Assembly (NCBI RefSeq): GCF_022049065.2
Contig: NZ_CP095744.1
Coordinates: forward strand, 1,116,001 to 1,180,000
Length of the DNA: 64,000 nt
Direction: 5' to 3'
From: Niallia sp. Man26
GTDB taxonomy: Bacteria; Bacillota; Bacilli; Bacillales; Cytobacillaceae
In this document: positions 1 through 64,000 of the stretch, piece by piece
Position numbering within the stretch: position 1 is the stretch's first letter
Layout: every line of letters begins with the position of its first letter
Notes under the pieces: model-generated
Database searches by the model: none
What the model saw: the letters and a program-made list of their open reading frames with translations, nothing else
Told to the model about the DNA's origin: nothing
Position numbers and translations under genes: made by a program

Positions 1-134
1 TCACTGCACCAGATAAAGCAGGGTTATATGAATTTGTTGCCTTTATAATACCTAATCCAGAAAATAGAAAAAATGAAGATAATTATTTTCCGATCGAAAC
101 CGCATATAAATTCACTATAGAAGTTGTTGATTGA
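1..134 (+). CDS. 3' end of an unidentified gene, cut by the window edge
   Basis: One frame is open from base 3 to a TGA at 132-134, giving about 43 residues that end in FTIEVVD. The alternating hydrophobic pattern (LYEFVAFI, YKFTIEVV) resembles the last strands of a beta-sandwich domain, but I do not recognise the family. A clear intrinsic terminator follows 40 bases later, which supports this being the true end of a transcription unit. Function cannot be stated from so short a piece. Confidence 0.5.
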   Translation, partial: TAPDKAGLYEFVAFIIPNPENRKNEDNYFPIETAYKFTIEVVD

Positions 135-172
135 TTGGTTACTATCTGGATTACTTTTTTCTAAAAATGGCA

Positions 173-208
173 GCATTAATCTAATAGGATTAATGCTCTT
201 TTTTATTT
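173..208 (+). terminator. Intrinsic terminator
   Basis: Perfect 9-bp stem GCATTAATC/GATTAATGC with a 6-nt loop, followed by a T-rich run. It closes the partial gene at the window start. Confidence 0.85.
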
Positions 209-418
209 AACCTCTGTTGAGCCAAACGAGAATGTTAGTTAAGTAAAAAACGGAAAGGGATTGTTAGAAAAGGCCTTTGGTTGTTGTTATTGTTAGTTTT
301 GTTCTTTTCTTAAATTTGCACATATATCTATAAAAATGTACGATACAAGATGTAGGTTTACCGATTAATATCAATGAGTATCCATTGTTCCAAATAAATA
401 GATAAAGAGATGATTAGC

Positions 419-1279
419 ATGAGTATTATATTGGCATTATTAGCAGCAGTATTTGCTGCATTAACGGGGATTCTAGCAAAGATAGGAATAAAAAATGTAA
501 ATTCTAATTTGGCTACAGCGATTAGAACTATTGTTGTATTAATCATGTCTTTCTTAATGGTTGTGGTTACTAATAACTTAGATAATATTTTTCTAATTAA
601 TTGGAAGGACTTTATCTTTATTGTACTATCTGGAATAACAACTGGACTATCATGGCTTTGTTATTTTAAAGCAATACAAATAGGGGATGTTTCAAAAGTA
701 GTGCCTATAGATAAATCTAGTGTAGTAATGACAATACTCCTTTCATTTATTATTTTAGGTGAGCCTGTTACAACAATGGTTGTTATCGGTAATACTCTGA
801 TTACAATAGGTACATTTATATTAATAGGAAGACTCAAAAAAAATTCAAATACGTCCTATTCCAACTCATACATATTATTATCTTTCCTATCAGCAATCTT
901 TGCCGCACTAACAGCGATTCTCGCGAAGATTGGTATAGAAGATGTAGATTCAAATACAGCTACTTTCATACGTACCATCGTAATTATTATTTTTGCTTGG
1001 GGGATTGTATTCTTTCAACGTACACATACTCAAATGAAAACCATAACTAGAAAAAGCTATATATTCTTAATCTTATCTGGTATGGCAACAGGGCTGTCAT
1101 GGTTATGTTTTTTTGCAGCTATTTCCATCGGGAAAGTGTCTATAGTCACACCAATAGATAAATTTAGTGTGGTGATTACGATGATTTTAAGTATCATTAT
1201 ATTAAAAGAGAAGCCGACGAAGAATACCATATTCGGATGTTTTATTATCACAATAGGAACTATTTTTCTTTTATTCTGA
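419..1279 (+). CDS. EamA-family transporter made of two tandem copies of a small carrier unit
   Basis: Predicted inner-membrane drug/metabolite transporter (DMT superfamily), about 286 residues and ten hydrophobic segments. The two halves are strikingly alike: AAVFAALTGILAKIGI near the start matches SAIFAALTAILAKIGI near residue 151, and GLSWLCYFKAIQIG matches GLSWLCFFAAISIG. Each half also carries a conserved PIDK motif. Stand-alone homologues of about 140 residues are common in bacilli, so this looks like a fusion of two copies. I chose ATG 419 because AAAGAGA lies 8 nt upstream; ATG 410 is the alternative. Substrate unknown. Confidence 0.85.
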   Translation: MSIILALLAAVFAALTGILAKIGIKNVNSNLATAIRTIVVLIMSFLMVVVTNNLDNIFLINWKDFIFIVLSGITTGLSWLCYFKAIQIGDVSKVVPIDKSSVVMTILLSFIILGEPVTTMVVIGNTLITIGTFILIGRLKKNSNTSYSNSYILLSFLSAIFAALTAILAKIGIEDVDSNTATFIRTIVIIIFAWGIVFFQRTHTQMKTITRKSYIFLILSGMATGLSWLCFFAAISIGKVSIVTPIDKFSVVITMILSIIILKEKPTKNTIFGCFIITIGTIFLLF

Positions 1280-1301
1280 GTTTATTTCATAATTGTTATG
1301 T

Positions 1302-1327
1302 CCCTTCATTTAAGGAAGGGTTTTTTT
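1302..1327 (+). terminator. Intrinsic terminator of the EamA gene
   Basis: Stem CCCTTC/GAAGGG with a 7-nt loop and seven T residues directly after. Confidence 0.85.
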
Positions 1328-1473
1328 ATGTCTAATAATGTTTTAATGGCTTCTAACTTAATTGAATTAAGTGTTTCTAACTAACATTTATCTTATAGGT
1401 GTAAGAATTAACAATCGTCAGTCATCCCTTATATAAAATAGCTGCTTCTTTCTTATAAGCAACGACCATGTAC

Positions 1474-1504
1474 TTGCTTTAAAGTAAACTTCAAACTGTA
1501 TAAT
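1474..1504 (+). promoter_or_regulatory. MerR-type promoter of the MFS gene
   Basis: -35 TTGCTT and -10 TATAAT are separated by 19 nt, the over-long spacer that MerR-family activators untwist. The spacer holds a dyad, TTTrAAGTwwACTTyAAA. The same half-sites occur in the promoter of the MerR gene at 2762-2792, so that regulator very likely acts here. Confidence 0.75.
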
Positions 1505-1550
1505 TACTTTCCAAGTGCTTTAAATATTTTGGAAAGTAGGCTTGATACAA

Positions 1551-2729
1551 ATGAGAAATTATCCAATTTCTATATTTATCTTAGCAATAGGAGCATTTGC
1601 TATTGGTATGACTGAATTTGTGTTAATGGGTATTTTGCCTGATGTTGCACAGGACTTAAATATACCCATCTCTAAAGCGGGGCACTTTGTTTCTGTTTAT
1701 GCCCTAGGAGTTGCTATAGGTGGTCCAATTATGACCTTGCTTACATTAAAAATGCCTCGAAAGAAATTAATTCTCTTATTGATTCTTTTTTCTATAATTG
1801 GAAACCTTGGCTCGACATTTGCGCCTAATTATGAATCTTTAATTTTATTTCGTATCATCGCTTCGCTTACACATGGAACCTATATGGGTGCTTGTGCACT
1901 ATTAGCAACTAATTTAGTTTCAAAAGAACGATCCGGACGTGCAGTTAGTTTTATTTTTGCAGGCCTTTTAAGTTCAAACGTTTTAGGAGTCCCAATAGGG
2001 ACGTTTATCGGTCAACAATTAAGCTGGAGATATAGCTTTGCGGTTATTACAATTCTAGGAATCATTTCATTTCTCGGAATTATAATGTTTGTACCTTCCA
2101 GTAAAGATCGAGCAGAATTTAATGTGAAAAAAGAAATTCTTGCTTCAATCAATCCACAAATAATTCTGGCATTGTTCATTACTTTTTTCGGATTTGGAGG
2201 AATGTATTTAGCGTTCACTTACATTACACCCATTTTAACAAACTTAACTCACTTTGAATCGAGTAGTATCTCATGGATACTGTTAATATTTGGAGTAGGT
2301 TCAACTGTTGGGAGTATTATTGGTGGAAAACTGTCAGATTGGAGGCTAATGCCTTGGCTTAATATAAATATCGTTTTACTTATATTAGTAATGATTTTAT
2401 ATGGGGTTGTTAGTTCAAATAAAGTATTAGTTATTCCTATCACATTTATTTGGGGGTTAATTGCATATGCGCTTCTACCTACTATCCAGTCCCGGCTAGT
2501 ACTTCTAGCAGCAGATGCTCCAAACCTTGCATCCACTTTAACTAATACAGCTTTTAATATTAGTATCTCTTTTGCTTCCTTCTTTGGGGGAATCATTATA
2601 GATTCATTTAGTTTAGCTTATATTTTCTATATTGGTGCTCTTCAATCATTTGTAGGTCTAATACTTGCATATATTAGTTATTTGGTAGATAAAAGACTTA
2701 CAATTAGAAAAAAACTACTAAAAATCTAA
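1551..2729 (+). CDS. MFS efflux transporter (DHA1-type, YtbD/AraJ-like)
   Basis: About 392 residues with twelve hydrophobic segments, typical of a proton-coupled major facilitator exporter. The N-terminus (FAIGMTEFVLMGILPDVA) is the signature start of the YtbD/AraJ/PbuE-like drug and sugar efflux branch. It is transcribed from a MerR-type promoter and followed 106 nt later by a MerR gene, an arrangement known from multidrug pumps induced by their substrate. A TTG at 1542 lies in frame but sits too close to the GGAAAG/AGTAGG ribosome site. ATG 1551 has about 10 nt spacing from AGTAGG and was preferred. Substrate not predictable. Confidence 0.85.
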   Translation: MRNYPISIFILAIGAFAIGMTEFVLMGILPDVAQDLNIPISKAGHFVSVYALGVAIGGPIMTLLTLKMPRKKLILLLILFSIIGNLGSTFAPNYESLILFRIIASLTHGTYMGACALLATNLVSKERSGRAVSFIFAGLLSSNVLGVPIGTFIGQQLSWRYSFAVITILGIISFLGIIMFVPSSKDRAEFNVKKEILASINPQIILALFITFFGFGGMYLAFTYITPILTNLTHFESSSISWILLIFGVGSTVGSIIGGKLSDWRLMPWLNINIVLLILVMILYGVVSSNKVLVIPITFIWGLIAYALLPTIQSRLVLLAADAPNLASTLTNTAFNISISFASFFGGIIIDSFSLAYIFYIGALQSFVGLILAYISYLVDKRLTIRKKLLKI

Positions 2730-2761
2730 TGTATGATGACTACTAGATATGGTTTTTTAGG

Positions 2762-2792
2762 TTGCGTTAAAGTTTACTTTAAAGTTTATACT
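2762..2792 (+). promoter_or_regulatory. MerR-type promoter of the downstream merR gene
   Basis: TTGCGT, a 19-nt spacer, then TATACT. The spacer contains AAAGTTTACTTT, the inverse of the AAGTAAACTT core at 1481-1491. This suggests autoregulation by the same protein. Confidence 0.7.
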
Positions 2793-2835
2793 GTTTACAG
2801 AAGCAGAATATAACACTCATAAGTGAGGTTTCATT

Positions 2836-3246
2836 ATGGCAGAGTATATGATTAAAGAAGTATCAAAAAAGATGAAATTACCTACTCATACTATACGTTT
2901 TTACGAAAAAGAAGGGTTATTACCATTCGTAAAAAGAGATAAAAATGGTTATCGTGTTTTTCGAGAAGAAGACCTTGGATGGTTAGATTTTATTGTTTGT
3001 TTAAAAGTAACTGGAATGCCAGTAAGTGATTTAAGAGAAATTATTACCCTAACAGTAAATGGAGAAAATAATTTTGATTCAAGACGGTCTATATTATTAA
3101 AACAATTTGCAGTTCTAAAAGAAAAACAAAGGCAACTAGATAAAGCCTTTGACAAAATAGAGGTTAAGTTAAAGTATTTTGATAACCTCGAGCAAGAATT
3201 TAATCAAAATTCTAAACACGAAAGTAATTTAAAATCAGAAGTGTAA
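2836..3246 (+). CDS. MerR-family transcriptional regulator
   Basis: 136 residues. An N-terminal winged helix-turn-helix (IKEVSKKMKLPTHTIRFYEKEGLL, residues 6-29, including the RFYEKEGLL hallmark) is followed by a long C-terminal dimerisation helix rich in K/E/L (about 85-125). The effector domain is short and lacks a metal-binding cysteine set, so a redox or organic ligand is more likely than a metal. It lies downstream of the MFS exporter, and both promoters carry the same dyad within a 19-nt spacer, so it probably activates the exporter and itself. SD GTGAGG lies upstream of ATG 2836. Confidence 0.88.
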   Translation: MAEYMIKEVSKKMKLPTHTIRFYEKEGLLPFVKRDKNGYRVFREEDLGWLDFIVCLKVTGMPVSDLREIITLTVNGENNFDSRRSILLKQFAVLKEKQRQLDKAFDKIEVKLKYFDNLEQEFNQNSKHESNLKSEV

Positions 3247-3262
3247 ATTATATATAGTGAAT

Positions 3263-3297
3263 AAAGTCTGCCATGTTGGAATTGGCAGACTTTTTCT
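3263..3297. terminator. Bidirectional intrinsic terminator
   Basis: AAAGTCTGCCA pairs with TGGCAGACTTT, then TTCTT. It sits between the convergent merR and CBO0543-type genes. Confidence 0.85.
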
Positions 3298-3321
3298 TAT
3301 ATGTTCAGGTTCATACTCCCT

Positions 3322-3873
3322 TTACTCTTCATTCAACTTCGTAAATCTATCCTTTTTAGATAAATAATCAGCAATTAAATAAATAATAAATATTACGGGA
3401 GCCGAATAATACATTTTCCAATGAACAGGGTGATATATCCCAATGAACTTAAGAAATGGCAGGATGACAAAAGATACTATTAGTGATAATGCAAGTGCTT
3501 TAATATAGGGACTTGTATTAGGTTTTACTTGCAATAAGAACATGATTGAAACTGGTATTATGGAAATACTCCAAGGAAAATAATTATCTGTAAATGGTAT
3601 GACTTCATAATGATAATGAAAAAAACCTAGAGAATTGCCAACTAGATCAAGTAAGGAGGATAGCAAGGCAGTAAAAGTTCCTACGTAAAGTAGGCGGTCT
3701 GTGCTATTTCTCTTCCTAAATATAATAAATATTACGATTGAAATGATAAGCAATAAAGCACCGAACCACCATTGGAATGTAAAAAGGGAATGATCAAACC
3801 ACATTTGTAATTTTTCATCTTCTAGCAGTTGTTGTTTTTTAGCAAAATCGTCAAAAACATGATTGCTTTTCAT
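3322..3873 (-). CDS. CBO0543-type multi-pass membrane protein
   Basis: 183 residues with about five to six hydrophobic segments after a soluble N-terminus containing WFDHSLFTFQWW. The tryptophan-rich entry to the first membrane helix and the conserved D and W residues match the CBO0543 family of Bacillus membrane proteins, whose function is unknown. The start at 3873 was chosen because AAGGAG lies 6 nt upstream; an in-frame ATG at 3891 would place that SD inside the coding region. It is monocistronic, with its own promoter region facing ktrD. Confidence 0.75.
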   Translation of the reverse strand: MKSNHVFDDFAKKQQLLEDEKLQMWFDHSLFTFQWWFGALLLIISIVIFIIFRKRNSTDRLLYVGTFTALLSSLLDLVGNSLGFFHYHYEVIPFTDNYFPWSISIIPVSIMFLLQVKPNTSPYIKALALSLIVSFVILPFLKFIGIYHPVHWKMYYSAPVIFIIYLIADYLSKKDRFTKLNEE

Positions 3874-4151
3874 AAGGAACTCCTTGTACATGTTGTCATA
3901 TATATATTTTTAACTGTTAATGGAAAATTATCCGTTGTTCCTGCTAAGAGGGAAATCCTTTAGAAAGCCCTTGTAACACGATTAGAAAAACTTCTTTTTC
4001 AGAGCTGCAGTTGGTAAGGGAGTATGGAATATTAGCAACTAACTTTTTCTTTATATTGCTTACGTGGTATTTCAGTTTATTATCCAATATAAAGGACAAA
4101 ATAAATGTAAGTATATAAGTTCGTCAGAAAATATAAAGAAGTTGGAGAAAA

Positions 4152-5507
4152 ATGAAAAGTAAAATAAAGATTTTAACAAAACGACTATCTGCTGCTCAAA
4201 TAATTGTTTTTTATTACATAGTAGCTGTGATGATTTCAACCATTTTGTTGCTGCTGCCTATAACTCAAAAGCAGGATACAGAGCTCGCACTAATTGATGC
4301 GCTCTTCATTTCAATAAGTGCGGTAACAGTTACAGGATTAGCTACGGTAGATGTGAGCCAGCTGCTTAGTGTTCCCGGTACGTTTATATTTTCGGTCATC
4401 CTCCAGTTTGGTGGTATTGGAGTCATGGCATTCGGTACAATACTATGGCTTGTATCTGGAAAAAAGATCGGATTAAGAGCAAGAATACTCATGACTACAG
4501 AACAGAACAGCCCGACTTTTTCCGGAATCGTTCGGCTTATACGATTGATTTTCTTTTTCTTTGTCACGGTTGAGCTATTAGGGGCTATTGCCATCGGTAC
4601 ATATTTTCTGAAGTATTTCCCTACATGGCAAGAGGCTTATTTGCAAGGTTTCTTCGCTTCTGTTGCTGCTACAACCAATGCTGGTTTTGATATTACTGGA
4701 AAGTCACTAATTCCATTCGCAGATGATTATTTTGTGCTAACCTTTAATATTGTCCTTTTTATTATCGGATCCCTTGGATTTCCTGTGTTAATGGAGGTAA
4801 GTCAGTGGGTCAGACATAAGGGGAAGAGCACATTCCAATTCTCGTTGTTCACAAAAATTACAACAGCAACTTTTTTCATACTGATTGTTGTTGGATTTTT
4901 TATCATCTACTTGTTTGAGTACAATCATTTCTTTGCAGATAAGCATTGGCATCAATCCTTTTTCCATGCTTTGTTTTATTCCATATCTTCAAGAACTGGC
5001 GGAATGGCGATCAGCAATGTGAACGAACTATCGCTACCTACCATTTTGTTAATGAGTATATTTATGTTTATAGGAGCATCTCCAAGCAGTGCTGGCGGGG
5101 GGATAAGGACCACAACGTTTGCTGTGATGCTGCTAACGATATACAATTATGCAAACGAAAATAGAACAATAAAAATATTTAAAAGAGAGATTGATGAGGA
5201 AGATATCATTAAGTCGTTCATTGTATTCACTACAGCTATGATACTTTGCAGTGTAGCAGTTGTCATTCTTACATGCATCGAATCAAGGTTTTCCTTAATG
5301 GAAATTTTATTCGAAGTTTCCTCTGCTTTTGGCACTGTAGGCCTTTCGCTTGGAATTACTCCAGATTTGAGTGCTGCTGGTAAGTGTGTAATCATGCTAT
5401 TAATGTTTATCGGGAAGATCGGAATGTTTACCTTCCTATTCGCTATGGGAGGCAAATCAGTTAAACATCCGTATCACTATCCAAAAGAGCGTATCATTAT
5501 AGGATAA
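4152..5507 (+). CDS. ktrD: Ktr potassium uptake membrane subunit KtrD
   Basis: 451 residues of the TrkH/KtrB family, the K+-conducting subunit that works with a cytosolic RCK partner. The four pore loops are visible, each with its filter glycine: AVTVTGLA (about 58), ATTNAGFD (about 174), SSRTGGMA (about 278) and AFGTVGLS (about 398). The C-terminus YHYPKERIIIG and stretches such as YFPTWQEAYLQGFFAS closely match B. subtilis KtrD, as I recall it, rather than KtrB. As in B. subtilis, no ktrC partner is adjacent; it is expected elsewhere. I saw no ydaO-type c-di-AMP riboswitch in the 270-nt leader. Confidence 0.92.
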   Translation: MKSKIKILTKRLSAAQIIVFYYIVAVMISTILLLLPITQKQDTELALIDALFISISAVTVTGLATVDVSQLLSVPGTFIFSVILQFGGIGVMAFGTILWLVSGKKIGLRARILMTTEQNSPTFSGIVRLIRLIFFFFVTVELLGAIAIGTYFLKYFPTWQEAYLQGFFASVAATTNAGFDITGKSLIPFADDYFVLTFNIVLFIIGSLGFPVLMEVSQWVRHKGKSTFQFSLFTKITTATFFILIVVGFFIIYLFEYNHFFADKHWHQSFFHALFYSISSRTGGMAISNVNELSLPTILLMSIFMFIGASPSSAGGGIRTTTFAVMLLTIYNYANENRTIKIFKREIDEEDIIKSFIVFTTAMILCSVAVVILTCIESRFSLMEILFEVSSAFGTVGLSLGITPDLSAAGKCVIMLLMFIGKIGMFTFLFAMGGKSVKHPYHYPKERIIIG

Positions 5508-5573
5508 TAATGTTATATTTCTAAGAATGTATAAGAAGTAATAAATTTATCTGTTAATATTTCATTAACAATG

Positions 5574-5603
5574 TCATATAAGCTGGCTTTTTTTTCATAC
5601 AAT
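5574..5603 (+). promoter_or_regulatory. SigE-like promoter of cwlJ
   Basis: TCATATAA, 14 nt, then CATACAAT fit the SigE (mother-cell) consensus, and cwlJ is a known SigE gene in B. subtilis. The -10 box is close to the SD site, which leaves a very short leader, so this is a candidate only. Confidence 0.45.
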
Positions 5604-5620
5604 ATTTTGGAGGTGGAAAA

Positions 5621-6061
5621 ATGGCCAGAATAGCGTACAGAGATTCAGACATTGACTTAATGGCAAGAATGATGAGAGCTGAAGCTGAGGGTGAAGGAAA
5701 TCAAGGCATGCTCTATGTTGGAAATGTCATTGTAAACCGTGTTGTCGCCAACTGTACAGACTTTAAAGATTTAAGAAATGTTCAACAAGTCATTTTTCAA
5801 GTTCAAGGAGGAAATTACTCTTTTGAAGCTGTTCAAAAGGGCAATGTGTTTTATCAAAGAGCAAGAGAGTCTGAAAGAAGATTAGCACTGCAAACGGTGA
5901 AGTTTTGGAGAGATCATCCAGCGAAATTTGCTTTATGGTACTTTAATCCAAGTGGTGCATGTCCCCCAACCTGGTATAACCAACCTTTTACGGGGCAATT
6001 TAAAGAACATTGTTTTTATGAACCAGCGGCTGGAACATGCGAAAGTGTTTATAGAGGATGA
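5621..6061 (+). CDS. cwlJ: Spore cortex-lytic enzyme CwlJ (cell wall hydrolase)
   Basis: 146 residues, the usual CwlJ length, with no signal peptide. The hydrolase_2 (SleB/CwlJ) domain covers nearly the whole protein: LMARMMRAEAEGEGNQGM near residue 13 carries the catalytic glutamate, and KFALWYFNPSGACPPTWYNQ and HCFYEPAAGTCE near the end match B. subtilis CwlJ. CwlJ degrades spore cortex peptidoglycan during germination, including Ca-DPA-triggered germination, and is placed in the coat by the mother cell. Strong SD GGAGGTGG. The usual neighbour gerQ is not next to it. Confidence 0.93.
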   Translation: MARIAYRDSDIDLMARMMRAEAEGEGNQGMLYVGNVIVNRVVANCTDFKDLRNVQQVIFQVQGGNYSFEAVQKGNVFYQRARESERRLALQTVKFWRDHPAKFALWYFNPSGACPPTWYNQPFTGQFKEHCFYEPAAGTCESVYRG

Positions 6062-6071
6062 AATGAAAAGG

Positions 6072-6120
6072 AGCTGGAAAAATGCAAATTTATTTTTGCA
6101 TATTTTCGGCTTTTTTAATT
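6072..6120 (+). terminator. Long intrinsic terminator of cwlJ
   Basis: AGCTGGAAAAATGCAAA pairs with TTTGCATATTTTCGGCT (a few wobbles), followed by a T run. Confidence 0.8.
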
Positions 6121-6177
6121 TGGATGTAAATAGGGGTCAGTAACTGACCCCGTTACAATTAACAATGAACGTTAACC

Positions 6178-6540
6178 TTATATACTGTACGCTTCATCAA
6201 TAGAATCTACAAAAATTCCAGGAAAGTTAATTTCTTTTACACAATTTTCAACCTGCATTCTTGAAGCTGGAGTGGAAGGATTAATAATGATTATCTTTTT
6301 AAAATTAGCCATCGCATATAATTTTAAAACGAATGTGATATCTTCCACCACATGACCAGCCACTTTTTCTTGACCGCGTCCATCAATAATTAGTTTATAC
6401 CTTGAAGGGTTAATCGTATTAACGATGGTTTGAAACTCGCTTAAATATATTTTTGCATCTTCTTCTTTAAAGAAACCGCCGACTTTTACAAATAACGTGC
6501 TTTTTTCTTCATCCAACTCAAAGGTATATAGCTTCCCCAT
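6178..6540 (-). CDS. Small STAS-like protein of unknown function
   Basis: 120 residues from ATG 6540, which has GGAGG about 6 nt upstream; the longer open frame to 6870 has no comparable start. The order strand-helix-strand-helix, with FELDEEKSTLFVKVGGFF, KLIIDGRG, and FKKIIIINPS, resembles a STAS/SpoIIAA-like fold, but I see no clear phosphorylatable serine motif. It is transcribed divergently from a chemoreceptor gene, so a signalling role is possible but unproven. No membrane segment or signal peptide. Confidence 0.65.
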   Translation of the reverse strand: MGKLYTFELDEEKSTLFVKVGGFFKEEDAKIYLSEFQTIVNTINPSRYKLIIDGRGQEKVAGHVVEDITFVLKLYAMANFKKIIIINPSTPASRMQVENCVKEINFPGIFVDSIDEAYSI

Positions 6541-6757
6541 TTTTTCCTCCAATGTGTAAAAATAACTACTGGTATCATAATACATAAAACGACTACTTTC
6601 GACAATCCTGCTTTTTTTACCTCTTATGATACGTAATACTCTCAAAAAAAACCATATGTCGAAAATTGCGGTTTTTTCGTTAATGTCTTCATTATTCTTT
6701 ATCCCTTGACGATAGTATCGATATAGCACTCTAAAATTAAAGTAAACAGGAGAGATT

Positions 6758-8836
6758 ATGAGAATCAAACATCGTAAGAAGAGTATTGCAACATCATTGA
6801 TTTCGTTTGTTGTTCCTATTATTATCGTTGCGCTAGTCGTTATTTCGTCCATTGGATATACATTTTCCAAACAAATTATTAAGCGACAGTTGGACTATGC
6901 AATGAATACAAAGCTTGAGGAAACTGCTCAAGGTATTAATATTATTTTGGAAAAAGAGAATGGTTTAGCGCAAAGTCTTGCCAAAACAGTTGAAGTAAAT
7001 TCAGATTTATTAAAGGAAAAGGATTATGATGATTTGTTAAAAAATTATGTTCCTATGTATAGTGAATCATTTGGTATGGGTGTTTGGTTTGAACCGAATG
7101 CTGTTAAAGGCAAGCAGAAATATGCACCATATGCATACAAGGATGGAGATAAGATTATCCTTGATGATTCATATACTACTGGAGACGTTGATATTTGGTC
7201 GACAGAGTGGTATAAAGTTGGTTCTCAAACAGATGGTGGCTGGACGACAGCATATTCTGACCCTGCTACTAATGTTTCGATGGTTACAACTGCATATCCA
7301 TTTAACAATCAAAACGGTAACTTAATGGGTGTAGTTACAGTAGATGTGGATATTAGCAGTATTCAAAAATTAATTACAGAAGCAGAAATTGATTATGAAG
7401 GAAAAGCCTTATTGGTACAGAGTGATGGGGTACTTCTCGGTGGTGTAGATGAGAAGCGGTTAACAAAGGAAAGCATATTGGATGATCAAAATGATTCTCT
7501 TGCAGCTGCTTCTAAGTACATGTTAGCGAACGAAACTGGCAAAACAGAATATACAGCTGATAATGAAAAGTACTATTTCTACTTCTCGACTATTCCTAAT
7601 ACAAACTGGAAGATAGGGATCAGTGTAAGTGAAACACATCTCTTTAACAGCTTAAATGATTTGCTAAAAATATTCGTTATATCTAGTTTTGTCTCCATCG
7701 TGCTGGTAACTTTAGCGATAGTTGTTTTTTCAAACCGTATGGGTAGAACAGCTAGGAAATATAGCAAAATAGCAGAAGTTGTCGCTGATGGTGGGTTAGT
7801 GAACAAATTTGAAGAGAAAGATTTAGCTAGAAAAGATGAGTTGGGGGATATTGGAAGATCTCTTTGCAACATGCAGAATAACTTAACAGATGTTATTAAT
7901 AATTTTCAAGCTAATGCATTAAGTATTGATGATCATGCTCAAAATCTGTCTTCTTTTTCTCAGCAAATGTCTGCCACTTCAGAAAATGTTGCGACAGCTA
8001 TAACGACTGTGGCTGAAGGAGCAACAGAGCAACATCAGAGACTAAAAAGTGTAAATTCAGGGCTGAATGAATTTGGAACAAGCTTGGATTCTATGGCGCA
8101 ATCCATTAATGATGTTGATTCTAGCACTAATTCCATACTAATGATGGCTAATGAAAGCAGTCAAGAAATGAATATGATGATTAAGGCTTTCGGCTCACTG
8201 AATGAAACGTTTAAAGAATTGATAGAACGAGTGAAATCAGTAGAACTAAACATCCGCAATGTAAACGAGATGACAGAAATAATTAATTCCATTTCTGAGC
8301 AAACGAACCTTTTAGCTTTAAATGCGGCGATTGAAGCAGCTAGAGTTGGTGATTCTGGAAAAGGCTTTGCGGTAGTTGCGAATGAAATAAGAAACTTGGC
8401 AGAAAAAAGCAGAGAGTCTTCTGAAAAAATTGATTCTATTATTAATGGTGTGTCTAAAGATACTACGCAAATGGTTGAATCAGCAGAAGATGTAAACAAA
8501 GAACTTCAATTACAAAGAGAACAGTTAGATACAACTATTCACTCTTTTGAAGGAATTATCCATGCAGTAGAGGAAGTATCTCCTAAAATAAAAGAAATTA
8601 AAGAATCGTCCATCAAAATTCAGAATGATAAGAGTACAATAATGAAGGAATTGGATCAGACTGGAACGATTGCAGAAGATGTAGCTGCATCAGCTGAGGA
8701 AATTTCAGCATCAGCTCAGGAGATGTCTGCTTCAATTGAAGAGGTCAGTGCATCAGCTGTAAGCTTAGGTGAGATGACCAATGAAATGAAACATAAAATA
8801 AACTTTTTCAAAATAGAGAAAAGAAGTAGTAATTAA
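6758..8836 (+). CDS. Methyl-accepting chemotaxis protein (dCache sensor)
   Basis: 692 residues. A membrane helix at about 13-36 is followed by an extracellular dCache-type sensor (about 45-300, with GVWFEPNA and [12 protein letters not shown]), then a second membrane helix (about 304-326), HAMP (about 327-380) and a long cytoplasmic coiled coil. The hairpin tip [19 protein letters not shown] near residue 510 is the CheA/CheW contact region. The coiled-coil length is typical of Gram-positive receptors. ATG 6758 has GGAGAG 5-6 nt upstream. The ligand is not predictable; dCache domains often bind amino acids or organic acids. Confidence 0.93.
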
Positions 8837-8851
8837 TAAAAATATTATGTA

Positions 8852-8889
8852 AACAGGTGCGAAGCTTTATATTCGTACCTGTTTTTTTT
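8852..8889 (+). terminator. Intrinsic terminator of the chemoreceptor gene
   Basis: AACAGGTGCGAA pairs with TTCGTACCTGTT, followed by eight T residues. Confidence 0.88.
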
Positions 8890-8961
8890 GTAAGTTAACA
8901 TTGCCGATAATAGATAATTAAAAGGCTGTCTTAGAAAGTCTCGACTGCCTGCAGTACTCAC

Positions 8962-9804
8962 TCATAGAGGCAAATATTCTTTTTCGTATACAGATTGTAC
9001 TTGTCGTAAAACTTGAGATCCGTGCTGTTTGAATTTGAACGAAGCAGGCTTTCCTTTAGATATATAAAATCCAGTTTCTTCCGGGGATCTGTTCAACCCA
9101 GAAAACAAATGGCTTGCTCCTATACTAGGATGGGGACCAAACAAATGAATGAACGGCTGTATAATCAGTGGCAAGCCGCCATTTCTGCCTTTACGCATTG
9201 TATTGTTATTGCCCGGATCAACGCTGATAATTGTCACGCCTTCTCTCTTCAGCTCTGGTGCCAATGCATATGTCCACAACGTAATTGCCAGCTTAGTCGT
9301 TGCATAAGGACCAATCAGCTTCTGAAATTTAGGCGGGTTTGCCAATTCCTCCGGGACGAAAGATCTTTTAAATTTAAATGCCTCTGAACTAGTCTGGATA
9401 ACGATACCCGGTGATCCCTTTTTCAAAAGGTCAAGCAGTTCCATCGTGATAATGAAGGGAACGACTGTCTGGAGTTCATAATGCAATTCTCGTCCTTGCG
9501 GAGAAAAGAGGAGATTTGGGAAACTGCCTCCTGCATTATTGAAGAGAGCATCCAGCTTCGGTTCGTTCTCCTTTATTTGCCTTAAAGCAGATTTTAGTTT
9601 CGTAAAATCAGATAAATCGGCAGTATAAATTCGGATATCCTGTTGACGGATTTTTTGTTGGAGCTCCAGCTCTTCCTCTGGAAATTCAGAGCGTATTAAA
9701 GCAGCTACCTCCCAGCCATTCTCGACTAATTTCTTCGTCAGCTCCAAGCCTATTCCGCTGTTTGCTCCAGTAACAAGAGCTGTTCTTTTTTGTGTTTGTA
9801 CCAT
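8962..9804 (-). CDS. Short-chain dehydrogenase/reductase (SDR)
   Basis: 280 residues with a Rossmann fold. The cofactor loop TGANSGIG is at 12-19, NNAG at 89-92, the catalytic serine region TSS near 138, and YATTK (Tyr167, Lys171) is the active site. The layout resembles retinol-dehydrogenase/WW-domain oxidoreductase-like SDRs. An arginine after the second strand (ALIRSEF) suggests NADPH. AGGAGG lies 8 nt before ATG 9804. It is divergent from an AdhR-like MerR gene and has a matching MerR promoter, so it is probably an inducible aldehyde or electrophile reductase. Confidence 0.88.
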   Translation of the reverse strand: MVQTQKRTALVTGANSGIGLELTKKLVENGWEVAALIRSEFPEEELELQQKIRQQDIRIYTADLSDFTKLKSALRQIKENEPKLDALFNNAGGSFPNLLFSPQGRELHYELQTVVPFIITMELLDLLKKGSPGIVIQTSSEAFKFKRSFVPEELANPPKFQKLIGPYATTKLAITLWTYALAPELKREGVTIISVDPGNNNTMRKGRNGGLPLIIQPFIHLFGPHPSIGASHLFSGLNRSPEETGFYISKGKPASFKFKQHGSQVLRQVQSVYEKEYLPL

Positions 9805-9834
9805 TTTTTTAACCTCCTATTAATGAATGACTGT

Positions 9835-9865
9835 AGTATAAAACATGGAGCTAACTTCAGGTCAA
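9835..9865 (-). promoter_or_regulatory. MerR/AdhR-type promoter of the SDR gene
   Basis: Read on the minus strand: TTGACC, a 19-nt spacer TGAAGTTAGCTCCATGTTT, then TATACT. The CTTGACCT..AGTTAGCTC pattern resembles the AdhR/NmlR operator. Confidence 0.78.
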
Positions 9866-9881
9866 GAGTAAAGATTATAGC

Positions 9882-9912
9882 TTGACCTGGAGTTGACTTC
9901 ATGTTTTATAAT
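9882..9912 (+). promoter_or_regulatory. MerR/AdhR-type promoter of the merR gene
   Basis: TTGACC, spacer TGGAGTTGACTTCATGTTT (19 nt), TATAAT. It is near-identical to the opposing SDR promoter, so one regulator likely controls both directions. Confidence 0.78.
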
Positions 9913-9939
9913 TACATCTAAAAGAAGGAGGCGATTGTC

Positions 9940-10299
9940 GTGTATACAATCAAGCAGGCAAGCAAACTGACTGGGTTAACCATTGATACAATTAGATATT
10001 ATGAAAAAGCAGGCTTGCTTCCTAAGATTAAACGGCTACCAAATGGACATCGTGCATTTTCACCATCCGATATTGAACGGTTGCAAATGGTCATCTGTAT
10101 GAAAAAAGTAAATCTTAGTTTAGAAGAGATAAAATTATATCTTGATATAACGGAATCAAGTAAAATGATTCCTGAAATGGTAACAGGTATGCTCGAGCAT
10201 AAAGAAAAAATAAAACAACAGATGGCTCAATTGCAGACTGTATTAGATTTTATTGATGAAAAATTAGCTGAAGGAACATGGCTAAAGAAGAAAGCATAA
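9940..10299 (+). CDS. MerR-family regulator, AdhR/NmlR-like
   Basis: 119 residues starting at GTG with AAGGAGG upstream. Winged helix at about 1-30 with RYYEKAGLLP, then a long coiled coil. One cysteine, Cys53 (VICMKK), lies where AdhR/NmlR proteins carry their aldehyde-reactive cysteine. That family responds to formaldehyde, methylglyoxal or other electrophiles and activates dehydrogenase genes. The operator copies in both divergent promoters fit this. I leave out a gene symbol because similarity was judged by eye. Confidence 0.87.
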   Translation: MYTIKQASKLTGLTIDTIRYYEKAGLLPKIKRLPNGHRAFSPSDIERLQMVICMKKVNLSLEEIKLYLDITESSKMIPEMVTGMLEHKEKIKQQMAQLQTVLDFIDEKLAEGTWLKKKA

Positions 10300-10352
10300 G
10301 AGTTTGTATGCTAAAGAATTTGTCCATACATAAGCTGACTTTTTTGGCACAA

Positions 10353-10376
10353 AAAAAGAGCTTTTCCGCTCTTTTT
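10353..10376. terminator. Bidirectional intrinsic terminator
   Basis: AAAAAGAGC and GCTCTTTTT flank a 6-nt loop between convergent genes. Confidence 0.85.
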
Positions 10377-10388
10377 CAAAGTCTACTA

Positions 10389-10859
10389 TTAATGATGGTG
10401 CTCCTGACTTTCTTCTTGTACTTTGACATCCTTTTGTAAATACTCTAGTTCACTGTCCGAAAGCTCTCCGACAATAAATTGCTTTTGCGGCATAATGATT
10501 GAATCGTTATTACTAGCATGTAGCTTTACAAAATAAAGACCATCACTGTCGATTTTTACCGTTATACTATAAACTCCATTCCCTTCATTCTTAGCATCTC
10601 TCATATTTTTCTGGATAGTGCCATCTTGCTTCCATACCTCATAATGGACATAGTCTGCGTGTTCTACTTTTTCACCATTTTGAGTAAGTGTCACCTTAAT
10701 GGTAGCTGGTTCTTTTGCTTTTAAAGAAGAGGGGATTTCTAATTGAGCTTCAAGGGGTGTTTCTTTTTTATATAAAGCAGCTGCATCTTCCTTAAGTGAA
10801 CATGCACTTAATAAGAGTAAAGTTAAAGCAACTACCAAGCTATTTCTAAACTTCTTCAC
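10389..10859 (-). CDS. FixH/YtkA-like lipoprotein
   Basis: 156 residues with a lipoprotein signal (LLLLSAC, lipobox cysteine at residue 20). The mature part is a YtkA/FixH-type beta-sandwich (PATIKVTLTQNGEKVEHADYV ... GLYFVKLHA), followed by a charged tail ending in three histidines. Such proteins sit on the outer face of the membrane and are often linked to copper or cytochrome oxidase assembly. It starts at GTG with AAGGTGG 8 nt upstream and lies 26 nt after the PepSY gene, so it is the last gene of the ycnK-PepSY operon. Confidence 0.78.
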   Translation of the reverse strand: MKKFRNSLVVALTLLLLSACSLKEDAAALYKKETPLEAQLEIPSSLKAKEPATIKVTLTQNGEKVEHADYVHYEVWKQDGTIQKNMRDAKNEGNGVYSITVKIDSDGLYFVKLHASNNDSIIMPQKQFIVGELSDSELEYLQKDVKVQEESQEHHH

Positions 10860-10885
10860 GAATAAGCCACCTTTTCATTATCTTA

Positions 10886-12271
10886 TTAAGCATTTAATAC
10901 CTTTTTCACGGCCGGAATTCTTTGGATAATCAATAAGTCAACAACCCATACAATAATAAGGGATAATCCCACTAAAGGGAACACAATGCCTAATATAATC
11001 AGTATGAAAAGAAGGTATCTCATTTTTTTAATACTTGGAGCCTTTGGTGCTCCTAATTCTTGTTTAGGTTTACGTTTCCACCACATATAAACACCGGTAA
11101 TAGCTACAAGAATGGTACCAAGACATATTAGAAGGCTGATTAATTGGTTAATCAAACCAAATTCTGTGCCTTTATGCAAGGTAATACCGATAGCAATCAA
11201 CTTACCCAATGGTCCGTAATGATCATAACGGTAATCAGCTAACACCGCCCCGGTATATTGGTCAATATGAATGGTCGCTTCATCTTTTGCTTTTGGCGGA
11301 AAGGCAGAAAATGTGTAAACACCTTCTTGGGTTGTAGGGAAAATAACAGAATAGCTAGGGTGCATTCCTTCTCGATTGGCAATATCGACCACATCATCAA
11401 TAGAAAGAGGGGTATAACCTTGTATGTCTGATTTTGGCACATCTAACGTTTCAGCAGCCCAAGGGACTTCGGCAATATCTTTTGTTTGTACTGATGATGT
11501 TGGAGCACTTCCTACCCAAACTGATGGAGGATAGCCTTCTCCTGTATTAGTAACTAAAGATTGGAAATTAGTACCCCAGAACCCTGACCAAGGTAATCCT
11601 GTTAAGATTAAAAATAACAATCCGCCTGTTATCCAAAACGCAGGCACGGCATGTAAATCTCTTCTGAAAATTTTCTTTCCTTTATGCAGTCGCGGGAATA
11701 GTATTCCAGCAAAGCCTGTTTTCTTTTGTTGCGGAAACCATAAATATATTCCAGTGACAATTAATACAATTGCCCAACAAGCAGCTAGTTCTACTATTCT
11801 ATCACCTAAAGTGCCAGCCATTAATTCTCCATGAAATTCTTCTATTCTATCCATAATTCTGTCTTCACTATTCAACTCACCGAGAATTTTGCCTGTATAA
11901 GGATCAACAAATAGTGTTAAAGACTCGTCTTGGTAGTTTATATTCACTTCACTTGAACGTGCTTCACTATCCCCAGGCAGATAGCTTGTTATATTTGCAC
12001 CGGGATATTCACTTTTCACGATGTTAATTTGCTCTGACGGGGTCATTCTGTCTTCTTGCTTCGTAACCTCGTAATAATCTTTATATAAAACTTGCTCAAT
12101 CTGTGGTTTAAATAAATATATAGATCCAGTGACAGCAAGAATAAGGAGAAACGGTGCAAAGATTATCCCAGCATAAAAATGCCATCTCCATACGGCTTTA
12201 TATAAAGAGGCTTTTGTTTGTTTCGTTTTTTTTCCCTTTTGCACGGATTTCTCTGCTTTCATTGACTCCAT
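10886..12271 (-). CDS. PepSY-associated membrane protein
   Basis: 461 residues. The first membrane helix (WRWHFYAGIIFAPFLLILAVTG) carries the WHFYAG motif typical of PepSY_TM proteins. Two extracytoplasmic PepSY-type segments (about 70-130, with TGKILGEL, and about 280-345, with TGAVLADY) lie between four membrane helices, and a basic tail follows. The family is often tied to siderophore or metal-reductase functions. Here it is 10 nt downstream of the ycnK-like copper regulator and precedes a FixH-like lipoprotein, so a role in copper handling is likely. AGGAGG is 6 nt before ATG 12271. Confidence 0.85.
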   Translation of the reverse strand: MESMKAEKSVQKGKKTKQTKASLYKAVWRWHFYAGIIFAPFLLILAVTGSIYLFKPQIEQVLYKDYYEVTKQEDRMTPSEQINIVKSEYPGANITSYLPGDSEARSSEVNINYQDESLTLFVDPYTGKILGELNSEDRIMDRIEEFHGELMAGTLGDRIVELAACWAIVLIVTGIYLWFPQQKKTGFAGILFPRLHKGKKIFRRDLHAVPAFWITGGLLFLILTGLPWSGFWGTNFQSLVTNTGEGYPPSVWVGSAPTSSVQTKDIAEVPWAAETLDVPKSDIQGYTPLSIDDVVDIANREGMHPSYSVIFPTTQEGVYTFSAFPPKAKDEATIHIDQYTGAVLADYRYDHYGPLGKLIAIGITLHKGTEFGLINQLISLLICLGTILVAITGVYMWWKRKPKQELGAPKAPSIKKMRYLLFILIILGIVFPLVGLSLIIVWVVDLLIIQRIPAVKKVLNA

Positions 12272-12281
12272 TCTTTTCCTC

Positions 12282-12854
12282 CTATTTTGGGTGACAGCAA
12301 TTCGAGCTTTGCATGTGTGAGTTCAAAGCTGTAAATACTTGCTCAAAGTTATAGATGTCTCCTCCAAATCCTGTTTGAAACTTAATGGCTTCATCCATTG
12401 AGTTAAAAGTAAGAAGCTGTGGTTGACAGCAATTTGAATGAAGGTCTGGATTAATCAGAAAGAAGCCAGTTTTAGCACTCAGTGTTGTATCATGAAGAAA
12501 ATCACGACATATGATTTGAGATATTTCTGCTTGAGTTTCTTGATATCTAAGCAATCCACAATGAATACAACATGTTTGTTCTACCTGGTGATTTGTTTTT
12601 ATTAACTGCACAGATAATCTTGTGTTAATTCCTTTATAGCAATAGGAACAATGATTGGAGGGCGTAATGGTTTCTTTAGTCAGGGAAATGCCGTTCGATG
12701 TCTTTACAATTTTCTGTTGGTCAATAAGTTGTTTAATATCACGATATACCGTCATTTCCGATACATTTAATTTTCTGCTGATATCAGATACCTTTAATGT
12801 TTCTTCTTCCGTTAGCCATGATAATAGCTGTTTTTGTCTTTCTATTGGTAACAT
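12282..12854 (-). CDS. ycnK: YcnK-like copper-responsive DeoR-type repressor
   Basis: 190 residues, the same length as B. subtilis YcnK. A DeoR-type helix-turn-helix (residues 1-57) is fused to a cysteine-rich NosL-like domain with pairs C69/C72, C95/C96/C99 and C142/C143 and a C-terminal CCHPK. YcnK represses the ycnJ copper importer gene and responds to copper. Here it is first in an operon with PepSY and FixH-like genes and divergent from ycnI. The cysteines are an obvious metal site, but metal identity is inferred from the family. Confidence 0.85.
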   Translation of the reverse strand: MLPIERQKQLLSWLTEEETLKVSDISRKLNVSEMTVYRDIKQLIDQQKIVKTSNGISLTKETITPSNHCSYCYKGINTRLSVQLIKTNHQVEQTCCIHCGLLRYQETQAEISQIICRDFLHDTTLSAKTGFFLINPDLHSNCCQPQLLTFNSMDEAIKFQTGFGGDIYNFEQVFTALNSHMQSSNCCHPK

Positions 12855-13110
12855 TGGTTTCTTCCACCATTCTTTCTAATAATTCAACCTAGAAACAGGG
12901 TAATTTATTTACTGGTTATTTGACAAGAGATAATATGATAAATAATGTTAAAATGATGTTAATAATAACAAATGTTCACAAAAAAGTCACAAAGTTAGGG
13001 AAAGGAGCATTTTAAGATATAGTTAGATTTGTTATGATTATGATTGTTAGTTACTAAGATTTATACAGTGTATAAATGGGAACATTTTAAAAGAGGAGTT
13101 GTGTATACAT

Positions 13111-13749
13111 ATGAAGAAGAAGCTTTTTGCGTTTTTATCAGCGTTTGCTGCCGTTTTTCTTATTGCACTTCCAGCAAGTGCACATGTAACTGTTAATCCT
13201 TCAGAGTCTGCAACAGAGGCTTGGGAAACATATACAGTAAAAATACCTGTTGAGAAGGACATTGCGACAACGAAGGTAACACTTAAGATAGCAGATAATG
13301 TGGATTTTAAAATGTACGAACCAGTAGATGGTTGGAAAGTAACAACCGAAACCAATGATAGTGATAAGGTAACTACTGTGACTTGGGAAGCAGAGAATGA
13401 TCAATCAGCTATTCAGCCAGGTGAGTATAAGCGATTCAGCTTTACAGCACAAAACCCGTCTGATGCAGGAGAAGTTGTTTGGGATGCCTTTCAATATTAT
13501 GCAGATGGAAGCATAGTAGAATGGACTGGAGATGCGGATGCAGAACTTCCTCATTCTGTAACACAAATTGCTAAGTCTGATGCAACTACAGATAGCCATG
13601 GACATACACATGATGCTGATTCTGCTGATGAAGATACGGCAAGTGCAGAAGATGATCATGAGCATAGCTCTACAAGCACAGTGTTATCAATCATTGCCAT
13701 AATCGTTTCTGTTCTTGCTATTATCTTGACTTTTGTGAGACGAAAATAA
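13111..13749 (+). CDS. ycnI: YcnI-like copper-binding DUF1775 protein
   Basis: 212 residues. The signal peptide (1-24) ends in PASA, so mature YcnI starts with His25 (HVTVNPS), the histidine that forms the mono-histidine copper brace in the YcnI family. The DUF1775 beta-sandwich runs to about residue 150, then a linker rich in His, Asp and Glu (SHGHTHD, DDHEHSS) leads to a C-terminal membrane helix and RRK anchor. ATG 13111 gives a clean signal peptide; the in-frame TTG at 13099 overlaps the GAGGAG ribosome site. It is divergent from ycnK. Confidence 0.9.
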   Translation: MKKKLFAFLSAFAAVFLIALPASAHVTVNPSESATEAWETYTVKIPVEKDIATTKVTLKIADNVDFKMYEPVDGWKVTTETNDSDKVTTVTWEAENDQSAIQPGEYKRFSFTAQNPSDAGEVVWDAFQYYADGSIVEWTGDADAELPHSVTQIAKSDATTDSHGHTHDADSADEDTASAEDDHEHSSTSTVLSIIAIIVSVLAIILTFVRRK

Positions 13750-13761
13750 CATAAATTAGGT

Positions 13762-13788
13762 AAGCTGCCTGGGTAGGCAGCTTTTTTT
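13762..13788 (+). terminator. Intrinsic terminator of ycnI
   Basis: AAGCTGCCT, loop GGGT, AGGCAGCTT, then a T run. Confidence 0.9.
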
Positions 13789-13839
13789 GTTATCTTCCTA
13801 TTTATGGAGAGAAATAATGCATTATTAATTTTTTGCTGC

Positions 13840-15261
13840 TTAGAACCATGCCTTTGAAAGCAATATTACGCCTTCTTGAATCTTACTCTCATCCATACCA
13901 GCAAAACCAAGCAGAACTCGAGGATATTTTTGATCTGGTAATTGTTCATAGAAGGAGGAAACAGGATACACCAACACGCCATTCTTTTTAGCTGTGTCAA
14001 TTAGCTCTTGCTCTGACATATCATTACGCGGCTCTATTACTATATGTAATCCGGCACCTGAACCCATAATTCTGACTTGATTGTACATGTTCGCTTTAAG
14101 AGATGTTAGCAATGCATTATGTCTTTTCTTATAGACATTTCTAACTTTATTCAGATGTCTTGACCAATGCTCGCTTTCCATAAAGAGTTTTAATGTATAT
14201 TGATGCTGTCTGGAAACGGTTTGTTTATAACCAATATACTTCTCATGGTACGTAGCTAATAGATGTCTTGGAAGAACCATATAACTAAAATCCAAAGATG
14301 GAATCAGCGATTTAGCAAAAGTCCCCATATAGATAACTTTTTCATAACTGTCTAAGCTTTGAAGGGCAGGAATAGGCTTGCCTTCGTATCGAAATTCACT
14401 ATCGTAATCATCCTCTATTATATAGCCATCTGAATCCTTCGCCCATTTAATTAATTCTAATCGTCTTTGGATTGGCATAACAATTCCAAGAGGGAATTGA
14501 TGTGCAGGTGTGACAAAGACAGCTCTGACCTCGCTTGCTGTTAATTTCTTTATATCAACTCCATAACTATCAAGGGGAATCGGATGCACTGCTTTGCCAT
14601 ATTCCTGTAAAACAATACGGACTCTATTATAACCAGGCTCTTCAATCCCATATGTGTATTCTCTGCCAATGATTTTACATAACATACTTAACAGATATTG
14701 TGTTCCAGCTCCTATGATAATTTGATGCTCTGAGCATTTAACTCCGCGAGATTCATACAGATATCTTGCTATTTGCTTACGAAGATCTAGATCACCTTGT
14801 GGGTCGCCATATAGTAACAGCTTTCCTTGTTCAGCAAATATGCTTTTCATCGTTAATTGACTCCATAATTTAAATGGAAAATGCTTTAAATCTATTTCTC
14901 CATATTTAAAATCATATAGAATTCTTGAAGATTGCTCTTCTTGTTGACTGCAATTGTTATTCAAGATTTCATCATGGATAGCATGTGCGTTTTTGTCTAA
15001 AAACAGCTCATGCTTTATATCCTCAACAAATAAACCTTTTCTTTCTTCGCTTCTGATGTAACCCTCAGCGAGGAGCTGCTGATACGCAGCATTAACAGTG
15101 TTTCTGCTTAAGTTTAAATGCACTGCTAATTTCCTTTGAGAAGGCAATTTACTATGAGGAGGAATATTTTCTGATTGTATTTCATTTTTAAGAAAACGAT
15201 AAAGTTGTATATATACGGGTGCATCACTTTGAGTATCTAAAATGGGAGTTATTTCTAACAT
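13840..15261 (-). CDS. pdxR: PdxR, MocR-type GntR/aminotransferase regulator
   Basis: 473 residues. N-terminal GntR winged helix (about 10-75, PVYIQLYRFLKNEI, RKLAVHLNLSRNTVNAAY) and C-terminal fold-type-I aminotransferase domain with YIIEDDYDSEFRYEG and FAKSLIPSLDF, whose lysine would bind PLP. MocR proteins of this type sense pyridoxal phosphate and activate pdxST when it is scarce. The divergent pdxS gene supports this. ATG 15261 has GGAGG 8 nt upstream; ATGs at 15276 and 15279 overlap that SD and were rejected. Confidence 0.9.
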   Translation of the reverse strand: MLEITPILDTQSDAPVYIQLYRFLKNEIQSENIPPHSKLPSQRKLAVHLNLSRNTVNAAYQQLLAEGYIRSEERKGLFVEDIKHELFLDKNAHAIHDEILNNNCSQQEEQSSRILYDFKYGEIDLKHFPFKLWSQLTMKSIFAEQGKLLLYGDPQGDLDLRKQIARYLYESRGVKCSEHQIIIGAGTQYLLSMLCKIIGREYTYGIEEPGYNRVRIVLQEYGKAVHPIPLDSYGVDIKKLTASEVRAVFVTPAHQFPLGIVMPIQRRLELIKWAKDSDGYIIEDDYDSEFRYEGKPIPALQSLDSYEKVIYMGTFAKSLIPSLDFSYMVLPRHLLATYHEKYIGYKQTVSRQHQYTLKLFMESEHWSRHLNKVRNVYKKRHNALLTSLKANMYNQVRIMGSGAGLHIVIEPRNDMSEQELIDTAKKNGVLVYPVSSFYEQLPDQKYPRVLLGFAGMDESKIQEGVILLSKAWF

Positions 15262-15302
15262 GGTTTTGACCTCCATCAAACTGGTACCTGAATAATTTTA
15301 AT

Positions 15303-15341
15303 ATCTGGCTCTTTTAATAGTTCCAGATTAATTACTATAAT
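15303..15341 (+). promoter_or_regulatory. Putative PdxR site and pdxS promoter
   Basis: Inverted arms ATCTGG (15303-15308) and CCAGAT (15323-15328) flank TTTAAT, a weak -35 that stands 17 nt before TATAAT (15336-15341). A weak -35 bracketed by a dyad fits an activator-dependent promoter. Confidence 0.55.
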
Positions 15342-15407
15342 TAGTTTACAATGCGCATTTGAAAAAATAAAGGTTGATTACATACTAAATCTATAGGAGG
15401 AATATGA

Positions 15408-16289
15408 ATGAAAACTGGTACTAATCGAGTAAAACGTGGAATGGCTGAAATGCAAAAGGGCGGCGTTATCATGGACGTTATTAACGCCGAGCAAGCGAAA
15501 ATTGCTGAAGAGGCAGGAGCAGTAGCAGTAATGGCTCTTGAAAGAGTTCCTTCTGATATTCGTGCTGCAGGTGGAGTAGCGAGAATGGCTGACCCTTCTA
15601 TTGTAGAAGAAGTTATGAATGCAGTATCTATCCCTGTTATGGCTAAAGCACGTATTGGACATATTGTGGAAGCTAGAGTGCTTGAAGCATTAGGCGTTGA
15701 TTATATCGATGAAAGTGAAGTTTTAACTCCTGCAGATGAAGAATATCACCTAAATAAAAATGAATATACAGTACCATTTGTTTGTGGATGCCGGGACCTT
15801 GGCGAAGCAGCAAGACGCATCGGAGAAGGTGCTTCCATGCTCCGCACAAAAGGCGAACCAGGAACAGGAAATATTGTGGAAGCAGTCCGTCATATTCGAA
15901 AAGTAAATGCACAAGTTCGTAAAGTAGTTCATATGAATGAAGATGAGCTAATGACAGAAGCAAAATTATTAGGTGCTCCCTACGAGCTTTTGCTGGAAAT
16001 TAAAAACTTAGGGCGCCTGCCAGTAGTTAACTTTGCAGCAGGAGGTGTTGCAACACCTGCAGATGCAGCATTAATGATGCAATTAGGAGCAGACGGAGTA
16101 TTTGTCGGCTCAGGTATCTTTAAATCAGATAATCCTGCTCTATTTGCAAAAGCAATTGTGGAAGCAACTACTCACTACCAAGATTATAAATTAATTGCTG
16201 AAATCTCTAAAAATCTAGGAACAGCAATGAAAGGGATTGAAATTGCTAGTCTTGCTCCGGAAGCTCGCATGCAAGAGCGCGGTTGGTAA
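15408..16289 (+). CDS. pdxS: Pyridoxal 5'-phosphate synthase subunit PdxS
   Basis: 293 residues, full family length. PdxS makes PLP from ribose 5-phosphate, glyceraldehyde 3-phosphate and ammonia supplied by the glutaminase PdxT. The two key lysines are present: Lys80 in [10 protein letters not shown] and Lys148 in [12 protein letters not shown]. The C-terminal phosphate loops GGVATPADA and GSGIFKS are intact. SD AGGAGG at 15396. A terminator follows directly, and no pdxT is adjacent, which is unusual because pdxS-pdxT is normally one operon. Confidence 0.95.
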
Positions 16290-16303
16290 ACTGATAATAT
16301 AGT

Positions 16304-16346
16304 AAAAAAAGCCAAATTCACCAGTATGGGGGATTTGGCTTTTTTT
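16304..16346 (+). terminator. Intrinsic terminator of pdxS
   Basis: AAAAAAGCCAAAT pairs with ATTTGGCTTTTTT across a 15-nt loop. Confidence 0.88.
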
Positions 16347-16402
16347 GCGCTAAAGGAATAGCAGAGAAATAAAAAAGAGATTGGCAATGCATCAAGTTAT
16401 TT

Positions 16403-16440
<38 letters not shown>

Positions 16441-16542
16441 TTTGCCAAGGAAGAAGTATAAAAATCTTTTTTCTAAGCCTTTCAGCCATACAGTCAAAAC
16501 TATCGCAACCAGTAATTAAAGTATACCGTACTTTTTTGAGAG

Positions 16543-16587
16543 GAATAGGTAATCATTTGATAGAAATGTGGTACCTATTCTTTTTTT
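16543..16587 (+). terminator. Orphan terminator-like hairpin
   Basis: GAATAGGTA pairs with TACCTATTC, with an inner CATTT/AAATG stem, and seven T residues follow. No gene lies between this and the pdxS terminator, so it may end a short untranslated RNA. Confidence 0.6.
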
Positions 16588-16680
16588 ATATAAAGGATAA
16601 TGAAAGGGTTAAAACTTTTTTTGCTGATATTCCTTGGACCATCTGTGAATTATCCAGAAGTAATTTTTAAAATTCCTGTG

Positions 16681-16711
16681 TTGACTTAGAGTAACACGAA
16701 TCTAGTAAGAT
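16681..16711 (+). promoter_or_regulatory. Candidate MerR-type promoter of the aldo/keto reductase
   Basis: TTGACT, a 19-nt spacer with TAGA...TCTA half-sites, then TAAGAT. No merR gene is adjacent, so the assignment rests on spacing alone. Confidence 0.4.
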
Positions 16712-16751
16712 TATGAAGTGCAAGGCAGTAAACTTTTAGGAGGAATATTAG

Positions 16752-17597
16752 ATGGAAACTGTAACTTTATCAAATGGAATAAAGATGCCTATTTTAGGGT
16801 TTGGAGTTTATCAAATTAATGACCTTGAAGAATGTGAGCGTATAGTAGGCGAAGCAATAGCAGTTGGCTATCGATCAATCGATACTGCTCAAGCTTATGG
16901 GAATGAAGAAGCAGTTGGTAGTGCAGTACGTAAAAGTGGTATACCTCGTGAAGAGTTCTTTATTACTACAAAGGTATGGATTTCAAATGCTGGCTATGAA
17001 AAAGCTAAAGCATCAATGGATGAATCCTTGCGTTTACTGCAAACAGAATATATTGACCTCATGTTAATTCATCAACCATTTAATGATTATTATGGTACGT
17101 ACCGTGCAATGGAAGAGTATTATAAAGCAGGGAAAATCAAAGCAATTGGCGTAAGTAATTTTTATCCAGACCGTTTGATTGATATTGCTCAGTTTAGTGA
17201 AATTACACCAATGGTTAACCAAGTGGAAACACATGTGTTCAACCAGCAAAAACAGGCCCAACAAATAATGGAAAAGTACGGAACACAAATTGAATCTTGG
17301 GGACCTTTTGCAGAAGGGAAAAATGACTTCTTTCATAATAAAACGTTAAAAGAAATCGGGGAGCAATATGACAAATCTGTGGCCCAAGTGGCTCTGCGCT
17401 ACTTAATCCAGCGTAAGGTTGTTGTTATTCCAAAAACGGTAACGAAAGAGAGAATGGTTCAGAACTTTGAAGTCTTTGATTTTGTTCTATCACAAGAAGA
17501 TATGAACAAGATTGAAAAACTTGACCAGGAAAAGAGTTTATTTTTCTCTCATTATGATCCAGAAACAGTTAAATTTTTGACAGGGCTAGTAAGATAA
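16752..17597 (+). CDS. Aldo/keto reductase, AKR5-like
   Basis: 281 residues, (beta/alpha)8 NADPH-dependent carbonyl reductase. The catalytic tetrad is visible: Asp44 (SIDTAQAY), Tyr49, Lys74 (TTKVW) and His107 (LIHQP). The C-terminal VVVIPKTVTKERMVQNF binds the 2'-phosphate of NADPH. It resembles the 2,5-diketo-gluconate/methylglyoxal reductase group (YtbE/YvgN-like). AGGAGG is 7 nt before ATG. It is monocistronic, with terminators on both sides, and is likely involved in detoxifying reactive carbonyls. Confidence 0.9.
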   Translation: METVTLSNGIKMPILGFGVYQINDLEECERIVGEAIAVGYRSIDTAQAYGNEEAVGSAVRKSGIPREEFFITTKVWISNAGYEKAKASMDESLRLLQTEYIDLMLIHQPFNDYYGTYRAMEEYYKAGKIKAIGVSNFYPDRLIDIAQFSEITPMVNQVETHVFNQQKQAQQIMEKYGTQIESWGPFAEGKNDFFHNKTLKEIGEQYDKSVAQVALRYLIQRKVVVIPKTVTKERMVQNFEVFDFVLSQEDMNKIEKLDQEKSLFFSHYDPETVKFLTGLVR

Positions 17598-17626
17598 CCT
17601 AGGATTTTACATAGTAAACTAACAGT

Positions 17627-17668
17627 AAAAACCCTAATGTCCTGCTTATAGGAAATTAGGGTTTTCTT
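17627..17668. terminator. Bidirectional intrinsic terminator
   Basis: AAAACCCTAATG..TCCT pairs with AGGA..ATTAGGGTTTT between convergent reductase genes. Confidence 0.85.
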
Positions 17669-17681
17669 ATATATGGCTTTT

Positions 17682-18686
17682 TTACTTAGAATTTAAAGCA
17701 CCAACCACAGGATGTGGAACATAAGGCTCTTCCAAATATGCAACTTCTTCAGTGGTTAACTTCACTGATAACGCACCGACTGAATCTTCAAGATGAGAAA
17801 TTTTCGTAGCACCTATAATAGGAGCTGTTACTGGTTCTTTCTGAAGCAGCCATGCAAGTGCTATTTGGGATCTAGCTGCACCATGTTTTTCTGCTAACTC
17901 GGCAACTCGTTCCACAACTAAACGGTCGTTATGCTCTGTTGAACCGTATTTAGACTTTTGCGTTGCATCTGTTTCAGAACGGAGCGTATCTTCTGACCAA
18001 TCACGTGTTAATCTGCCTGAAGCTAACGGGCTGTATGGAATTACGCCGATTTTTTCTTCTTTGCATAATGGAAGCATCTCTCGTTCTTCTTCCCGGTATA
18101 TAAGGTTAAGGTGATTTTGCATAGAGATAAATTTCGTCCACCCGTTCTTCTCAGCGGTATGGTTCGCTTTCAAAAACTGCCATGCATACATGGCTGATGC
18201 TCCTATGTATCTTACCTTACCAGCCTTCACTAAATCATGAAGAGCTTCCATCGTCTCTTCAATCGGTGTGTTGTAATCCCAGCGATGTATTTGGTACAAA
18301 TCGATATAGTCTGTTCCAAGACGTTTAAGACTTTTATCAATTTCACTCATAATATGTTTTCGGGATAGCCCTTTACTGTTTGGACCTTTGCTGTTTAAAT
18401 CTTTGCCTAATGGGAAGTAAACCTTAGTTGCAATCACAACTTCATCTCGATTAGAAAAATCTTTAAGAGCACGTCCGAGAAATTCTTCACTCGTACCATC
18501 TGAGTAGACGTTGGCAGTATCAAAAAAATTAATGCCGGACTCAACCGCTCTTTTAATAACCGTACGACTGCTTTCTTCATCAATTACCCAAGGATGCATC
18601 CAGCGTTCCTTCACACCAAAACCCATACATCCAAGGCAAAGTCTAGATACATCTAATCCTGTGTTGCCAAGTTTCGTATAATCCAT
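17682..18686 (-). CDS. Aldo/keto reductase, Tas/IolS-like
   Basis: 334 residues, longer AKR branch (YajO/Tas/IolS type). Catalytic residues Asp56 and Tyr61 (FFDTANVYSDG), Lys88 (IATKVYFP) and His134 (YQIHRWD). The HRWD motif and GVIPYSPLASGRL are typical of this branch, as is the C-terminal PIIGATKISHLED NADP loop. SD GTGAGG precedes ATG 18686. It is unrelated in sequence to the convergent AKR except for the common fold. Substrate unknown. Confidence 0.9.
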   Translation of the reverse strand: MDYTKLGNTGLDVSRLCLGCMGFGVKERWMHPWVIDEESSRTVIKRAVESGINFFDTANVYSDGTSEEFLGRALKDFSNRDEVVIATKVYFPLGKDLNSKGPNSKGLSRKHIMSEIDKSLKRLGTDYIDLYQIHRWDYNTPIEETMEALHDLVKAGKVRYIGASAMYAWQFLKANHTAEKNGWTKFISMQNHLNLIYREEEREMLPLCKEEKIGVIPYSPLASGRLTRDWSEDTLRSETDATQKSKYGSTEHNDRLVVERVAELAEKHGAARSQIALAWLLQKEPVTAPIIGATKISHLEDSVGALSVKLTTEEVAYLEEPYVPHPVVGALNSK

Positions 18687-18913
18687 TGCAATTCCTCACT
18701 TTCCCAAATGTTTTTAATCTTTCATTACTAGTATAAAATTATACAGCATTCTTACAATTGTTAAATGATTGGAATATGTATATTAATGAACAGTTTTAAC
18801 GGAAATGTACATTATCTTTGGTTGAAAGGGAAAAAAATTTTTGTTTATTTATATGTATAAGTATGGAAGAAATGGTCATAATAAGTGATGACAGTTTTAT
18901 GCACAACACTGTT
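18687..18913. other. Intergenic leader, no gene seen
   Basis: Holds the minus-strand promoter region of the reductase gene (TTTAAC, 16 nt, TATAAT is a possible site) and an AT-rich stretch leading to the next hairpin. A short open frame that starts inside it (18885-19073) runs through the terminator and has no ribosome site. Confidence 0.5.
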
Positions 18914-18950
18914 AACGGCCTTACTCTTTTTGAGTAGGGCGTTTTTTTTT
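18914..18950 (+). terminator. Orphan terminator-like hairpin
   Basis: AACGGCCTTACTC pairs with GAGTAGGGCGTT, followed by nine T residues. It has no upstream gene on the same strand. The following 230 nt (18951-19169) show no supported gene; a 29-codon GTG frame ending at 19087 lacks a ribosome site. Confidence 0.65.
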
Positions 18951-19169
18951 ATATGTGGGCGTTGGATGTATAGGAAAAAGAATTTTTCTATTAATAAGTG
19001 CAAGCGATTTTTCCTTCAATTATTACAGTTGCGAAACAAGCAGCAGTTTTTATTGCGTTATTATGGAGTTTAGGTGTGTTTGGTTAACATAAAAGAGAAA
19101 AGCTAAAAGTCAAAATGGTATAAAAATTTACAAATACGATAGAGATAAATAACTATTTATACTTTTTGG

Positions 19170-19199
19170 TTGAAAAACTTCTGAAAGCTAAATTATAAT
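19170..19199 (+). promoter_or_regulatory. SigA-type promoter of the flavin reductase
   Basis: TTGAAA, 18 nt, TATAAT, about 86 nt before the start codon. Confidence 0.6.
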
Positions 19200-19284
19200 T
19201 AAAATTATAGTGGTACCTTAATTAAGTGGTTTTTTCATAAAGAACCTCAATTTAAGCATAATCAAATTTTAGGAGATAAAAATT

Positions 19285-20442
19285 ATGAATACACCTGCAA
19301 GCCAAACAAATCAAGCGTTCACCAGAAATAACCCATTTCAAGCTAAAGTTCTTAAGAATATTAACCTAAATAGCACAGGTTCAAATAGGGAAACAAGACA
19401 TCTGGAATTATCTTTAGAAGGATCAGGAATTACTTATAATCCAGGTGATGCTCTAGGTATATACCCGGAAAATGATTCAGTATTGGTAGAGTCCCTGCTT
19501 CAAGAAATGAAGTGGGATGGAAATCAAAACATTGTTATAAATAAAACAGGTGATCAGCTTCCTTTAAAGAATGCTTTAACAACATACTTTGAAATTACTT
19601 TATTAACTAAGAAAGTATTACAGAACTTTTCTAAAATGGTTGATAATGAGAATTTAAATAGTCTTGTTGCTATAGAAAATGCTTCAGCTTTAAAAGAGTA
19701 TATGTATGGTCGGGATTTATTAGATATGATTCAAGATTTCGGACCATGCCAAATTGAAGCTCAAGAGTTTGTGACATTATTAAGAAAGATGCCGCCGCGC
19801 TTGTATTCGATTTCTAGCAGTCAATCGGCTCACCCAGATGAAGTTCATTTAACAATCAGTGCTGTGCGATATACATCTCACGGCAGAGACAGAAATGGTG
19901 TTTGTTCTGTTCAATGTTCAGAACGAACTTCTGAAGGAGATACACTTCCTGTCTACATTCAGGCGAATAAACACTTCGGACTGCCAGAGTCAAATGAGAC
20001 AGATATCATTATGGTTGGCCCAGGAACGGGAATTGCTCCTTTTCGCTCCTTTATTCAAGAACGTTCTATTAACAAAGGCAGTGGAAGGACTTGGCTGTTC
20101 TTTGGGGCGCAACATTCACAAACAGATTTCCTTTATAAAGAAGAGCTAGAAAAACACCAAGAAAATGGGGTTCTTACAAAATTAACTACAGCTTTCTCTC
20201 GTGATACAGATGAAAAAGTTTATGTCCAAAATAAAATGCTGGAATCTAGCAAGGAATTATATGAATGGTTACAAGGTGGAGCGCATTTTTATGTTTGTGG
20301 TGATAAGGAATATATGGCTAAAGACGTTCATAACACTTTGATAGAGATATTCTCAAAAGAAGGAAATATGAGTCAAGAAGAAGCAGAAGAAAAAGTGCAA
20401 GAACTGCAAAAGACTAAAAGATACCAAAAAGATGTGTATTAA
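19285..20442 (+). CDS. CysJ-like NADPH-flavin reductase lacking the flavodoxin domain
   Basis: 385 residues corresponding to the C-terminal two thirds of sulfite reductase flavoprotein (about 600 residues). An FAD-binding domain with its helical insertion (about 15-230, RLYSISSS near 172) is followed by a ferredoxin-NADP+ reductase-type NADPH domain (GPGTGIAPFRSF near 245, HFYVCGD near 343). The N-terminal FMN/flavodoxin domain is absent, and nothing upstream encodes it. The start ATG has AGGAG upstream, so this is a complete short form, not a truncation by the start choice. Its electron acceptor is unknown; no cysI is adjacent. Confidence 0.87.
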   Translation: MNTPASQTNQAFTRNNPFQAKVLKNINLNSTGSNRETRHLELSLEGSGITYNPGDALGIYPENDSVLVESLLQEMKWDGNQNIVINKTGDQLPLKNALTTYFEITLLTKKVLQNFSKMVDNENLNSLVAIENASALKEYMYGRDLLDMIQDFGPCQIEAQEFVTLLRKMPPRLYSISSSQSAHPDEVHLTISAVRYTSHGRDRNGVCSVQCSERTSEGDTLPVYIQANKHFGLPESNETDIIMVGPGTGIAPFRSFIQERSINKGSGRTWLFFGAQHSQTDFLYKEELEKHQENGVLTKLTTAFSRDTDEKVYVQNKMLESSKELYEWLQGGAHFYVCGDKEYMAKDVHNTLIEIFSKEGNMSQEEAEEKVQELQKTKRYQKDVY

Positions 20443-20482
20443 TTAGTTGCGATAATGCTAAGTAAATGAGCGTATTTTCCGG

Positions 20483-20516
20483 GAACATTAATCTAAGATA
20501 GATTAATGTTCTTTTT
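20483..20516 (+). terminator. Intrinsic terminator of the flavin reductase
   Basis: Perfect 13-bp stem GAACATTAATCTA/TAGATTAATGTTC with a 3-nt loop and a T run. Confidence 0.92.
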
Positions 20517-20642
20517 TGTGTTTAAAGAGTTGTTAGCAGGCAATCCTAAATTAACTTATATTATTTTCTTGAAAGAGACCTTCAAGGTGGCAGGGAAAGC
20601 AAATGGGTATTAGCTGGTTTTTAAAATATGTAATAAATCCAA

Positions 20643-20694
20643 TTGACACTCTTCGTTACTCGGTGATACAATGTACTTGTAATAAGTAATACTT
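20643..20694 (+). promoter_or_regulatory. Promoter and PadR operator 1
   Basis: TTGACA, 18 nt, TACAAT; downstream lies the dyad AAGTAATACTT at 20684-20694 in the context TAATAAGTAATACTTAATA. Near-identical sites occur at 20744 and, inverted, at 21589. Confidence 0.65.
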
Positions 20695-20743
20695 AATAGC
20701 GAGATGGCCAAAGCTATTGAGTAAATAGGTTAGCTAAGGTACT

Positions 20744-20754
20744 AAGTGATACTG
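20744..20754 (+). promoter_or_regulatory. PadR operator 2 (half-degenerate)
   Basis: AAGTGATACTG, the same motif 50 nt downstream and before the padR gene. Confidence 0.45.
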
Positions 20755-20787
20755 AATATAAGTCTTATATTATAGGAGGTGCCGGGC

Positions 20788-21108
20788 ATCGAAAATTTAA
20801 CGGAAATGCTGAAAGGTTCGTTAGAAGGATGCGTGTTGGAAATCATCAGCCGTCAAGAAACATATGGCTATGAAATTACTCGCCGCCTGAACGACCTTGG
20901 ATTTACTGAAGTCGTCGAAGGTACGGTCTACACCATTCTAATGCGATTAGAAAAGAAGAAACTAGTGAATATCGAGAAGAAACCATCGGATATGGGACCA
21001 CCACGCAAGTTTTATTCACTTAATGAAGCAGGCCGTCAGGAACTAACATTGTTTTGGAAAAGATGGGATTTTGTTTCGTCAAAAATTAATATGTTAAAGA
21101 CAACTTAA
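20788..21108 (+). CDS. PadR-family transcriptional regulator with probable ATC start
   Basis: About 107 residues. A PadR winged helix (GSLEGCVLEIISRQETYGYEI, then VVEGTVYTILMRLEKKKLV) covers the protein, ending with RWDFVSSKINML. PadR proteins repress neighbouring efflux genes until a ligand binds. From what I recall of homologues, they begin M-ENLTEMLKG; here that first codon is ATC at 20788, placed 8 nt after GGAGG. The in-frame GTG 20779 overlaps the SD itself and ATG 20806 would cut a conserved segment. It leads an operon with DUF1048 and an ABC exporter. Confidence 0.85.
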   Translation: MENLTEMLKGSLEGCVLEIISRQETYGYEITRRLNDLGFTEVVEGTVYTILMRLEKKKLVNIEKKPSDMGPPRKFYSLNEAGRQELTLFWKRWDFVSSKINMLKTT

Positions 21109-21159
21109 CGATAAGATATCACGTGTGCATTGTTCTGCTTATTAAAAGGAGGAATAAAC

Positions 21160-21501
21160 ATGATGGAATTATTTAAAAAATTAATAGGTGATAAAAAAGA
21201 ATACAAGATGATGATGGCAAGGGTAGAGGCACTTCCGGAGGACTACCAGTTTGTATTTAAGAAAATTCAAGACTATATGTGGAAATTCTCAGCGGGCAAT
21301 GGTATGGATATGCTTCATATGCAATATGAATTAATTGATTTATTCGAAGCAGGCTCCGCAGAAGGAAGGCAAGTGCTAGAGATTACTGGGGAAGATGTTG
21401 CTTCCTTTGCTGACGAACTAGTGGCTAATGCTAAAACTTATGTCGCTAAATACCGTGAAGATTTGAATAAGAGCATCATTGATCGATTAGGAAAAAAATA
21501 A
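21160..21501 (+). CDS. DUF1048 protein
   Basis: 113 residues, helical and soluble, with EALPEDYQFVFKKIQDYMWKF near residue 25, a hallmark of DUF1048. This family is typically found beside PadR regulators and ABC exporters. Its biochemical role is unknown. ATG 21160 has AAAGGAGG with 7 nt spacing; an upstream in-frame TTG at 21130 lies before the SD. Helices near MLHMQYELIDLFEAG and DVASFADELVANAKTY suggest a small all-alpha bundle. Confidence 0.85.
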   Translation: MMELFKKLIGDKKEYKMMMARVEALPEDYQFVFKKIQDYMWKFSAGNGMDMLHMQYELIDLFEAGSAEGRQVLEITGEDVASFADELVANAKTYVAKYREDLNKSIIDRLGKK

Positions 21502-21582
21502 AATTACAAGCGATAATACAGACTGAATAGCTGGTTGAAATCAAAATTTGCCACCTTCGTTATTCAGTTAAATTTTTACGTC

Positions 21583-21605
21583 AGTACTAAGTATCACTTA
21601 TTATC
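21583..21605. promoter_or_regulatory. PadR operator 3, before the ABC genes
   Basis: AAGTATCACTT (21589-21599) in the context AGTACTAAGTATCACTTATTA; its reverse complement matches operator 1 closely. It suggests a second controlled promoter in front of the transporter. Confidence 0.55.
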
Positions 21606-21741
21606 AGTCAGACTAAATAGCGGAGTATAATTGGTTGCCTCTACAAAATAACAGTAACAGATAAATACTTCGCATTGTCTAAAAGGCAGCAGCTTGTGAT
21701 TGTTGAACAAATCCTGCTGTCTTATAAAAGGAGGAAGAAGA

Positions 21742-22503
21742 ATGAGCAATGCCGTTATTTCTGTAAAAGGATTAAAGAAATCATTTAAAGAGAAGGAAGT
21801 TTTAAAAGCAGTCGATTTTGAGGTGAAGCAAGGGGAAGTTTTTGCATTGCTTGGCTCAAATGGAGCGGGTAAGACGACAATAGTCAATATTCTCTCAACC
21901 CAGTTGAAATCTGATGAAGGGCAAGTGAGTATCTGCCAATTTGACGTCAGGGGTCAGCCGGAACATGTTCGCCAGAGTATCAGCTTAACAGGACAGTTCG
22001 CCACATTAGATGACATGCTCACTGGACGTGAAAACCTAATATTAATTGCCAAGTTGCGGAGAGTTTCTAATCCTTCCGAAGTTGCTGACAATCTGCTTGC
22101 AAGATTCAGTCTGCGTGAAGCGGCCAACCTTCGGGCAGATAAATATTCTGGCGGAATGAAACGCCGGCTTGACATCGCCATGAGTTTAATTGGAAAACCA
22201 GCTGTTATTTTTTTAGACGAACCGACGACAGGGCTTGACCCTGAAGCACGGCTTGAAGTCTGGGATACTATCAAGGAACTTGCTGGCAGCGGTACGACTA
22301 TATTGCTTACGACCCAGTATCTAGAAGAAGCAGAACAATTAGCGGATGGTATCGCCATCTTGCATAGTGGAAAAATCATCACTACAGGTACTCTTACAGA
22401 ATTAAAAGAGATGTTTCCACCAGCTAAAGTGGAGTATATCAAAAAGCAGCCGTCATTGGAGGAAATCTTTCTCACAATCATCGGTAAAAAGGAGGGCATT
22501 TAA
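21742..22503 (+). CDS. ABC exporter ATP-binding subunit (DrrA-like, short form)
   Basis: 253 residues. Walker A GSNGAGKTT (38-46), ABC signature YSGGMKRRLD (about 135), Walker B VIFLDEPTTGLDP (about 154) and the switch histidine region replaced by TTQYLEEAEQLAD as in the DrrA/CcmA multidrug group. The C-terminal regulatory tail is shorter than in daunorubicin-type DrrA (about 300). ATG 21742 follows AAAGGAGG; the longer frame from 21700 has no SD. It abuts the permease gene without a gap. Confidence 0.92.
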   Translation: MSNAVISVKGLKKSFKEKEVLKAVDFEVKQGEVFALLGSNGAGKTTIVNILSTQLKSDEGQVSICQFDVRGQPEHVRQSISLTGQFATLDDMLTGRENLILIAKLRRVSNPSEVADNLLARFSLREAANLRADKYSGGMKRRLDIAMSLIGKPAVIFLDEPTTGLDPEARLEVWDTIKELAGSGTTILLTTQYLEEAEQLADGIAILHSGKIITTGTLTELKEMFPPAKVEYIKKQPSLEEIFLTIIGKKEGI

Positions 22504-23253
22504 ATGAAAAATAATACTGGGGTGTTACTGGGGCGGTTAATGCGTAATATAATGCGCAGCCCTGACACAATTATTACAGTAGCAATTACACCAATAATGA
22601 TGATGTTGTTGTTTGTCTATGTGTTTGGCGGAGCTATACAGACAGGAACAGACAATTATGTTAATTATTTATTGCCGGGAATCTTGCTTATGGCTATAGC
22701 AAGTGGTGTTGCCTACACATCTTTGCGGCTCTTTACAGATGTGAAAAGCGGTCTGATGGCTCGTTTCATTACGATGCCGATTAAGCGCTCCTCGATATTG
22801 TGGGCTCACGTGTTTACGTCTATTTTCTCTAATGCGTTAACAGTTGTGATAGTTATCCTCGTTGCACTCTTAATGGGATTCCGTTCAAGCGCTAATATCT
22901 TGGATTGGTTCGCCGTAGCTGGAATCCTGGGATTGTTTACACTAGCATTGACATGGCTAGCGATTATTCCTGGATTGAAAGCAAGTTCTATGGAAGGAGC
23001 AACAGCATACTCGTACCCGCTCATTTTTCTGCCGTTTATCAGTTCAGCTTTTGTTCCCACTGAGACCATGCCTAAAATTGTCCGTGCGTTTGCTGAAAAC
23101 CAACCTGTTACTTCAATCGTGAATACGATTCGAGCTTTCTTATATGAAGAGTCTGTTGGCCACGATATTTGGCTAGCGCTAGCCTGGTGTGTCGGCATTA
23201 TGGTCCTTGCGTACTTCTTTGCTAGTAAAGAATTTAAACGGAAGCTAGGGTAA
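22504..23253 (+). CDS. ABC-2 type permease (DrrB-like)
   Basis: 249 residues with six hydrophobic segments and an ABC2_membrane motif (ALTWLAIIPGLKASSMEGA, then FLPFISSAFVPTETMP). ATG follows the stop codon of the ATPase directly, so the two are translationally coupled. Together they form a half-size-per-subunit exporter of the drug/lantibiotic-resistance kind. It is the last gene of the PadR operon. Substrate unknown. Confidence 0.9.
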   Translation: MKNNTGVLLGRLMRNIMRSPDTIITVAITPIMMMLLFVYVFGGAIQTGTDNYVNYLLPGILLMAIASGVAYTSLRLFTDVKSGLMARFITMPIKRSSILWAHVFTSIFSNALTVVIVILVALLMGFRSSANILDWFAVAGILGLFTLALTWLAIIPGLKASSMEGATAYSYPLIFLPFISSAFVPTETMPKIVRAFAENQPVTSIVNTIRAFLYEESVGHDIWLALAWCVGIMVLAYFFASKEFKRKLG

Positions 23254-23340
23254 GGTAAGTATCATCTTACTTTACAGTTCGCCAATACGACTGTTTCAGT
23301 CAGAAAGACTCTTTAAAGCTTCAACTATTAATTAACATGA

Positions 23341-23380
23341 AGGGAATTCATAATTTTCTCGATGGATTCCCTCCTATTCT
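23341..23380 (+). terminator. Probable terminator of the ABC operon
   Basis: AGGGAAT.CAT pairs with ATG.ATTCCCT; the following T run is weak. Confidence 0.5.
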
Positions 23381-23388
23381 GGAGAAAA

Positions 23389-23415
23389 TGAAACATTTTA
23401 CTGTTTTGAGTCGTC
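23389..23415 (+). promoter_or_regulatory. ECF-type promoter, probably autoregulatory
   Basis: TGAAAC, 17 nt, CGTC match the extracytoplasmic-function sigma consensus of Bacillus. It lies 40 nt before an ECF sigma gene. Confidence 0.7.
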
Positions 23416-23454
23416 AATAGTTAAACCAACCAGAAGGAGATGTTTTATTGCGTA

Positions 23455-23991
23455 ATGATATTAAGCAAAGAGGAATCCCATCCAAAGCGACGTGAGGAAA
23501 TATTAAGAGAACTTATTGGTCTCTATGCAGAAAGTATTAAAATGTTAGCTTATACATATGTGAAAAACTGGTCAGCTGCAGAGGATATTACACAAGACGT
23601 ATTTATAAAGTGTTATGAACAATTGGAAGGTTTCAGAGGGGATAGTACATATAAGACATGGCTTTATAAGATTACCCGAAATAAATGTAAAGATTATTTG
23701 AAAAGTAAATGGTATCGATCGTTTATTCCTACAGATTTTATGAAAGAAAAGATTGAAACAGCGGAGGAACTTTCTACTGAAGATCAAGTAATAAACAAAT
23801 TTGATGACTTAGAATTATCCCAAAAGGTATTAACCCTGCCGACTAAGTATCGAGAAATTATTATATTATTTTACTATGAAGAGTTAAAAATTAAAGAAAT
23901 ACAAACTTTAACAAATTTGAATGCTGATACTATTAAAACTAGGTTAAGGCGAGGAAAACAAATGCTTCAAAAGAATGTAGAAAGGGGTTAA
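23455..23991 (+). CDS. ECF RNA polymerase sigma factor
   Basis: 178 residues from ATG 23455. Sigma-70 region 2 (AYTYVKNWSAAEDITQDVFIKCYEQL, about 35-60; FRGDSTYKTWLYKITRNKCKDYL) and region 4 (LTLPTKYREIIILFYYEELKIKEIQTL, then TIKTRLRRGKQML) are complete. An ECF-type promoter stands just upstream. The start is uncertain: AAGGAG (23434-23439) is 15 nt from ATG 23455 and touches ATG 23440. The next gene, 4 nt later, encodes a membrane protein that is probably its anti-sigma factor. Confidence 0.9.
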   Translation: MILSKEESHPKRREEILRELIGLYAESIKMLAYTYVKNWSAAEDITQDVFIKCYEQLEGFRGDSTYKTWLYKITRNKCKDYLKSKWYRSFIPTDFMKEKIETAEELSTEDQVINKFDDLELSQKVLTLPTKYREIIILFYYEELKIKEIQTLTNLNADTIKTRLRRGKQMLQKNVERG

Positions 23992-23995
23992 GGGA

Positions 23996-24916
23996 ATGAG
24001 TGAAGATTTGAAGTCTTTAAGAAGGAGTTTGAATAGTACTGTTCTAAAACATGGGAAAATGAGTATTGCTGACAAGGAAAGATTGTATCAAACTGTTATT
24101 TATCATAAAGACTCAAAAAAACGTTTTTCTTTTGCACCCGTACTCTCAATTGCTGCTATTGCTTGTTTTGCTCTTTTTATTGGTAGTTTTGTATTTAAGC
24201 AAATGGAAAACACGGAAAATCAGCAAAATCAACTGGCTCTAATTAACAATCAAGAGGAGAATGAAGAAAAAACAAATAGTAAAAGGGAAGAACAAAAAGG
24301 TAATAATTCAAATTTAGCAAGTTTTCTATATGAACTAAACCTTAAGCTAAGTGATGCGGCTACAAGAACTCCGATTGGAAAGGATTACGCAACCGAAGTG
24401 GGGAAGTTTGCCGAAAATCTTTCTGGTGAATATACTTCAAAGGAGAAAGAGACAACGATTGCAGATAAGTTGATGGAAATAGGTTCACTAGGTAAAAGTC
24501 TACAAAAGGCAGATAATGATGAAAAAAGAATGGAAGATATTGTAGAGCTACAAAGAGTAGTTAACCAATCGATAATGATTGCAGAAGTTCATGGAATTAT
24601 AGATGAAAGAAATAATATTATAGAAAAAACTGAATTTGAAAACTTAGATAGTTGGTTAAGCAGTTTAAAAGAAAGTATTCATGCTGATTCATATGAACCA
24701 TATAGTGATCGCAGACAATACGAAAATCATATAGGCAATGCTGCTAAAGCATATGCTAAGAATTTTGCAGCGTTAGAGAAAAATACATCTGTAAAAGAGC
24801 AGTTAGAGGAAATCGCAGAAATATCCAATCAAATTGAAATAGAAAAAGAAAACGCAAAGAGAACAACATTACTGAATAAATTGGATGGAATGGTTGAGCA
24901 ACTGTTAGTAGATTAG
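23996..24916 (+). CDS. Putative membrane-bound anti-sigma factor
   Basis: 306 residues. A cytosolic N-terminus (1-45) is followed by one membrane helix (FAPVLSIAAIACFALFIGSF, about 46-65), a polar linker rich in N, Q and E, and a long helical extracellular domain (about 105-300) with ELNLKLSDAATRTPIG and repeated K/E heptads. This topology and its position 4 nt after an ECF sigma gene fit a regulator that holds the sigma at the membrane. I see no zinc-binding HxxxCxxC motif in the N-terminus. The extracellular domain is unknown to me. Confidence 0.7.
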   Translation: MSEDLKSLRRSLNSTVLKHGKMSIADKERLYQTVIYHKDSKKRFSFAPVLSIAAIACFALFIGSFVFKQMENTENQQNQLALINNQEENEEKTNSKREEQKGNNSNLASFLYELNLKLSDAATRTPIGKDYATEVGKFAENLSGEYTSKEKETTIADKLMEIGSLGKSLQKADNDEKRMEDIVELQRVVNQSIMIAEVHGIIDERNNIIEKTEFENLDSWLSSLKESIHADSYEPYSDRRQYENHIGNAAKAYAKNFAALEKNTSVKEQLEEIAEISNQIEIEKENAKRTTLLNKLDGMVEQLLVD

Positions 24917-24988
24917 TAATACAAGAGATTACATGTGGCTGTATAAGTGACAAGAAAAAACTATTATCGTTGGAAAGGCTGGTTTTAA

Positions 24989-25789
24989 ATGGACATTTGG
25001 CATGTTGAATCAAGCCAATACAGATTGGATAATCTGTCAGATGAAGATATACATTTGGCAGAAGATTATTTTGGAGTTAAATTACCTGCTGATTACATCA
25101 AACTATTAAAAAAACAAAATGGTGGAACACTAATATATAATGCACTACCTTTAGCTTTAAATAGATGGGATGGAGATGACTATTTAGAAATAGATAATCT
25201 TCGTGGAATAAAAAAAGATAAAGGGATAATGGAAACAGATTATTTCAAACAAGAGTGGGGGATTAGGAAAAGTAATATTATTTTAATCAGCGGGGATGGT
25301 CATAGTTGGTTTGCCCTAGACTACAATCATGGCGAAGAACCAAAGGTTATATATATTGAAACAGATTCAGAAAGAATCACCCAAATATATGATACTTTTC
25401 AAGAATTCATCAACCACTTATACGTACATGATCTCGATCAGGAGGAAGGCTTGAGGACAACGCCACTTCCAACAATTGAGGATGCTAGAAAGTTAATTAA
25501 TAGTACCGAAGAGGATGATATTATAGAGGGTTTTGATATATTTAATTCGTTTATATATGATGAAAGTATCCATGAGGAATATTTTGGTTATGTAATGAAT
25601 TTTATAAAAAGTGGAAATGAAGATTTAAAAGATTATGCCGCAGAAGCGGTATGGAGAGTAGTAACTGCACAATATGTAATAGATAAATCTTTAATTCAGA
25701 AAGTTATTGTTGAACTTAAAAATGATAAAGATCCGACCATTCAATATTTTCTTGAAGAAATAGAAGAAACTATTAAAGATATAAATTAA
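24989..25789 (+). CDS. SMI1/KNR4-family protein with C-terminal extension
   Basis: 266 residues. The SMI1/KNR4 (SUKH) domain occupies about 15-150: EDYFGVKLPADYIKLLKKQNGG is its opening hallmark, and ILISGDGHSWFALDYN the core strand. A helical C-terminal domain (about 160-266) follows. SUKH proteins are common immunity proteins in polymorphic-toxin systems, but no toxin gene is near, so a general or orphan immunity role is equally possible. The start ATG has GGAAAGG upstream with a longer spacing. Cytosolic. Confidence 0.82.
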   Translation: MDIWHVESSQYRLDNLSDEDIHLAEDYFGVKLPADYIKLLKKQNGGTLIYNALPLALNRWDGDDYLEIDNLRGIKKDKGIMETDYFKQEWGIRKSNIILISGDGHSWFALDYNHGEEPKVIYIETDSERITQIYDTFQEFINHLYVHDLDQEEGLRTTPLPTIEDARKLINSTEEDDIIEGFDIFNSFIYDESIHEEYFGYVMNFIKSGNEDLKDYAAEAVWRVVTAQYVIDKSLIQKVIVELKNDKDPTIQYFLEEIEETIKDIN

Positions 25790-25835
25790 CTTCTTAATAC
25801 AAAAATAAATCTAGTTCATTATTGACTCGTAAAGA

Positions 25836-25861
25836 AACCACCCGCACTTAAACGGATGGTT
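25836..25861. terminator. Probable bidirectional terminator
   Basis: AACCACCCG pairs with CGGATGGTT between two convergent genes; T runs are modest. Confidence 0.55.
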
Positions 25862-25871
25862 CATAGTTTTA

Positions 25872-27323
25872 TTAAACAGCTTTATCGTTCTTTTTATCTT
25901 CCTTTACCCAAAAGTCCGCATTTTTAATGCCTAAAGGTTCAGGATTAAACACAGGATCTAAGCCTTGCTTTTTCTGTTTTTCATAATCTTTTAGTGCAAT
26001 AATAGCTGGTTTTGCCAGTATTACGATAGCAATCATGTTAAGCCATACCATTAATCCTAAACCAACATCTCCAAGAGCCCAGGCGAGGCTGGCTGTTTTT
26101 ACAGTGCCATAAAAGGTTGTAGCAAGTAAAACTAGTTTCAACAAGTCTGAGAATAATCTATTATTTTTATTGCGAAGCAAATAAGTCAAATTTGTTTCTG
26201 CGATATAATAATAAGCCATAATTGTCGTGAATGCGAATAAGAAGAGGGCAATTGCTACAAAACCGGAACCAAACCCTGGGATTATACTGTCAATCGCAGC
26301 TTGGGTAAATCCTGGTCCTGCCTCTACACCTTCCACATTATTGACGATCATAGTTCCGTTGGGTGCTTCTGTATTGTACATTCCAGTAAACAATATCATA
26401 AAGGCAGTAGCTGAGCAGACAAGCAAGGTGTCGATATATACAGAGAATGCCTGCACAAGCCCTTGTTTGACTGGATGAGAAACCTCTGCAGCTGCTGAAG
26501 GGTGTGGTCCTGTTCCTTGACCTGCTTCATTGGAATAGATACCTCGTTTAACACCCCATGCAATTGCCATGCCCATCATGCCGCCAAATGTAGCCTCTAG
26601 ATTAAAGGCGCTTTTGAAAATTAGGGCTAAAACACCTGGCAGTTCTTGAATATTAATGACAACGATAATGATGGACAAAAGTATATAACCAAGGGCCATT
26701 ATTGGAACAACTACTTGTGCCACATTGGCTATCCGTTTGACACCGCCAAATATAATAAAACCTAGCAGTACAACTATCACTATTCCTGTAATGTATGTAG
26801 GAATATTAAAGGCATTTTTCATTCCAACTGCTATTGAATTTGACTGTACCCCAGGCATTAATATTGCCATGGAAATGATTGCTGCACCTGCAAAAAGAAA
26901 GGCAAACCACTTTGAGCCAATTCCTTTTTCAATATAGTAGGAAGGTCCACCTCTATATTGTCCATCCTGGTTTACTTTATATATTTGGGCAAGTGTTGAC
27001 TCGATAAACGCTGTGGAAGCTCCGATAAATGCCATGAACCACATCCAGAACACAGCACCAGGCCCCCCAAAGGCAATTGCGGTTGCAACTCCAGCTATGT
27101 TACCTGTCCCAACCCTTCCAGATAAAGCAATTGAAAGTGCTTGAAAGGAGGAGACACCTGCATCTGAACTTTTTCCTTGGAACATAAGGATGATCATTTC
27201 CTTCACATGTCGGATCTGAAGGAATCTGGATACAAATGTAAAAATTAGGCCGACTATTAATACAATATAAATGACTGGAGTACTCCATAATATCCCGTTT
27301 ATAAAAGTTACTATTTCTTCCAT
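25872..27323 (-). CDS. AGCS-family sodium:alanine symporter
   Basis: 483 residues with about 11 membrane helices, the usual AGCS length. Family signatures are clear: ALSGRVGTGNIAGVATAIAFGGPGAVFWMW (near 70, given here as separate motifs GRVGTGNIAG and GGPGAVFWMW), the GGPSYYIEKGIG motif near 125, and GVKRGIYSNEAGQGTGP near 260. It imports alanine or glycine (perhaps glutamine) with Na+. It is monocistronic. The C-terminal tail is charged and cytosolic. AlsT-like, though exact substrate cannot be read. Confidence 0.93.
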   Translation of the reverse strand: MEEIVTFINGILWSTPVIYIVLIVGLIFTFVSRFLQIRHVKEMIILMFQGKSSDAGVSSFQALSIALSGRVGTGNIAGVATAIAFGGPGAVFWMWFMAFIGASTAFIESTLAQIYKVNQDGQYRGGPSYYIEKGIGSKWFAFLFAGAAIISMAILMPGVQSNSIAVGMKNAFNIPTYITGIVIVVLLGFIIFGGVKRIANVAQVVVPIMALGYILLSIIIVVINIQELPGVLALIFKSAFNLEATFGGMMGMAIAWGVKRGIYSNEAGQGTGPHPSAAAEVSHPVKQGLVQAFSVYIDTLLVCSATAFMILFTGMYNTEAPNGTMIVNNVEGVEAGPGFTQAAIDSIIPGFGSGFVAIALFLFAFTTIMAYYYIAETNLTYLLRNKNNRLFSDLLKLVLLATTFYGTVKTASLAWALGDVGLGLMVWLNMIAIVILAKPAIIALKDYEKQKKQGLDPVFNPEPLGIKNADFWVKEDKKNDKAV

Positions 27324-27546
27324 AAATACACTCCTTTTTTAATTGAATTTTTAAAATTCTGAATTATATTATATTTCACGATAAGATATAAAACAATAAA
27401 AATTATTGCCCTATCTGAAAAGTTAAGTACCTTTTATTAAAAGAAAGAAAAAATAATGTAATCATAGGCTCTATGGGCCTTATGGAATTACGTTTACTAG
27501 CACCTTTTAATTAAATATGCTATCATGTTGAAAATAAATATACTGT

Positions 27547-27602
27547 AATTGGAGGAGCCTGTCACCGAAGGAGACTTATGTCTTTTGATGATAGGTTCTT
27601 TC
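27547..27602 (+). ncRNA. Hairpin leader element, copy 1
   Basis: Begins AATTGGAGGAGCCTGTCAC, identical over 19 nt to a copy at 28146. AGCCTGTCA pairs with TGATAGGTTC around an inner AAGGAGAC/GTCTTTT hairpin. It stands just before the SD of the DUF3953 gene, so it may be a cis-acting leader. Confidence 0.5.
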
Positions 27603-27621
27603 TTGTTTAGGAGGAAAATTG

Positions 27622-27858
27622 GTGGTGACAAGAATAAAGGTTTTTTTTGCACTTGTAGCGGTTATACTAGCTCTTATCGGTACTATAAAAGAAAGCACTA
27701 TAATGTTAGCATTAATGTATTTTTTTCTTGGATTATTATTTTTAACGATTGGGTCTACTGAATTAAAGAAAGAACGAAAAATCCCTTCTATCTTAATGAT
27801 CCTTTTAGCGGGATTCTTTATTATTGGCTCTATTTATATTATGATATTTGAACTTTAA
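27622..27858 (+). CDS. Small DUF3953-like membrane protein
   Basis: About 78 residues with three hydrophobic segments (KVFFALVAVILALIG, MLALMYFFLGLLFLTIG, SILMILLAGFFIIGSIYI) separated by a charged STELKKERK loop, the pattern of DUF3953. TTG 27619, GTG 27622 and GTG 27625 are all possible; GTG 27622 has 7 nt from AGGAGG and was chosen. Function unknown. The upstream hairpin element could control it. Confidence 0.65.
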   Translation: MVTRIKVFFALVAVILALIGTIKESTIMLALMYFFLGLLFLTIGSTELKKERKIPSILMILLAGFFIIGSIYIMIFEL

Positions 27859-28145
27859 GAAGGAAGTTATTTTATTATTAATATATTAGAATGGTATCGT
27901 AACAAGAGATTATGAATAAATTTAAGGAGATGTATGGTGTTAATTTTAAAGAATGGCTTAGGTGTTTGTAATAATATATAATTTATATACGTAAGTATAT
28001 AGTTAAGATAAAATAAAACAAAAAAATAAGTTTTATTACTCAAAATAGGGGTATAAAGGATTTGTACTTGAATGGATTCTAATTTTAAGATAAAATGGTG
28101 CAGATAACAATTCAAGTTACGATAATTACATGATAATGTGAGTAA
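27859..28145. other. Intergenic stretch, no gene seen
   Basis: Very AT-rich. A 19-codon frame after AAGGAG-like sequence near 27913 is too short to support, and the minus-strand 82-codon frame has no ribosome site and low-complexity composition. Confidence 0.6.
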
Positions 28146-28200
28146 AAATTGGAGGAGCCTGTCACTAGGGGATAACTATGCCCTAATGACAGGCTTTTTT
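28146..28200 (+). ncRNA. Hairpin element copy 2, terminator-like
   Basis: The same 19-nt start as copy 1. AGCCTGTCA pairs with TGACAGGCT around an inner TAGGG/CCCTA hairpin and is followed by nine T residues, so this copy is a full intrinsic terminator with no gene in front of it. Confidence 0.6.
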
Positions 28201-28211
28201 TATTTTTACCT

Positions 28212-28430
28212 TTATAAAACTTTACTAACTCTGACGTATTCTCTAGATTGAAAAGCTTCTATTTTATTTTGAAAGACTTTTTCCAGTTCATTACTAATTG
28301 GAATTATTTCTTCCATTTCTTTGTCATGTATGAAGAGAGAGTATTCACGTTCTTCCCTTTGATCCAATTGCCAAAAACTAAGAAAAAGTAACAGAAATAA
28401 AGAACTGGATATAGAAACTTTCATTTTCAT
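28212..28430 (-). CDS. Small protein with N-terminal membrane/signal segment, unknown
   Basis: 72 residues starting MKMKVSISSS, with one hydrophobic segment (SLFLLLFLSFWQL) and a charged C-terminal part (EEREYSLFIHDKEMEEIIPISNELE) predicted to lie outside. AGGTGGTGG upstream of ATG 28430 is an acceptable ribosome site. No family recognised. Confidence 0.5.
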   Translation of the reverse strand: MKMKVSISSSLFLLLFLSFWQLDQREEREYSLFIHDKEMEEIIPISNELEKVFQNKIEAFQSREYVRVSKVL

Positions 28431-28638
28431 CAAGGCACCACCACCTCTATTAGGTTCGGTAAATTGACAGTATTTTATACAAATTACCATCTAAATGAAT
28501 TTATATAAGTGGTTTTCACATATTTAGTAAGTCTAGAGAAGACACTAAAAGAGTTAGTAACGTAATTATTAAGTATTATACAGTCAAACATAATTTGTTT
28601 TTCATGTTTAAAATAATAGATAATTAGGGGGGATTTTT

Positions 28639-31038
28639 TTGTCTTTGCTTCATTTAGCGATAATTTCACCATTCTTACTTGCCATCTTTATACCAATCCT
28701 GTTTAAGGTTTTTAGGCGAGTACATACTGGGTGGTTTGTTCTTACATTGCCAGTCCTTTTGTTCAGTTATTTTTTATCTTTTATTTCAATCACTTCTGCT
28801 CAGCAAACTGTAACAAAATCCTTTGCTTGGATTCCTTCTCTTGGAATAGACTTTACGGTTAAGGTCGATGGTTTAGCTTTATTATTTGCGCTTTTGATTA
28901 CAGGTATCGGTTCTTTAGTGGTTCTTTATTCGGTGTATTATTTACAAAAAGATAAAGAGCAATTAAATAATTTTTATGTATACTTGCTGCTATTCATGGG
29001 AGCTATGCTCGGTGTTGTTCTGTCAGATAATTTGATTGTTTTGTATACCTTTTGGGAATTCACTAGCTTTTCTTCTTTTTTACTAATTGGCTATTGGTAC
29101 AAACGTGAAAAGTCACGTTATGGTGCTAAAAAATCAATGCTGATTACTGTTTTTGGTGGTCTTTCTATGTTAGGAGGTATTATTCTACTCTATGTAATGA
29201 CAGGGACCTTTAGTATTTCTGCAATTATTCAGCAATCGAATGAACTATTCACAAATCACTTATTTATACCGGCAATGCTTTGTATTTTACTTGGGGCTTT
29301 TACAAAATCAGCGCAATTTCCCTTTCATATCTGGTTACCGGATGCTATGGAAGCTCCAACGCCTGTAAGTGCCTATCTTCATTCAGCAACAATGGTGAAA
29401 GCAGGGATTTATTTAGTAGCGAGAATGAGTCCAGTTTTTGCTGAAACCGCTCTATGGGTTTGGTTAGTAGCAGGGGTTGGGATTGTCACATTGTTTTGGG
29501 GATCTTTCTCAGCCGTTAAACAAACAGACTTAAAAGGTATCCTTGCCTTTTCAACGATTAGTCAACTTGGGATGATTATGACATTGCTTGGTATTGGAGG
29601 AGCTGCGTTACACTTAGATTCTATCAACAATAGTTATTATATGGTTGCTACAGTAGCAGCAGTATTCCATCTAATCAATCATGCCACCTTTAAGGGTGCA
29701 CTTTTTATGGTAGTTGGGATAGTCGATCATGAAACCGGAACAAGAGATATCCGTAAGCTTGGTGGGTTAATGCCTTTCATGCCAATTACCTTTACAGTCG
29801 CGATTATAGGGACGTTTTCGATGGCTGGTCTTCCGCCTTTTAATGGGTTCTTAAGTAAAGAAATGTTTTTCACTGCTATGGTACGTGTACTAAGCATGGA
29901 TATTTTAAATATGGAAACGATTGGAATATTGTTTCCTGTTATCGCTTGGATTGCTAGTATTTTTACTTTTGTGTACAGCATGATTTTAGTATTTAAAACG
30001 TTCTCTGGCAAATTTCAGCCTGAGAAGCTAAAGAAAAAACCGCATGAGGCTCCAATTGGCATGTTAATTCCACCGATTGTTTTGGCTTCACTTGTTATTG
30101 CATTTGGATTTTTTCCTAATGTTCTATCAAATACCATTATTTCACCAGCCGTTTCTGCTATCATGCCTGACTTTGCAGTTGATGTTCATATTTCATTCTG
30201 GCATGGTTTTAATACTGAGCTATATATGACTATTGGTGTTATTGCAATTGGTTTCTTGCTGTACAAGACTTATCCAAAATGGAGAGAGGTTTATAAGATT
30301 TTCCCTGAGAAACTGTCCTTAAACCATCTTTATGATGGTGCATTAAATAAGACAGAAATGGTTTCTCGCAGAATAACCAGCAGTATTTTAACGGGATCTT
30401 CTAGAACGTACCTTCTCTACTTATTCATCTTCTTTATTCTTATATTAGGATCTACGTTATTTATTAAGGATGCCTTTAAGTTTGATACAAGTAATATATC
30501 AAACATTCATATTGCTGAGGTCATCCTTGCTGTCGGTATTTGCATTGTAGCGATAAGCATTCTTTTCGTTAAATCACGATTGACTTCAATTATTTTATTG
30601 GGAGCGGTTGGCTATTCTGTTTCCTTATTTTTTGTGATATACAGAGCTCCTGATTTGGCATTAACTCAACTTGTTATTGAAACAATATCTGTTGCGTTAT
30701 TTTTGCTTTGTTTTTATCATTTGCCAAAGTTAAAGAAGCGCGAAGAACGAATCTCGTTTAAATTAACAAATGCCCTTATTTCTGTAGGGGTCGGAGCTCT
30801 TGTTATTCTGATTGGCTTATCGGCACACAGCAATAAGTTATTTGATTCCATTGCACACTATTATATTGAAAACACATATAAAGAGGCAGCGGGAAAGAAT
30901 ATGGTAAATGTCATCTTAGTTGATTTCCGCGGACTTGACACCATGTTTGAAATTACTGTCCTGGCAATTGCAGCGATTGGTATTTTTGGTTTAATTAAGC
31001 TACGCCTAAAGGGAGGGAAGAAAACTGAAAACAAATGA
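28639..31038 (+). CDS. mrpA: Mrp Na+/H+ antiporter subunit A
   Basis: 799 residues, close to B. subtilis MrpA (801). It begins at TTG with AGGGGGGA 6 nt upstream. The NuoL/ND5-like core carries the functional glutamate and lysine motifs (YTFWEFTSFSSFLLIGYWY near 140; ATMVKAGIYLVARMSP near 252; HATFKGALFMVVGIVDHETGTRD near 355). The C-terminal part has the MrpA-specific DUF4040 (APDLALTQLVIETISVALFLLCFY near 680) and MrpB-like segment (VNVILVDFRGLDTMFEITVLAIAAIGIFGL, near 755, given as motifs). It forms the proton/Na+ path of the seven-subunit antiporter and provides Na+ and alkali resistance. Confidence 0.96.
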   Translation: MSLLHLAIISPFLLAIFIPILFKVFRRVHTGWFVLTLPVLLFSYFLSFISITSAQQTVTKSFAWIPSLGIDFTVKVDGLALLFALLITGIGSLVVLYSVYYLQKDKEQLNNFYVYLLLFMGAMLGVVLSDNLIVLYTFWEFTSFSSFLLIGYWYKREKSRYGAKKSMLITVFGGLSMLGGIILLYVMTGTFSISAIIQQSNELFTNHLFIPAMLCILLGAFTKSAQFPFHIWLPDAMEAPTPVSAYLHSATMVKAGIYLVARMSPVFAETALWVWLVAGVGIVTLFWGSFSAVKQTDLKGILAFSTISQLGMIMTLLGIGGAALHLDSINNSYYMVATVAAVFHLINHATFKGALFMVVGIVDHETGTRDIRKLGGLMPFMPITFTVAIIGTFSMAGLPPFNGFLSKEMFFTAMVRVLSMDILNMETIGILFPVIAWIASIFTFVYSMILVFKTFSGKFQPEKLKKKPHEAPIGMLIPPIVLASLVIAFGFFPNVLSNTIISPAVSAIMPDFAVDVHISFWHGFNTELYMTIGVIAIGFLLYKTYPKWREVYKIFPEKLSLNHLYDGALNKTEMVSRRITSSILTGSSRTYLLYLFIFFILILGSTLFIKDAFKFDTSNISNIHIAEVILAVGICIVAISILFVKSRLTSIILLGAVGYSVSLFFVIYRAPDLALTQLVIETISVALFLLCFYHLPKLKKREERISFKLTNALISVGVGALVILIGLSAHSNKLFDSIAHYYIENTYKEAAGKNMVNVILVDFRGLDTMFEITVLAIAAIGIFGLIKLRLKGGKKTENK

Positions 31039-31447
31039 TGTAATTTTACAAACCACAACGAAAATCGTATTATTTATCATTCTTATCTTCTCTGTGTTTA
31101 TTTTCTTCACAGGTCATTACACACCAGGAGGAGGCTTCATAGGCGGTCTATTAACATCTGGTGCCATTGTGTTATTACTATTGGCTTTTGACTTAAAGAC
31201 GGTAAAAAAAATATTGCCATTTAATTTTTTGCACATGATTGCAACAGGGCTTCTTTTTTCCATAGGAACAGGGGCTGGAGCGTTGATTTTCAACGTTCCC
31301 TTCCTTACGCATGCATTTACTCATATAGATATTCCCATTTTAGGAGACCTTTCCTTGCATACAGCTACGATTTTTGATTTAGGTGTGTTCTTAGTAGTTG
31401 TAGGAGTAACAATGACTATTATTCAAACGATTGGAGGAGATGAATAA
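31025..31447 (+). CDS. mrpB: Mrp antiporter subunit B, probable CTG start
   Basis: 140 residues if translation starts at CTG 31025, 7 nt after GGGAGGG and overlapping the end of mrpA by 14 nt. This gives [20 protein letters not shown], which matches the known MrpB N-terminus (KTNDLILQTATKLV in B. subtilis, from memory). The only canonical in-frame start is GTG 31094, which has no SD and would remove the first membrane helix. [13 protein letters not shown] and [18 protein letters not shown] are MrpB hallmarks. Small four-helix membrane subunit. Confidence 0.92.
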
Positions 31448-31788
31448 TGGAAATTATTATGATTTTTGTTATTGGAATTTTATTTACTTGTGCAACCTAT
31501 TTAATGCTTTCAAAAAGTTTACTTCGAATTATTGTGGGGACCGGATTACTTAGTCATGGAGTACACATGCTCCTCCTAACCATGGGTGGTTTAAAAAAAG
31601 GGGCGGCACCATTGCTTGGGGAGAAAGCAACATCTTACACTGATCCAATTCCTCAAGCGTTAATATTAACAGCTATAGTTATCAGTTTTGGGGTGACAGC
31701 CTTTTTCTTAGTTTTAGCCTATCGTGCCTATCAAGAGCTTGGTACTGACAATATGGAAAAATTGAGAGGAATGGATGGCAATGATTAA
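31447..31788 (+). CDS. mrpC: Mrp antiporter subunit C
   Basis: 113 residues, NuoK-like with three membrane helices. [18 protein letters not shown] and [21 protein letters not shown] are typical of MrpC. ATG overlaps the mrpB stop codon (TAATG), so the two are translationally coupled. Needed for assembly of the Mrp complex. Confidence 0.95.
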
Positions 31789-33262
31789 TTTTTTACTTTT
31801 ACCCATACTGATTCCATTAATTACTGGAGTTATTCTGATCTTCTTTTCGAAAAACATCATCGCCCAAAGGTGGATTTCAGGAATATCCTCCATTATAAAT
31901 GTTATTGTATCTGTTTTATTAGTACAAAAGATTAGACAGGGTGGTATACAAACACTGGATGTTTCTAGCTGGGAGGCTCCATTCGGGATTACGCTAGTAT
32001 CTGACATGTTGTCAGCGTTGCTTGTTCTTACTACTAGTATTGTTGCTTGTACTACACTTCTTTACTCTTTCCGAAGTATTGGAGAAGAGCGGGAGAGGTT
32101 TTATTACTATCCATGTTTTAACTTTCTAATTGTTGGCGTAAATGGCGCATTTACAACAGGAGATATATTCAATTTGTTTGTATTTTTTGAAGTGATGCTA
32201 ATGGCATCTTATACCCTTATTGTACTTGGAGGAACTAAAATACAACTGCGTGAATCTATAAAATATCTTCTCGTAAATATTATTGCTTCCGCTTTATTTG
32301 TTATCACAGTTGCTTATTTATATTCAGTTGTTGGTACTTTGAATATGGCTCATATTTCAGAGAGAATAAGTGAAGTGGGGCAGTCAGGAATTGTGACAGT
32401 TATTGCTATGTTATTTTTAGTTGTATTTGGATTAAAAGGAGCGGTTTTCCCTTTATACTTCTGGCTTCCAGGTTCTTACTATGCTCCGCCCATTCCCGTA
32501 ATGGCGTTATTCGGGGCTTTGCTGACAAAGGTAGGGGTATACTCGATTATGAGAACATACACTTTACTTTTTTATCATGATACTGGCTATACTAGCAAGA
32601 TTTTAGCCATTCTGGCCATTTTTAGTATTATCTTTGGTTTAATTGGTGCACTTGCTTTTTCGGACATCAAAAAAATTATTATTTACAACATAATAATTGC
32701 AGTTGGCGTTATTGTTTTTGGTATTTCTGTGATGACACCAGATTCGCTTACAGGTTCGGTGTTTTATTTAATTCACGATATGCTTATTAAAGCCACGCTA
32801 TTTCTCTTAGTAGGTATTATCATCAGTATTACTGGAACTAGTAATTTAAAAGAGATTAGTGGACTGATTAAAAAATACCCTGGTTTAGCCTGGACCTTTT
32901 TCTTAAGTGCATTATCCCTTGCAGGAATTCCTCCTTTAAGTGGTTTTATCGGAAAGCTTTTAATTGTAAAAGGTGGTTTTGAAGCAGAGAATTACCTTGG
33001 TGCTGCTATTGTATTACTATCTAGTCTGCTAATATTGCTTTCGATAATGAAGATTTTTATAAATGGTTTTTGGGGTACACCTCGTTCCTATGAGGGAGAG
33101 GAGAAAGTACCAGTGAAAACTTTAATGATTGCACCAATAATCCTAATTATTATTTCGATTTTATATGGTGTTGGAGCTGAAGCGGTTTATCCGTATATCT
33201 CACAGGCAGCTGAGACATTGGTAAAACCAGAAATCTATATTGATGCAGTCTTAAAGGAGTGA
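31775..33262 (+). CDS. mrpD: Mrp antiporter subunit D
   Basis: 495 residues, NuoM/N-like proton-translocating subunit with about 14 helices. [23 protein letters not shown] (Glu of the first functional helix) and [21 protein letters not shown] (Lys) are conserved, as is [14 protein letters not shown]. The region after residue 290 ([21 protein letters not shown]) departs from the usual LSYHIISQVG motif, so the subunit is somewhat diverged. It overlaps mrpC by 14 nt; ATG 31781 is the alternative start. Confidence 0.94.
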
Positions 33263-33266
33263 TAAC

Positions 33267-33743
33267 GTGGCCTTTCAAATATTATTAAATGTGTTGCTTG
33301 GATTTATGTGGATGGTAATGACTGTATCGTTTGAACCTGTTGCCTTTTTTAAAGGATATCTTTTTGGTTTGCTAATCCTCTATATATTCAGGAATTTCTT
33401 TTCATCTCGATTTTACCTTTTTAGAATACTTGCTGTATTGAATCTCACATATATTTTTATTAGAGAATTAATCAGCTCAAACATAGCCGTTGTAAAAACG
33501 GTCTTAAAGCCAAAGTTGGATATGAAGCCGGGTATTTTTGCATATCCCACCATTTTAGAAAAGAATTGGGAGATAACCATTCTAGCAAATCTGATCACCT
33601 TGACACCTGGAACTTTAGTGATTGAAGTATCTCCTGATAACAAAATATTATATGTGCATGCTTTGGATATTAATGATGCACAAGAATCCATTGACTCTAT
33701 TAAAAACACATTTGAGAAAGCAATTCTGGAGGTGGGGCGATAA
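33267..33743 (+). CDS. mrpE: Mrp antiporter subunit E
   Basis: 158 residues from GTG. Two N-terminal membrane helices are followed by the conserved cytosolic part: LTLTPGTLVIEVSPDNKILYVHALD near residue 110 is the MrpE signature. It lies 4 nt after mrpD and overlaps mrpF by one base. Confidence 0.94.
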   Translation: MAFQILLNVLLGFMWMVMTVSFEPVAFFKGYLFGLLILYIFRNFFSSRFYLFRILAVLNLTYIFIRELISSNIAVVKTVLKPKLDMKPGIFAYPTILEKNWEITILANLITLTPGTLVIEVSPDNKILYVHALDINDAQESIDSIKNTFEKAILEVGR

Positions 33744-34027
33744 TGTTTGAAACATTTATGTATATTGCAATATTGTTAATCGTCATTGCTATGATAGGAT
33801 TTACCTACAGAGCAATTAAAGGCCCAACAACACCTGATAGAGTGGTTGCACTAGATGCTATCGGTATTAGCTTAGCAGGTCTTACCGCACTAATATCCAT
33901 TGTATTAAATACGAGTGCTTTTCTTGAAGTTATTTTAGTCATTGGTATTCTGGCATTCATTGGTACTGTAGCCTTTTCTAAGTTTTTAGAGAAGGGAGAG
34001 GTGATTGAAAATGACCGAGATAGTTAA
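33743..34027 (+). CDS. mrpF: Mrp antiporter subunit F
   Basis: 94 residues with three membrane helices. YRAIKGPTTPDRVVALDAIG is the diagnostic MrpF motif. GGAGGTGGGG stands upstream; the ATG shares its A with the mrpE TAA. In B. subtilis MrpF is also linked to bile-salt efflux. Confidence 0.94.
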   Translation: MFETFMYIAILLIVIAMIGFTYRAIKGPTTPDRVVALDAIGISLAGLTALISIVLNTSAFLEVILVIGILAFIGTVAFSKFLEKGEVIENDRDS

Positions 34028-34370
34028 GGTGATTGTTGGCTTATTAATTGCCATTGGAGTTCTTCTTCATTTAGTAGCTGCTTTAGGTGTTATAAGACTT
34101 CCAGACGTATATACAAGGAATCACGCAGCATCCAAAGCATCAACACTTGGAATCATGGTTATTCTACTTGCTACTTTTCTATATTTTTATTTTATTAATG
34201 GTCATTTTAATTCAAGGATTTTACTGGGGATTGTTTTCTTCTTTCTAACGTCACCTGTTGCAGGGCATTTAATCGGTAGAGCTGCCTATAATTCAGGCGT
34301 AGAGCTATGGGATAAAAGTATACAAGATGATCTTAAGAGTAGTAAAGACGAAAAGAGACTTCAGAAATAA
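34011..34370 (+). CDS. mrpG: Mrp antiporter subunit G
   Basis: 119 residues, three membrane helices, with IRLPDVYTRNHAASKASTLG and FLTSPVAGHLIGRAAYNSG as MrpG hallmarks. ATG 34011 follows GGGAGAGGTG by about 10 nt; TTG 34005 is the alternative. It overlaps mrpF by 17 nt and is the last gene of the complete seven-gene operon. Confidence 0.94.
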   Translation: MTEIVKVIVGLLIAIGVLLHLVAALGVIRLPDVYTRNHAASKASTLGIMVILLATFLYFYFINGHFNSRILLGIVFFFLTSPVAGHLIGRAAYNSGVELWDKSIQDDLKSSKDEKRLQK

Positions 34371-34386
34371 GGAATATAAATAACTC

Positions 34387-34420
34387 AAACCCTTCCGTTT
34401 AAATAGATGGAAGGGTTTTG
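34387..34420. terminator. Intrinsic terminator of the mrp operon
   Basis: AAACCCTTCC pairs with GGAAGGGTTT across a 12-nt loop; the A and T runs allow use from both strands. Confidence 0.85.
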
Positions 34421-34445
34421 GAGTTTCCAAAATAAGCTAACTGTT

Positions 34446-35222
34446 TTAACTTACTGTATTGTTTGATTTATTAGCTTTTGTTAAAAAGTACGCAGTTACC
34501 CAAGCAGTGATAGGAATAACAATCGCAACTCCAATACCAGAACAAAGTATGGTAATCATTTCGGAGCTAAAAATTTTTGAATTTACTACTTCCCCAATAG
34601 AATAAGCCAAATCTTTAAACCAAATTAACAAAGCCAGATATCCTCCAAAAAAGGCGAAAAACAACGTATTTGTACTCGTTCCTAATATATCTCTTCCAAT
34701 ACTCATACCAAAAAGGAATAACTCTTTTCGGCTTATGTTTGGGTTATGATATTGCATTTCTCGCATAGGGGAAGAGACGGCTATAGCGGTATCTGTTATC
34801 GCACCTATCGTACTCATAATAATGACAGATGCTGCAATTTTTACAAAATCTAAGCCTATGAAAAAGGAAAACATACCAAGCTCTGCAATTTCTTCTTCAC
34901 CAAACCCTTGAATCTTCGCCTTATTAGTTGTGTAAATAATAATTATCAGCAATAAAACTGTAGAAATAAGTGTTGATATAAAGGCCGGCTTTGTCTTATT
35001 ATTGACTTCGTTTATATAGAACAAATTGATACAGCTAATTATGACACATGCAACAATAGTTAAAATAACTGGATTGAAATTTGCGTCGTTCATTAGTATA
35101 ACCGTGAAAATAATGACACCAAAGTTCAAAAATATAGCAAAAAAAGACTTTACACCCTTTCTTCCACCAAAAATGAACATTAAGAGAAATAATATAACGG
35201 CAAGCAATACTAATACATTCAT
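34446..35222 (-). CDS. YibE/F-family membrane protein (short)
   Basis: 258 residues with about seven membrane helices. The YibE/F core SSPMREMQYHNPNISRKELFLFGMSIGRDILGTSTNTLFF holds the motif MSIGRDILGTSTNTL, near-identical to MEVGRDIMGTMTNIL in the upstream neighbour. ATG overlaps the stop of that gene (ATGA), so they are coupled. The family's function is unknown. The pair presumably forms a hetero-oligomer. Confidence 0.85.
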   Translation of the reverse strand: MNVLVLLAVILFLLMFIFGGRKGVKSFFAIFLNFGVIIFTVILMNDANFNPVILTIVACVIISCINLFYINEVNNKTKPAFISTLISTVLLLIIIIYTTNKAKIQGFGEEEIAELGMFSFFIGLDFVKIAASVIIMSTIGAITDTAIAVSSPMREMQYHNPNISRKELFLFGMSIGRDILGTSTNTLFFAFFGGYLALLIWFKDLAYSIGEVVNSKIFSSEMITILCSGIGVAIVIPITAWVTAYFLTKANKSNNTVS

Positions 35223-36343
35223 AGACTTTTCCTCTTTCGATTCACAAAAAATATAGTTGTGTATAGGCCAATAGGAATTGTTAGTACTATTCCTATGCCT
35301 CCGGCTAAAGCTCTAGCAATTTCTAATGATAGGTTCAGGGAAAGAGTATAGCCAAATGGTGAGCCATTTTTAAAATAGAGAATGAGAAGAGGAATCGAAC
35401 CGCTGACATACGCAAAAAACAGAATATTAGTCATCGTCCCCATAATATCTCTGCCAACTTCCATGCCAGATTTAATAAGAGCCTTTATCGGTATATGATT
35501 ATTTTTATCATACAATCCAAAAACGGTAGAGGACATTGTAATGGCTACATCCATTACAGCTCCTAATGAACCAATGAATAAACCAGCCATAAAAACCATT
35601 TTGTATGGGCGTGTAATAAATTGCAGTTCCTCATAGTGAAGTCCCTTCTCACCCGTTATGAAAAGAACTAGATACGTAATTAATAAGGAGCTAAAGGTTC
35701 CAAGCAGTGTAGCAATAATAGCAGCATATGTCTTTTCATTAAATCCATTTACTAACAATAAAGTAACTATAGTAAATAATATAACGCTAAAAACACAAAT
35801 CCAGACTAAGCTCAAGGTTGAATTATTTATGTATAAATCCAATGCGTAAGATAACAGGAAAGCATTAACAATTAAACTGATAATGGACAGCAACCCTTGC
35901 TTCTTTCCAATCAAAAGTAAAACTATCATAAAGACCCATGCAATTATCAGTAAATATTTATCACGTTTCATATCAAGTATCGTGCCAGTTAATTTACCGT
36001 TATGATTATCATTGAGGGTAACAAATAAATCATTACCTACATGAAATTTATTATCTAAAGCTTTAGAATCTGAATATTCATTAATCAAATATATCTTTTT
36101 ACCTTTGTTACTGCCATTTTGTAATTCAGCAACGATATTTTGTACATAGATCCGATCTTCATTATTTGCATCTTTAACTGCAGTCACTTCTTCTATATTT
36201 GTTTTCATGACCTTAGCAATAGTTTTTTCATATAAAGGATAGTTATTGTGAACAAAAATAATAGAGAGTAGAAAGGAAAGTAATATAAGTGTATACATTA
36301 CCTTGTTTTTAGTTGTCATATGTTTAATAAGTCTACTTAACAA
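35219..36343 (-). CDS. YibE/F-family membrane protein (long)
   Basis: 374 residues from TTG 36343 (GGTGGTG 7 nt upstream). One N-terminal membrane helix, an extracytoplasmic domain (about 40-125, YVQNIVAELQNGSNKGKKIYL, OB-like), then seven membrane helices including GAVMDVAITMSS and MEVGRDIMGTMTNILFF. The first of a two-gene operon. Its promoter region holds a perfect 11-bp inverted repeat at 36389-36416. Function unknown. Confidence 0.85.
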   Translation of the reverse strand: MLSRLIKHMTTKNKVMYTLILLSFLLSIIFVHNNYPLYEKTIAKVMKTNIEEVTAVKDANNEDRIYVQNIVAELQNGSNKGKKIYLINEYSDSKALDNKFHVGNDLFVTLNDNHNGKLTGTILDMKRDKYLLIIAWVFMIVLLLIGKKQGLLSIISLIVNAFLLSYALDLYINNSTLSLVWICVFSVILFTIVTLLLVNGFNEKTYAAIIATLLGTFSSLLITYLVLFITGEKGLHYEELQFITRPYKMVFMAGLFIGSLGAVMDVAITMSSTVFGLYDKNNHIPIKALIKSGMEVGRDIMGTMTNILFFAYVSGSIPLLILYFKNGSPFGYTLSLNLSLEIARALAGGIGIVLTIPIGLYTTIFFVNRKRKSL

Positions 36344-36798
36344 GTATCTTCACCACCTTATAAAATGTTAGTAAGTTTGACTGAGTTTCAAAATGTTTCG
36401 CAGAGGAAACATTTTGCCTATAGATACAATAACACTACTCAGTACGTAATTACAAAGAAGAATAAAAAAGAAAAGATTCTTAATTCTCTGTGAGATAGGA
36501 ACTCCTTTCTAGGGTAGTATTCTGATTTATGGAATTTGAAATGATAAAAACTAGGTATGAAAAATTAAAAAATTCGTTTGGAATATACTTATCTTCAAGG
36601 GTAGCAGATCCCTTATGAATTGCTTTCATTGTGGTATAAAGAGTACTAATTAAAACATAATAAAGCTAGGAGTGTCTGAATAATTTAGGAATTTCTTTAT
36701 TAATGTAATTCAAATTAGAAAATGTCCTAGAGTATAAATACAATGAGAAGAAGAGCTATGGTAAGTAAAGGGCTATAGTAAAAACGGAGGGAACTATT
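36344..36798. other. Intergenic region with one inverted repeat
   Basis: Divergent control region between the yibE/F pair and the DUF3231 gene. Apart from the inverted repeat at 36389-36416 I see no gene or clear consensus promoter. Confidence 0.5.
36389..36416. promoter_or_regulatory. Perfect 11-bp inverted repeat
   Basis: CAAAATGTTTC and GAAACATTTTG are separated by 6 nt. No T run follows on either strand, so an operator is more likely than a terminator. Confidence 0.5.
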
Positions 36799-37797
36799 TT
36801 GGAAAATCATCATATTCGTCTCACATCATCTGAAATTGGTGGATTATGGGCCAATTATCTTAGTGATTCTCTTTACATTTGTGTGTATAAGTATTATTTA
36901 GCAACAGTAGAAGACGCTGAAATCAAAACAGTGTTGGAGCATGCATTAGATTTATCACAACAGCATGTAAAAGTTATCTCAGACATATTCAAAGAAGAAG
37001 GTCATATTATACCACATGGTTTTACAGATGAAGATGTTAATGTAAATTCTCCTCGGCTATTTTCCGATGAATTTTTCCTTCTATATACAAGACAGATGAC
37101 TAAGGGAGCTTTAGCAACTTACAGCGTCATATTGCCTCATACCTTTCGTAAGGATGTAAAGGAACATTTTATGTCTTGTATTTCTTCGACTATGGAGCTG
37201 TTCAATGAAACAGCAAGTATATTATTATCTAAAGGACTTGAAATTCGTTCTCCCTATATCCCTTATCTAGAAGAAGTAAATATGGTAGAGCAACAAGGGT
37301 TTATAGCAGGATGGTGGGGAAAGCAAAGACCATTAACAGCTAGTGAAGTTACTCACTTATTCTCTAATATCCAAACAAATCATCTGGGGTCAGCAATGGC
37401 TACTGCTTTCGGACAAGTAGTCAAATCAGAAGAAATAAAAAAATATATGAAACGAGGAAAGGCGATATCTAAGAAACATGTGGAAATCTTTAGTAAGTAT
37501 TTAATTGAAAATGATTTGCCTGCTCCTACAACTTGGGATGCACATGTTCAGCCAGTAAAAGAACCTCCTTTTTCAGATAAATTAATGATGTTTCATATCT
37601 CCTTAATGGTTGCTGCTGGCGTTGGTAATTATGGGACAGCACTCTCTGCTTCAATGAGGCGTGACATAGGTGTTGATTACACACGCTTGTTAGGTGAAAT
37701 TGGTCTCTATGCAGAGGATGGTATGAATCTGCTTATTAAAAATGAATGGTTAGAGAGACCGCCATTTGCCGCTGACCGAAATCAGTTAATGAACTAA
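36799..37797 (+). CDS. DUF3231 protein (two repeats)
   Basis: 332 residues from TTG with GGAGGG upstream. Two similar helical halves: IRLTSSEIGGLWANYLSDSLYICVYKYYL at the start and PLTASEVTHLFSNIQTNHLGSAMATAFG near residue 178 match in register, as do the later FFLLYTRQMTKGALATYSVIL and LMMFHISLMVAAGVGNYGTAL. Ferritin-like helix bundles of this kind occur widely in spore-formers. No function is established. It is followed by a strong terminator. Confidence 0.88.
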   Translation: MENHHIRLTSSEIGGLWANYLSDSLYICVYKYYLATVEDAEIKTVLEHALDLSQQHVKVISDIFKEEGHIIPHGFTDEDVNVNSPRLFSDEFFLLYTRQMTKGALATYSVILPHTFRKDVKEHFMSCISSTMELFNETASILLSKGLEIRSPYIPYLEEVNMVEQQGFIAGWWGKQRPLTASEVTHLFSNIQTNHLGSAMATAFGQVVKSEEIKKYMKRGKAISKKHVEIFSKYLIENDLPAPTTWDAHVQPVKEPPFSDKLMMFHISLMVAAGVGNYGTALSASMRRDIGVDYTRLLGEIGLYAEDGMNLLIKNEWLERPPFAADRNQLMN

Positions 37798-38200
37798 CCC
37801 TTTACTAAAGAGGAAGGTTCAGTACATAAATATGCAAAATAACCCTCTTTACGAAATGTACAGGCCTTATTAAAAAGTTAATCTAATTGTTAATGCTGGT
37901 TTACATCTTATTTTTTTGACTATAAAAAGCCATATAACAAAGAGTAGACATGTTGTTATATGGCTTTTGGTTGTCTGAATAATTCAAGGATTGGAATGAT
38001 ATATCAGCTTTGTCTGCTTTTTTTCAGGATGTGCGGGTACACCCTATATGTGCAAACTAAAGGAAAATTAGTAATTAATAAATATTCATACTCATTGTGA
38101 AGCATACTTATAATACAAAACCGAAGGGCGTATTTCAAATTTTCAAATTCTTAATTATTTCTGAGGTTGTAAGCCTGAGTAAATTCGTGGAGGAACCTCT
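37798..38200. other. Intergenic region with terminator and candidate promoter
   Basis: Holds the DUF3231 terminator and, at 38079-38110, TAAATA-N18-CATACTTA, which resembles a forespore SigG promoter; an overlapping TATAAT also permits SigA. Nothing else seen. Confidence 0.4.
37925..37968 (+). terminator. Intrinsic terminator of the DUF3231 gene
   Basis: AAAAGCCATATAACAA pairs with TTGTTATATGGCTTTT, a perfect 16-bp stem. Confidence 0.88.
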
Positions 38201-38971
38201 ATGACTAAAAAAGTTCGTCGCAAACTAGCCAAGATAAGTATTTGGGGCACAACCTATATCCATCCGAGAAGCCCTTATATAGTAGCTTTGTGGTCTGTTA
38301 CTTTTCCTGGCTATGGGCACTTATTACTTCATAAATATATAAGAGGATTTGCCCTTATTATTTGGGAAGTATTTATTAACCAGAAATCTCAATTAAACCT
38401 CGCGATGGCCTATTCCTTTATGGGAGAAATTCAGTTAGCAAAAGATGTATTAAATGTTAATTATGTGTACATGTATATACCGGTTTATTTGTTTGCCATA
38501 TGGGACAGTTACCGTGCAACGGTAGAATTAAATAATATTTATTTATTAGCTGAAAAAGAAGAACCACCAATTGAAGCGATCACTGTAAAACCCTTTGAAA
38601 TAAATTATGTGGATAAAAGAGATCCACTCATCGCAGTCATTTGGTCATTAAGTATACCGGGTATGGGTCAGTTATATTTGCATCAAATATTTTCAGCAAT
38701 CTTCGTCCTTATAACAACTGTCTTCTTTGTACATTTTTCCCATGTAATTGCTGCATTTCATTACTTATTATTAGGAGATATTCATAAATCAACAGATATC
38801 TTAGATAAACAATGGTTCTTTTATTTGCCGTCATTATATTTCTTTAATATTTATGAAACGTATTTAAATACTGTTGAGAATAATAAACTCTTTGCAGCAG
38901 AACAAAAGATGTTTTTAATAAATAATTATCAATCCTTTAACTTAAAATTTAAAAGTAACCGGGTGAAATAA
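38201..38971 (+). CDS. Internally duplicated membrane protein, unknown
   Basis: 256 residues made of two copies: RSPYIVALWSVTFPGYGHLLLHK aligns with RDPLIAVIWSLSIPGMGQLYLHQ, and AIWDSYRATVELNNIY with NIYETYLNTVENNKLF. Each copy has a PGxGxLxLH turn and two to three hydrophobic segments, reminiscent of TM2-like proteins. GGAGG lies about 9 nt before ATG. It forms a two-gene unit with the next gene, 2 nt away. A possible sporulation promoter lies upstream. Function unknown. Confidence 0.75.
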   Translation: MTKKVRRKLAKISIWGTTYIHPRSPYIVALWSVTFPGYGHLLLHKYIRGFALIIWEVFINQKSQLNLAMAYSFMGEIQLAKDVLNVNYVYMYIPVYLFAIWDSYRATVELNNIYLLAEKEEPPIEAITVKPFEINYVDKRDPLIAVIWSLSIPGMGQLYLHQIFSAIFVLITTVFFVHFSHVIAAFHYLLLGDIHKSTDILDKQWFFYLPSLYFFNIYETYLNTVENNKLFAAEQKMFLINNYQSFNLKFKSNRVK

Positions 38972-38973
38972 CG

Positions 38974-39426
38974 ATGCAAGTTTTTTCTACTTTTGAATAT
39001 TCTCTTCAATTGGAACTAGCAATAAGAGAGATTGAACAAAAAGGTATTCATAATATTTTAACTGTCCCTTTAGATTCTATTAATACAGAGAGCGTTGGTC
39101 TTTTTGATACAATCCATCAGTCAGATGGAGTCTCCTTAATAAATAAAGGAATCGTTTTTTCTGTGTTTTTTTCTGTGTTAGGAGCAAGCAGGGGATTTGA
39201 ACTAGAGTGGGGGCCTATTTATTGGGGGTTAATTGGAGCGATATCTGGTTTTATTTTTGGTTTAATTATCGATTTATTTATACACCGCAGAAAAAAAGTA
39301 AGCGTTAGAGTAAAAGACAAAAAAACGGAAGTTCTTCTTATAATTGAATGTACAGATTCAGAACACAATGAAGTTGAGAAAATTCTTTGGAAACACTTTG
39401 CATTAAGTGTGGGCAAAGTAAATTAA
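38974..39426 (+). CDS. Glycine-rich two-helix membrane protein, unknown
   Basis: 150 residues. An N-terminal soluble part (EYSLQLELAIREIEQKGI, a ferredoxin-like alpha/beta start) is followed by two membrane helices with GxxxG-type packing (GPIYWGLIGAISGFIFGLIIDLF), a basic stop RRKK and a C-terminal strand-rich part (EVLLIIECTDSEHNEVEKILWKH). Layout is like ActD/DUF1269-type stress proteins, but I cannot name the family. Coupled to the upstream duplicated gene. Confidence 0.65.
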   Translation: MQVFSTFEYSLQLELAIREIEQKGIHNILTVPLDSINTESVGLFDTIHQSDGVSLINKGIVFSVFFSVLGASRGFELEWGPIYWGLIGAISGFIFGLIIDLFIHRRKKVSVRVKDKKTEVLLIIECTDSEHNEVEKILWKHFALSVGKVN

Positions 39427-39534
39427 CAAAAGAAATCCAGAAACATCAGAGCAAAGAGGTATAAAAAACTAGCTGCCTAAAGCATAGTCCTACTACAACT
39501 TTTCATCAAGAACCAAAAGATCTAAAAAAATAGG

Positions 39535-39564
39535 TTGAAAAGTGATCCACAATCATGGTATTCT
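39535..39564 (+). promoter_or_regulatory. Promoter of the SAM-riboswitch transcript
   Basis: TTGAAA, 18 nt, TATTCT, about 30 nt before the riboswitch P1 stem. Confidence 0.5.
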
Positions 39565-39595
39565 ACTAACTATTGTGACAAAAAATAAATTAATA

Positions 39596-39707
39596 TCTTC
39601 TTATCAAGAGAGATGGAGGGACTGGCCCGATGATATCTCGGCAGCGGAACTTAACATTTAAGTTGCTGTGCCAAATCCAGCAAGCACCAGCTTGAAAGAT
39701 AAGAGGA
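39596..39707 (+). ncRNA. SAM-I (S-box) riboswitch aptamer
   Basis: The conserved S-box blocks are present in order: AGAGATGGAGGGACTGGCCC, GATGA, CTCGGCAGC, TGTGCCAAATCCAGCAAGC and GCTTGAAAGATAAGAGG. P1 forms between CTTCTTATC and GATAAGAGG. The 3' strand of P1 can instead pair with CTCTTCTTGTC in the terminator, giving the antiterminator. It switches the downstream transporter off when S-adenosylmethionine is plentiful. Confidence 0.95.
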
Positions 39708-39726
39708 GTGTTTTATAGATAAATAT

Positions 39727-39764
39727 AAGACCTCTTCTTGTCGTTCAAGATAAGGTCTTTTTTG
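39727..39764 (+). terminator. Riboswitch-controlled terminator
   Basis: AAGACCT and AGGTCTT close a hairpin with an inner TCTTG/CAAGA stem, followed by T residues. Its 5' arm overlaps the antiterminator sequence. Confidence 0.85.
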
Positions 39765-39817
39765 TTGCAAAAAAATATAGATAGGTATTATTTAATATTT
39801 TTTGGAGGTTTTTTAAA

Positions 39818-41098
39818 ATGAAGAAAGGGAATCCATGGGCATTGATTCCATTTGTTGTTTTTTTGATTTTATTTATTGGTTCAGGTGTTATTACAGGTGA
39901 TTTTTATGCATTTCCTGTCCTTGTAGCCATTGTTATTTCGGGTGCTGTGGCACTTGCGATGAATAGAAAAGAAACTTTTGAACGAAAAATTGATATATTT
40001 TGCAAAGGTGCAGGAAATTCCAATGTAATGCTGATGGTTGTCATATTTCTGTTAGCCGGTGCATTTTCAGAAGTAGGAAAAGGTATGGGAGCGGTGGACT
40101 CGACTGTTAACTTGACTTTATCCTTTGTTCCGCAAAACTTGCTTGTTGTAGGTTTATTTATCATTGCATGCTTCATTTCTCTATCGATGGGTACTTCGAT
40201 GGGAACGATTGTAGCACTAGCACCAATTGGTGTTGGGATAAGCGATCATACCGATATTTCCATGGCTTTAGTAATGGCTGGTATTGTTGGTGGATCAATG
40301 TTTGGCGATAACTTATCCTTTATTTCCGATACAACCATTACGGCTGTTCGTTCACAAGGTGCAGAAATGAAGGATAAATTTAAAGTTAATTTTTGGATTG
40401 TATTGCCAGCAGCTATTATAACGAGCATTATTTTAGGAGTTATTACAATCGGGGGAACGTCGCAAGTTGAGCATTTAAGCTATAGTTGGGTAAAAATCGT
40501 TCCATACCTTCTAGTTATTATCTTTGCATTAGCAGGTATGAATGTATTTCTTGTTTTAGCATTAGGGACTGTTCTCGCCGGAGCAGTTGGTTTATTAGAT
40601 GGCAGCTATCAAATAATGAGCCTTCTGCAAAAGATTGGAGAAGGAATGGCCGGCATGTATGAAATAGCCTTTCTGGCAATATTAATTGCTGGAATGGTGG
40701 AAGTTATTAAGTTTAACGGTGGTATCGACTTTCTGCTGCATCTCGTGACTAAGAGAATTAAATCCAAAAAGGGTGCAGAATTTGGTATTGCAGGTTTAGT
40801 GAGCTTAGCCGATATATCAACGGCTAATAATACTATTGCTATATTAATTACAGGTCCTCTCGCAAAAAATATCGCTGATCAGTATGGAATAGAACCACGA
40901 AAGTCTGCAAGTATATTGGATCTCTTCTCATGTACGTTCCAAGGTCTTCTACCATACGGAGCTCAAATACTGGCAGCGGCAAGCGTAGCCGGAATATCTC
41001 CAGTGAGTATCATGCAGTATTCATTTTATCCTATTCTCATCGGCATTTGCGGTATTATTGCTATTCTTATTGGCTATCCGAAAAAAAAGAAGATATAA
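39818..41098 (+). CDS. metT: NhaC-superfamily transporter, predicted methionine transporter MetT
   Basis: 426 residues, about 11-12 membrane helices. NhaC-type signatures are clear: SLSMGTSMGTIVALAPIGVG near 125, GGSMFGDNLSFISDTTITA near 163, and SLADISTANNTIAI and GLLPYGAQILAAASVA near the end. SAM-riboswitch-linked members of this superfamily were assigned as methionine transporters (MetT) by comparative genomics; the S-box here supports that over a Na+/H+ antiporter role. Transport itself is inferred. SD TTGGAGG precedes ATG. Confidence 0.87.
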   Translation: MKKGNPWALIPFVVFLILFIGSGVITGDFYAFPVLVAIVISGAVALAMNRKETFERKIDIFCKGAGNSNVMLMVVIFLLAGAFSEVGKGMGAVDSTVNLTLSFVPQNLLVVGLFIIACFISLSMGTSMGTIVALAPIGVGISDHTDISMALVMAGIVGGSMFGDNLSFISDTTITAVRSQGAEMKDKFKVNFWIVLPAAIITSIILGVITIGGTSQVEHLSYSWVKIVPYLLVIIFALAGMNVFLVLALGTVLAGAVGLLDGSYQIMSLLQKIGEGMAGMYEIAFLAILIAGMVEVIKFNGGIDFLLHLVTKRIKSKKGAEFGIAGLVSLADISTANNTIAILITGPLAKNIADQYGIEPRKSASILDLFSCTFQGLLPYGAQILAAASVAGISPVSIMQYSFYPILIGICGIIAILIGYPKKKKI

Positions 41099-41118
41099 AC
41101 ATCAGTGATTTTCACATT

Positions 41119-41148
41119 AAATAGCTGCCAATTTGGCAGCTATTTTTT
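41119..41148 (+). terminator. Intrinsic terminator of metT
   Basis: AAATAGCTGCCA, 3-nt loop, TGGCAGCTATTT and T run. Confidence 0.9.
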
Positions 41149-41475
41149 TAGCAATTTAGTGACCTATAAGAACCGCTTATGAATGTCTCATTAAGTAAAG
41201 TCAAGCCTATGTAAATCAAGTGTCAAAAAATGAGAAGACAGTAGTTATTTTGCAGTAATATCGGTGGCAGATACTTTCCGTGAAAACTTCGCGTTTGCGC
41301 AAGAAACTCTTAGTATATAGTGGAATTAGCAAACAGTTATGTTAACAGGAGATAATGGCAGTATGAAGTGATACAGAAGCTGCTTTGATCGTAACTTTAA
41401 ATATATTGCGATTATTGCGAACAAAAAGTTAAACTAGAAATGAGATATCTATATACGACATAGGGGGAGGAAAAA
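41149..41475. other. Intergenic region before the interrupted small gene
   Basis: No gene seen. It carries scattered GC-rich words (CGCGTTTGCGC, TTGCGATTATTGCGAA) that are not a full Zur box, and the GGGGGAGG ribosome site at 41463-41470. Confidence 0.5.
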
Positions 41476-41530
41476 ATGAATAAAAAAGACATTGAATATA
41501 AAATTCTGGAATTGAAGAACGAATATTTAC
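41476..41530 (+). pseudogene. 5' part of an SE1832-like gene split by the TnpB element
   Basis: After GGGGGAGG, ATG opens MNKKDIEYKILELKNEYL and then the IS608-like element begins. Removing the element restores a continuous 58-residue frame, EYLQVQDNLEKLKYVKG at the junction. This fits the small coiled-coil SE1832 family of Gram-positive bacteria. Confidence 0.8.
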
Positions 41531-41674
41531 AGATTTTACGGAACGAGAAAGCCCATTCCTTAAGGTGTGGGATGAATGTGAACGGTTTTTTATTTCTCAG
41601 AGTAATCCACTAGGCATTTGAATCTCTTGTTGTTATAATATAAGAAACATACGTTCGATTGGTGGTGAACTAAC

Positions 41675-42757
41675 TTGGAAACAATTTCTTTGAAACTAGA
41701 ATTATTAAATCCTACTAATGCTAAAAAAGAGATGTACAAAGAAATGACAAATATCAACACATCTTTTGCGAACTGGTTATTGGAATATCAAGGTCTAAAG
41801 GGTGCAACATCGAAAGTTTATAAGTTGTTTTCTGATGGGAAATTCCCCTCGGCTATTGTGAACCAATCCATTCGAGAGGTTAAATCTAAGAAAAATAATC
41901 AAAAAGCGAAGGTTTTTCGCCGTTTTTGGTGTGGGTTCAACAACCAAAATTTGAAAGTAGAGAAAGAAAACAACCTCTATAAAGTTTCATTTCCTACTCT
42001 TGAGAAACGTGTTGGTGTACCAGTTGTAATAGAAACATACCAAAAACATTGGTTAGATAAAGTTTTGGAAGGGAAAGCAAAACAAGGAGCAGCGGAGTTG
42101 TATGAGAAAAAGGGGCGTTGGTATGTTTCCATTTCTATCTCTTTTGAACCAAAAATACCGAAATTTGAATCTATTAAACCTCCAATAATGGGCATTGATG
42201 TAGGGTTAAACTATCTTGCTGTTGCTATGGTTGGAACAACTTCGTTGTTTTTTAAAGGAAATGAGGCAGCATTTATTCGCAGGAAATATGCTTCGAAAAG
42301 ACGAGTCCTTGGACAGAATAAAAAGTTGGATGCTATTCGCAAATCCAAAAACAAAGAATCGCAATGGATGAAGGAATTAAATCATGTCATAAGCCGAAAA
42401 ATCGTAAACTTCGCATTAGAGAACGGTGTTCGTCTAATACGAATGGAAGATTTAACAGGCATTAGAAAAACAGCAAAATCAAAGAAAGAAGCAGGTCGAA
42501 ATCTACATTCTTGGGCACAATATCAACTTCAAACTTTCATTGAATACAAAGCAAAGGTGGAAGGCATGGAAGTTCAATATGTAAATCCTTATAACACATC
42601 GCAGATGTGTAAATGTGGTCATATTGATAAAAATAATAGAAACCGTCATCTATTTCAGTGCGAAAAATGTGGATATAAAAGCCATGCAGATGTGAATGCT
42701 GGACTTAATATATCAAAATGTGTAAGTGGTATTTCTAAAAAGAAAAAAGCATCCTAA
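41675..42757 (+). CDS. tnpB: TnpB, RNA-guided nuclease of an IS605-type element
   Basis: 360 residues from TTG with GGTGGTG upstream. The RuvC catalytic residues are all present: Asp175 (GIDVGLNY), Glu258 (RMEDLTGI) and Asp339 (SHADVNAGLN). The zinc ribbon has Cys312, Cys314, Cys329 and Cys332. A helix-turn-helix/REC part fills the N-terminal half. TnpB proteins cut DNA next to a TAM, guided by RNA from the element's right end, and so help the element persist. The enzyme looks intact. Confidence 0.93.
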   Translation: METISLKLELLNPTNAKKEMYKEMTNINTSFANWLLEYQGLKGATSKVYKLFSDGKFPSAIVNQSIREVKSKKNNQKAKVFRRFWCGFNNQNLKVEKENNLYKVSFPTLEKRVGVPVVIETYQKHWLDKVLEGKAKQGAAELYEKKGRWYVSISISFEPKIPKFESIKPPIMGIDVGLNYLAVAMVGTTSLFFKGNEAAFIRRKYASKRRVLGQNKKLDAIRKSKNKESQWMKELNHVISRKIVNFALENGVRLIRMEDLTGIRKTAKSKKEAGRNLHSWAQYQLQTFIEYKAKVEGMEVQYVNPYNTSQMCKCGHIDKNNRNRHLFQCEKCGYKSHADVNAGLNISKCVSGISKKKKAS

Positions 42758-42760
42758 CTA

Positions 42761-42934
42761 GTGTTGTGGTAAAAGCAACACCGCCTGTTTAGGTACATAT
42801 ACACCAAAGGTGTATAGAACGTAACAGGATGGGGTAATGACATACCCCTTAACTAAAGGCTAGTTCAAAGTAGAAATGAATTGCGAACGCAATAGCACTT
42901 TAGAATCCCATTGCTATAGCTGTGGGAGTGTCAA
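42761..42934 (+). ncRNA. Probable omega-RNA scaffold of TnpB
   Basis: Between the tnpB stop and the right end are stacked hairpins: GTGTTG/CAACAC, CCTGTT/AACAGG enclosing ATACACC/GGTGTAT, GGGGTA/TACCCC, ATTGCG/CGCAAT, then the right-end hairpin. The scaffold would end at TCAA and the guide would start at 42935 (AGGTTCAAGATAATTTAG), copied from host DNA. Confidence 0.75.
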
Positions 42935-43056
42935 AGGTTCAAGATAATTTAGAAAAATTGAAGTATGTAAAAGGAAACTTAGCTCCTTTACAAAAAAGGC
43001 TCACTGAAATGGAGGAAGAATTAAAATCACTTAATCAGATGTTAAGTAAAGCTTAA
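42935..43056 (+). pseudogene. 3' part of the SE1832-like gene
   Basis: With the C left at 41530, the sequence continues Q-VQDNLEKLKYVKGNLAP, then LQKRLTEMEEELKSLNQML and SKA to TAA. It has no start of its own. Strong heptad pattern predicts a coiled coil. A terminator follows, the natural end of the host gene. Confidence 0.8.
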
Positions 43057-43092
43057 AAGAATGTAAGTTCCAAGATTAACGAAGGTAATTAC

Positions 43093-43125
43093 AAAGCCAT
43101 CCCTTTTTACAAGTGGATGGCTTTT
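43093..43125 (+). terminator. Intrinsic terminator of the split gene
   Basis: AAAGCCATCC pairs with GGATGGCTTT, followed by T. Confidence 0.8.
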
Positions 43126-43643
43126 ACAGTAATAAGATAATGTCAGAACTCAGCTCTTATCCTTAATGATCTGATTGCGGTCTTCCATTTGAGGCGGTTC
43201 TTCAAACTATCCGTGCTTAATTTTAATTTTACTGCCTTCTTGAGCGGAAAAATATCCATCTTTTGCAAGCATAGTCGACTTCATTGAAAGATCATTTCTT
43301 AAACGAAAGAAAGCACTCAAATAATGAAGTTTCTAAAAATATTATTTGGGAGAATTACGACAGAAACTTATGGAGTGGAGTTAGTATAGTGGAAGATGGC
43401 AGTTCAAGTAATAAGATTACGTTACACTTCACACAAATTTATTATTACTGAAAATAAAATAGTAGAGTCAGAATTATATTTATTGGATGAAGCTGACTAG
43501 TTCTATATGAATCCAGCAGCCAGCTGGTAGTGCAAGACGATATATAAAAGGTACAGAAGTAATTTGGTCATAAGTCGTTTTATACCTGTTATATTCGTTT
43601 ATACATTATTGATTAACAGGTAGAAGAATTAAATTATCTAAAA
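43126..43643. other. Gene-poor stretch with possible decayed ORFs
   Basis: On the minus strand, around 43150-43330, a frame reads MLAKDGYFSAQEGSKIKIKHG, a stop, then FEEPPQMEDRNQIIKDKS, as if one stop had broken a small gene. On the plus strand a 34-codon frame from ATG 43396 (MAVQVIRLRYTSHKF) has no ribosome site. Neither can be supported as functional. Confidence 0.35.
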
Positions 43644-43670
43644 TGTAAATCGTAATTATTGCGATTTACA
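43644..43670 (+). promoter_or_regulatory. Zur box 1 (before the COG0523 gene)
   Basis: TGTAAATCGTAATTATTGCG followed by ATTTACA, a 27-bp dyad matching the Bacillus Zur consensus AAATCGTAATNATTACGATTT with one mismatch. Confidence 0.9.
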
Positions 43671-43722
43671 TAATATCCGAGTATAATGCAATAGTAGTTG
43701 TTATTGTAAGGAGTGAAAATTT

Positions 43723-44907
43723 TTGAGTAATAAAAAAATCCCGGTAACGGTATTAAGCGGATATCTTGGTTCAGGTAAGACAACTCTGCTTAATCATATT
43801 TTATCTAATAGAGAAAATCTTAAAGTTGCTGTTATCGTAAATGATATGAGTGAAATTAATGTTGATGCATCATTGGTGAAGCAGGGAGGATTTTCGAGAA
43901 CAGACGAGAAGCTGGTAGAAATGCAAAATGGCTGTATATGCTGCACACTTCGCGAGGATTTAATAATAGAAGTGGAAAAACTCGCCCAAAACGGTGATAT
44001 TGATTATATTATAATTGAATCCAGCGGTATTAGTGAGCCAATCCCGGTTGCGCAAACATTTACATATGTGGATGAGAGTATGGGGATTGATCTAACTGAA
44101 TTTTGTAGACTGGACACTATGGTAACGGTAGTAGATGCTAATCGGTTTTGGCATGATTATGGTTCAGGGGAAAGCTTGCTGGATCGTAAACAAGCTGTTG
44201 ATGAACTGGATGTTCGAGAAGTAGCTGATCTGCTAATAGATCAAATAGAATTTGCCGACGTTATCTTACTGAACAAAATGGATTTAATTTCAAAAGAAAA
44301 TCAAGAAAAATTAACAGCAATCATTAAACAATTTAACCCTGAAGCGAAAATATACAGAAGTGAATTTTCACAAGTTCCACTCGATAAAGTGTTAAATACA
44401 GGCCTTTTTGATTTTGAAGCTGCTAGCCAAAGTGCAGGTTGGATAAAAGAACTTAATGAGGAACATATTCCTGAAACAGAAGAATATGGAATATCTTCTT
44501 TTGTATATTGGAGAAAGAAGCCGTTTCATCCAGTAAGACTAATGGCTTGGATTGAAACATGGCCAGCAGAAGTGGTACGTGCTAAAGGGTTTATATGGCT
44601 AGCGACTAGGAATAATGATTCTGGGCTGTTATCACAAGCAGGCACATCTTTATCGATTCAAGGAGCTGGGAAATGGGTAGCTACATACCCGGATACGGAA
44701 ATTAAGCAAATTCTAGAGGAAGATGCTGTGCTGCAAAAAAGATGGGATCCTGTGCATGGTGACCGAATGACAGAGTTAGTTTTGATTGGCATTGGAATGG
44801 ATCAAAAGCAACTAGAAAATGATTTAGATAAGTGCCTTCTTACAGAGATAGAAATGACTAAAGATTGGACCAAATTTTTAGACCCATTTCCATCATTTAA
44901 CGTCTAA
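43723..44907 (+). CDS. Zinc-regulated COG0523 GTPase metallochaperone (YciC/ZagA-like)
   Basis: 394 residues. P-loop GYLGSGKTT (13-21), the metal motif GCICC (70-74), Walker B-like [11 protein letters not shown] near 97, and NKMD near 184 define a CobW/COG0523 G3E GTPase; the C-terminal CobW_C domain (about 260-390) has [14 protein letters not shown]. Members under Zur control (YciC/ZagA) deliver zinc to client enzymes during starvation. A Zur box lies 53 nt upstream. It heads an operon with rpmGC. Confidence 0.92.
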
Positions 44908-44930
44908 TAAAAGAATCAGGAGGAACAAAA

Positions 44931-45080
44931 ATGAGAGTGAATATTACATTGGCATGTACAGAAACAGGAGACAGAAACTATATTACTACAAAAAACAAAC
45001 GAAATAATCCAGATAGAATAGAATTAATGAAATATTGCCCACGTTTAAAAAGACGAACTTTGCATAGAGAAACAAAATAA
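44931..45080 (+). CDS. rpmG: Zinc-independent ribosomal protein L33 paralogue
   Basis: 49 residues, too short for most ORF lists. [24 protein letters not shown] and [18 protein letters not shown] are typical L33. The two CxxC pairs of zinc-binding L33 are missing (only Cys9 and Cys37 remain), so this is the C- type used when zinc is scarce. AGGAGG is 7 nt before ATG and it lies 23 nt after the Zur-controlled chaperone gene. Confidence 0.93.
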
Positions 45081-45105
45081 GTATTGATTAATTAGTTATA
45101 GTTTT

Positions 45106-45128
45106 TAAATCGTAATAGTTTCGATTTA
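45106..45128 (+). promoter_or_regulatory. Zur box 2 (before rpsN)
   Basis: TAAATCGTAATAGTTTCGAT plus TTA, dyad with one or two mismatches, 20 nt before the rpsN start and overlapping its likely promoter. Confidence 0.85.
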
Positions 45129-45147
45129 TAAAAGGAGGTTAAAATAA

Positions 45148-45417
45148 GTGGCAAAAAAATCTAAAGTAGTAAAAGAGAAAAAACGGCAAGCTATGGTGGA
45201 AAAGTATACAGCTATTCGGATCGAATTAAAGGAAAAAGGTGATTATGAAGGACTTAGAAAACTTCCGAGAGATTCCTCTCCAACACGCCTAAAAAACAGA
45301 TGTGAAGTTACTGGCAGACCTAGAGGGTACTTAAGAAAATTTAAAATGTCCCGCATTGCCTTCAGAGAGTATGCTCATAAAGGGCAAATTCCAGGTGTTA
45401 AGAAAGCAAGTTGGTAA
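45148..45417 (+). CDS. rpsN2: Zinc-independent ribosomal protein S14 paralogue
   Basis: 89 residues, the long C- form of S14 (zinc-binding S14 has 61). It contains [20 protein letters not shown] and [16 protein letters not shown], with one Cys instead of the CxxC...CxxC ribbon. Under Zur control such paralogues replace the zinc protein and spare zinc. GTG start with AAAGGAGG about 10 nt upstream. Confidence 0.95.
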
Positions 45418-45435
45418 TAAGTTCATAACCAGAGT

Positions 45436-45470
45436 AATGCCCCCCTATTTTTGGAGTAGGGGGGCATTTA
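45436..45470. terminator. Strong bidirectional terminator
   Basis: AATGCCCCCCTA pairs with TAGGGGGGCATT between rpsN2 and the convergent FeoB-like gene. Confidence 0.9.
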
Positions 45471-45486
45471 TCATGTTGTACAGTTT

Positions 45487-47151
45487 TTATATAAAGTGAA
45501 TGATATGATTACCTGCTACTAAGCATAATCCAAGTAAAATCGCTGTTAGTGATTGTTGACCTATAAGTTTAAAAGCTTGTATAAATCCTAACTCTTTCCA
45601 TATTGTAGCCAAGGTTACGACACATGATGTCAATGTAGAGGCTAAAAACACTAATAAGAATAATTGGAAATTAGTAAGGATAGAAAACAGCGCGCCATTT
45701 CCTTCATTTAAAATAAGGATTCCATCTTTTCTTATTATTGAAAAAGCCAAAGTTGCTGCGCCTTCTACTGGCAAATGGAAAAGTTGTAATAAAGGATGAA
45801 ACAGTAAAGCAATAAACGAAATGATATTCATATATTGCAACAGACTAGCAGTAATGCAAATAAGTAGAAAAATAGGCATTGCCTGCTTAAAAAATTGCGC
45901 TAAGTCACTACTTACTTGAAGCTTTATCGTTTTTAATTTTGGTTTTTGAATAAAAGCTTTTCTAGTAATAGTTGAAGGAGGGAATGATTGCTTTTTAAAC
46001 CACAGATAATTGTGAATGATACTCCCTGTAAGTAACAGGAAAATATAGGGAAAGAAAAGCCACACAGCATGGGCTGAATTAAAAATCGATAAAGTTGCAC
46101 CAATTTGATAACTGCATGCAGACCCAAAAGAGATAAACGAGATACATTGGGACCTGTTGCAAGTATGACAACCTCTGCTTTGAAAGACTGCAACAACATT
46201 ACAGCCAAACCCAGTGATGATCGGTAGTATATCTCTGCCAGTTAAACCAATTTTATATAACATTGGTTCCAATGTATCTACTATGCGATCCTTTATGCCG
46301 GATTCTTCTGTCATTGCTTTACTGCAGCTAATCATCAACACAACTGGAAAGGCCCAAATAAAGGAATAAATTCCGAGTGTTAATAGTCCATAGTTCCCTA
46401 CGAAAATTTCTTTAATAATGCTGGGAGCACTAGTAAAGAATAGTGTAAGTTGACTGAGTATATACTTTTCAATCAACGGCTGTAACAAGTTAGAAAACTG
46501 GTATGCGACGATAACAGGAAACAAAAACATGGCTACTAAACTTAATAAAGCAACGAAGCTTTTGCCAAAGTAACTTTTTTCAAAAAACAGAGTAGGAGGG
46601 TCTACTTTAGAAATCGGTAAGTTTATAAGTTCCTTTAGTTGTGATTGATTTATCGTATCATTTTCCTTTAAACACTCTTTAAATAAGTTAACAGTATTCT
46701 TTTCTACTTTTCGGGTATCTACAATAAAGATAGGCAGCTTTTTTCTTGTTATTTGTTTAAGAAGCAAACTCTTACCTTCAGGAGACATTTTATCTGAAAA
46801 GGTAACAAATAAAAGAATCCTTTTGGTTGCTTTTTCAATATAAGGAAACAGCTTTTCCAATTCCTCTGCAAAATGTGTACCTCTTACTACAAGAATAATA
46901 GTAGAAGCACTATATATATCTTCATAAAGTTTTGTCTGTATTAGTGAATTTGCGTTATTAATGCCGGGTGTATCAATTAAATTTCCATTCACAAAATAAG
47001 TACTTTCATTATGGATAGTTGATCCTTTCACATTTATTTCTTTACCTATCGACCTACCAGCTAACTTAGTAAATAAGGTTGATTTTCCAGAAGATTCAAA
47101 GCCTAAAATTAATGAATTTAGGCTTTGGGTTTGAATTTTCTCCTCTAACAC
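45487..47151 (-). CDS. FeoB-like GTPase-permease under zinc (Zur) control
   Basis: 554 residues. N-terminal G domain: G1 GFESSGKST (17-25), G3 DTPG near 60; the expected NKxD is degenerate (TFSDK near 117). About eight membrane helices follow with two Gate/nucleoside-recognition regions; ITGFGCNVVAVFQSRGC near 313 matches the FeoB core GFGCNVPA. It is shorter than classical FeoB (about 660). It is the second gene after a flavoprotein, behind two Zur boxes, so the cargo is more likely zinc than iron. No feoA is nearby. It overlaps the upstream gene by 7 nt. Confidence 0.82.
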   Translation of the reverse strand: MLEEKIQTQSLNSLILGFESSGKSTLFTKLAGRSIGKEINVKGSTIHNESTYFVNGNLIDTPGINNANSLIQTKLYEDIYSASTIILVVRGTHFAEELEKLFPYIEKATKRILLFVTFSDKMSPEGKSLLLKQITRKKLPIFIVDTRKVEKNTVNLFKECLKENDTINQSQLKELINLPISKVDPPTLFFEKSYFGKSFVALLSLVAMFLFPVIVAYQFSNLLQPLIEKYILSQLTLFFTSAPSIIKEIFVGNYGLLTLGIYSFIWAFPVVLMISCSKAMTEESGIKDRIVDTLEPMLYKIGLTGRDILPIITGFGCNVVAVFQSRGCHTCNRSQCISFISFGSACSYQIGATLSIFNSAHAVWLFFPYIFLLLTGSIIHNYLWFKKQSFPPSTITRKAFIQKPKLKTIKLQVSSDLAQFFKQAMPIFLLICITASLLQYMNIISFIALLFHPLLQLFHLPVEGAATLAFSIIRKDGILILNEGNGALFSILTNFQLFLLVFLASTLTSCVVTLATIWKELGFIQAFKLIGQQSLTAILLGLCLVAGNHIIHFI

Positions 47152-48245
47152 TCACAATTCACCTCGCAACAAGATAAATCGTCTAAAAACAGATTGTTTT
47201 TTCGGTATAAATCAAAAATTTCGGTTGGATATTGGAAATTAGTACGATCAAGTATTTCTTTAACAATCACAGCAAATCTTTGGCGGAATTTATATATATA
47301 GCAGAAAATAACCTGCTGATGCCTAACATTTGGTCCTGCTAAAAATACCCCTGCAGTAATAGTAGATTCATCTTTATCTGTTAATTTAGGCGACTGTTCA
47401 TTTTCCCACTCAAAAAGAGAATAAATTTGTTTAACACCAGGAATAAAACCAGCAGCTAAAATTGGTCGGGTTTTTGAAACATGAGTAGTTCCATCAGACA
47501 AATATAATACATAGTCATCATCTCTTTTAGAGATTTTTAAAACCTCTACATCAAGCAGTTCTAACCGACCTGTCTCATCAGCAATTTCTAATCTTTCCTT
47601 TGTAAAAGGAGACAAGGATTTACTCGGATCAGCCTCAACATTGTCCCATGGAGCACTTCTAGAAATGACTGTAACATTCTTTTCATTTGCTGTAAGATGA
47701 TAGGCAGCATCTATTCCGCTTTCGTATCCGCCTATAACGGTGAATTCATCTCCTTGCAAGTTATCCCACGATTTAACTAAACTGTTATGAAGAGCAAGCT
47801 CCGCACCCTCAAAGGGTTTTAAATTAGGTGTTTGATATTCACCTGTTGCCCAAACTAAAAAAGGTGCTTCTATCATTTGCTTGTCTGTATATAACAGAAA
47901 TTTATTATTATCTTTAACTACTTTATCAACATAAGCCTTCTTTATTGGCAATTTATAGTGGTGAGCTAATAATTGAAGATAATCTGCATATTCATTGCCT
48001 GTTAAGTGTTCTTTCCCGAAAGTAAACGCTGGAGAAGTTTCAGGAGTCAGGGCATTCAAATCTAACATCCCGAATCCATGCCCTGTAAAGGAAGGGGTAA
48101 TCAGCTTCATTTCCTTTGGCCATTTTCGAAAACTGGCACCAATTTCTTCCTTTTCTAAAATCACAAAGTCCTCAAAGTTCATTTTCTTTAATAAGATACC
48201 TAAGCCAATTCCAGATGGCCCTGCACCTACAATAACTAATTTCAT
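47145..48245 (-). CDS. FAD-dependent oxidoreductase with cysteine-rich tail, Zur-controlled
   Basis: 366 residues, CzcO/flavin-monooxygenase-like. FAD Rossmann motif GAGPSGIG (7-14), a second NAD(P)H loop VIGGYESGID near 170, and LAAGFIPG / GVFLAGPNVRH near the end. The last residues, SCCEVNCEC, form a tight thiol cluster that could bind zinc. It is first in an operon with the FeoB-like permease and follows two Zur boxes. A reductase that frees or senses zinc is plausible but not shown. The start ATG is 48245. Confidence 0.82.
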   Translation of the reverse strand: MKLVIVGAGPSGIGLGILLKKMNFEDFVILEKEEIGASFRKWPKEMKLITPSFTGHGFGMLDLNALTPETSPAFTFGKEHLTGNEYADYLQLLAHHYKLPIKKAYVDKVVKDNNKFLLYTDKQMIEAPFLVWATGEYQTPNLKPFEGAELALHNSLVKSWDNLQGDEFTVIGGYESGIDAAYHLTANEKNVTVISRSAPWDNVEADPSKSLSPFTKERLEIADETGRLELLDVEVLKISKRDDDYVLYLSDGTTHVSKTRPILAAGFIPGVKQIYSLFEWENEQSPKLTDKDESTITAGVFLAGPNVRHQQVIFCYIYKFRQRFAVIVKEILDRTNFQYPTEIFDLYRKNNLFLDDLSCCEVNCEC

Positions 48246-48311
48246 TGAAAAGTCATCTCCTGATTAAATATAAGAGAGCAAATTTAATATAGATTGCCTC
48301 GAATGTTATGT

Positions 48312-48332
48312 AAATAGTAATGATTACGATTT
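48312..48332 (-). promoter_or_regulatory. Zur box 3
   Basis: AAATAGTAATGATTACGATT plus T; its reverse complement is the Zur consensus with one mismatch. It lies 67 nt before the flavoprotein gene. Confidence 0.85.
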
Positions 48333-48346
48333 GTATTATAAATTAA

Positions 48347-48373
48347 TATAAATCGTAATCATTACGTTTTATA
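48347..48373 (-). promoter_or_regulatory. Zur box 4
   Basis: TATAAATCGTAATCATTACG followed by TTTTATA, a 27-bp dyad centred on C60. Tandem boxes 38 nt apart suggest tight repression. Confidence 0.9.
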
Positions 48374-48493
48374 TTAAGCATTTTAAAAAAATAAGTCAAC
48401 TAATTACTTCTAATTATTTTAAAAAGCTAAGGAGTTTTAATAGAGTTGGCTAAGGTAGATAGGATGTGAGCAATCGTTAAAAGTTAGAAAGGG

Positions 48494-48520
48494 GGAGGAC
48501 CGCTATTAAGTTGGACCTCC
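48494..48520 (-). terminator. Probable terminator of the tetR gene
   Basis: On the minus strand GGAGGTCC..GGTCCTCC with an 11-nt loop, followed by C and T residues. Confidence 0.55.
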
Positions 48521-48568
48521 AGTGTTATGAGTTTGCTTATGTACATTGTTCTTACAATAAACTACAAC

Positions 48569-49144
48569 TTAAGAACGAATTCCTGCAAAGGCGTTTTCTA
48601 CTAAATGCTGGACATATGTCTCATCCAATGTATCTCCAGTTACAAGCAATCGATAAAAAATCGGCCCATAAATGAGATCAATGCATATGTCAATGTCGAG
48701 TCCTTCTTTCAATTCTCCTTGTGCGATTGCCTGCTCCAAAAGACCTCTTGCCTCCAGTCGGCGAGGGCGAAAAAAACGAGTTCGATAGGCTTCTGCCAAT
48801 CCTGAATCAAACTGTCCTTCACCTAGTAACTGCGTAATGATTGTCCCTTCTCGACTGGTTAAAAAATTGGTTAAGTTAGTAGCGTGAATGACAATATTAT
48901 CTAACGCTGAACCAGTATCAGGCACAGGCAACCTAGCAGTGGCAGCATCTAGGAAACTCTCCATTATTACAGCAGCCTTATTCGGCCACCACTTGTAAAT
49001 CGTTGCCTTGCTGACTTGAGCACGCTCGGCTATTTTATCAACCGTAACGGCTTGGAAGCCGTTTTCTAATAATAATTCATAAGAAGCGGAAAGAATAGCC
49101 TTATGTGTTTCCACATTGCGGGGCCGGCCTCTTTTTCCATTCAT
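48569..49144 (-). CDS. TetR-family repressor
   Basis: 191 residues from ATG 49144 (AGGAAG 7 nt upstream). Helix-turn-helix at about 10-55 with RGRPRNVETHKAIL, FQAVTVDKIAERAQVSKATIYKWW, a TetR_C ligand domain of the AcrR type behind it (TSREGTIITQLLGEGQFD, RARGLLEQAIAQGEL-like). It is divergent from an MFS exporter, and three operator-like palindromes lie between them, so it most likely represses both genes. Confidence 0.9.
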   Translation of the reverse strand: MNGKRGRPRNVETHKAILSASYELLLENGFQAVTVDKIAERAQVSKATIYKWWPNKAAVIMESFLDAATARLPVPDTGSALDNIVIHATNLTNFLTSREGTIITQLLGEGQFDSGLAEAYRTRFFRPRRLEARGLLEQAIAQGELKEGLDIDICIDLIYGPIFYRLLVTGDTLDETYVQHLVENAFAGIRS

Positions 49145-49179
49145 GAAGATCTTCCTTTCATTCATTAATTCTATAAAAA

Positions 49180-49195
49180 ACTATACGTTCAGTAT
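49180..49195. promoter_or_regulatory. TetR operator site 1
   Basis: ACTATACGTTCAGTAT; consensus with the two other sites ACTAAACGTTYAGTAT. Confidence 0.75.
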
Positions 49196-49240
49196 ATCAG
49201 GTAAGTATCCAAAATAAAATCCGGTTTGCCTATTTACAAA

Positions 49241-49256
49241 ACTAAACGTTCAGTAT
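49241..49256. promoter_or_regulatory. TetR operator site 2
   Basis: ACTAAACGTTCAGTAT, 61 nt from site 1. Confidence 0.75.
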
Positions 49257-49279
49257 ATTATTTAATCATTAATTAATGA

Positions 49280-49295
49280 ACTAAACGTTTAGTAT
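49280..49295. promoter_or_regulatory. TetR operator site 3
   Basis: ACTAAACGTTTAGTAT, core palindrome perfect, 39 nt from site 2. Confidence 0.75.
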
Positions 49296-49382
49296 TTAAA
49301 AATAAAAGGAGAGGGACTAAAACCAAGTTCCAAAAGAAGTAGCAGGAATGAATAAAACCATATTTTATAAGGAGTTGTTTGA

Positions 49383-50603
49383 ATGTCTATTTTTAAATCT
49401 CAATCAATGGAAAAAAATATCCCGTCGTGGTTAACCATACTAATAGCTGCAGCATGCGGTATTATTGTTGCTAATCTCTACTATGCACAGCCACTAGTGG
49501 GAATCATCAGTGAGTCCATCGGATTGTCTGCAACCAGTGCTGGTTTGATTGTAACTTTAACACAGTTTGGTTATGTTATAGGTTTGTTATTTATAGTGCC
49601 TTTAGGTGATATTATGGAGAACCGAAAATTAGTTTTTTTCGCGCTGCTTCTCACCGGGATAGCCCTTGCCATCACTTCAGTAACAAAGCAGGAGGCCCCA
49701 TTTTTAGCAGCTTCCTTTTTCATCGGTTTAGGATCAGTCGCAGCACAAGTACTTGTGCCTTTTGCATCATACCTTGCATCCGATTCTTCTCGAGGCCGTG
49801 TTGTCGGCAATGTGATGAGCGGTTTGTTACTAGGCATAATGCTTGCCCGTCCATTATCAAGCTTGGTAGCTGACTATTTTGGCTGGAATTTTGTTTTCGC
49901 TTTTTCTGCAGCAGCAGTAATGCTTTTGGCTTTCGTACTATTAAAGGTACTGCCAGAAAGAAAACCTACTACAAACACAAGCTATAAAGCTTTGCTCAGT
50001 TCGATGTGGTATTTGCTGAAAACAACACCAATATTAAGACGAAGAGCTGCTTATCATGCATTTGTCTTTGCGTCATTTATTTTATTTTGGACAACAGTGC
50101 CAATGTTTTTAGCAGGTCCAACATTTGATTTTTCACAAAAAGAGATTGCACTATTTGCACTTGTCGGTGTAGCAGGTGCAATTGCTGCACCAATAGCTGG
50201 GCGGTTGGCAGATAGGGGGTGGACCAGACCAGCAACAGGAGTGGCACTCGCCACCGTCATCATCTCCCTGCTGTTGCCGCTGCAGATTCATACTGGTTCC
50301 AATACAGGAATAGTTATACTCGTCGTTTCTGCGATTCTATTGGATGCAGGTGTATCGGCAAATCTTGTTCTTGGACAGCGCACTCTCTTCTCATTAAGTC
50401 CAGAAATCCGCAGTCGTTTAAATGGGTTGTTTATGGCTATTTTCTTCTTCGGAGGCGCTATCGGCTCTGCGGTTGGAGGTTTGACATACGCAAAAGGCGG
50501 CTGGAGTGCTGTGTTATGGATTGGAGCGGCATTTCCAATTATCGCAATACTTTATTTTGCCACTGAAAAAAAGAAAAAAGACATGTTGCATGCGAGAAAG
50601 TGA
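49383..50603 (+). CDS. MFS exporter (YnfM/NepI-like)
   Basis: 406 residues, twelve membrane helices. [20 protein letters not shown] at the start and [14 protein letters not shown] (motif A variant) place it in the DHA1 group seen beside TetR/LysR regulators. AGGAG precedes ATG 49383 by about 8 nt. It is divergent from tetR across three shared operators and is probably induced when the TetR ligand is present. Likely exports a toxic compound; substrate unknown. Confidence 0.9.
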
Positions 50604-50832
50604 CGCCATCTATTACAGACTTCCTTGTAAGACACAGAAAATCATATAATGAGAATAAAAGAAACCCTTTAAATAAAAAATTCACAGAATATACAAGAGA
50701 ATATTGCAATTATGTGAAGCTTACTAGTACTTTTTATTCAATAGAAAAAAACATGCTACAATAACAGTGTAGTAAAAACATACAAGATATTGTGAAGTAA
50801 TGAACAAATGAAAATAGAGGAGCTGGAGTAAA

Positions 50833-51345
50833 ATGTTAGACCTATTAAGAAAAAATAATATCGCAGCAGGTATTCTAGCAGTATTCCGCATTTATCTTGG
50901 TTATCAATTTATTCATGCTGGTTATGGAAAAATAGTGGGCGGCAGCTTTGATGCAAGTGGTTTCCTTCAAGGAGCCATTGCTTCTAGCACAGGCGATCAT
51001 CCTGCAGTACAAGGCTGGTGGGCAGCATTCTTAGAAAACGTTGCATTACCGAATGCCGGTCTGTTCACATTCCTAGTACAATGGGGAGAACTACTTGTAG
51101 GTATTGCCTTAATTCTAGGTTTATTCACTAACTTTGCAGCCATTATGGGAATGATAATGAACTTCTCTTTCTTATTCAGCGGTACAGTAAGCACAAATGC
51201 ACAAATGATTCTTCTTGCAATCTTCGTCGTAGTAGCAGGAGCAAATGCAGGTAAATTCGGATTAGACAGATATACAATGCCTTATCTTAAAAATGTTCTT
51301 ACAAACAAAACAAATAAAAGAAAAAAAGATGCAGCAGTTGTATAA
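50833..51345 (+). CDS. DoxX-family membrane protein
   Basis: 170 residues with four membrane helices. FRIYLGYQFIHAGYGKIVGG opens the DoxX domain; FLVQWGELLVGIALILGLFTNFAA and VVVAGANAGKFGLDRY follow. DoxX/DoxD-like proteins in bacilli (CatD, MhqP) are linked to quinone or thiol stress. The leader holds a TACAAT -10 box overlapped by the dyad CTACA..TGTAG near 50757-50773, a possible operator. GGAGCTGGAG upstream of ATG. Its natural terminator has been displaced by an IS21 insertion. Confidence 0.88.
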   Translation: MLDLLRKNNIAAGILAVFRIYLGYQFIHAGYGKIVGGSFDASGFLQGAIASSTGDHPAVQGWWAAFLENVALPNAGLFTFLVQWGELLVGIALILGLFTNFAAIMGMIMNFSFLFSGTVSTNAQMILLAIFVVVAGANAGKFGLDRYTMPYLKNVLTNKTNKRKKDAAVV

Positions 51346-51429
51346 GTAAAATGATAGTAAAGAAGTCAGTGTCAAGGCTGATTAAAACTTCCTCAAAATC
51401 GCCGGTTTAAAATTCCCCAGAAGGACATT

Positions 51430-52182
51430 TCAGTCCTTCTGTTTTTGCGTACTCAAGTGCTTCTCTTTTAGTCTGTAACTATCACCTTTCAAGTTAAAGA
51501 TACGAGAGTGATGCAAGAGGCGATCTAACATCGCTGTTGCAATTATCGGATCTCCAACCATTTCTCCCCATTCTCCAAAGCCTTTATTGGATGTAAGGAT
51601 GATAGAGCCACGTTCATATCTTCTTGATATAACTTGGAACAAATAGTGTACACTTTGCGTATCAAGGTTCAGATAACCAATTTCGTCGATAATTAAAACC
51701 GAAGGTTTAATAAAGGAAACTATTTTCTTCTCCAGTTTTTCCTGCTGTTTTGCTTTTCTTAGCTGGGATACTAGCTCGCTCATTGTAATAAAATGGGTTT
51801 TCATTCCTTTTGAGATTGCCTCCATCCCAATAGCTACTGCAAGATGTGTCTTCCCAATACCAGGAGGACCTAAAAAAATTAAATTTTCTTTGTTATCGAG
51901 GAAGGAAAGATTCATTAATTCTCTAATTCTTCTTTCATCCATGTCCACTTGGGCTGTAAAATCAAATTGATCTATCGTTTTTCGGTAAGGAAACCTCGCA
52001 AACTTCAGCAGGGTTTTCTTCATTCTTTCCTGTTTTTCAGTGATTTCTAGCTCTAGAAGGCTGAATAAAAACTGTGAATATGGTACATTATCTTTAGACG
52101 CTTGTTCGGCCAGTTCGGACCATCGGTCCGCAATAACGGGCAAGTTTAATTTTTGGCTATACTCCTTTATCTCTTTTTTCAT
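51430..52182 (-). CDS. istB: IstB, IS21 helper ATPase
   Basis: 250 residues, AAA+ ATPase of the DnaC/IstB type. Walker A GPPGIGKTH near 105, Walker B VLIIDEIGYLNLD near 163, sensor region IILTSNKGFGEWGE near 195. It recruits target DNA for the IstA transposase. Its ATG overlaps the end of istA (4 nt), the usual coupling. Confidence 0.95.
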   Translation of the reverse strand: MKKEIKEYSQKLNLPVIADRWSELAEQASKDNVPYSQFLFSLLELEITEKQERMKKTLLKFARFPYRKTIDQFDFTAQVDMDERRIRELMNLSFLDNKENLIFLGPPGIGKTHLAVAIGMEAISKGMKTHFITMSELVSQLRKAKQQEKLEKKIVSFIKPSVLIIDEIGYLNLDTQSVHYLFQVISRRYERGSIILTSNKGFGEWGEMVGDPIIATAMLDRLLHHSRIFNLKGDSYRLKEKHLSTQKQKD

Positions 52183-53381
52183 GATGATTCACCCCTAGTG
52201 AATTCATCATAGACGGATAAGGGGCGTGTATCTACTTCCAAGGAAACAGGCTGTGGGGCGCCAACCACGACAGTTTGTTTCCTTGTTATTTTTTCGGAGA
52301 AGGGAATAACTTTTTTCCGTCGCTGTAGCTTACTAATTTCTTCTCCCTGATAAAATATCCTAATTAAACCCTCCAGAGATTCTTTTATCAATATTTCTTT
52401 TCCAGCGTACTTAGAGGATAGAATCCAACTTTCTCCCTTATAGGAGAAGCTTCCGTCCCAATGAACTTTCCTAAAGGAAATATAACTTGTATCATATTCT
52501 TTCTTCTCATTTATTGGATGAAGCTTTTCCTCTGTCCATTTTTCTTGTGGAGAATAGCCGGTTGTTTCATTTCTCTTTCGGTTACCAACAGTATCCAGCC
52601 ATCTCATTAAAAGTTGGTTCAATTCTTCCACACTATTAAACTTTGTCCCCACATAAAAATGATTCATAATGTACTGAATAGCCCTTTCCACTTTTCCTTT
52701 TGTTTGGGCTCTGTATGGGCGGCAGGCTTTTGGAATAAATCCATAGTAAGAGGCGAATTCTGCAAATCTTTTATTCCATTTAATGACCCCTTGATCACGT
52801 CCATCTGTGACAGTCCTCATATTATCAAACAAGATAGTAGAAGGTATCCCACCCAGATATTTAAAACTGTTAATTAGACCTTGCATGACATGTTCCTGAT
52901 CCTGGGATAAAGTAAAAAGAGCGTACTTCATTCGCGAATAGCCTAAGATGGCAACAAACATGGAAAGCTTCCTTTTTTCTCCGTTCAAAATGACTTCTCC
53001 GACCTCTTTCCAATCGACCTGCATCTGTTCACCCGGAAGGGTTTCATAACGGACAGTATATTTCTTTTTTGCTTGTTCTCGATATGGCTGCATATAATCC
53101 TTTAATATCGTTTTGCCACCTTGATATCCAAGCAACTTGATCTCGAGAAGCAGTTTCTCTGCATTAAATACCCGATCCTCTAGCATCCTCCTATTGATAT
53201 AATCCTTAAATTCATCAAGTTTACTGCTTCTATTTCTTTTCCTAGCAGTGGGGATGGTTTCGGACATTATGTATTTTTTAACCGTCTTGCGGTCCATCTT
53301 CAGCTCATTGGCGATATCAGTAATACTCATTCCTCTTTGGTACATTTCTTTAATCATAAAAAATTCCCCTCTTGTCTTCAC
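52179..53381 (-). CDS. istA: IstA, IS21 DDE transposase
   Basis: 400 residues. N-terminal helix-turn-helix (MSITDIANELKMDRKTVKKYI), then an rve-type DDE core: the first Asp in MQVDWKEVGEV near 120, the second in TILFDNMRTV near 180, and the Glu in AQTKGKVERAIQYI near 230. A C-terminal Mu-type beta domain follows. Together with IstB it moves IS21 by a copy-and-paste-like route through joined ends. Confidence 0.95.
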   Translation of the reverse strand: MKTRGEFFMIKEMYQRGMSITDIANELKMDRKTVKKYIMSETIPTARKRNRSSKLDEFKDYINRRMLEDRVFNAEKLLLEIKLLGYQGGKTILKDYMQPYREQAKKKYTVRYETLPGEQMQVDWKEVGEVILNGEKRKLSMFVAILGYSRMKYALFTLSQDQEHVMQGLINSFKYLGGIPSTILFDNMRTVTDGRDQGVIKWNKRFAEFASYYGFIPKACRPYRAQTKGKVERAIQYIMNHFYVGTKFNSVEELNQLLMRWLDTVGNRKRNETTGYSPQEKWTEEKLHPINEKKEYDTSYISFRKVHWDGSFSYKGESWILSSKYAGKEILIKESLEGLIRIFYQGEEISKLQRRKKVIPFSEKITRKQTVVVGAPQPVSLEVDTRPLSVYDEFTRGESS

Positions 53382-53473
53382 GAACCATAGCTCCTCTCAA
53401 CAAACTATGGTTCTATTTTAGATGGGGAATTTTATTCCGGCTATATTGAGGATTTTAACATCGGCTTTAACAG

Positions 53474-53499
53474 TCAGGCAACGATGTCTGGTTTTTTTT
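53474..53499 (+). terminator. doxX terminator, now separated by the IS
   Basis: TCAGGCA, loop ACGA, TGTCTGG (with G:U pairs) and eight T. Removing the IS puts this hairpin about 20 nt after the doxX stop codon. The target duplication leaves the hairpin intact on the far side. Confidence 0.7.
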
Positions 53500-53602
53500 G
53501 TATCTTTTTTTAAGCTAATAATAATTAATTAGAACGCTTTTTTGGCTATGTAATTGAAATAATTCTTTCTATAAAATAGAAATAAATTGAAAGGAGGCTG
53601 CA

Positions 53603-54194
53603 ATGAATACTAAATGGAAATGGGTCGCTTGCATTTTTGGTGTGTTTAACATTTGCTGTTATTTTCATACCAGTTGGATTGAAGAAAGATCAGAAACGAA
53701 CAATTTATGATATAAACAGGATTCGTGCAGAAGAAACTTTTAATCAGGAAGAAAAGGAATATATCGTGTATTTTTGGCAGAAAACTTGTTCTTCTTGTAA
53801 AGAAATAGAACAAACAGTATTAGAGTATAGGGAAAAGTATCCCCTTTATATTGCCGATATGGAAAATGATAATAATAAAGCTGCTTGGTATGATTGGGAA
53901 CAGTATCATAAAGAATACGACAAGGTTATTGGCGAGGTTAAAAATTGCAAAGAAATAATAAATGGACATGTGAATATGGATGAATTCTTGTATGATCGTG
54001 AGGTTGAGTGGTCCATTGAATTAACAGAGGATGAAAGGATAGTAGCTGTTCATAACACACCACTTGGTAATACAAAACCGATTGTGAGTGCAGAAATAGA
54101 AATTACAGGTACACCGACTATGATAAAAGTTAAAGAAGGAAGAACGGAAGAATTTAGTGTTGGGACTATCGAAGCTTTAGATTTATTGAAGTGA
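53603..54194 (+). pseudogene. Membrane-anchored thioredoxin-like protein with a frameshift in its signal anchor
   Basis: AAGGAGG lies 5 nt before ATG 53603, which reads MNTKWKWVACIF and then runs out of frame. The main frame (from TTG 53637) continues VCLTFAVIFIPVGLKKDQKR as the rest of a signal anchor and then a thioredoxin-like domain with TCSSC (near residue 60) and a cis-proline region TGTPTMIKVK near the end. Deleting one T from the T5 run at 53634-53638 joins both frames perfectly. Either a real frameshift or a homopolymer sequencing error. It lies just upstream of a secreted two-cysteine peptide gene. Confidence 0.7.
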
Positions 54195-54320
54195 AGGACT
54201 TATATTTATTACTAATTCTTCCAGTGTTATGGCTATTAATTGAACTTTTCTATTAATTCAATTAATTTGAAATAGATATTGATATACTTTGTTAGAAGCC
54301 AAATAAATGGAGGTATATCA

Positions 54321-54887
54321 ATGAAAAAAATGAAAAAACTAATTGTATTAGTGGTAATTATATTATGTTTTGGGGCTGCTTTACCTAAATATAATCAAAG
54401 TGTTTCTGCGGAATCAATCGTAAGCGCTTCAAGTGACGAAAATGATTTATTAGGTATTATGGAAGAAATAACTGATGAGCAATTTAATAGTAGTGTACAA
54501 GCAATAAATGATGGGATTACTATTGAAAATGGAGTGTACAAGTTTGACAAAAACCTAGTTAAAGATACAACCTTAACTGAAAAGGAGATTGAAAATATTG
54601 ATGCATTATTTTCAAACTTTCTTACTCAAGGGGAAATTGCTGAAATTGATAAGGTTGACGATAAATTAGCAAAAGACGACATTAAAAAGAATGGTAGAGC
54701 TATACCAGCTGTACTACTAGCAGCAGCTACAACAGTTGCTGCATTTGTTGCCCTTGCTATTATTGTGAATATAATAAATGATTTGTATAAACTTTCAATG
54801 TCAGGATATTGTAGTAAATGGAAAAAGTATTCTCAGATCAAAAAGGCTTGTAAACAATTAGGATATTTAAAAAGATTATCCCTATAA
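54321..54887 (+). CDS. Secreted peptide precursor with hydrophobic C-terminal region, unknown
   Basis: 188 residues from ATG 54321 (GGAGG 8 nt upstream). Signal peptide 1-30 (KKLIVLVVIILCFGAALP, cleavage near VSA). An acidic middle (about 35-120) leads to RAIPAVLLAAATTVAAFVAL, AIIVNIINDLYKL and a basic tail with two cysteines (GYCSKWKK, KKACKQLGYL). A signal, acidic propart and hydrophobic two-Cys C-terminus resemble the layout of SdpC-type peptide toxins, though I see no sequence similarity to SdpC. Its neighbour is a thioredoxin-like protein. Toxin function is inference only. Confidence 0.65.
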   Translation: MKKMKKLIVLVVIILCFGAALPKYNQSVSAESIVSASSDENDLLGIMEEITDEQFNSSVQAINDGITIENGVYKFDKNLVKDTTLTEKEIENIDALFSNFLTQGEIAEIDKVDDKLAKDDIKKNGRAIPAVLLAAATTVAAFVALAIIVNIINDLYKLSMSGYCSKWKKYSQIKKACKQLGYLKRLSL

Positions 54888-54982
54888 TTATAATTATTGG
54901 TTTTGGGGCTACTACCTTAGGAGTGTTGTTTTTTGGAATTTACTTTTTCTTAAAGTATTTCAAAAATTTTTGGAAAGAATGA
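54863..54982 (+). other. Small hydrophobic ORF without a canonical start
   Basis: In another frame overlapping the end of the previous gene, an open frame reads FKKIIPIIIIIGFGATTLGV and LFFGIYFFLKYFKNFWKE, to TGA 54982. It looks like a real single-span membrane protein with basic ends, but the first possible codons are ATA or ATT. It may be read by coupling, or its start has been lost. Confidence 0.35.
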
Positions 54983-55054
54983 AATTTATAAATAACGTAA
55001 ACGAAAGAACTTTTGCAACTACGTACTGTAGTTTAATTTAAAACTTTACCTAAT

Positions 55055-55100
55055 AAACCCAACAGTCTTCAAACTGTTAAGTTCCAAAACTGCTGGGTTT
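55055..55100 (+). promoter_or_regulatory. Alternative hairpins before a small ORF
   Basis: AAACCCAACAGT can pair with ACTGCTGGGTTT, while AACAGT can instead pair with ACTGTT inside the loop. A weak T-rich tail follows. It could terminate the peptide operon or act as an attenuator. Confidence 0.4.
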
Positions 55101-55129
55101 ATATTGTAATAAAAAAGGAGGATTTAAAC

Positions 55130-55315
55130 TTGAAGTCTAAAGTCACTTTTCCTAATTTTCTCAATATATTAAGTTCATCTATCTTTGCGATTTTCTCTAT
55201 CTCTTTTAAAAGGGAAGATTTTAGCCATAGAGTTTTTAAAATGGATACGGTTGCCTCAATAATGGGAATCAATATAATTTCTGTTAGCCTTTGTCTTCTG
55301 AACATAGTTGGTTAA
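55130..55315 (+). CDS. Small membrane protein, unknown
   Basis: 61 residues from TTG with AAGGAGG 8 nt upstream. Two hydrophobic stretches (FLNILSSSIFAIFSIS and ASIMGINIISVSLCLLNIVG) flank a charged loop (KREDFSHRVFK). Candidate immunity-like partner of the secreted peptide, from position only. Confidence 0.5.
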   Translation: MKSKVTFPNFLNILSSSIFAIFSISFKREDFSHRVFKMDTVASIMGINIISVSLCLLNIVG

Positions 55316-55395
55316 CTCATAGGTTTTTTTATGCTGTGTTAAATATAATGAATATATACTCAACAATTGTAGTTTAATCATTTTAAGGTTATAAA

Positions 55396-55494
55396 GGGCA
55401 GCATTCCTGATTAATTAAAACTAGCTTATGGCAGAAACGGGGCAGCATTCCTTTAATAAATGAAGAGAACCTTTCTTGTGTCACAAACATGGCA
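55396..55494 (+). repeat. Dispersed intergenic repeat, two tandem copies
   Basis: GGGCAGCATTCCTGATTAAT ... GCTTATGGCAGAAACGGGGC, then a second copy GGGCAGCATTCCTTTAATAA ... CTTGTGTCACAAACATGGCA. The same words recur near 55970, 62881 and 63241. Confidence 0.7.
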
Positions 55495-55600
55495 GTTATG
55501 TTGAAGAAGGATTTTTCTATGTCTTGGCGAATTTTTGGTTCAATAGCACAAGAACGAGTTGCCATTTAAGTAGCAATTTTTAGGGAGAGTAGATGTTGAC

Positions 55601-55927
55601 ATGAATCAATTATATTTGTCATTAAATGAAGCTGGATTGATTTTTAAGGGGCAAGCAGCACTTGCTCAAGAGGAGGTTGATTACATTTTGCTTGAAACCT
55701 ATGAGAACGGAACAACAAATTCAGTGGATGTGAATACATTCGAAACGCTTTTTGGGGATGCAAAAGGTAATCCGACCTATGAAGCCTTGTCAGGAACTCA
55801 TACTTTTAAATTGGGAGATGAAAATTACACAATGACTGCTGAGGAAATGGGCTATCAAAAGTATTTCGACCAATGGAAAGAAAAAGGATTGTTTAAATCT
55901 TTGTCGACTAACAGGAGAAAGATTTAA
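55601..55927 (+). CDS. Hypothetical protein
   Basis: 108 residues, soluble and acidic. An N-terminal LSLNEAGLIFKGQAALAQEEVDYILLETYENG and a central FKLGDENYTMTAEEMGYQKYF look like a compact alpha/beta domain. The ribosome site is poor (GGGAG 14 nt away), and it is flanked by repeats, so it may be a remnant. Not recognised. Confidence 0.45.
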   Translation: MNQLYLSLNEAGLIFKGQAALAQEEVDYILLETYENGTTNSVDVNTFETLFGDAKGNPTYEALSGTHTFKLGDENYTMTAEEMGYQKYFDQWKEKGLFKSLSTNRRKI

Positions 55928-55969
55928 TCAGCAAGAGTTATCATCTGGTTGGTACTACATCACTACATC

Positions 55970-56022
55970 GGCAACATTCCTGTAATACATGAAAACTTAG
56001 CTTATGGAAGAAACGTGGCAGG
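55970..56022 (+). repeat. Dispersed intergenic repeat copy
   Basis: GGCAACATTCCTGTAATACA, TGAAAACTTAGCTTATGGAA and GAAACGTGGCAGG follow in order; same module as at 55396. Confidence 0.65.
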
Positions 56023-56191
56023 TTTGTTTAAGTGAATATTTTCACAATTGATATAAATTAAAACGTTGAAAGTAGCTACAAACTCTACAGACAATTCATA
56101 AGTAAATAGTGGATAAGAGCCGGTACTAAAATGAACAAGGGTAATAAGATAGTATCAGGCATGTATTTCACCCCTTTTTTGTATATACACG

Positions 56192-56231
56192 AAAAAAAGA
56201 TGTACCGATAGTACGGCGGTACATCTTTTTT
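56192..56231. terminator. Strong orphan bidirectional terminator hairpin
   Basis: AAAAAAGATGTACCG pairs with CGGTACATCTTTTTT around a 10-nt loop. No supported gene precedes it on either strand. Confidence 0.75.
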
Positions 56232-56331
56232 CCTTTAGACAGAATGCCATACTTTGATTGTTAAAATGAATAATATATAGAGTACGACGGTAATTAAGAT
56301 CTTTTGCTTTTAATCAACCAATACGACTTTT

Positions 56332-56356
56332 GTCAACCTTAATTGGTTGACCTTTT
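56332..56356 (+). terminator. Small terminator-like hairpin
   Basis: GTCAACC, 6-nt loop, GGTTGAC, then CTTTTT. Confidence 0.45.
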
Positions 56357-56620
56357 TACATAAAAGTGTTGATTTATCAGTGGTATCCTTGTTTTTTATG
56401 ATTCATGAAGTAAACGAAGCAGTTTTTTATAAGCTCATACATAAACCTGTTCATCTGACATTTTATAGTCAAGATACAACATCAATAAGACTAGTTAAAT
56501 CTATCGTTATCTTTCCTGTTTGTTAATTCATTACCTTCATTCAAAATGAAACAATCGGAGCAGTTTAGTTGAATAAAAAGTAATTCCAAAATTGATATAA
56601 AATAAAAAATATATTTACTA

Positions 56621-56971
56621 TATGTCTGTTTCTCAGAAGGACGTATCTACAAGGAAGAAATTGTTAAAGGAATTAAAGCACATCTTAATAATACAAATAT
56701 TTCACAAACAGTATCAGAAATCTAAGATTTTTTAATTGAATTATTAAACTATGATTTTCGATTACTTGATGGAATAGTATCAGAAGTGAAAATAAAGCAA
56801 CCTAAAAAAACTAAGTATTTTAAACAAATAAAAGTAGGTCAAATATTTGAAATTTATCTTGATAATATTCAAAAGTATAATTATGGTGTAATCATTAAAG
56901 GTGATTTACTCCTTAATAATGGCAATTTCAACAGTATATCCTTCAGGCGTTCGTATTTTGTTGAATCATAA
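56621..56971 (+). pseudogene. Remnant of an Imm26-like immunity protein
   Basis: One frame runs from about 56621 to TAA 56971 with a single in-frame TAA near 56723. After the stop it continues DFLIELLNYDFRLLDGIVSE, then KYFKQIKVGQIFEIYLDN, IQKYNYGVIIKGDLLL. The KVGQIFEIYL..YNYGVII pattern resembles Imm26-type immunity proteins, but the protein ends early. A GTG at 56786 opens the last 61 codons without a good ribosome site. Probably a decayed gene. Confidence 0.5.
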
Positions 56972-57090
56972 TTTGCCTTAAATATAAAACAGAAAAAGAA
57001 GCACTGGAAAAATTTTCTTATCAATAATAAATAAAGCATTTTCATTTCAGTAATTTTGGCAATAATATTTTTTGTTCAAAATTAAGTGCT

Positions 57091-57117
57091 TCAATTTCCC
57101 CTCGCCAATGCCGATAT
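57091..57117 (+). promoter_or_regulatory. SigD (motility) promoter of the chemoreceptor
   Basis: TCAA, 15 nt, GCCGATAT: a perfect SigD -10 and a near-consensus -35 at the right spacing, 79 nt before the start codon. Confidence 0.75.
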
Positions 57118-57195
57118 AATCGTATATAGATTGCAATCTCACCATAATTGGGCTTTGATTGCTTTCTTGAAATTAAACTTAAGGAGATAGCAGCA

Positions 57196-59169
57196 ATGAA
57201 GAAATTAAACATCACATGGAATTTAAGGGCAAAGCTTTACACAGCATTTGCTATTATTCTTCTAATTCCAACAATAGCAGTGGGCCTCCTTTCCTATAAC
57301 AGTGCAAAAAATGAACTAGAAAACAGTTTATTAAAAAGTGCTGAAGAAAATGTTAAACTGCTTAGTTCAAACATAGACAATACGCTTTCGCCAAAGGTGC
57401 ATGATGCAGAATTTTTTAGTGATTTACTGACTGCAGACATGTTTACTGAAGGAGACAATAATTCTCAAGGAATCCAAAAGCTCACCCAGTATATCGGATT
57501 ACATCCAGAAGCACAATCCATTTATATCGGTACAACACATGGACGAATGATTTCATATCCTAAAACTGACCTTCCAAGCGATTATGACCCAAGGGAGAGA
57601 CCTTGGTATCAAGCGGGCATGGATAGTAATGATGTAGTTGTTACAAGTCCTTATAAAGATACAAGTACAGGAGATATGGTTGTTACTGTTACCAAGAAGC
57701 TAAAAGATGGAAGTGGCGTTTTGGCAATTGATATCAATATAAAAAGACTGGCAGAGACAGCGAGTAATGTTAATATCGGTCAAGATGGCTATGCCATCCT
57801 TCTTGATACACAGCAGCTATTTATCGTGAATCCAAAAGGAAAAGCTGGTGCGAAGGCTGAACAAAGTTATTATAAGGAGCTTTATAAAGCAGAGAGCGGT
57901 GTCATCGACTATACTGTTGAAGACAATAAAAGAGTTATGTATTACACGACGAATAAACTTACAGGCTGGAAAATAGCCGGAACTATGTCTTCATCAGAAA
58001 TTGAAGAAGCTGCTTCACCAATTTTAAACACTACCTTCCATGTAATTGCTATAGCAGTTGTTATTGGTGCAGCAATTGTCATGGTAATAGTAAGATCGAT
58101 TATTATCAGAGTAAGAGCACTCCAAAAGACAGCACAGAAAATCAGCAGTGGTGATCTAACAGAAGATATTAAAACAAATTCTAATGATGAAATTGGCAAG
58201 CTCGCTTCATCCTTCATTGACATGCAGACAAGCTTAAGAAGTTTGTTAGGAACTGTTGAGCAAAACGCTGTTCAAGTGGCTGCTTCTGCCGAACAACTTA
58301 ATGCAAGTGCCATGCAGACAAGTGAAGCAACAGAACAAGTGGCAGAAGCTATTCAAGAGGTTGCATCAAGCGCTGAAAAACAAACGTCAGGAATGCAAGA
58401 AAATATTTTAGCATTAAACAGAATTTCGGCAGGGACTACTTCCATTGCTGAAAGCACTACTGCTGTTTCCGATTTGACGAGGGAAACAACCGAAAAAGCG
58501 GAAACAGGAGGCCGTTCAGTTAAGCTGACTGTTGACCAAATGAATCTTATACATGCATCTGTACTTGATTCAAATGCAGTCATTCACTCCTTGTATGACC
58601 GTTCTAAAGAAATTGGGACTATTTTAAATGTCATTACAGCTATTTCGGAACAGACCAATCTTCTAGCATTAAATGCAGCAATTGAAGCTGCAAGGGCAGG
58701 AGAATCAGGGAAGGGTTTTGCTGTTGTTGCTGAAGAAGTCCGAAAACTCGCTGAACAATCACAAAGCTCAGCAAGTCAAATTTCAGATTTAATTAAGGCC
58801 ATCCAGCAGGACACAGAAAGCACTGTTCAAAAAATGACTACTGTAGTTGACAACGTTCAAAGTGGACTATCTGTATCAGAGGATGCTATTGAAAAGTTTG
58901 GTGATATTCTTTCAAGCATGAAGGAAATATCACCAAAAATGGATGAGGTATCCAACACAATTAAAGAAATGATTGTAGTAGTTAAGGAAGTAGAAGAAAC
59001 TGCAAATGATGTTTCTGATATTGCGAAAAGTAATGCAGCTTCCTCAGAAGAGGTCGCTGCATCGACAGAAGAACAACTTGCAGCAATGGAGGAGATATCC
59101 TCTTCGTCCCATACACTCTCTATTATGGCAGATGAGCTACACGACATTATTAAAAAATATAAATATTAA
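57196..59169 (+). CDS. Methyl-accepting chemotaxis protein (dCache sensor, McpA/TlpA type)
   Basis: 657 residues from ATG 57196 (AAGGAG 9 nt upstream). Membrane helix about 14-35, dCache_1 domain about 40-275 with [12 protein letters not shown] near 132 and [20 protein letters not shown] near 160, second membrane helix about 285-305, HAMP about 306-360, signalling coiled coil with [20 protein letters not shown] near 480. The DPRERPWY motif is typical of amino-acid- or organic-acid-sensing McpA/B/C receptors. A SigD promoter precedes it. Confidence 0.95.
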
Positions 59170-59173
59170 AACA

Positions 59174-59212
59174 AAGCCGCCGCAGATTTGTCCTAAATCT
59201 GCGGCGGCTTTT
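59174..59212 (+). terminator. Strong intrinsic terminator
   Basis: AAAGCCGCCGCAGATTT pairs with AAATCTGCGGCGGCTTTT, a very GC-rich stem. Confidence 0.93.
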
Positions 59213-59299
59213 CACTTATAGAGGGTTAATATTGATTGAACATCTTAAGTATAAATATATCTGGTGATTTAGGGATTTGTAAATGCCTGTATAGAGTCA

Positions 59300-59475
59300 T
59301 TTCACCCATATTAAAGAAAGAAGAAGTCTATCATACCCAGTACACAGACTACCGGGCAGTGAAGCTGGCCATGTTTCAGTTTATAGAGGGCGGGTACAAC
59401 AGAAACAGAATTCACAGCAGCATCGGCTATCAAACACCTCAAGCTATGGAGCATCAGATTAGAAGAACCTCTTAA
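59300..59475 (+). pseudogene. C-terminal remnant of an IS3-family transposase (OrfB)
   Basis: ILKKEEVYHTQYTDYRAVKL, then YNRNRIHSSIGYQTPQAMEH to TAA is the end of an IS3/IS150-type integrase domain, including the region after the catalytic Glu. No N-terminal part exists upstream. The sequence TTTTTTGTCC shortly after resembles an IS3 end. Confidence 0.85.
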
Positions 59476-59751
59476 TACTTAACTTTTTTGTCCAAATTAT
59501 TGACTCAAATCCATGGTGCTATGATGCAGTTTAGCCTAACAAGGAAATTTTATCTTTTTTGTAGAATAATCATGAGGAAGTACTTATTTGTTTATGGTAA
59601 TAGTTAATGAGAGATATCAACATATCAGTCATATAACTAAAAATTGGTACAATAGTAAATTAGAAATAAATCTTAACGTCTAAATATTAATAAGAGGTGA
59701 ATGTCTAAAGTAAAAAGTTTTTAACTAAACTAAGAGCGGAGGGTTAAAAAT

Positions 59752-60249
59752 ATGAAACAATTGGGGACACTATATTTTTTCTGTGGAAAAATGGGAGCTG
59801 GAAAATCAACTAAATCAAAACAATTGGCGATAGATAAACATGCTGTACTGTTGTCCGAGGATGATTGGCTTTCATCTCTTTATCCCAATCAGATTACATC
59901 ATTTGAGGACTACCTAAAATTCTCAGCACAGCTCAAGCCATTCGTGAAAAAGCATGTTCAAAACATATTAAGTGTCGGTACAGATGTAGTGATGGATTTT
60001 CCGGCTAACACTCAAAACCTGCGAAAGTGGTTTTTAAATATAGCTTCAGAGGTTAATGCAAGCCATCAACTAATTTTCCTTAATCTAAATAACGAACTAT
60101 GCTTACGTCAAATTGCACAAAGGCGTATCGAACAACCCGAAAGAGAAGCTTTTGACACGGAGGCGATGTTTATTCATGTTACTAAATTTTTTGAAGCACC
60201 AGTGGCATCTGAGGGTTTAAATATCTTAGAGTTGAGCGGACAAAAATAA
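59752..60249 (+). CDS. P-loop kinase-like ATPase
   Basis: 165 residues. Walker A GKMGAGKST (12-20), then a lid/LSEDDWLSSLYP region, VVMDFPANTQNLRKWF (Walker B-like, near 78) and an arginine-rich lid LRQIAQRRIEQPE. This is the AAA_33/zeta-like group of small kinases that phosphorylate metabolites or antibiotics. Weak GGAGGG ribosome site about 10 nt upstream. No antitoxin partner is adjacent, so a toxin role is not supported. Confidence 0.82.
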   Translation: MKQLGTLYFFCGKMGAGKSTKSKQLAIDKHAVLLSEDDWLSSLYPNQITSFEDYLKFSAQLKPFVKKHVQNILSVGTDVVMDFPANTQNLRKWFLNIASEVNASHQLIFLNLNNELCLRQIAQRRIEQPEREAFDTEAMFIHVTKFFEAPVASEGLNILELSGQK

Positions 60250-60547
60250 CAGGGAGTTCAATGATTCATGTGTATAGAGTGCCTTTTGTTCAGGGAGGTG
60301 CTCTATATGATATAAATTGAAATGCGAGTAAGGAATGTTTCATTGTATATAAGTTAAATCGATGTAACTTTGTGTGAAGTGATACACTTGAAAAATACTG
60401 GGGCTTTTCTTAGTAAAGGAAAGCTTCTTTTAATGGATATAATGGTAGTGTTACGTATAAAGGATTTTTTAAAAGTATTTCTGTGACTAAAATGGCCTCA
60501 TTAGCCATTTGTTCAGTCCACACCCTCATTAATGGTTTTGGAAAAAA
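60250..60547. other. Intergenic region, no gene seen
   Basis: Contains a weak hairpin GCTTTTCTT/AAGGAAAGC near 60403-60424 that may end the kinase transcript and a short AAATGGC/GCCATTT hairpin near 60490-60510. Confidence 0.45.
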
Positions 60548-60566
60548 GGGCAACTAAAGTTACCCT
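60545..60566 (-). terminator. Terminator of the CMD gene
   Basis: On the minus strand GGGTAAC, TTTA, GTTGCCC, then six T. Confidence 0.75.
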
Positions 60567-60575
60567 TAAATAACA

Positions 60576-60965
60576 TTAATTGGTTACCTTCAAATTACGT
60601 TCTTCAAAAATTTGTTTTGCAACAAAAGTTGCATTAAGAACTCTTGGAAAACCAGTGTACGGAACACATTGAGTAATCGCCTCAATCACTTCATTAGGGG
60701 TGAGTCCCACGTTAAGTGCAGCATTAATATGAACGTTAAGTTGTGGCTCACACCCTCCTTGAGTAGTAAGAGAAGCAATTGTTACAAGTTGACGTTGTTT
60801 TAAATCTAATCCCTTTCGAGAATAAATATCTCCAAAAGCAAATTCAACTACATATTTGCCAAGATCAGGGGCAGTATCCTTTAAAGAATCAATTACTCGC
60901 TTGCCTCCTTCTCCGTCTATTTCCATAAGTTTTTTCCAGCCTCTGTGATAACGTTCATTTGACAT
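60576..60965 (-). CDS. Carboxymuconolactone decarboxylase-family protein
   Basis: 129 residues, CMD/AhpD-like helical fold. YVVEFAFGDIYSRKGLDLKQRQLVTIAS, then GGCEPQLNVHINAALNVG and TPNEVIEAI are the CMD core. The single Cys in GGCEPQLNVHI lacks a CxxC partner, so it resembles true decarboxylases or YurZ-type proteins more than AhpD. GGAGGAGG precedes the ATG at 60965. It is divergent from a MerR gene and has a MerR-type promoter, so it is likely an inducible stress enzyme. Confidence 0.88.
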   Translation of the reverse strand: MSNERYHRGWKKLMEIDGEGGKRVIDSLKDTAPDLGKYVVEFAFGDIYSRKGLDLKQRQLVTIASLTTQGGCEPQLNVHINAALNVGLTPNEVIEAITQCVPYTGFPRVLNATFVAKQIFEERNLKVTN

Positions 60966-61016
60966 CTAATTATCCTCCTCCTTAAATTAAAATTTCTAAA
61001 TAAGTTCCGTAAAAAT

Positions 61017-61047
61017 AATTTACACTTTAGAGTGCACTCTAAAGCAA
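61017..61047 (-). promoter_or_regulatory. MerR-type promoter and perfect operator of the CMD gene
   Basis: Minus strand: TTGCTT, a 19-nt spacer TAGAGTGCACTCTAAAGTG, TAAATT. The spacer region holds CTTTAGAGTGCACTCTAAAG, a perfect 20-bp palindrome (61025-61044). Confidence 0.82.
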
Positions 61048-61063
61048 TACCATTTTTATATGC

Positions 61064-61076
61064 TATAATTTAACAT
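61064..61076 (+). promoter_or_regulatory. -10 box giving a probably leaderless merR mRNA
   Basis: TATAAT ends 7 nt before ATG 61077, and there is no ribosome site. Transcription would begin at or next to the start codon. Confidence 0.5.
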
Positions 61077-61451
61077 ATGGATAAAAAATTTTTTACAACT
61101 CAACAAATATCAAATTTTACGGGACTATCCGTACATACGTTACGTTATTACGAAAAAATTGGACTTCTTGACAAAGTAAAGCGAGATGTAAATGGCTATC
61201 GCCAATATACGGAGTCAGATATATCATGGATAAACTTTTTAATTCGTTTACGAGTAACGGGTATGCCAGTGTCTGAGATGAAACAGTTCTCTGTTCTGCG
61301 GAGTCAAGGTGAGCTAACAGTAGGCTTGCGTCGCGGATTATTAGAGAATCATCAAAAAAATGTACAAGAAAAAATAAAAGACTTACAAATTAATCTTCAA
61401 AAGATTGAAGAAAAAATCAACTATTATAAGAAATTGGAGGTAGGGGATTAA
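61077..61451 (+). CDS. MerR-family regulator
   Basis: 124 residues. Winged helix about 5-40 (FTTQQISNFTGLSVHTLRYYEKIGLL, RYYEKIGLL hallmark) and a C-terminal coiled coil (about 85-120). No cysteine at the AdhR position, so a different cue is expected. It has no SD, and a -10 box lies immediately upstream. Divergent from the CMD gene, whose promoter holds a perfect palindrome in a 19-nt spacer. Similar in sequence to the MerR at 2836 (VTGMPVSEM/VTGMPVSDL). Confidence 0.88.
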   Translation: MDKKFFTTQQISNFTGLSVHTLRYYEKIGLLDKVKRDVNGYRQYTESDISWINFLIRLRVTGMPVSEMKQFSVLRSQGELTVGLRRGLLENHQKNVQEKIKDLQINLQKIEEKINYYKKLEVGD

Positions 61452-61484
61452 TTTGGAATACATATAATGTTCAATTATTTGCAT

Positions 61485-61513
61485 ACGACTCTTCAAAAGT
61501 AGTCGTTTTTTTA
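61485..61513 (+). terminator. Intrinsic terminator of merR
   Basis: ACGACT, 10-nt loop, AGTCGT, then seven T. Confidence 0.8.
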
Positions 61514-61563
61514 TATCCATAAACAAGATTGTGAAAAACTATGTCTTCCCTTCAATAAAACAG

Positions 61564-61591
61564 TGCCCTTTGGTATGTCGCTAAAAGGGCA
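61564..61591. repeat. Intergenic hairpin
   Basis: TGCCCTTT pairs with AAAGGGCA across a 12-nt loop; no T run. Perhaps a dispersed small repeat. Confidence 0.4.
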
Positions 61592-61732
61592 GTTTAGCAT
61601 AAGTGTAATTATTCACAAACTTAGAAAATTGGTTAGGCAGTTAATTTGAATAATATTTCATATTATTCAATAATTAATATTGTTAAATCTTAATAATACC
61701 ATTAGAAAGTAAACCTGGAGTTGTTGTTGATA

Positions 61733-62191
61733 ATGATAAAAGGAATATTTGAAACACATATTAATGTAAGTGACTATAAGAAATCAGCTGAATTTTATGA
61801 AAAGCTATTAAATATTATTCCTTTACACGAGGATGCTAAGAGAAAATCCAAGTTTTATTGGGTTGGTCAACCAGGTCAATCGATGTTAGGTATCCGAGAA
61901 AATTACCCAAGCTCTTTAGTCCAAAGACAACATTTTGCTTTTAAGGTTGATCTAGAAGACATTTCTTCTGCTAAGGATTATTTATCTACATTAGGAATCG
62001 AAACAACCAACTTTTTGGGGGAGAGTTCTGAAGATTTATTAGTATTTCCTTTTATGCCTGCTGTATCTATTTATTTTGATGACCCTGATGGCCATACAAT
62101 AGAATTTATTGCTATGTTAGATGACAAACCAAGACCTGAATTAAATATTATGAAGTGGAAAGAGTGGGAAATTTTATATGGTAGAGAATAA
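61733..62191 (+). CDS. VOC-family (glyoxalase/bleomycin-resistance type) protein
   Basis: 152 residues. Two beta-alpha-beta-beta-beta modules: GIFETHINVSDYKKSAEFYEKLL opens the first, HFAFKVDLEDISSAKDYLSTLGIE the second, and YFDDPDGHTIEFIAM supplies the final strand. Likely metal ligands are His8-region, His70-region and Glu near IEFI, as in metal-dependent VOC enzymes. In-frame TTG codons at 61721-61727 are alternative starts; ATG 61733 was chosen. Substrate unknown. Confidence 0.85.
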   Translation: MIKGIFETHINVSDYKKSAEFYEKLLNIIPLHEDAKRKSKFYWVGQPGQSMLGIRENYPSSLVQRQHFAFKVDLEDISSAKDYLSTLGIETTNFLGESSEDLLVFPFMPAVSIYFDDPDGHTIEFIAMLDDKPRPELNIMKWKEWEILYGRE

Positions 62192-62374
62192 ATTAATTTC
62201 TCTTATCCACTATTTGTAGGAAAAGTTTCTAAACTTTAATTTTTTCATTAACTTAGTACTATCAGCAATAGGTGAAAACTTTTCTGATTGAAGAAACATG
62301 AAATTTTGTTAAATAAAGAAAAGGCCTTTTTATTTAAAATTATAATTGGTCTATAAAAAAGGGGAGTGACTTAA

Positions 62375-62809
62375 ATGGGGATAAGAAAAGCAAAGGTTGA
62401 GGATTGGGAGCAAATTTCTTTGTTATTAAATCAGTTAGACTATCCTGATACGGGAACTTTTATAAAGGAAAAAATGGAAACACTTCTTGCAAATCCGAAT
62501 GAGGTATTACTAGTATTTGAGGAAGATCAGAGTGTTATAGCTTTAATTTCGATTCATTTTATACCTCAGTTAGCTGTAAAAGGAGATTTCGCAAGGATAA
62601 GTTATCTTGCAGTTGATAAGAACATTAGAAGTAAGGGAATAGGACGTAAGATTGAAGAATATTGCACTGATTTAGCCATAAAGAGAAATTGCGATCGAAT
62701 CGAAGTGCATTGCCACTCAAGGAGAATAGATGCACATAGGTTTTATATGCGTCAAGGGTTTACGGAATCTCCAAAATATTTTATTAAAATGTTATCTCCA
62801 TCTGAATAA
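62375..62809 (+). CDS. GNAT-family N-acetyltransferase
   Basis: 144 residues. IRKAKVEDWEQISLLLNQL opens the GNAT fold and ISYLAVDKNIRSKGIGRKIEEYC contains the acetyl-CoA loop (RSKGIGRK). The end, RIDAHRFYMRQGFTES, is the typical motif B. GGGGAG precedes ATG by about 8 nt. Substrate not predictable. Confidence 0.92.
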   Translation: MGIRKAKVEDWEQISLLLNQLDYPDTGTFIKEKMETLLANPNEVLLVFEEDQSVIALISIHFIPQLAVKGDFARISYLAVDKNIRSKGIGRKIEEYCTDLAIKRNCDRIEVHCHSRRIDAHRFYMRQGFTESPKYFIKMLSPSE

Positions 62810-62880
62810 TATCCGTAATATTGTTCAATTAAATGATTTGATTAATGAAGGATAAGACATATTAATTATAAAACTATATA

Positions 62881-62923
62881 TCCAGAGTTCCTGTAATCAT
62901 TCTTATGGCACAAAAATGGCAGT
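62881..62923 (+). repeat. Dispersed intergenic repeat, partial copy
   Basis: GTTCCTGTAATCATTCTTAT then GGCACAAAAATGGCAG. Confidence 0.5.
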
Positions 62924-63060
62924 ATAGTCAAATAGTAAGAATTATCAGGAACTAAACTGTAAGTTATACGTATATGTAAAATAATGTGATTTTTTTCGGA
63001 AGTCATAATTTCCTTTTTTATCTAATTTAGAAAATTATAGTAAAGGAGTTGGTAATATTT

Positions 63061-63159
63061 ATGGAACTTTTAATTAAAGGTCTTTATGGCATTGGGGAAG
63101 CTATTGCAATTTTTGCCATGTCAGCTTGGAATAAGATCTACAAAGTTGAAAATAATTAA
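63061..63159 (+). CDS. Small 32-residue peptide
   Basis: MELLIKGLYGIGEAIAIFAM followed by SAWNKIYKVENN. AAAGGAG lies 12 nt upstream, and a 15-bp terminator follows 22 nt after the stop, so this looks like a self-contained transcription unit. One hydrophobic, amphipathic helix with a charged C-terminus. Could be a membrane regulator, a signal or a type I toxin. No family recognised. Confidence 0.5.
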   Translation: MELLIKGLYGIGEAIAIFAMSAWNKIYKVENN

Positions 63160-63181
63160 TTTATCATATGAAATAGCTAAT

Positions 63182-63217
63182 AAACAAAACACTCTCTAGA
63201 TGGAGAGTGTTTTGTTT
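63182..63217 (+). terminator. Strong intrinsic terminator
   Basis: AAACAAAACACTCTC, 6-nt loop, GAGAGTGTTTTGTTT; perfect 15-bp stem, works in both directions. Confidence 0.9.
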
Positions 63218-63240
63218 ATAAATAAATGAATAGCTCTATT

Positions 63241-63310
63241 CTTGTGTCACAAACAGGGCAGCATTCCTGTAATAAGTGAAACCTTGCTTATGGTAGAAAA
63301 AAGACAGGTT
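63241..63310 (+). repeat. Dispersed intergenic repeat, longest copy
   Basis: CTTGTGTCACAAACAGGGCA, GCATTCCTGTAATAAGTGAA, ACCTTGCTTATGGTAGAAAA and GACAGG follow in order. It contains every block seen in the other copies. Confidence 0.7.
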
Positions 63311-63391
63311 AGTGTAATAAGGGTATGAAGGAATTATATTAATAGAAGGAGAATATAACTCATCTAGGGTAAACGGAATGGAGAAATAGAG

Positions 63392-63991
63392 ATGATTATG
63401 CAGGAAGTATTTAAACAACTTATAAAAGATGAAATTGCTCCTTTATTTAAGGAAAATGGTTTTAAAAAGAAAGGAAATAATTTTGCAAAGACATTCTCTG
63501 ACTTTGCATGGACTGTAAATATCCAATCATCTAAGTGGAATACAAAGGAAGAAGTGGAGTTTACTATTAATACTGGTATTTTTACTGATAAATTATTTGG
63601 AATAGGTTATAGAGAGAAACCACCCAAATTTCCAACAGAAATTAATTCGGTTCTTAGACACCGAATTTCTAAACTGAAAAATGAACAGGATTACTGGTAT
63701 AAAATTAACTTATCAAGTGACTTAGAGAAAGTTAAACAGGAAGTAAGCAGTGATATAGAAAGTTTGGTTTTTCCATACTTTGAAAAATTCCAAACGATTG
63801 AAGACGTCATGCAAGAGATGAAAAGAGAAGAATCACAAGACTCTTATAGCGATCTAGAACTAACTATTTTGTATCAAGTATATGGATATTATAAGGAAGC
63901 ACAAGAAAGAATTATTAAAGCATACAACGAATCTAGTTATAAATCATATATTAGAGAAGTGGCTGATCAACTAAATTTATCGATAGAGTGA
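63392..63991 (+). CDS. DUF4304 protein
   Basis: 199 residues. The N-terminus VFKQLIKDEIAPLFKENGFKKKGNNFAK matches DUF4304, and WTVNIQSSKWNTKEEVEFTINTGIF its core strands. These are soluble proteins of unknown role, often in toxin-immunity regions. ATG 63392 has GGAG about 8 nt upstream; ATG 63398 is the alternative. Complete, ending just before the window edge. Confidence 0.82.
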   Translation: MIMQEVFKQLIKDEIAPLFKENGFKKKGNNFAKTFSDFAWTVNIQSSKWNTKEEVEFTINTGIFTDKLFGIGYREKPPKFPTEINSVLRHRISKLKNEQDYWYKINLSSDLEKVKQEVSSDIESLVFPYFEKFQTIEDVMQEMKREESQDSYSDLELTILYQVYGYYKEAQERIIKAYNESSYKSYIREVADQLNLSIE

Positions 63992-64000
63992 ATGGATTCT

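What the first reader, a model, noticed from the sequence alone, without database searches (positions are those of the whole stretch)
45487..48373. Zur-controlled FeoB-like permease coupled to a flavoprotein with a cysteine tail
Two tandem Zur boxes precede a two-gene operon: a CzcO-like FAD oxidoreductase ending in SCCEVNCEC, and a 554-residue FeoB-type GTPase-permease. FeoB normally imports ferrous iron with FeoA, but here the control signal is zinc, FeoA is absent, and the locus faces zinc-sparing genes. A flavin-assisted zinc (or other metal) uptake system would be new. Cargo is inference.
Basis: partly seen in the sequence, partly recalled or inferred. Interest (0 to 1): 0.7.

Follow-up and report, generated by a model that had tools for sequence, protein, structure and literature searches.

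The report
Zinc-starvation permease with flavoprotein partner
Many bacteria appear to switch on, when short of zinc, an undescribed two-gene system made of a cysteine-rich relative of the bacterial iron channel and a flavin enzyme with a cysteine tail, which is most likely a new kind of zinc importer.

Summary
The window holds an overlapping two-gene operon, a Pyr_redox_3 flavoprotein ending CCEVNCEC and a 554-aa FeoB-like permease, behind two Zur boxes and facing zinc-sparing genes. Flavoprotein in the stretch: 76 of 81 family loci, 0 of 20 canonical FeoB loci. FeoA: 0 of 81, 20 of 20. Zur box within 3.2 kb upstream: 53 of 58 Bacillota loci, 0 of 20; Fur box 2 of 58, 16 of 20. In 250 class genomes both genes occur in the same 17. 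The family is one clade apart from FeoB, lacks its helical domain, has a CNT-like membrane fold and four near-invariant core cysteines absent from FeoB. Staphylococcus-type members lack the GTPase but keep the cysteines and the flavoprotein. A Klebsiella plasmid carries the pair in a zinc-gene island. Best reading: a zinc importer whose thiols are kept reduced, or whose zinc is received, by the flavoprotein. Cargo and flavin role are inferred. Ten open-access searches found no description.

The parts
48353..48367 (.). Zur box 1 (TCGTAATCATTACGT), 1 mismatch
48315..48329 (.). Zur box 2 (TAGTAATGATTACGA), 1 mismatch
47145..48245 (-). FAD/NAD(P)H-type flavoprotein (Pyr_redox_3), 366 aa; closest solved structure 3d1c of S. 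aureus Mu50
47148..47171 (-). C-terminal tail CCEVNCEC (residues 359-366); C360, C364, C366 in 38 of 39 aligned relatives, C359 in 33 of 39; residues 361-366 below pLDDT 50
45487..47151 (-). FeoB-like permease, 554 aa, overlaps the flavoprotein gene by 7 bases
46657..47112 (-). GTPase domain (about residues 14-165): GFESSGKST, KGST, DTPG, TFSD; no FeoB-type helical domain after it
45496..46545 (-). [not shown]
46096..46212 (-). Gate motif GFGCNVVAVFQSRGCHTCNRSQCISFISFGSACSYQIGA (residues 314-352) with C317, C328, C331, C336, C346
43650..43664 (.). Zur box (TCGTAATTATTGCGA), 1 mismatch, before the facing zinc operon
43723..44907 (+). COG0523 GTPase, nearest ZigA (543.8 bits, cut-off 600)
44931..45080 (+). 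Ribosomal protein L33 (RpmG) with few cysteines (by eye)
45110..45124 (.). Weak Zur-like site (2 mismatches) before S14; not significant alone
45148..45417 (+). Ribosomal protein S14 (RpsN), below the cut-off of the zinc-type (type Z) model, 74.8 vs 77 bits

Best explanation
The operon encodes a zinc-starvation transport unit. When zinc falls, Zur leaves the two boxes and the two overlapping genes are expressed (shown: the boxes and their conservation; inferred: binding and expression). The permease is a CNT-fold carrier of the FeoB superfamily (shown by model and sequence) that takes Zn(II) into the cell (inferred from regulation and company) along a thiolate path made of C317, C346 and C510, shared with FeoB, and C328, C331, C336 and C432, which FeoB lacks (cysteines shown, ligand role inferred). 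The GTPase domain gates or regulates and can be lost (shown: absent in Staphylococcus-type members). The flavoprotein uses NAD(P)H and FAD to keep these cysteines reduced and/or takes the incoming zinc on its flexible CxxxCxC tail and passes it to the COG0523 chaperones often encoded nearby (inferred).
For: Zur box of at most 2 mismatches within 3.2 kb upstream in 53 of 58 Bacillota family loci (38 of 58 within 1.6 kb); reversed pattern 1 of 58, Fur 2 of 58, PerR 7 of 58; canonical FeoB controls Zur 0 of 20, Fur 16 of 20, PerR 5 of 20, reversed 1 of 20. Any of six zinc-marker families in the stretch: 67 of 81 versus 0 of 20; COG0523 59 of 81 versus 0 of 20; FeoA 0 of 81 versus 20 of 20; flavoprotein 76 of 81 versus 0 of 20. 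Both genes in the same 17 of 250 class genomes (hypergeometric 1e-26, relatedness ignored); same 3 of 13 in the genus. Genes overlapping or at most 30 bases apart in 70 of 73 stretches where both ORFs were called (first possible starts were used, so overlaps may be overstated; L002 repeats L029). Family-specific cysteines C328, C336, C432 in 100% and C331 in 95% of 81 rows versus 0% of 20 FeoBs, all kept in the six GTPase-less members. Tail cysteines in 38 of 39. On a Klebsiella plasmid a gamma-type Zur box starts 33 bases before the flavoprotein, with FolE2, DksA, two COG0523 genes, HisI and two repressors around. Genomes G001 and G003 hold both this permease and canonical FeoA-FeoB, so it is no stand-in for iron uptake there.
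Against: No transport, binding or expression data. Derepression under zinc starvation also fits import of a substitute metal or a non-metal function. Two MAGs (L091, L095) have the permease but no flavoprotein was found in the genome. Cysteine geometry was not measured (no model coordinates at hand). 14 of 81 loci show no zinc marker in the stretch, some on short contigs. None of the 23 non-Bacillota loci has a Bacillus-type box; a gamma-type box of at most 2 mismatches was seen in 2 of the 23. The window's own genome has no FeoA or canonical FeoB, so in this one strain an iron role is not excluded by coexistence.
Confidence: 0.62

Rival explanations
1. The permease imports a different metal (Mn, Fe or Co) that zinc-sparing substitutes need when zinc is short; FolE2-type enzymes can use other metals (recalled).
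For: FolE2 in 20 of 81 and a dCTP-deaminase-like gene in 20 of 81 stretches; FeoB ancestry.
Against: The added cysteines favour a thiophilic ion over Mn; canonical FeoA-FeoB coexists in G001 and G003; 61 of 81 stretches have no FolE2.
Confidence: 0.15
2. The flavoprotein is a monooxygenase that makes or modifies a small zinc-binding molecule, and the CNT-like permease carries it or its zinc complex.
Against: Among the neighbour clusters looked at no biosynthetic gene recurs beside zinc-sparing enzymes; a tail of cysteines suits metal or thiol chemistry; the next fold matches are YpdA/Bdr disulfide reductases.
Confidence: 0.12
3. An ordinary ferrous-iron FeoB that drifted under Zur control.
For: FeoB-superfamily sequence; some records name it ferrous iron transporter B; the window's genome lacks FeoA and canonical FeoB.
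Against: FeoA 0 of 81, Fur boxes 2 of 58, separate clade, altered gate and G4 motif, missing helical domain.
Confidence: 0.05
4. Export or redistribution inside the cell rather than uptake.
Against: Zur boxes imply expression when zinc is short, the sign expected of uptake; ZnuA-type genes in 13 of 81 stretches and one beside the S. epidermidis pair.
Confidence: 0.06

Closest known systems
FeoB ferrous iron transporter (TIGR00437, PF02421, PF07670)
   Same: N-terminal G domain, Gate repeats, equivalents of C317, C346 and C510, order of domains
   Different: No helical domain after the G domain, G4 TFxD for NxxD, gate GCNVVAV...CSYQIGA with four extra cysteines, no FeoA, Zur instead of Fur, flavoprotein partner, own clade
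Concentrative nucleoside transporters (CNTnw)
   Different: 10% identity; cysteine-rich core; nucleoside transport not tested
3d1c, putative flavin-containing monooxygenase of S. aureus Mu50
   Same: Full-length homologue of the flavoprotein with the tail SCCEVSCTC, TM 0.90
   Different: No function was found for it; papers naming 3D1C were seen in a listing only
YpdA/Bdr bacillithiol disulfide reductase (TIGR04018)
   Same: Same flavoprotein superfamily, next-best fold matches
   Different: 80.7 bits against a cut-off of 339.9; no such tail (recalled)
Zur-regulated COG0523, FolE2, DksA-type clusters (Haas 2009, PMC2770081, passages seen)
   Same: Same regulon and company; they flag a Zur-regulated cluster on the Klebsiella plasmid pLVPK
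   Different: Their held text has no occurrence of FeoB, flavoprotein or permease
ZnuABC/AdcABC and ZIP (ZupT) zinc importers
   Same: Zinc uptake under zinc shortage (here inferred)
   Different: Unrelated folds and energy sources (recalled)

Membership tests
FeoB | Scores over the curated cut-offs of TIGR00437 and PF02421 | tested here: not met
   70.7 vs 315.65 bits; 24.3 vs 27 bits
FeoB | Gate domains in the membrane part | tested here: met
   PF07670, 63.1 vs 29.6 bits, 2 stretches
FeoB | Helical domain after the G domain | tested here: not met
   Gap opposite this region in the alignment of 81 family and 20 FeoB rows; that this region is the GDI domain is recalled
FeoB | GCNVP and CSARLPV gate signatures | tested here: not met
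   GCNVVAV and CSYQIGA
FeoB | FeoA neighbour | tested here: not met
   0 of 81 vs 20 of 20 controls (the model was seeded from the control genomes' FeoA)
FeoB | Fur control | tested here: not met
   2 of 58 Bacillota loci vs 16 of 20 controls within 3.2 kb
FeoB | Transports Fe(II) | not testable with these tools
   needs an uptake assay
Zur regulon | Zur box before the operon, conserved in relatives | tested here: met
   (Bacillota; weaker evidence elsewhere)
Zur regulon | Zinc- and Zur-dependent expression | not testable with these tools
   needs an expression assay
CNT fold | Membrane domain superposes on CNT | tested here: met
   [not shown]
YpdA/Bdr | Score over TIGR04018 cut-off | tested here: not met
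   80.7 vs 339.9 bits
ArsO flavin monooxygenase | Score over NF040505 cut-off | tested here: not met
   50.2 vs 425 bits
3d1c-type flavoprotein | Full-length homology including the cysteine tail | tested here: met
   E 2.4e-82, residues 2-366
Zinc importer | Zinc uptake shown | not testable with these tools
   inferred only

The most novel reading that the evidence does not exclude
A new class of zinc importer, found across phyla, in which a CNT-fold permease with seven conserved cysteines works with a dedicated flavoenzyme: NAD(P)H-driven thiol chemistry loads, releases or protects the zinc in transit, and the GTPase is an optional regulator that staphylococci have discarded.
Probability: 0.35. 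Interest if true: 0.88.

Novelty: new variant of a known kind. Interest (0 to 1): 0.76.

Why it matters
Zinc acquisition in bacteria is usually told as an ABC importer plus ZIP-type carriers (recalled). A further, widespread system under the zinc regulator, seen here in Bacillus and Paenibacillus relatives, Staphylococcus-type genomes, Verrucomicrobiota, Chloroflexota and Enterobacterales, and in 499 Klebsiella plasmid records, would fill a gap in zinc physiology and in how bacteria withstand zinc withholding. It would correct database entries that call these proteins iron transporters or nucleoside recognition proteins, give a role to a crystal structure released in 2008 as a putative monooxygenase, and raise a testable question: how a flavin enzyme takes part in moving a metal that has no redox chemistry.

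Tried and rejected
Canonical FeoB under chance Zur sites: rejected. Gamma-type boxes and palindromes in the 23 non-Bacillota loci: only Erwinia L080 (1 mismatch) and Tatumella L107 (2 mismatches) gave a gamma-type Zur box; the other 21 gave none of at most 2 mismatches. Foldseek on the whole permease model listed in its 50 rows mainly GTPases; the CNT match came from the VIA second look.

Limits. The genome scan kept the best 80 of 122 relatives and used exact motifs, so it favours near relatives and missed the GTPase-less forms, which one search found. L094 was dropped from the tree: 80 of 81 family rows and 20 FeoBs from the window's relatives; the kit warned of long branches meeting and odd letter make-up. 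FeoA: 20 of 20 is partly circular (model seeded from those genomes); 0 of 81 is the informative side, and covers only the fetched stretches (up to 6 kb a side, less on short contigs). The p-values ignore relatedness. The 3.2 kb box count may include boxes of neighbouring zinc genes; in random 300-base pieces of these loci a box of at most 2 mismatches was found in 3.4% (the pieces include the real boxes). Family Bacillota loci have mean GC 0.44, controls 0.38. All 16 have the flavoprotein next door and a box of at most 2 mismatches somewhere in the stretch; it lies close before the flavoprotein in nine (L179, L180, L182, L184-L187, L192, L193) and inside the called start region in L183; in L181 it is over 3 kb away and does not count. 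In some searches only the top candidates of each genome were scored.

Literature: ten searches listed no paper describing a Zur-linked FeoB-like permease with a flavoprotein. Seen as passages: PMC7029138, PMC13192273, PMC2770081, PMC8000910; PMC6336718 searched without a match; all others as listings.
Full report
What is there. On the minus strand a 366-aa flavoprotein gene (47145-48245) overlaps by 7 bases a 554-aa permease gene (45487-47151). The flavoprotein matches Pyr_redox_3 (E 1.8e-95); the permease matches Gate (PF07670) and MMR_HSR1 over cut-off, FeoB_N and TIGR00437 under it. Two one-mismatch Zur boxes lie 70 to 122 bases before the flavoprotein start. In the whole genome eight places match that well: three in this locus; four at an L31 gene, in a second L33-S14-COG0523 operon, before a ZinT gene and before an ORF that looks like a zinc lipoprotein; and one with no evident zinc gene. 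Facing the pair are a COG0523 GTPase nearest ZigA, L33 and S14, behind another such box. The genome has no FeoA hit and no Gate hit with the frame length of a canonical FeoB. It has four Fur-family proteins; one of 140 aa (L127) reads like Zur from memory of the B. subtilis protein.

Not one locus but a family. A protein search gave 535 relatives at E 1e-10 or better among 7995 candidates scored. A scan of named genomes gave 122 relatives, of which the best 80 were kept, from Bacillota, Verrucomicrobiota, Chloroflexota, Pseudomonadota and others. With the window this makes 81 loci. A flavoprotein relative lies in the stretch in 76 of 81. In the 73 stretches where both ORFs were called (of 83 given to the script, which included L002 and L003; L002 is the same contig as L029), 68 have the flavoprotein first and 5 the permease first, and in 70 of 73 they overlap or lie within 30 bases. 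Of the 5 loci without it, two genomes have it elsewhere (L061: near COG0523, FolE2 and Zur boxes; L084: on another contig, near COG0523 pieces), one has two fragments (L052), and two MAGs have none found (L091, L095). In 250 genomes drawn from the class, the permease (E 1e-40) and the flavoprotein (E 1e-60) occur in the same 17. Within the genus the same 3 of 13 have both, so the cassette is patchy and may move; insertion-sequence genes stand on both sides of the locus in the window.

Controls. Twenty canonical FeoB loci from the window's relatives were fetched. FeoA: 20 of 20 there, 0 of 81 in the family. Flavoprotein: 0 of 20. COG0523, S14, dCTP-deaminase-like, FolE2, Fur-family and ZnuA-type genes: 0 of 20 each, against 59, 29, 20, 20, 18 and 13 of 81; any of the six in 67 of 81. 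Zur box of at most two mismatches within 3.2 kb upstream: 53 of 58 Bacillota family loci and 0 of 20 controls. Fur box: 2 of 58 and 16 of 20. PerR box: 7 of 58 and 5 of 20. Reversed Zur pattern: 1 of 58 and 1 of 20. The 23 non-Bacillota loci: none of these.

A natural experiment. Six of the 17 class genomes, all of one genus code (g67), have permeases of 444-460 aa without a GTPase motif, yet with all seven cysteines and the flavoprotein next door; in five of six a Zur box of 0 or 1 mismatch lies at the flavoprotein start. A named Staphylococcus epidermidis record shows the same: a zinc-binding ABC component diverging from flavoprotein, GTPase-less permease and a COG0523-type gene, with a one-mismatch Zur box starting 49 bases before the flavoprotein. 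So the GTPase can be lost while the cysteines and the flavoprotein stay.

The partner. The flavoprotein's tail CxxxCxC is in 38 of 39 aligned relatives (the first cysteine of the CC pair in 33 of 39; L093's called ORF ends before the tail), and C315 is invariant. Residues 361-366 are the least sure part of the model. The best structural match is 3d1c of S. aureus Mu50, with the same kind of tail; next come YpdA/Bdr disulfide reductases. A C-terminal cysteine pair that carries a thiophilic metal recalls mercuric reductase (recalled, not tested). Zinc is not redox active, so the flavin more likely acts on thiols than on the metal.

Spread on plasmids. 530 of 72,556 plasmid records carry a relative, 499 of them Klebsiella. 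In the one record opened, pSGH10, the pair lies among FolE2, DksA, two COG0523 genes, HisI and two repressor genes that match the Fur-family model built here weakly (33 and 35 bits), and a gamma-type Zur box (GTTATGTTATAAC) starts 33 bases before the flavoprotein. Haas and co-workers flagged a Zur-regulated cluster on the Klebsiella virulence plasmid pLVPK; their held text lacks the words FeoB, flavoprotein and permease (PMC2770081, passages). That it is the same island is likely but was not checked. This is a second, different regulator motif that points to zinc.

Judgement. That this is a Zur-linked, conserved, flavoprotein-coupled branch of the FeoB superfamily is close to certain on sequence evidence (about 0.97, for Bacillota). 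That it imports zinc is the best reading (about 0.65). That the flavoprotein keeps thiols reduced or relays zinc is a reasoned guess (about 0.45). It works like a metal importer; it fails most tested features of FeoB proper and should not be filed as FeoB. Ten open-access searches listed no description, which does not exclude subscription papers or regulon databases.

Noticed in passing
L179-L184, L196: Permeases of the family without the GTPase domain (444-462 aa as called) in Staphylococcus-type genomes, with the conserved cysteines kept.
   Followed up: yes
L195 (NZ_CP025081.1 76157-89761): A zinc-gene island on a Klebsiella plasmid that includes the pair; 499 Klebsiella plasmid records have a relative.
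   Followed up: partly
window 41675-42757 and 51430-53381: A TnpB/IS605-type gene and an IS21-type pair stand on either side of the zinc locus, in keeping with its patchy occurrence in the genus.
   Followed up: no
L111 1314-3015 (G000:C2, near 154,900): A second L33-S14-small protein-COG0523 operon with two Zur-type boxes in the same genome.
   Followed up: no
L109 1558-1926, L111 1868-2233, L090 2983-3342: A small protein family of about 120 aa without a Pfam match recurs in zinc operons (7 loci; the two ORFs in this genome look similar by eye).
   Followed up: no
L029 2640-4577, L075 684-2577: A permease and a His-rich DUF1980 protein recur near these loci (9 and 5 loci); perhaps another zinc-linked pair. 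A similar-looking permease (by eye) lies near the putative Zur gene in L127.
   Followed up: no
L030 9999-11174, L104 9726-10868: A second, different Pyr_redox_3-type flavoprotein sits in 3 of the zinc clusters.
   Followed up: no
L033 8638-9063, L090 3397-3837: A NifU-like scaffold gene in 4 of the zinc clusters.
   Followed up: no
L188 5697-7366: A copy of the permease broken into two open pieces beside a flavoprotein gene with an open frame.
   Followed up: no
L110 1501-1515: A one-mismatch Zur box with no evident zinc gene beside it.
   Followed up: no
window 45438-45470: A GC-rich inverted repeat between S14 and the permease gene, probably a shared terminator of the two facing operons (read by eye).
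   Followed up: no
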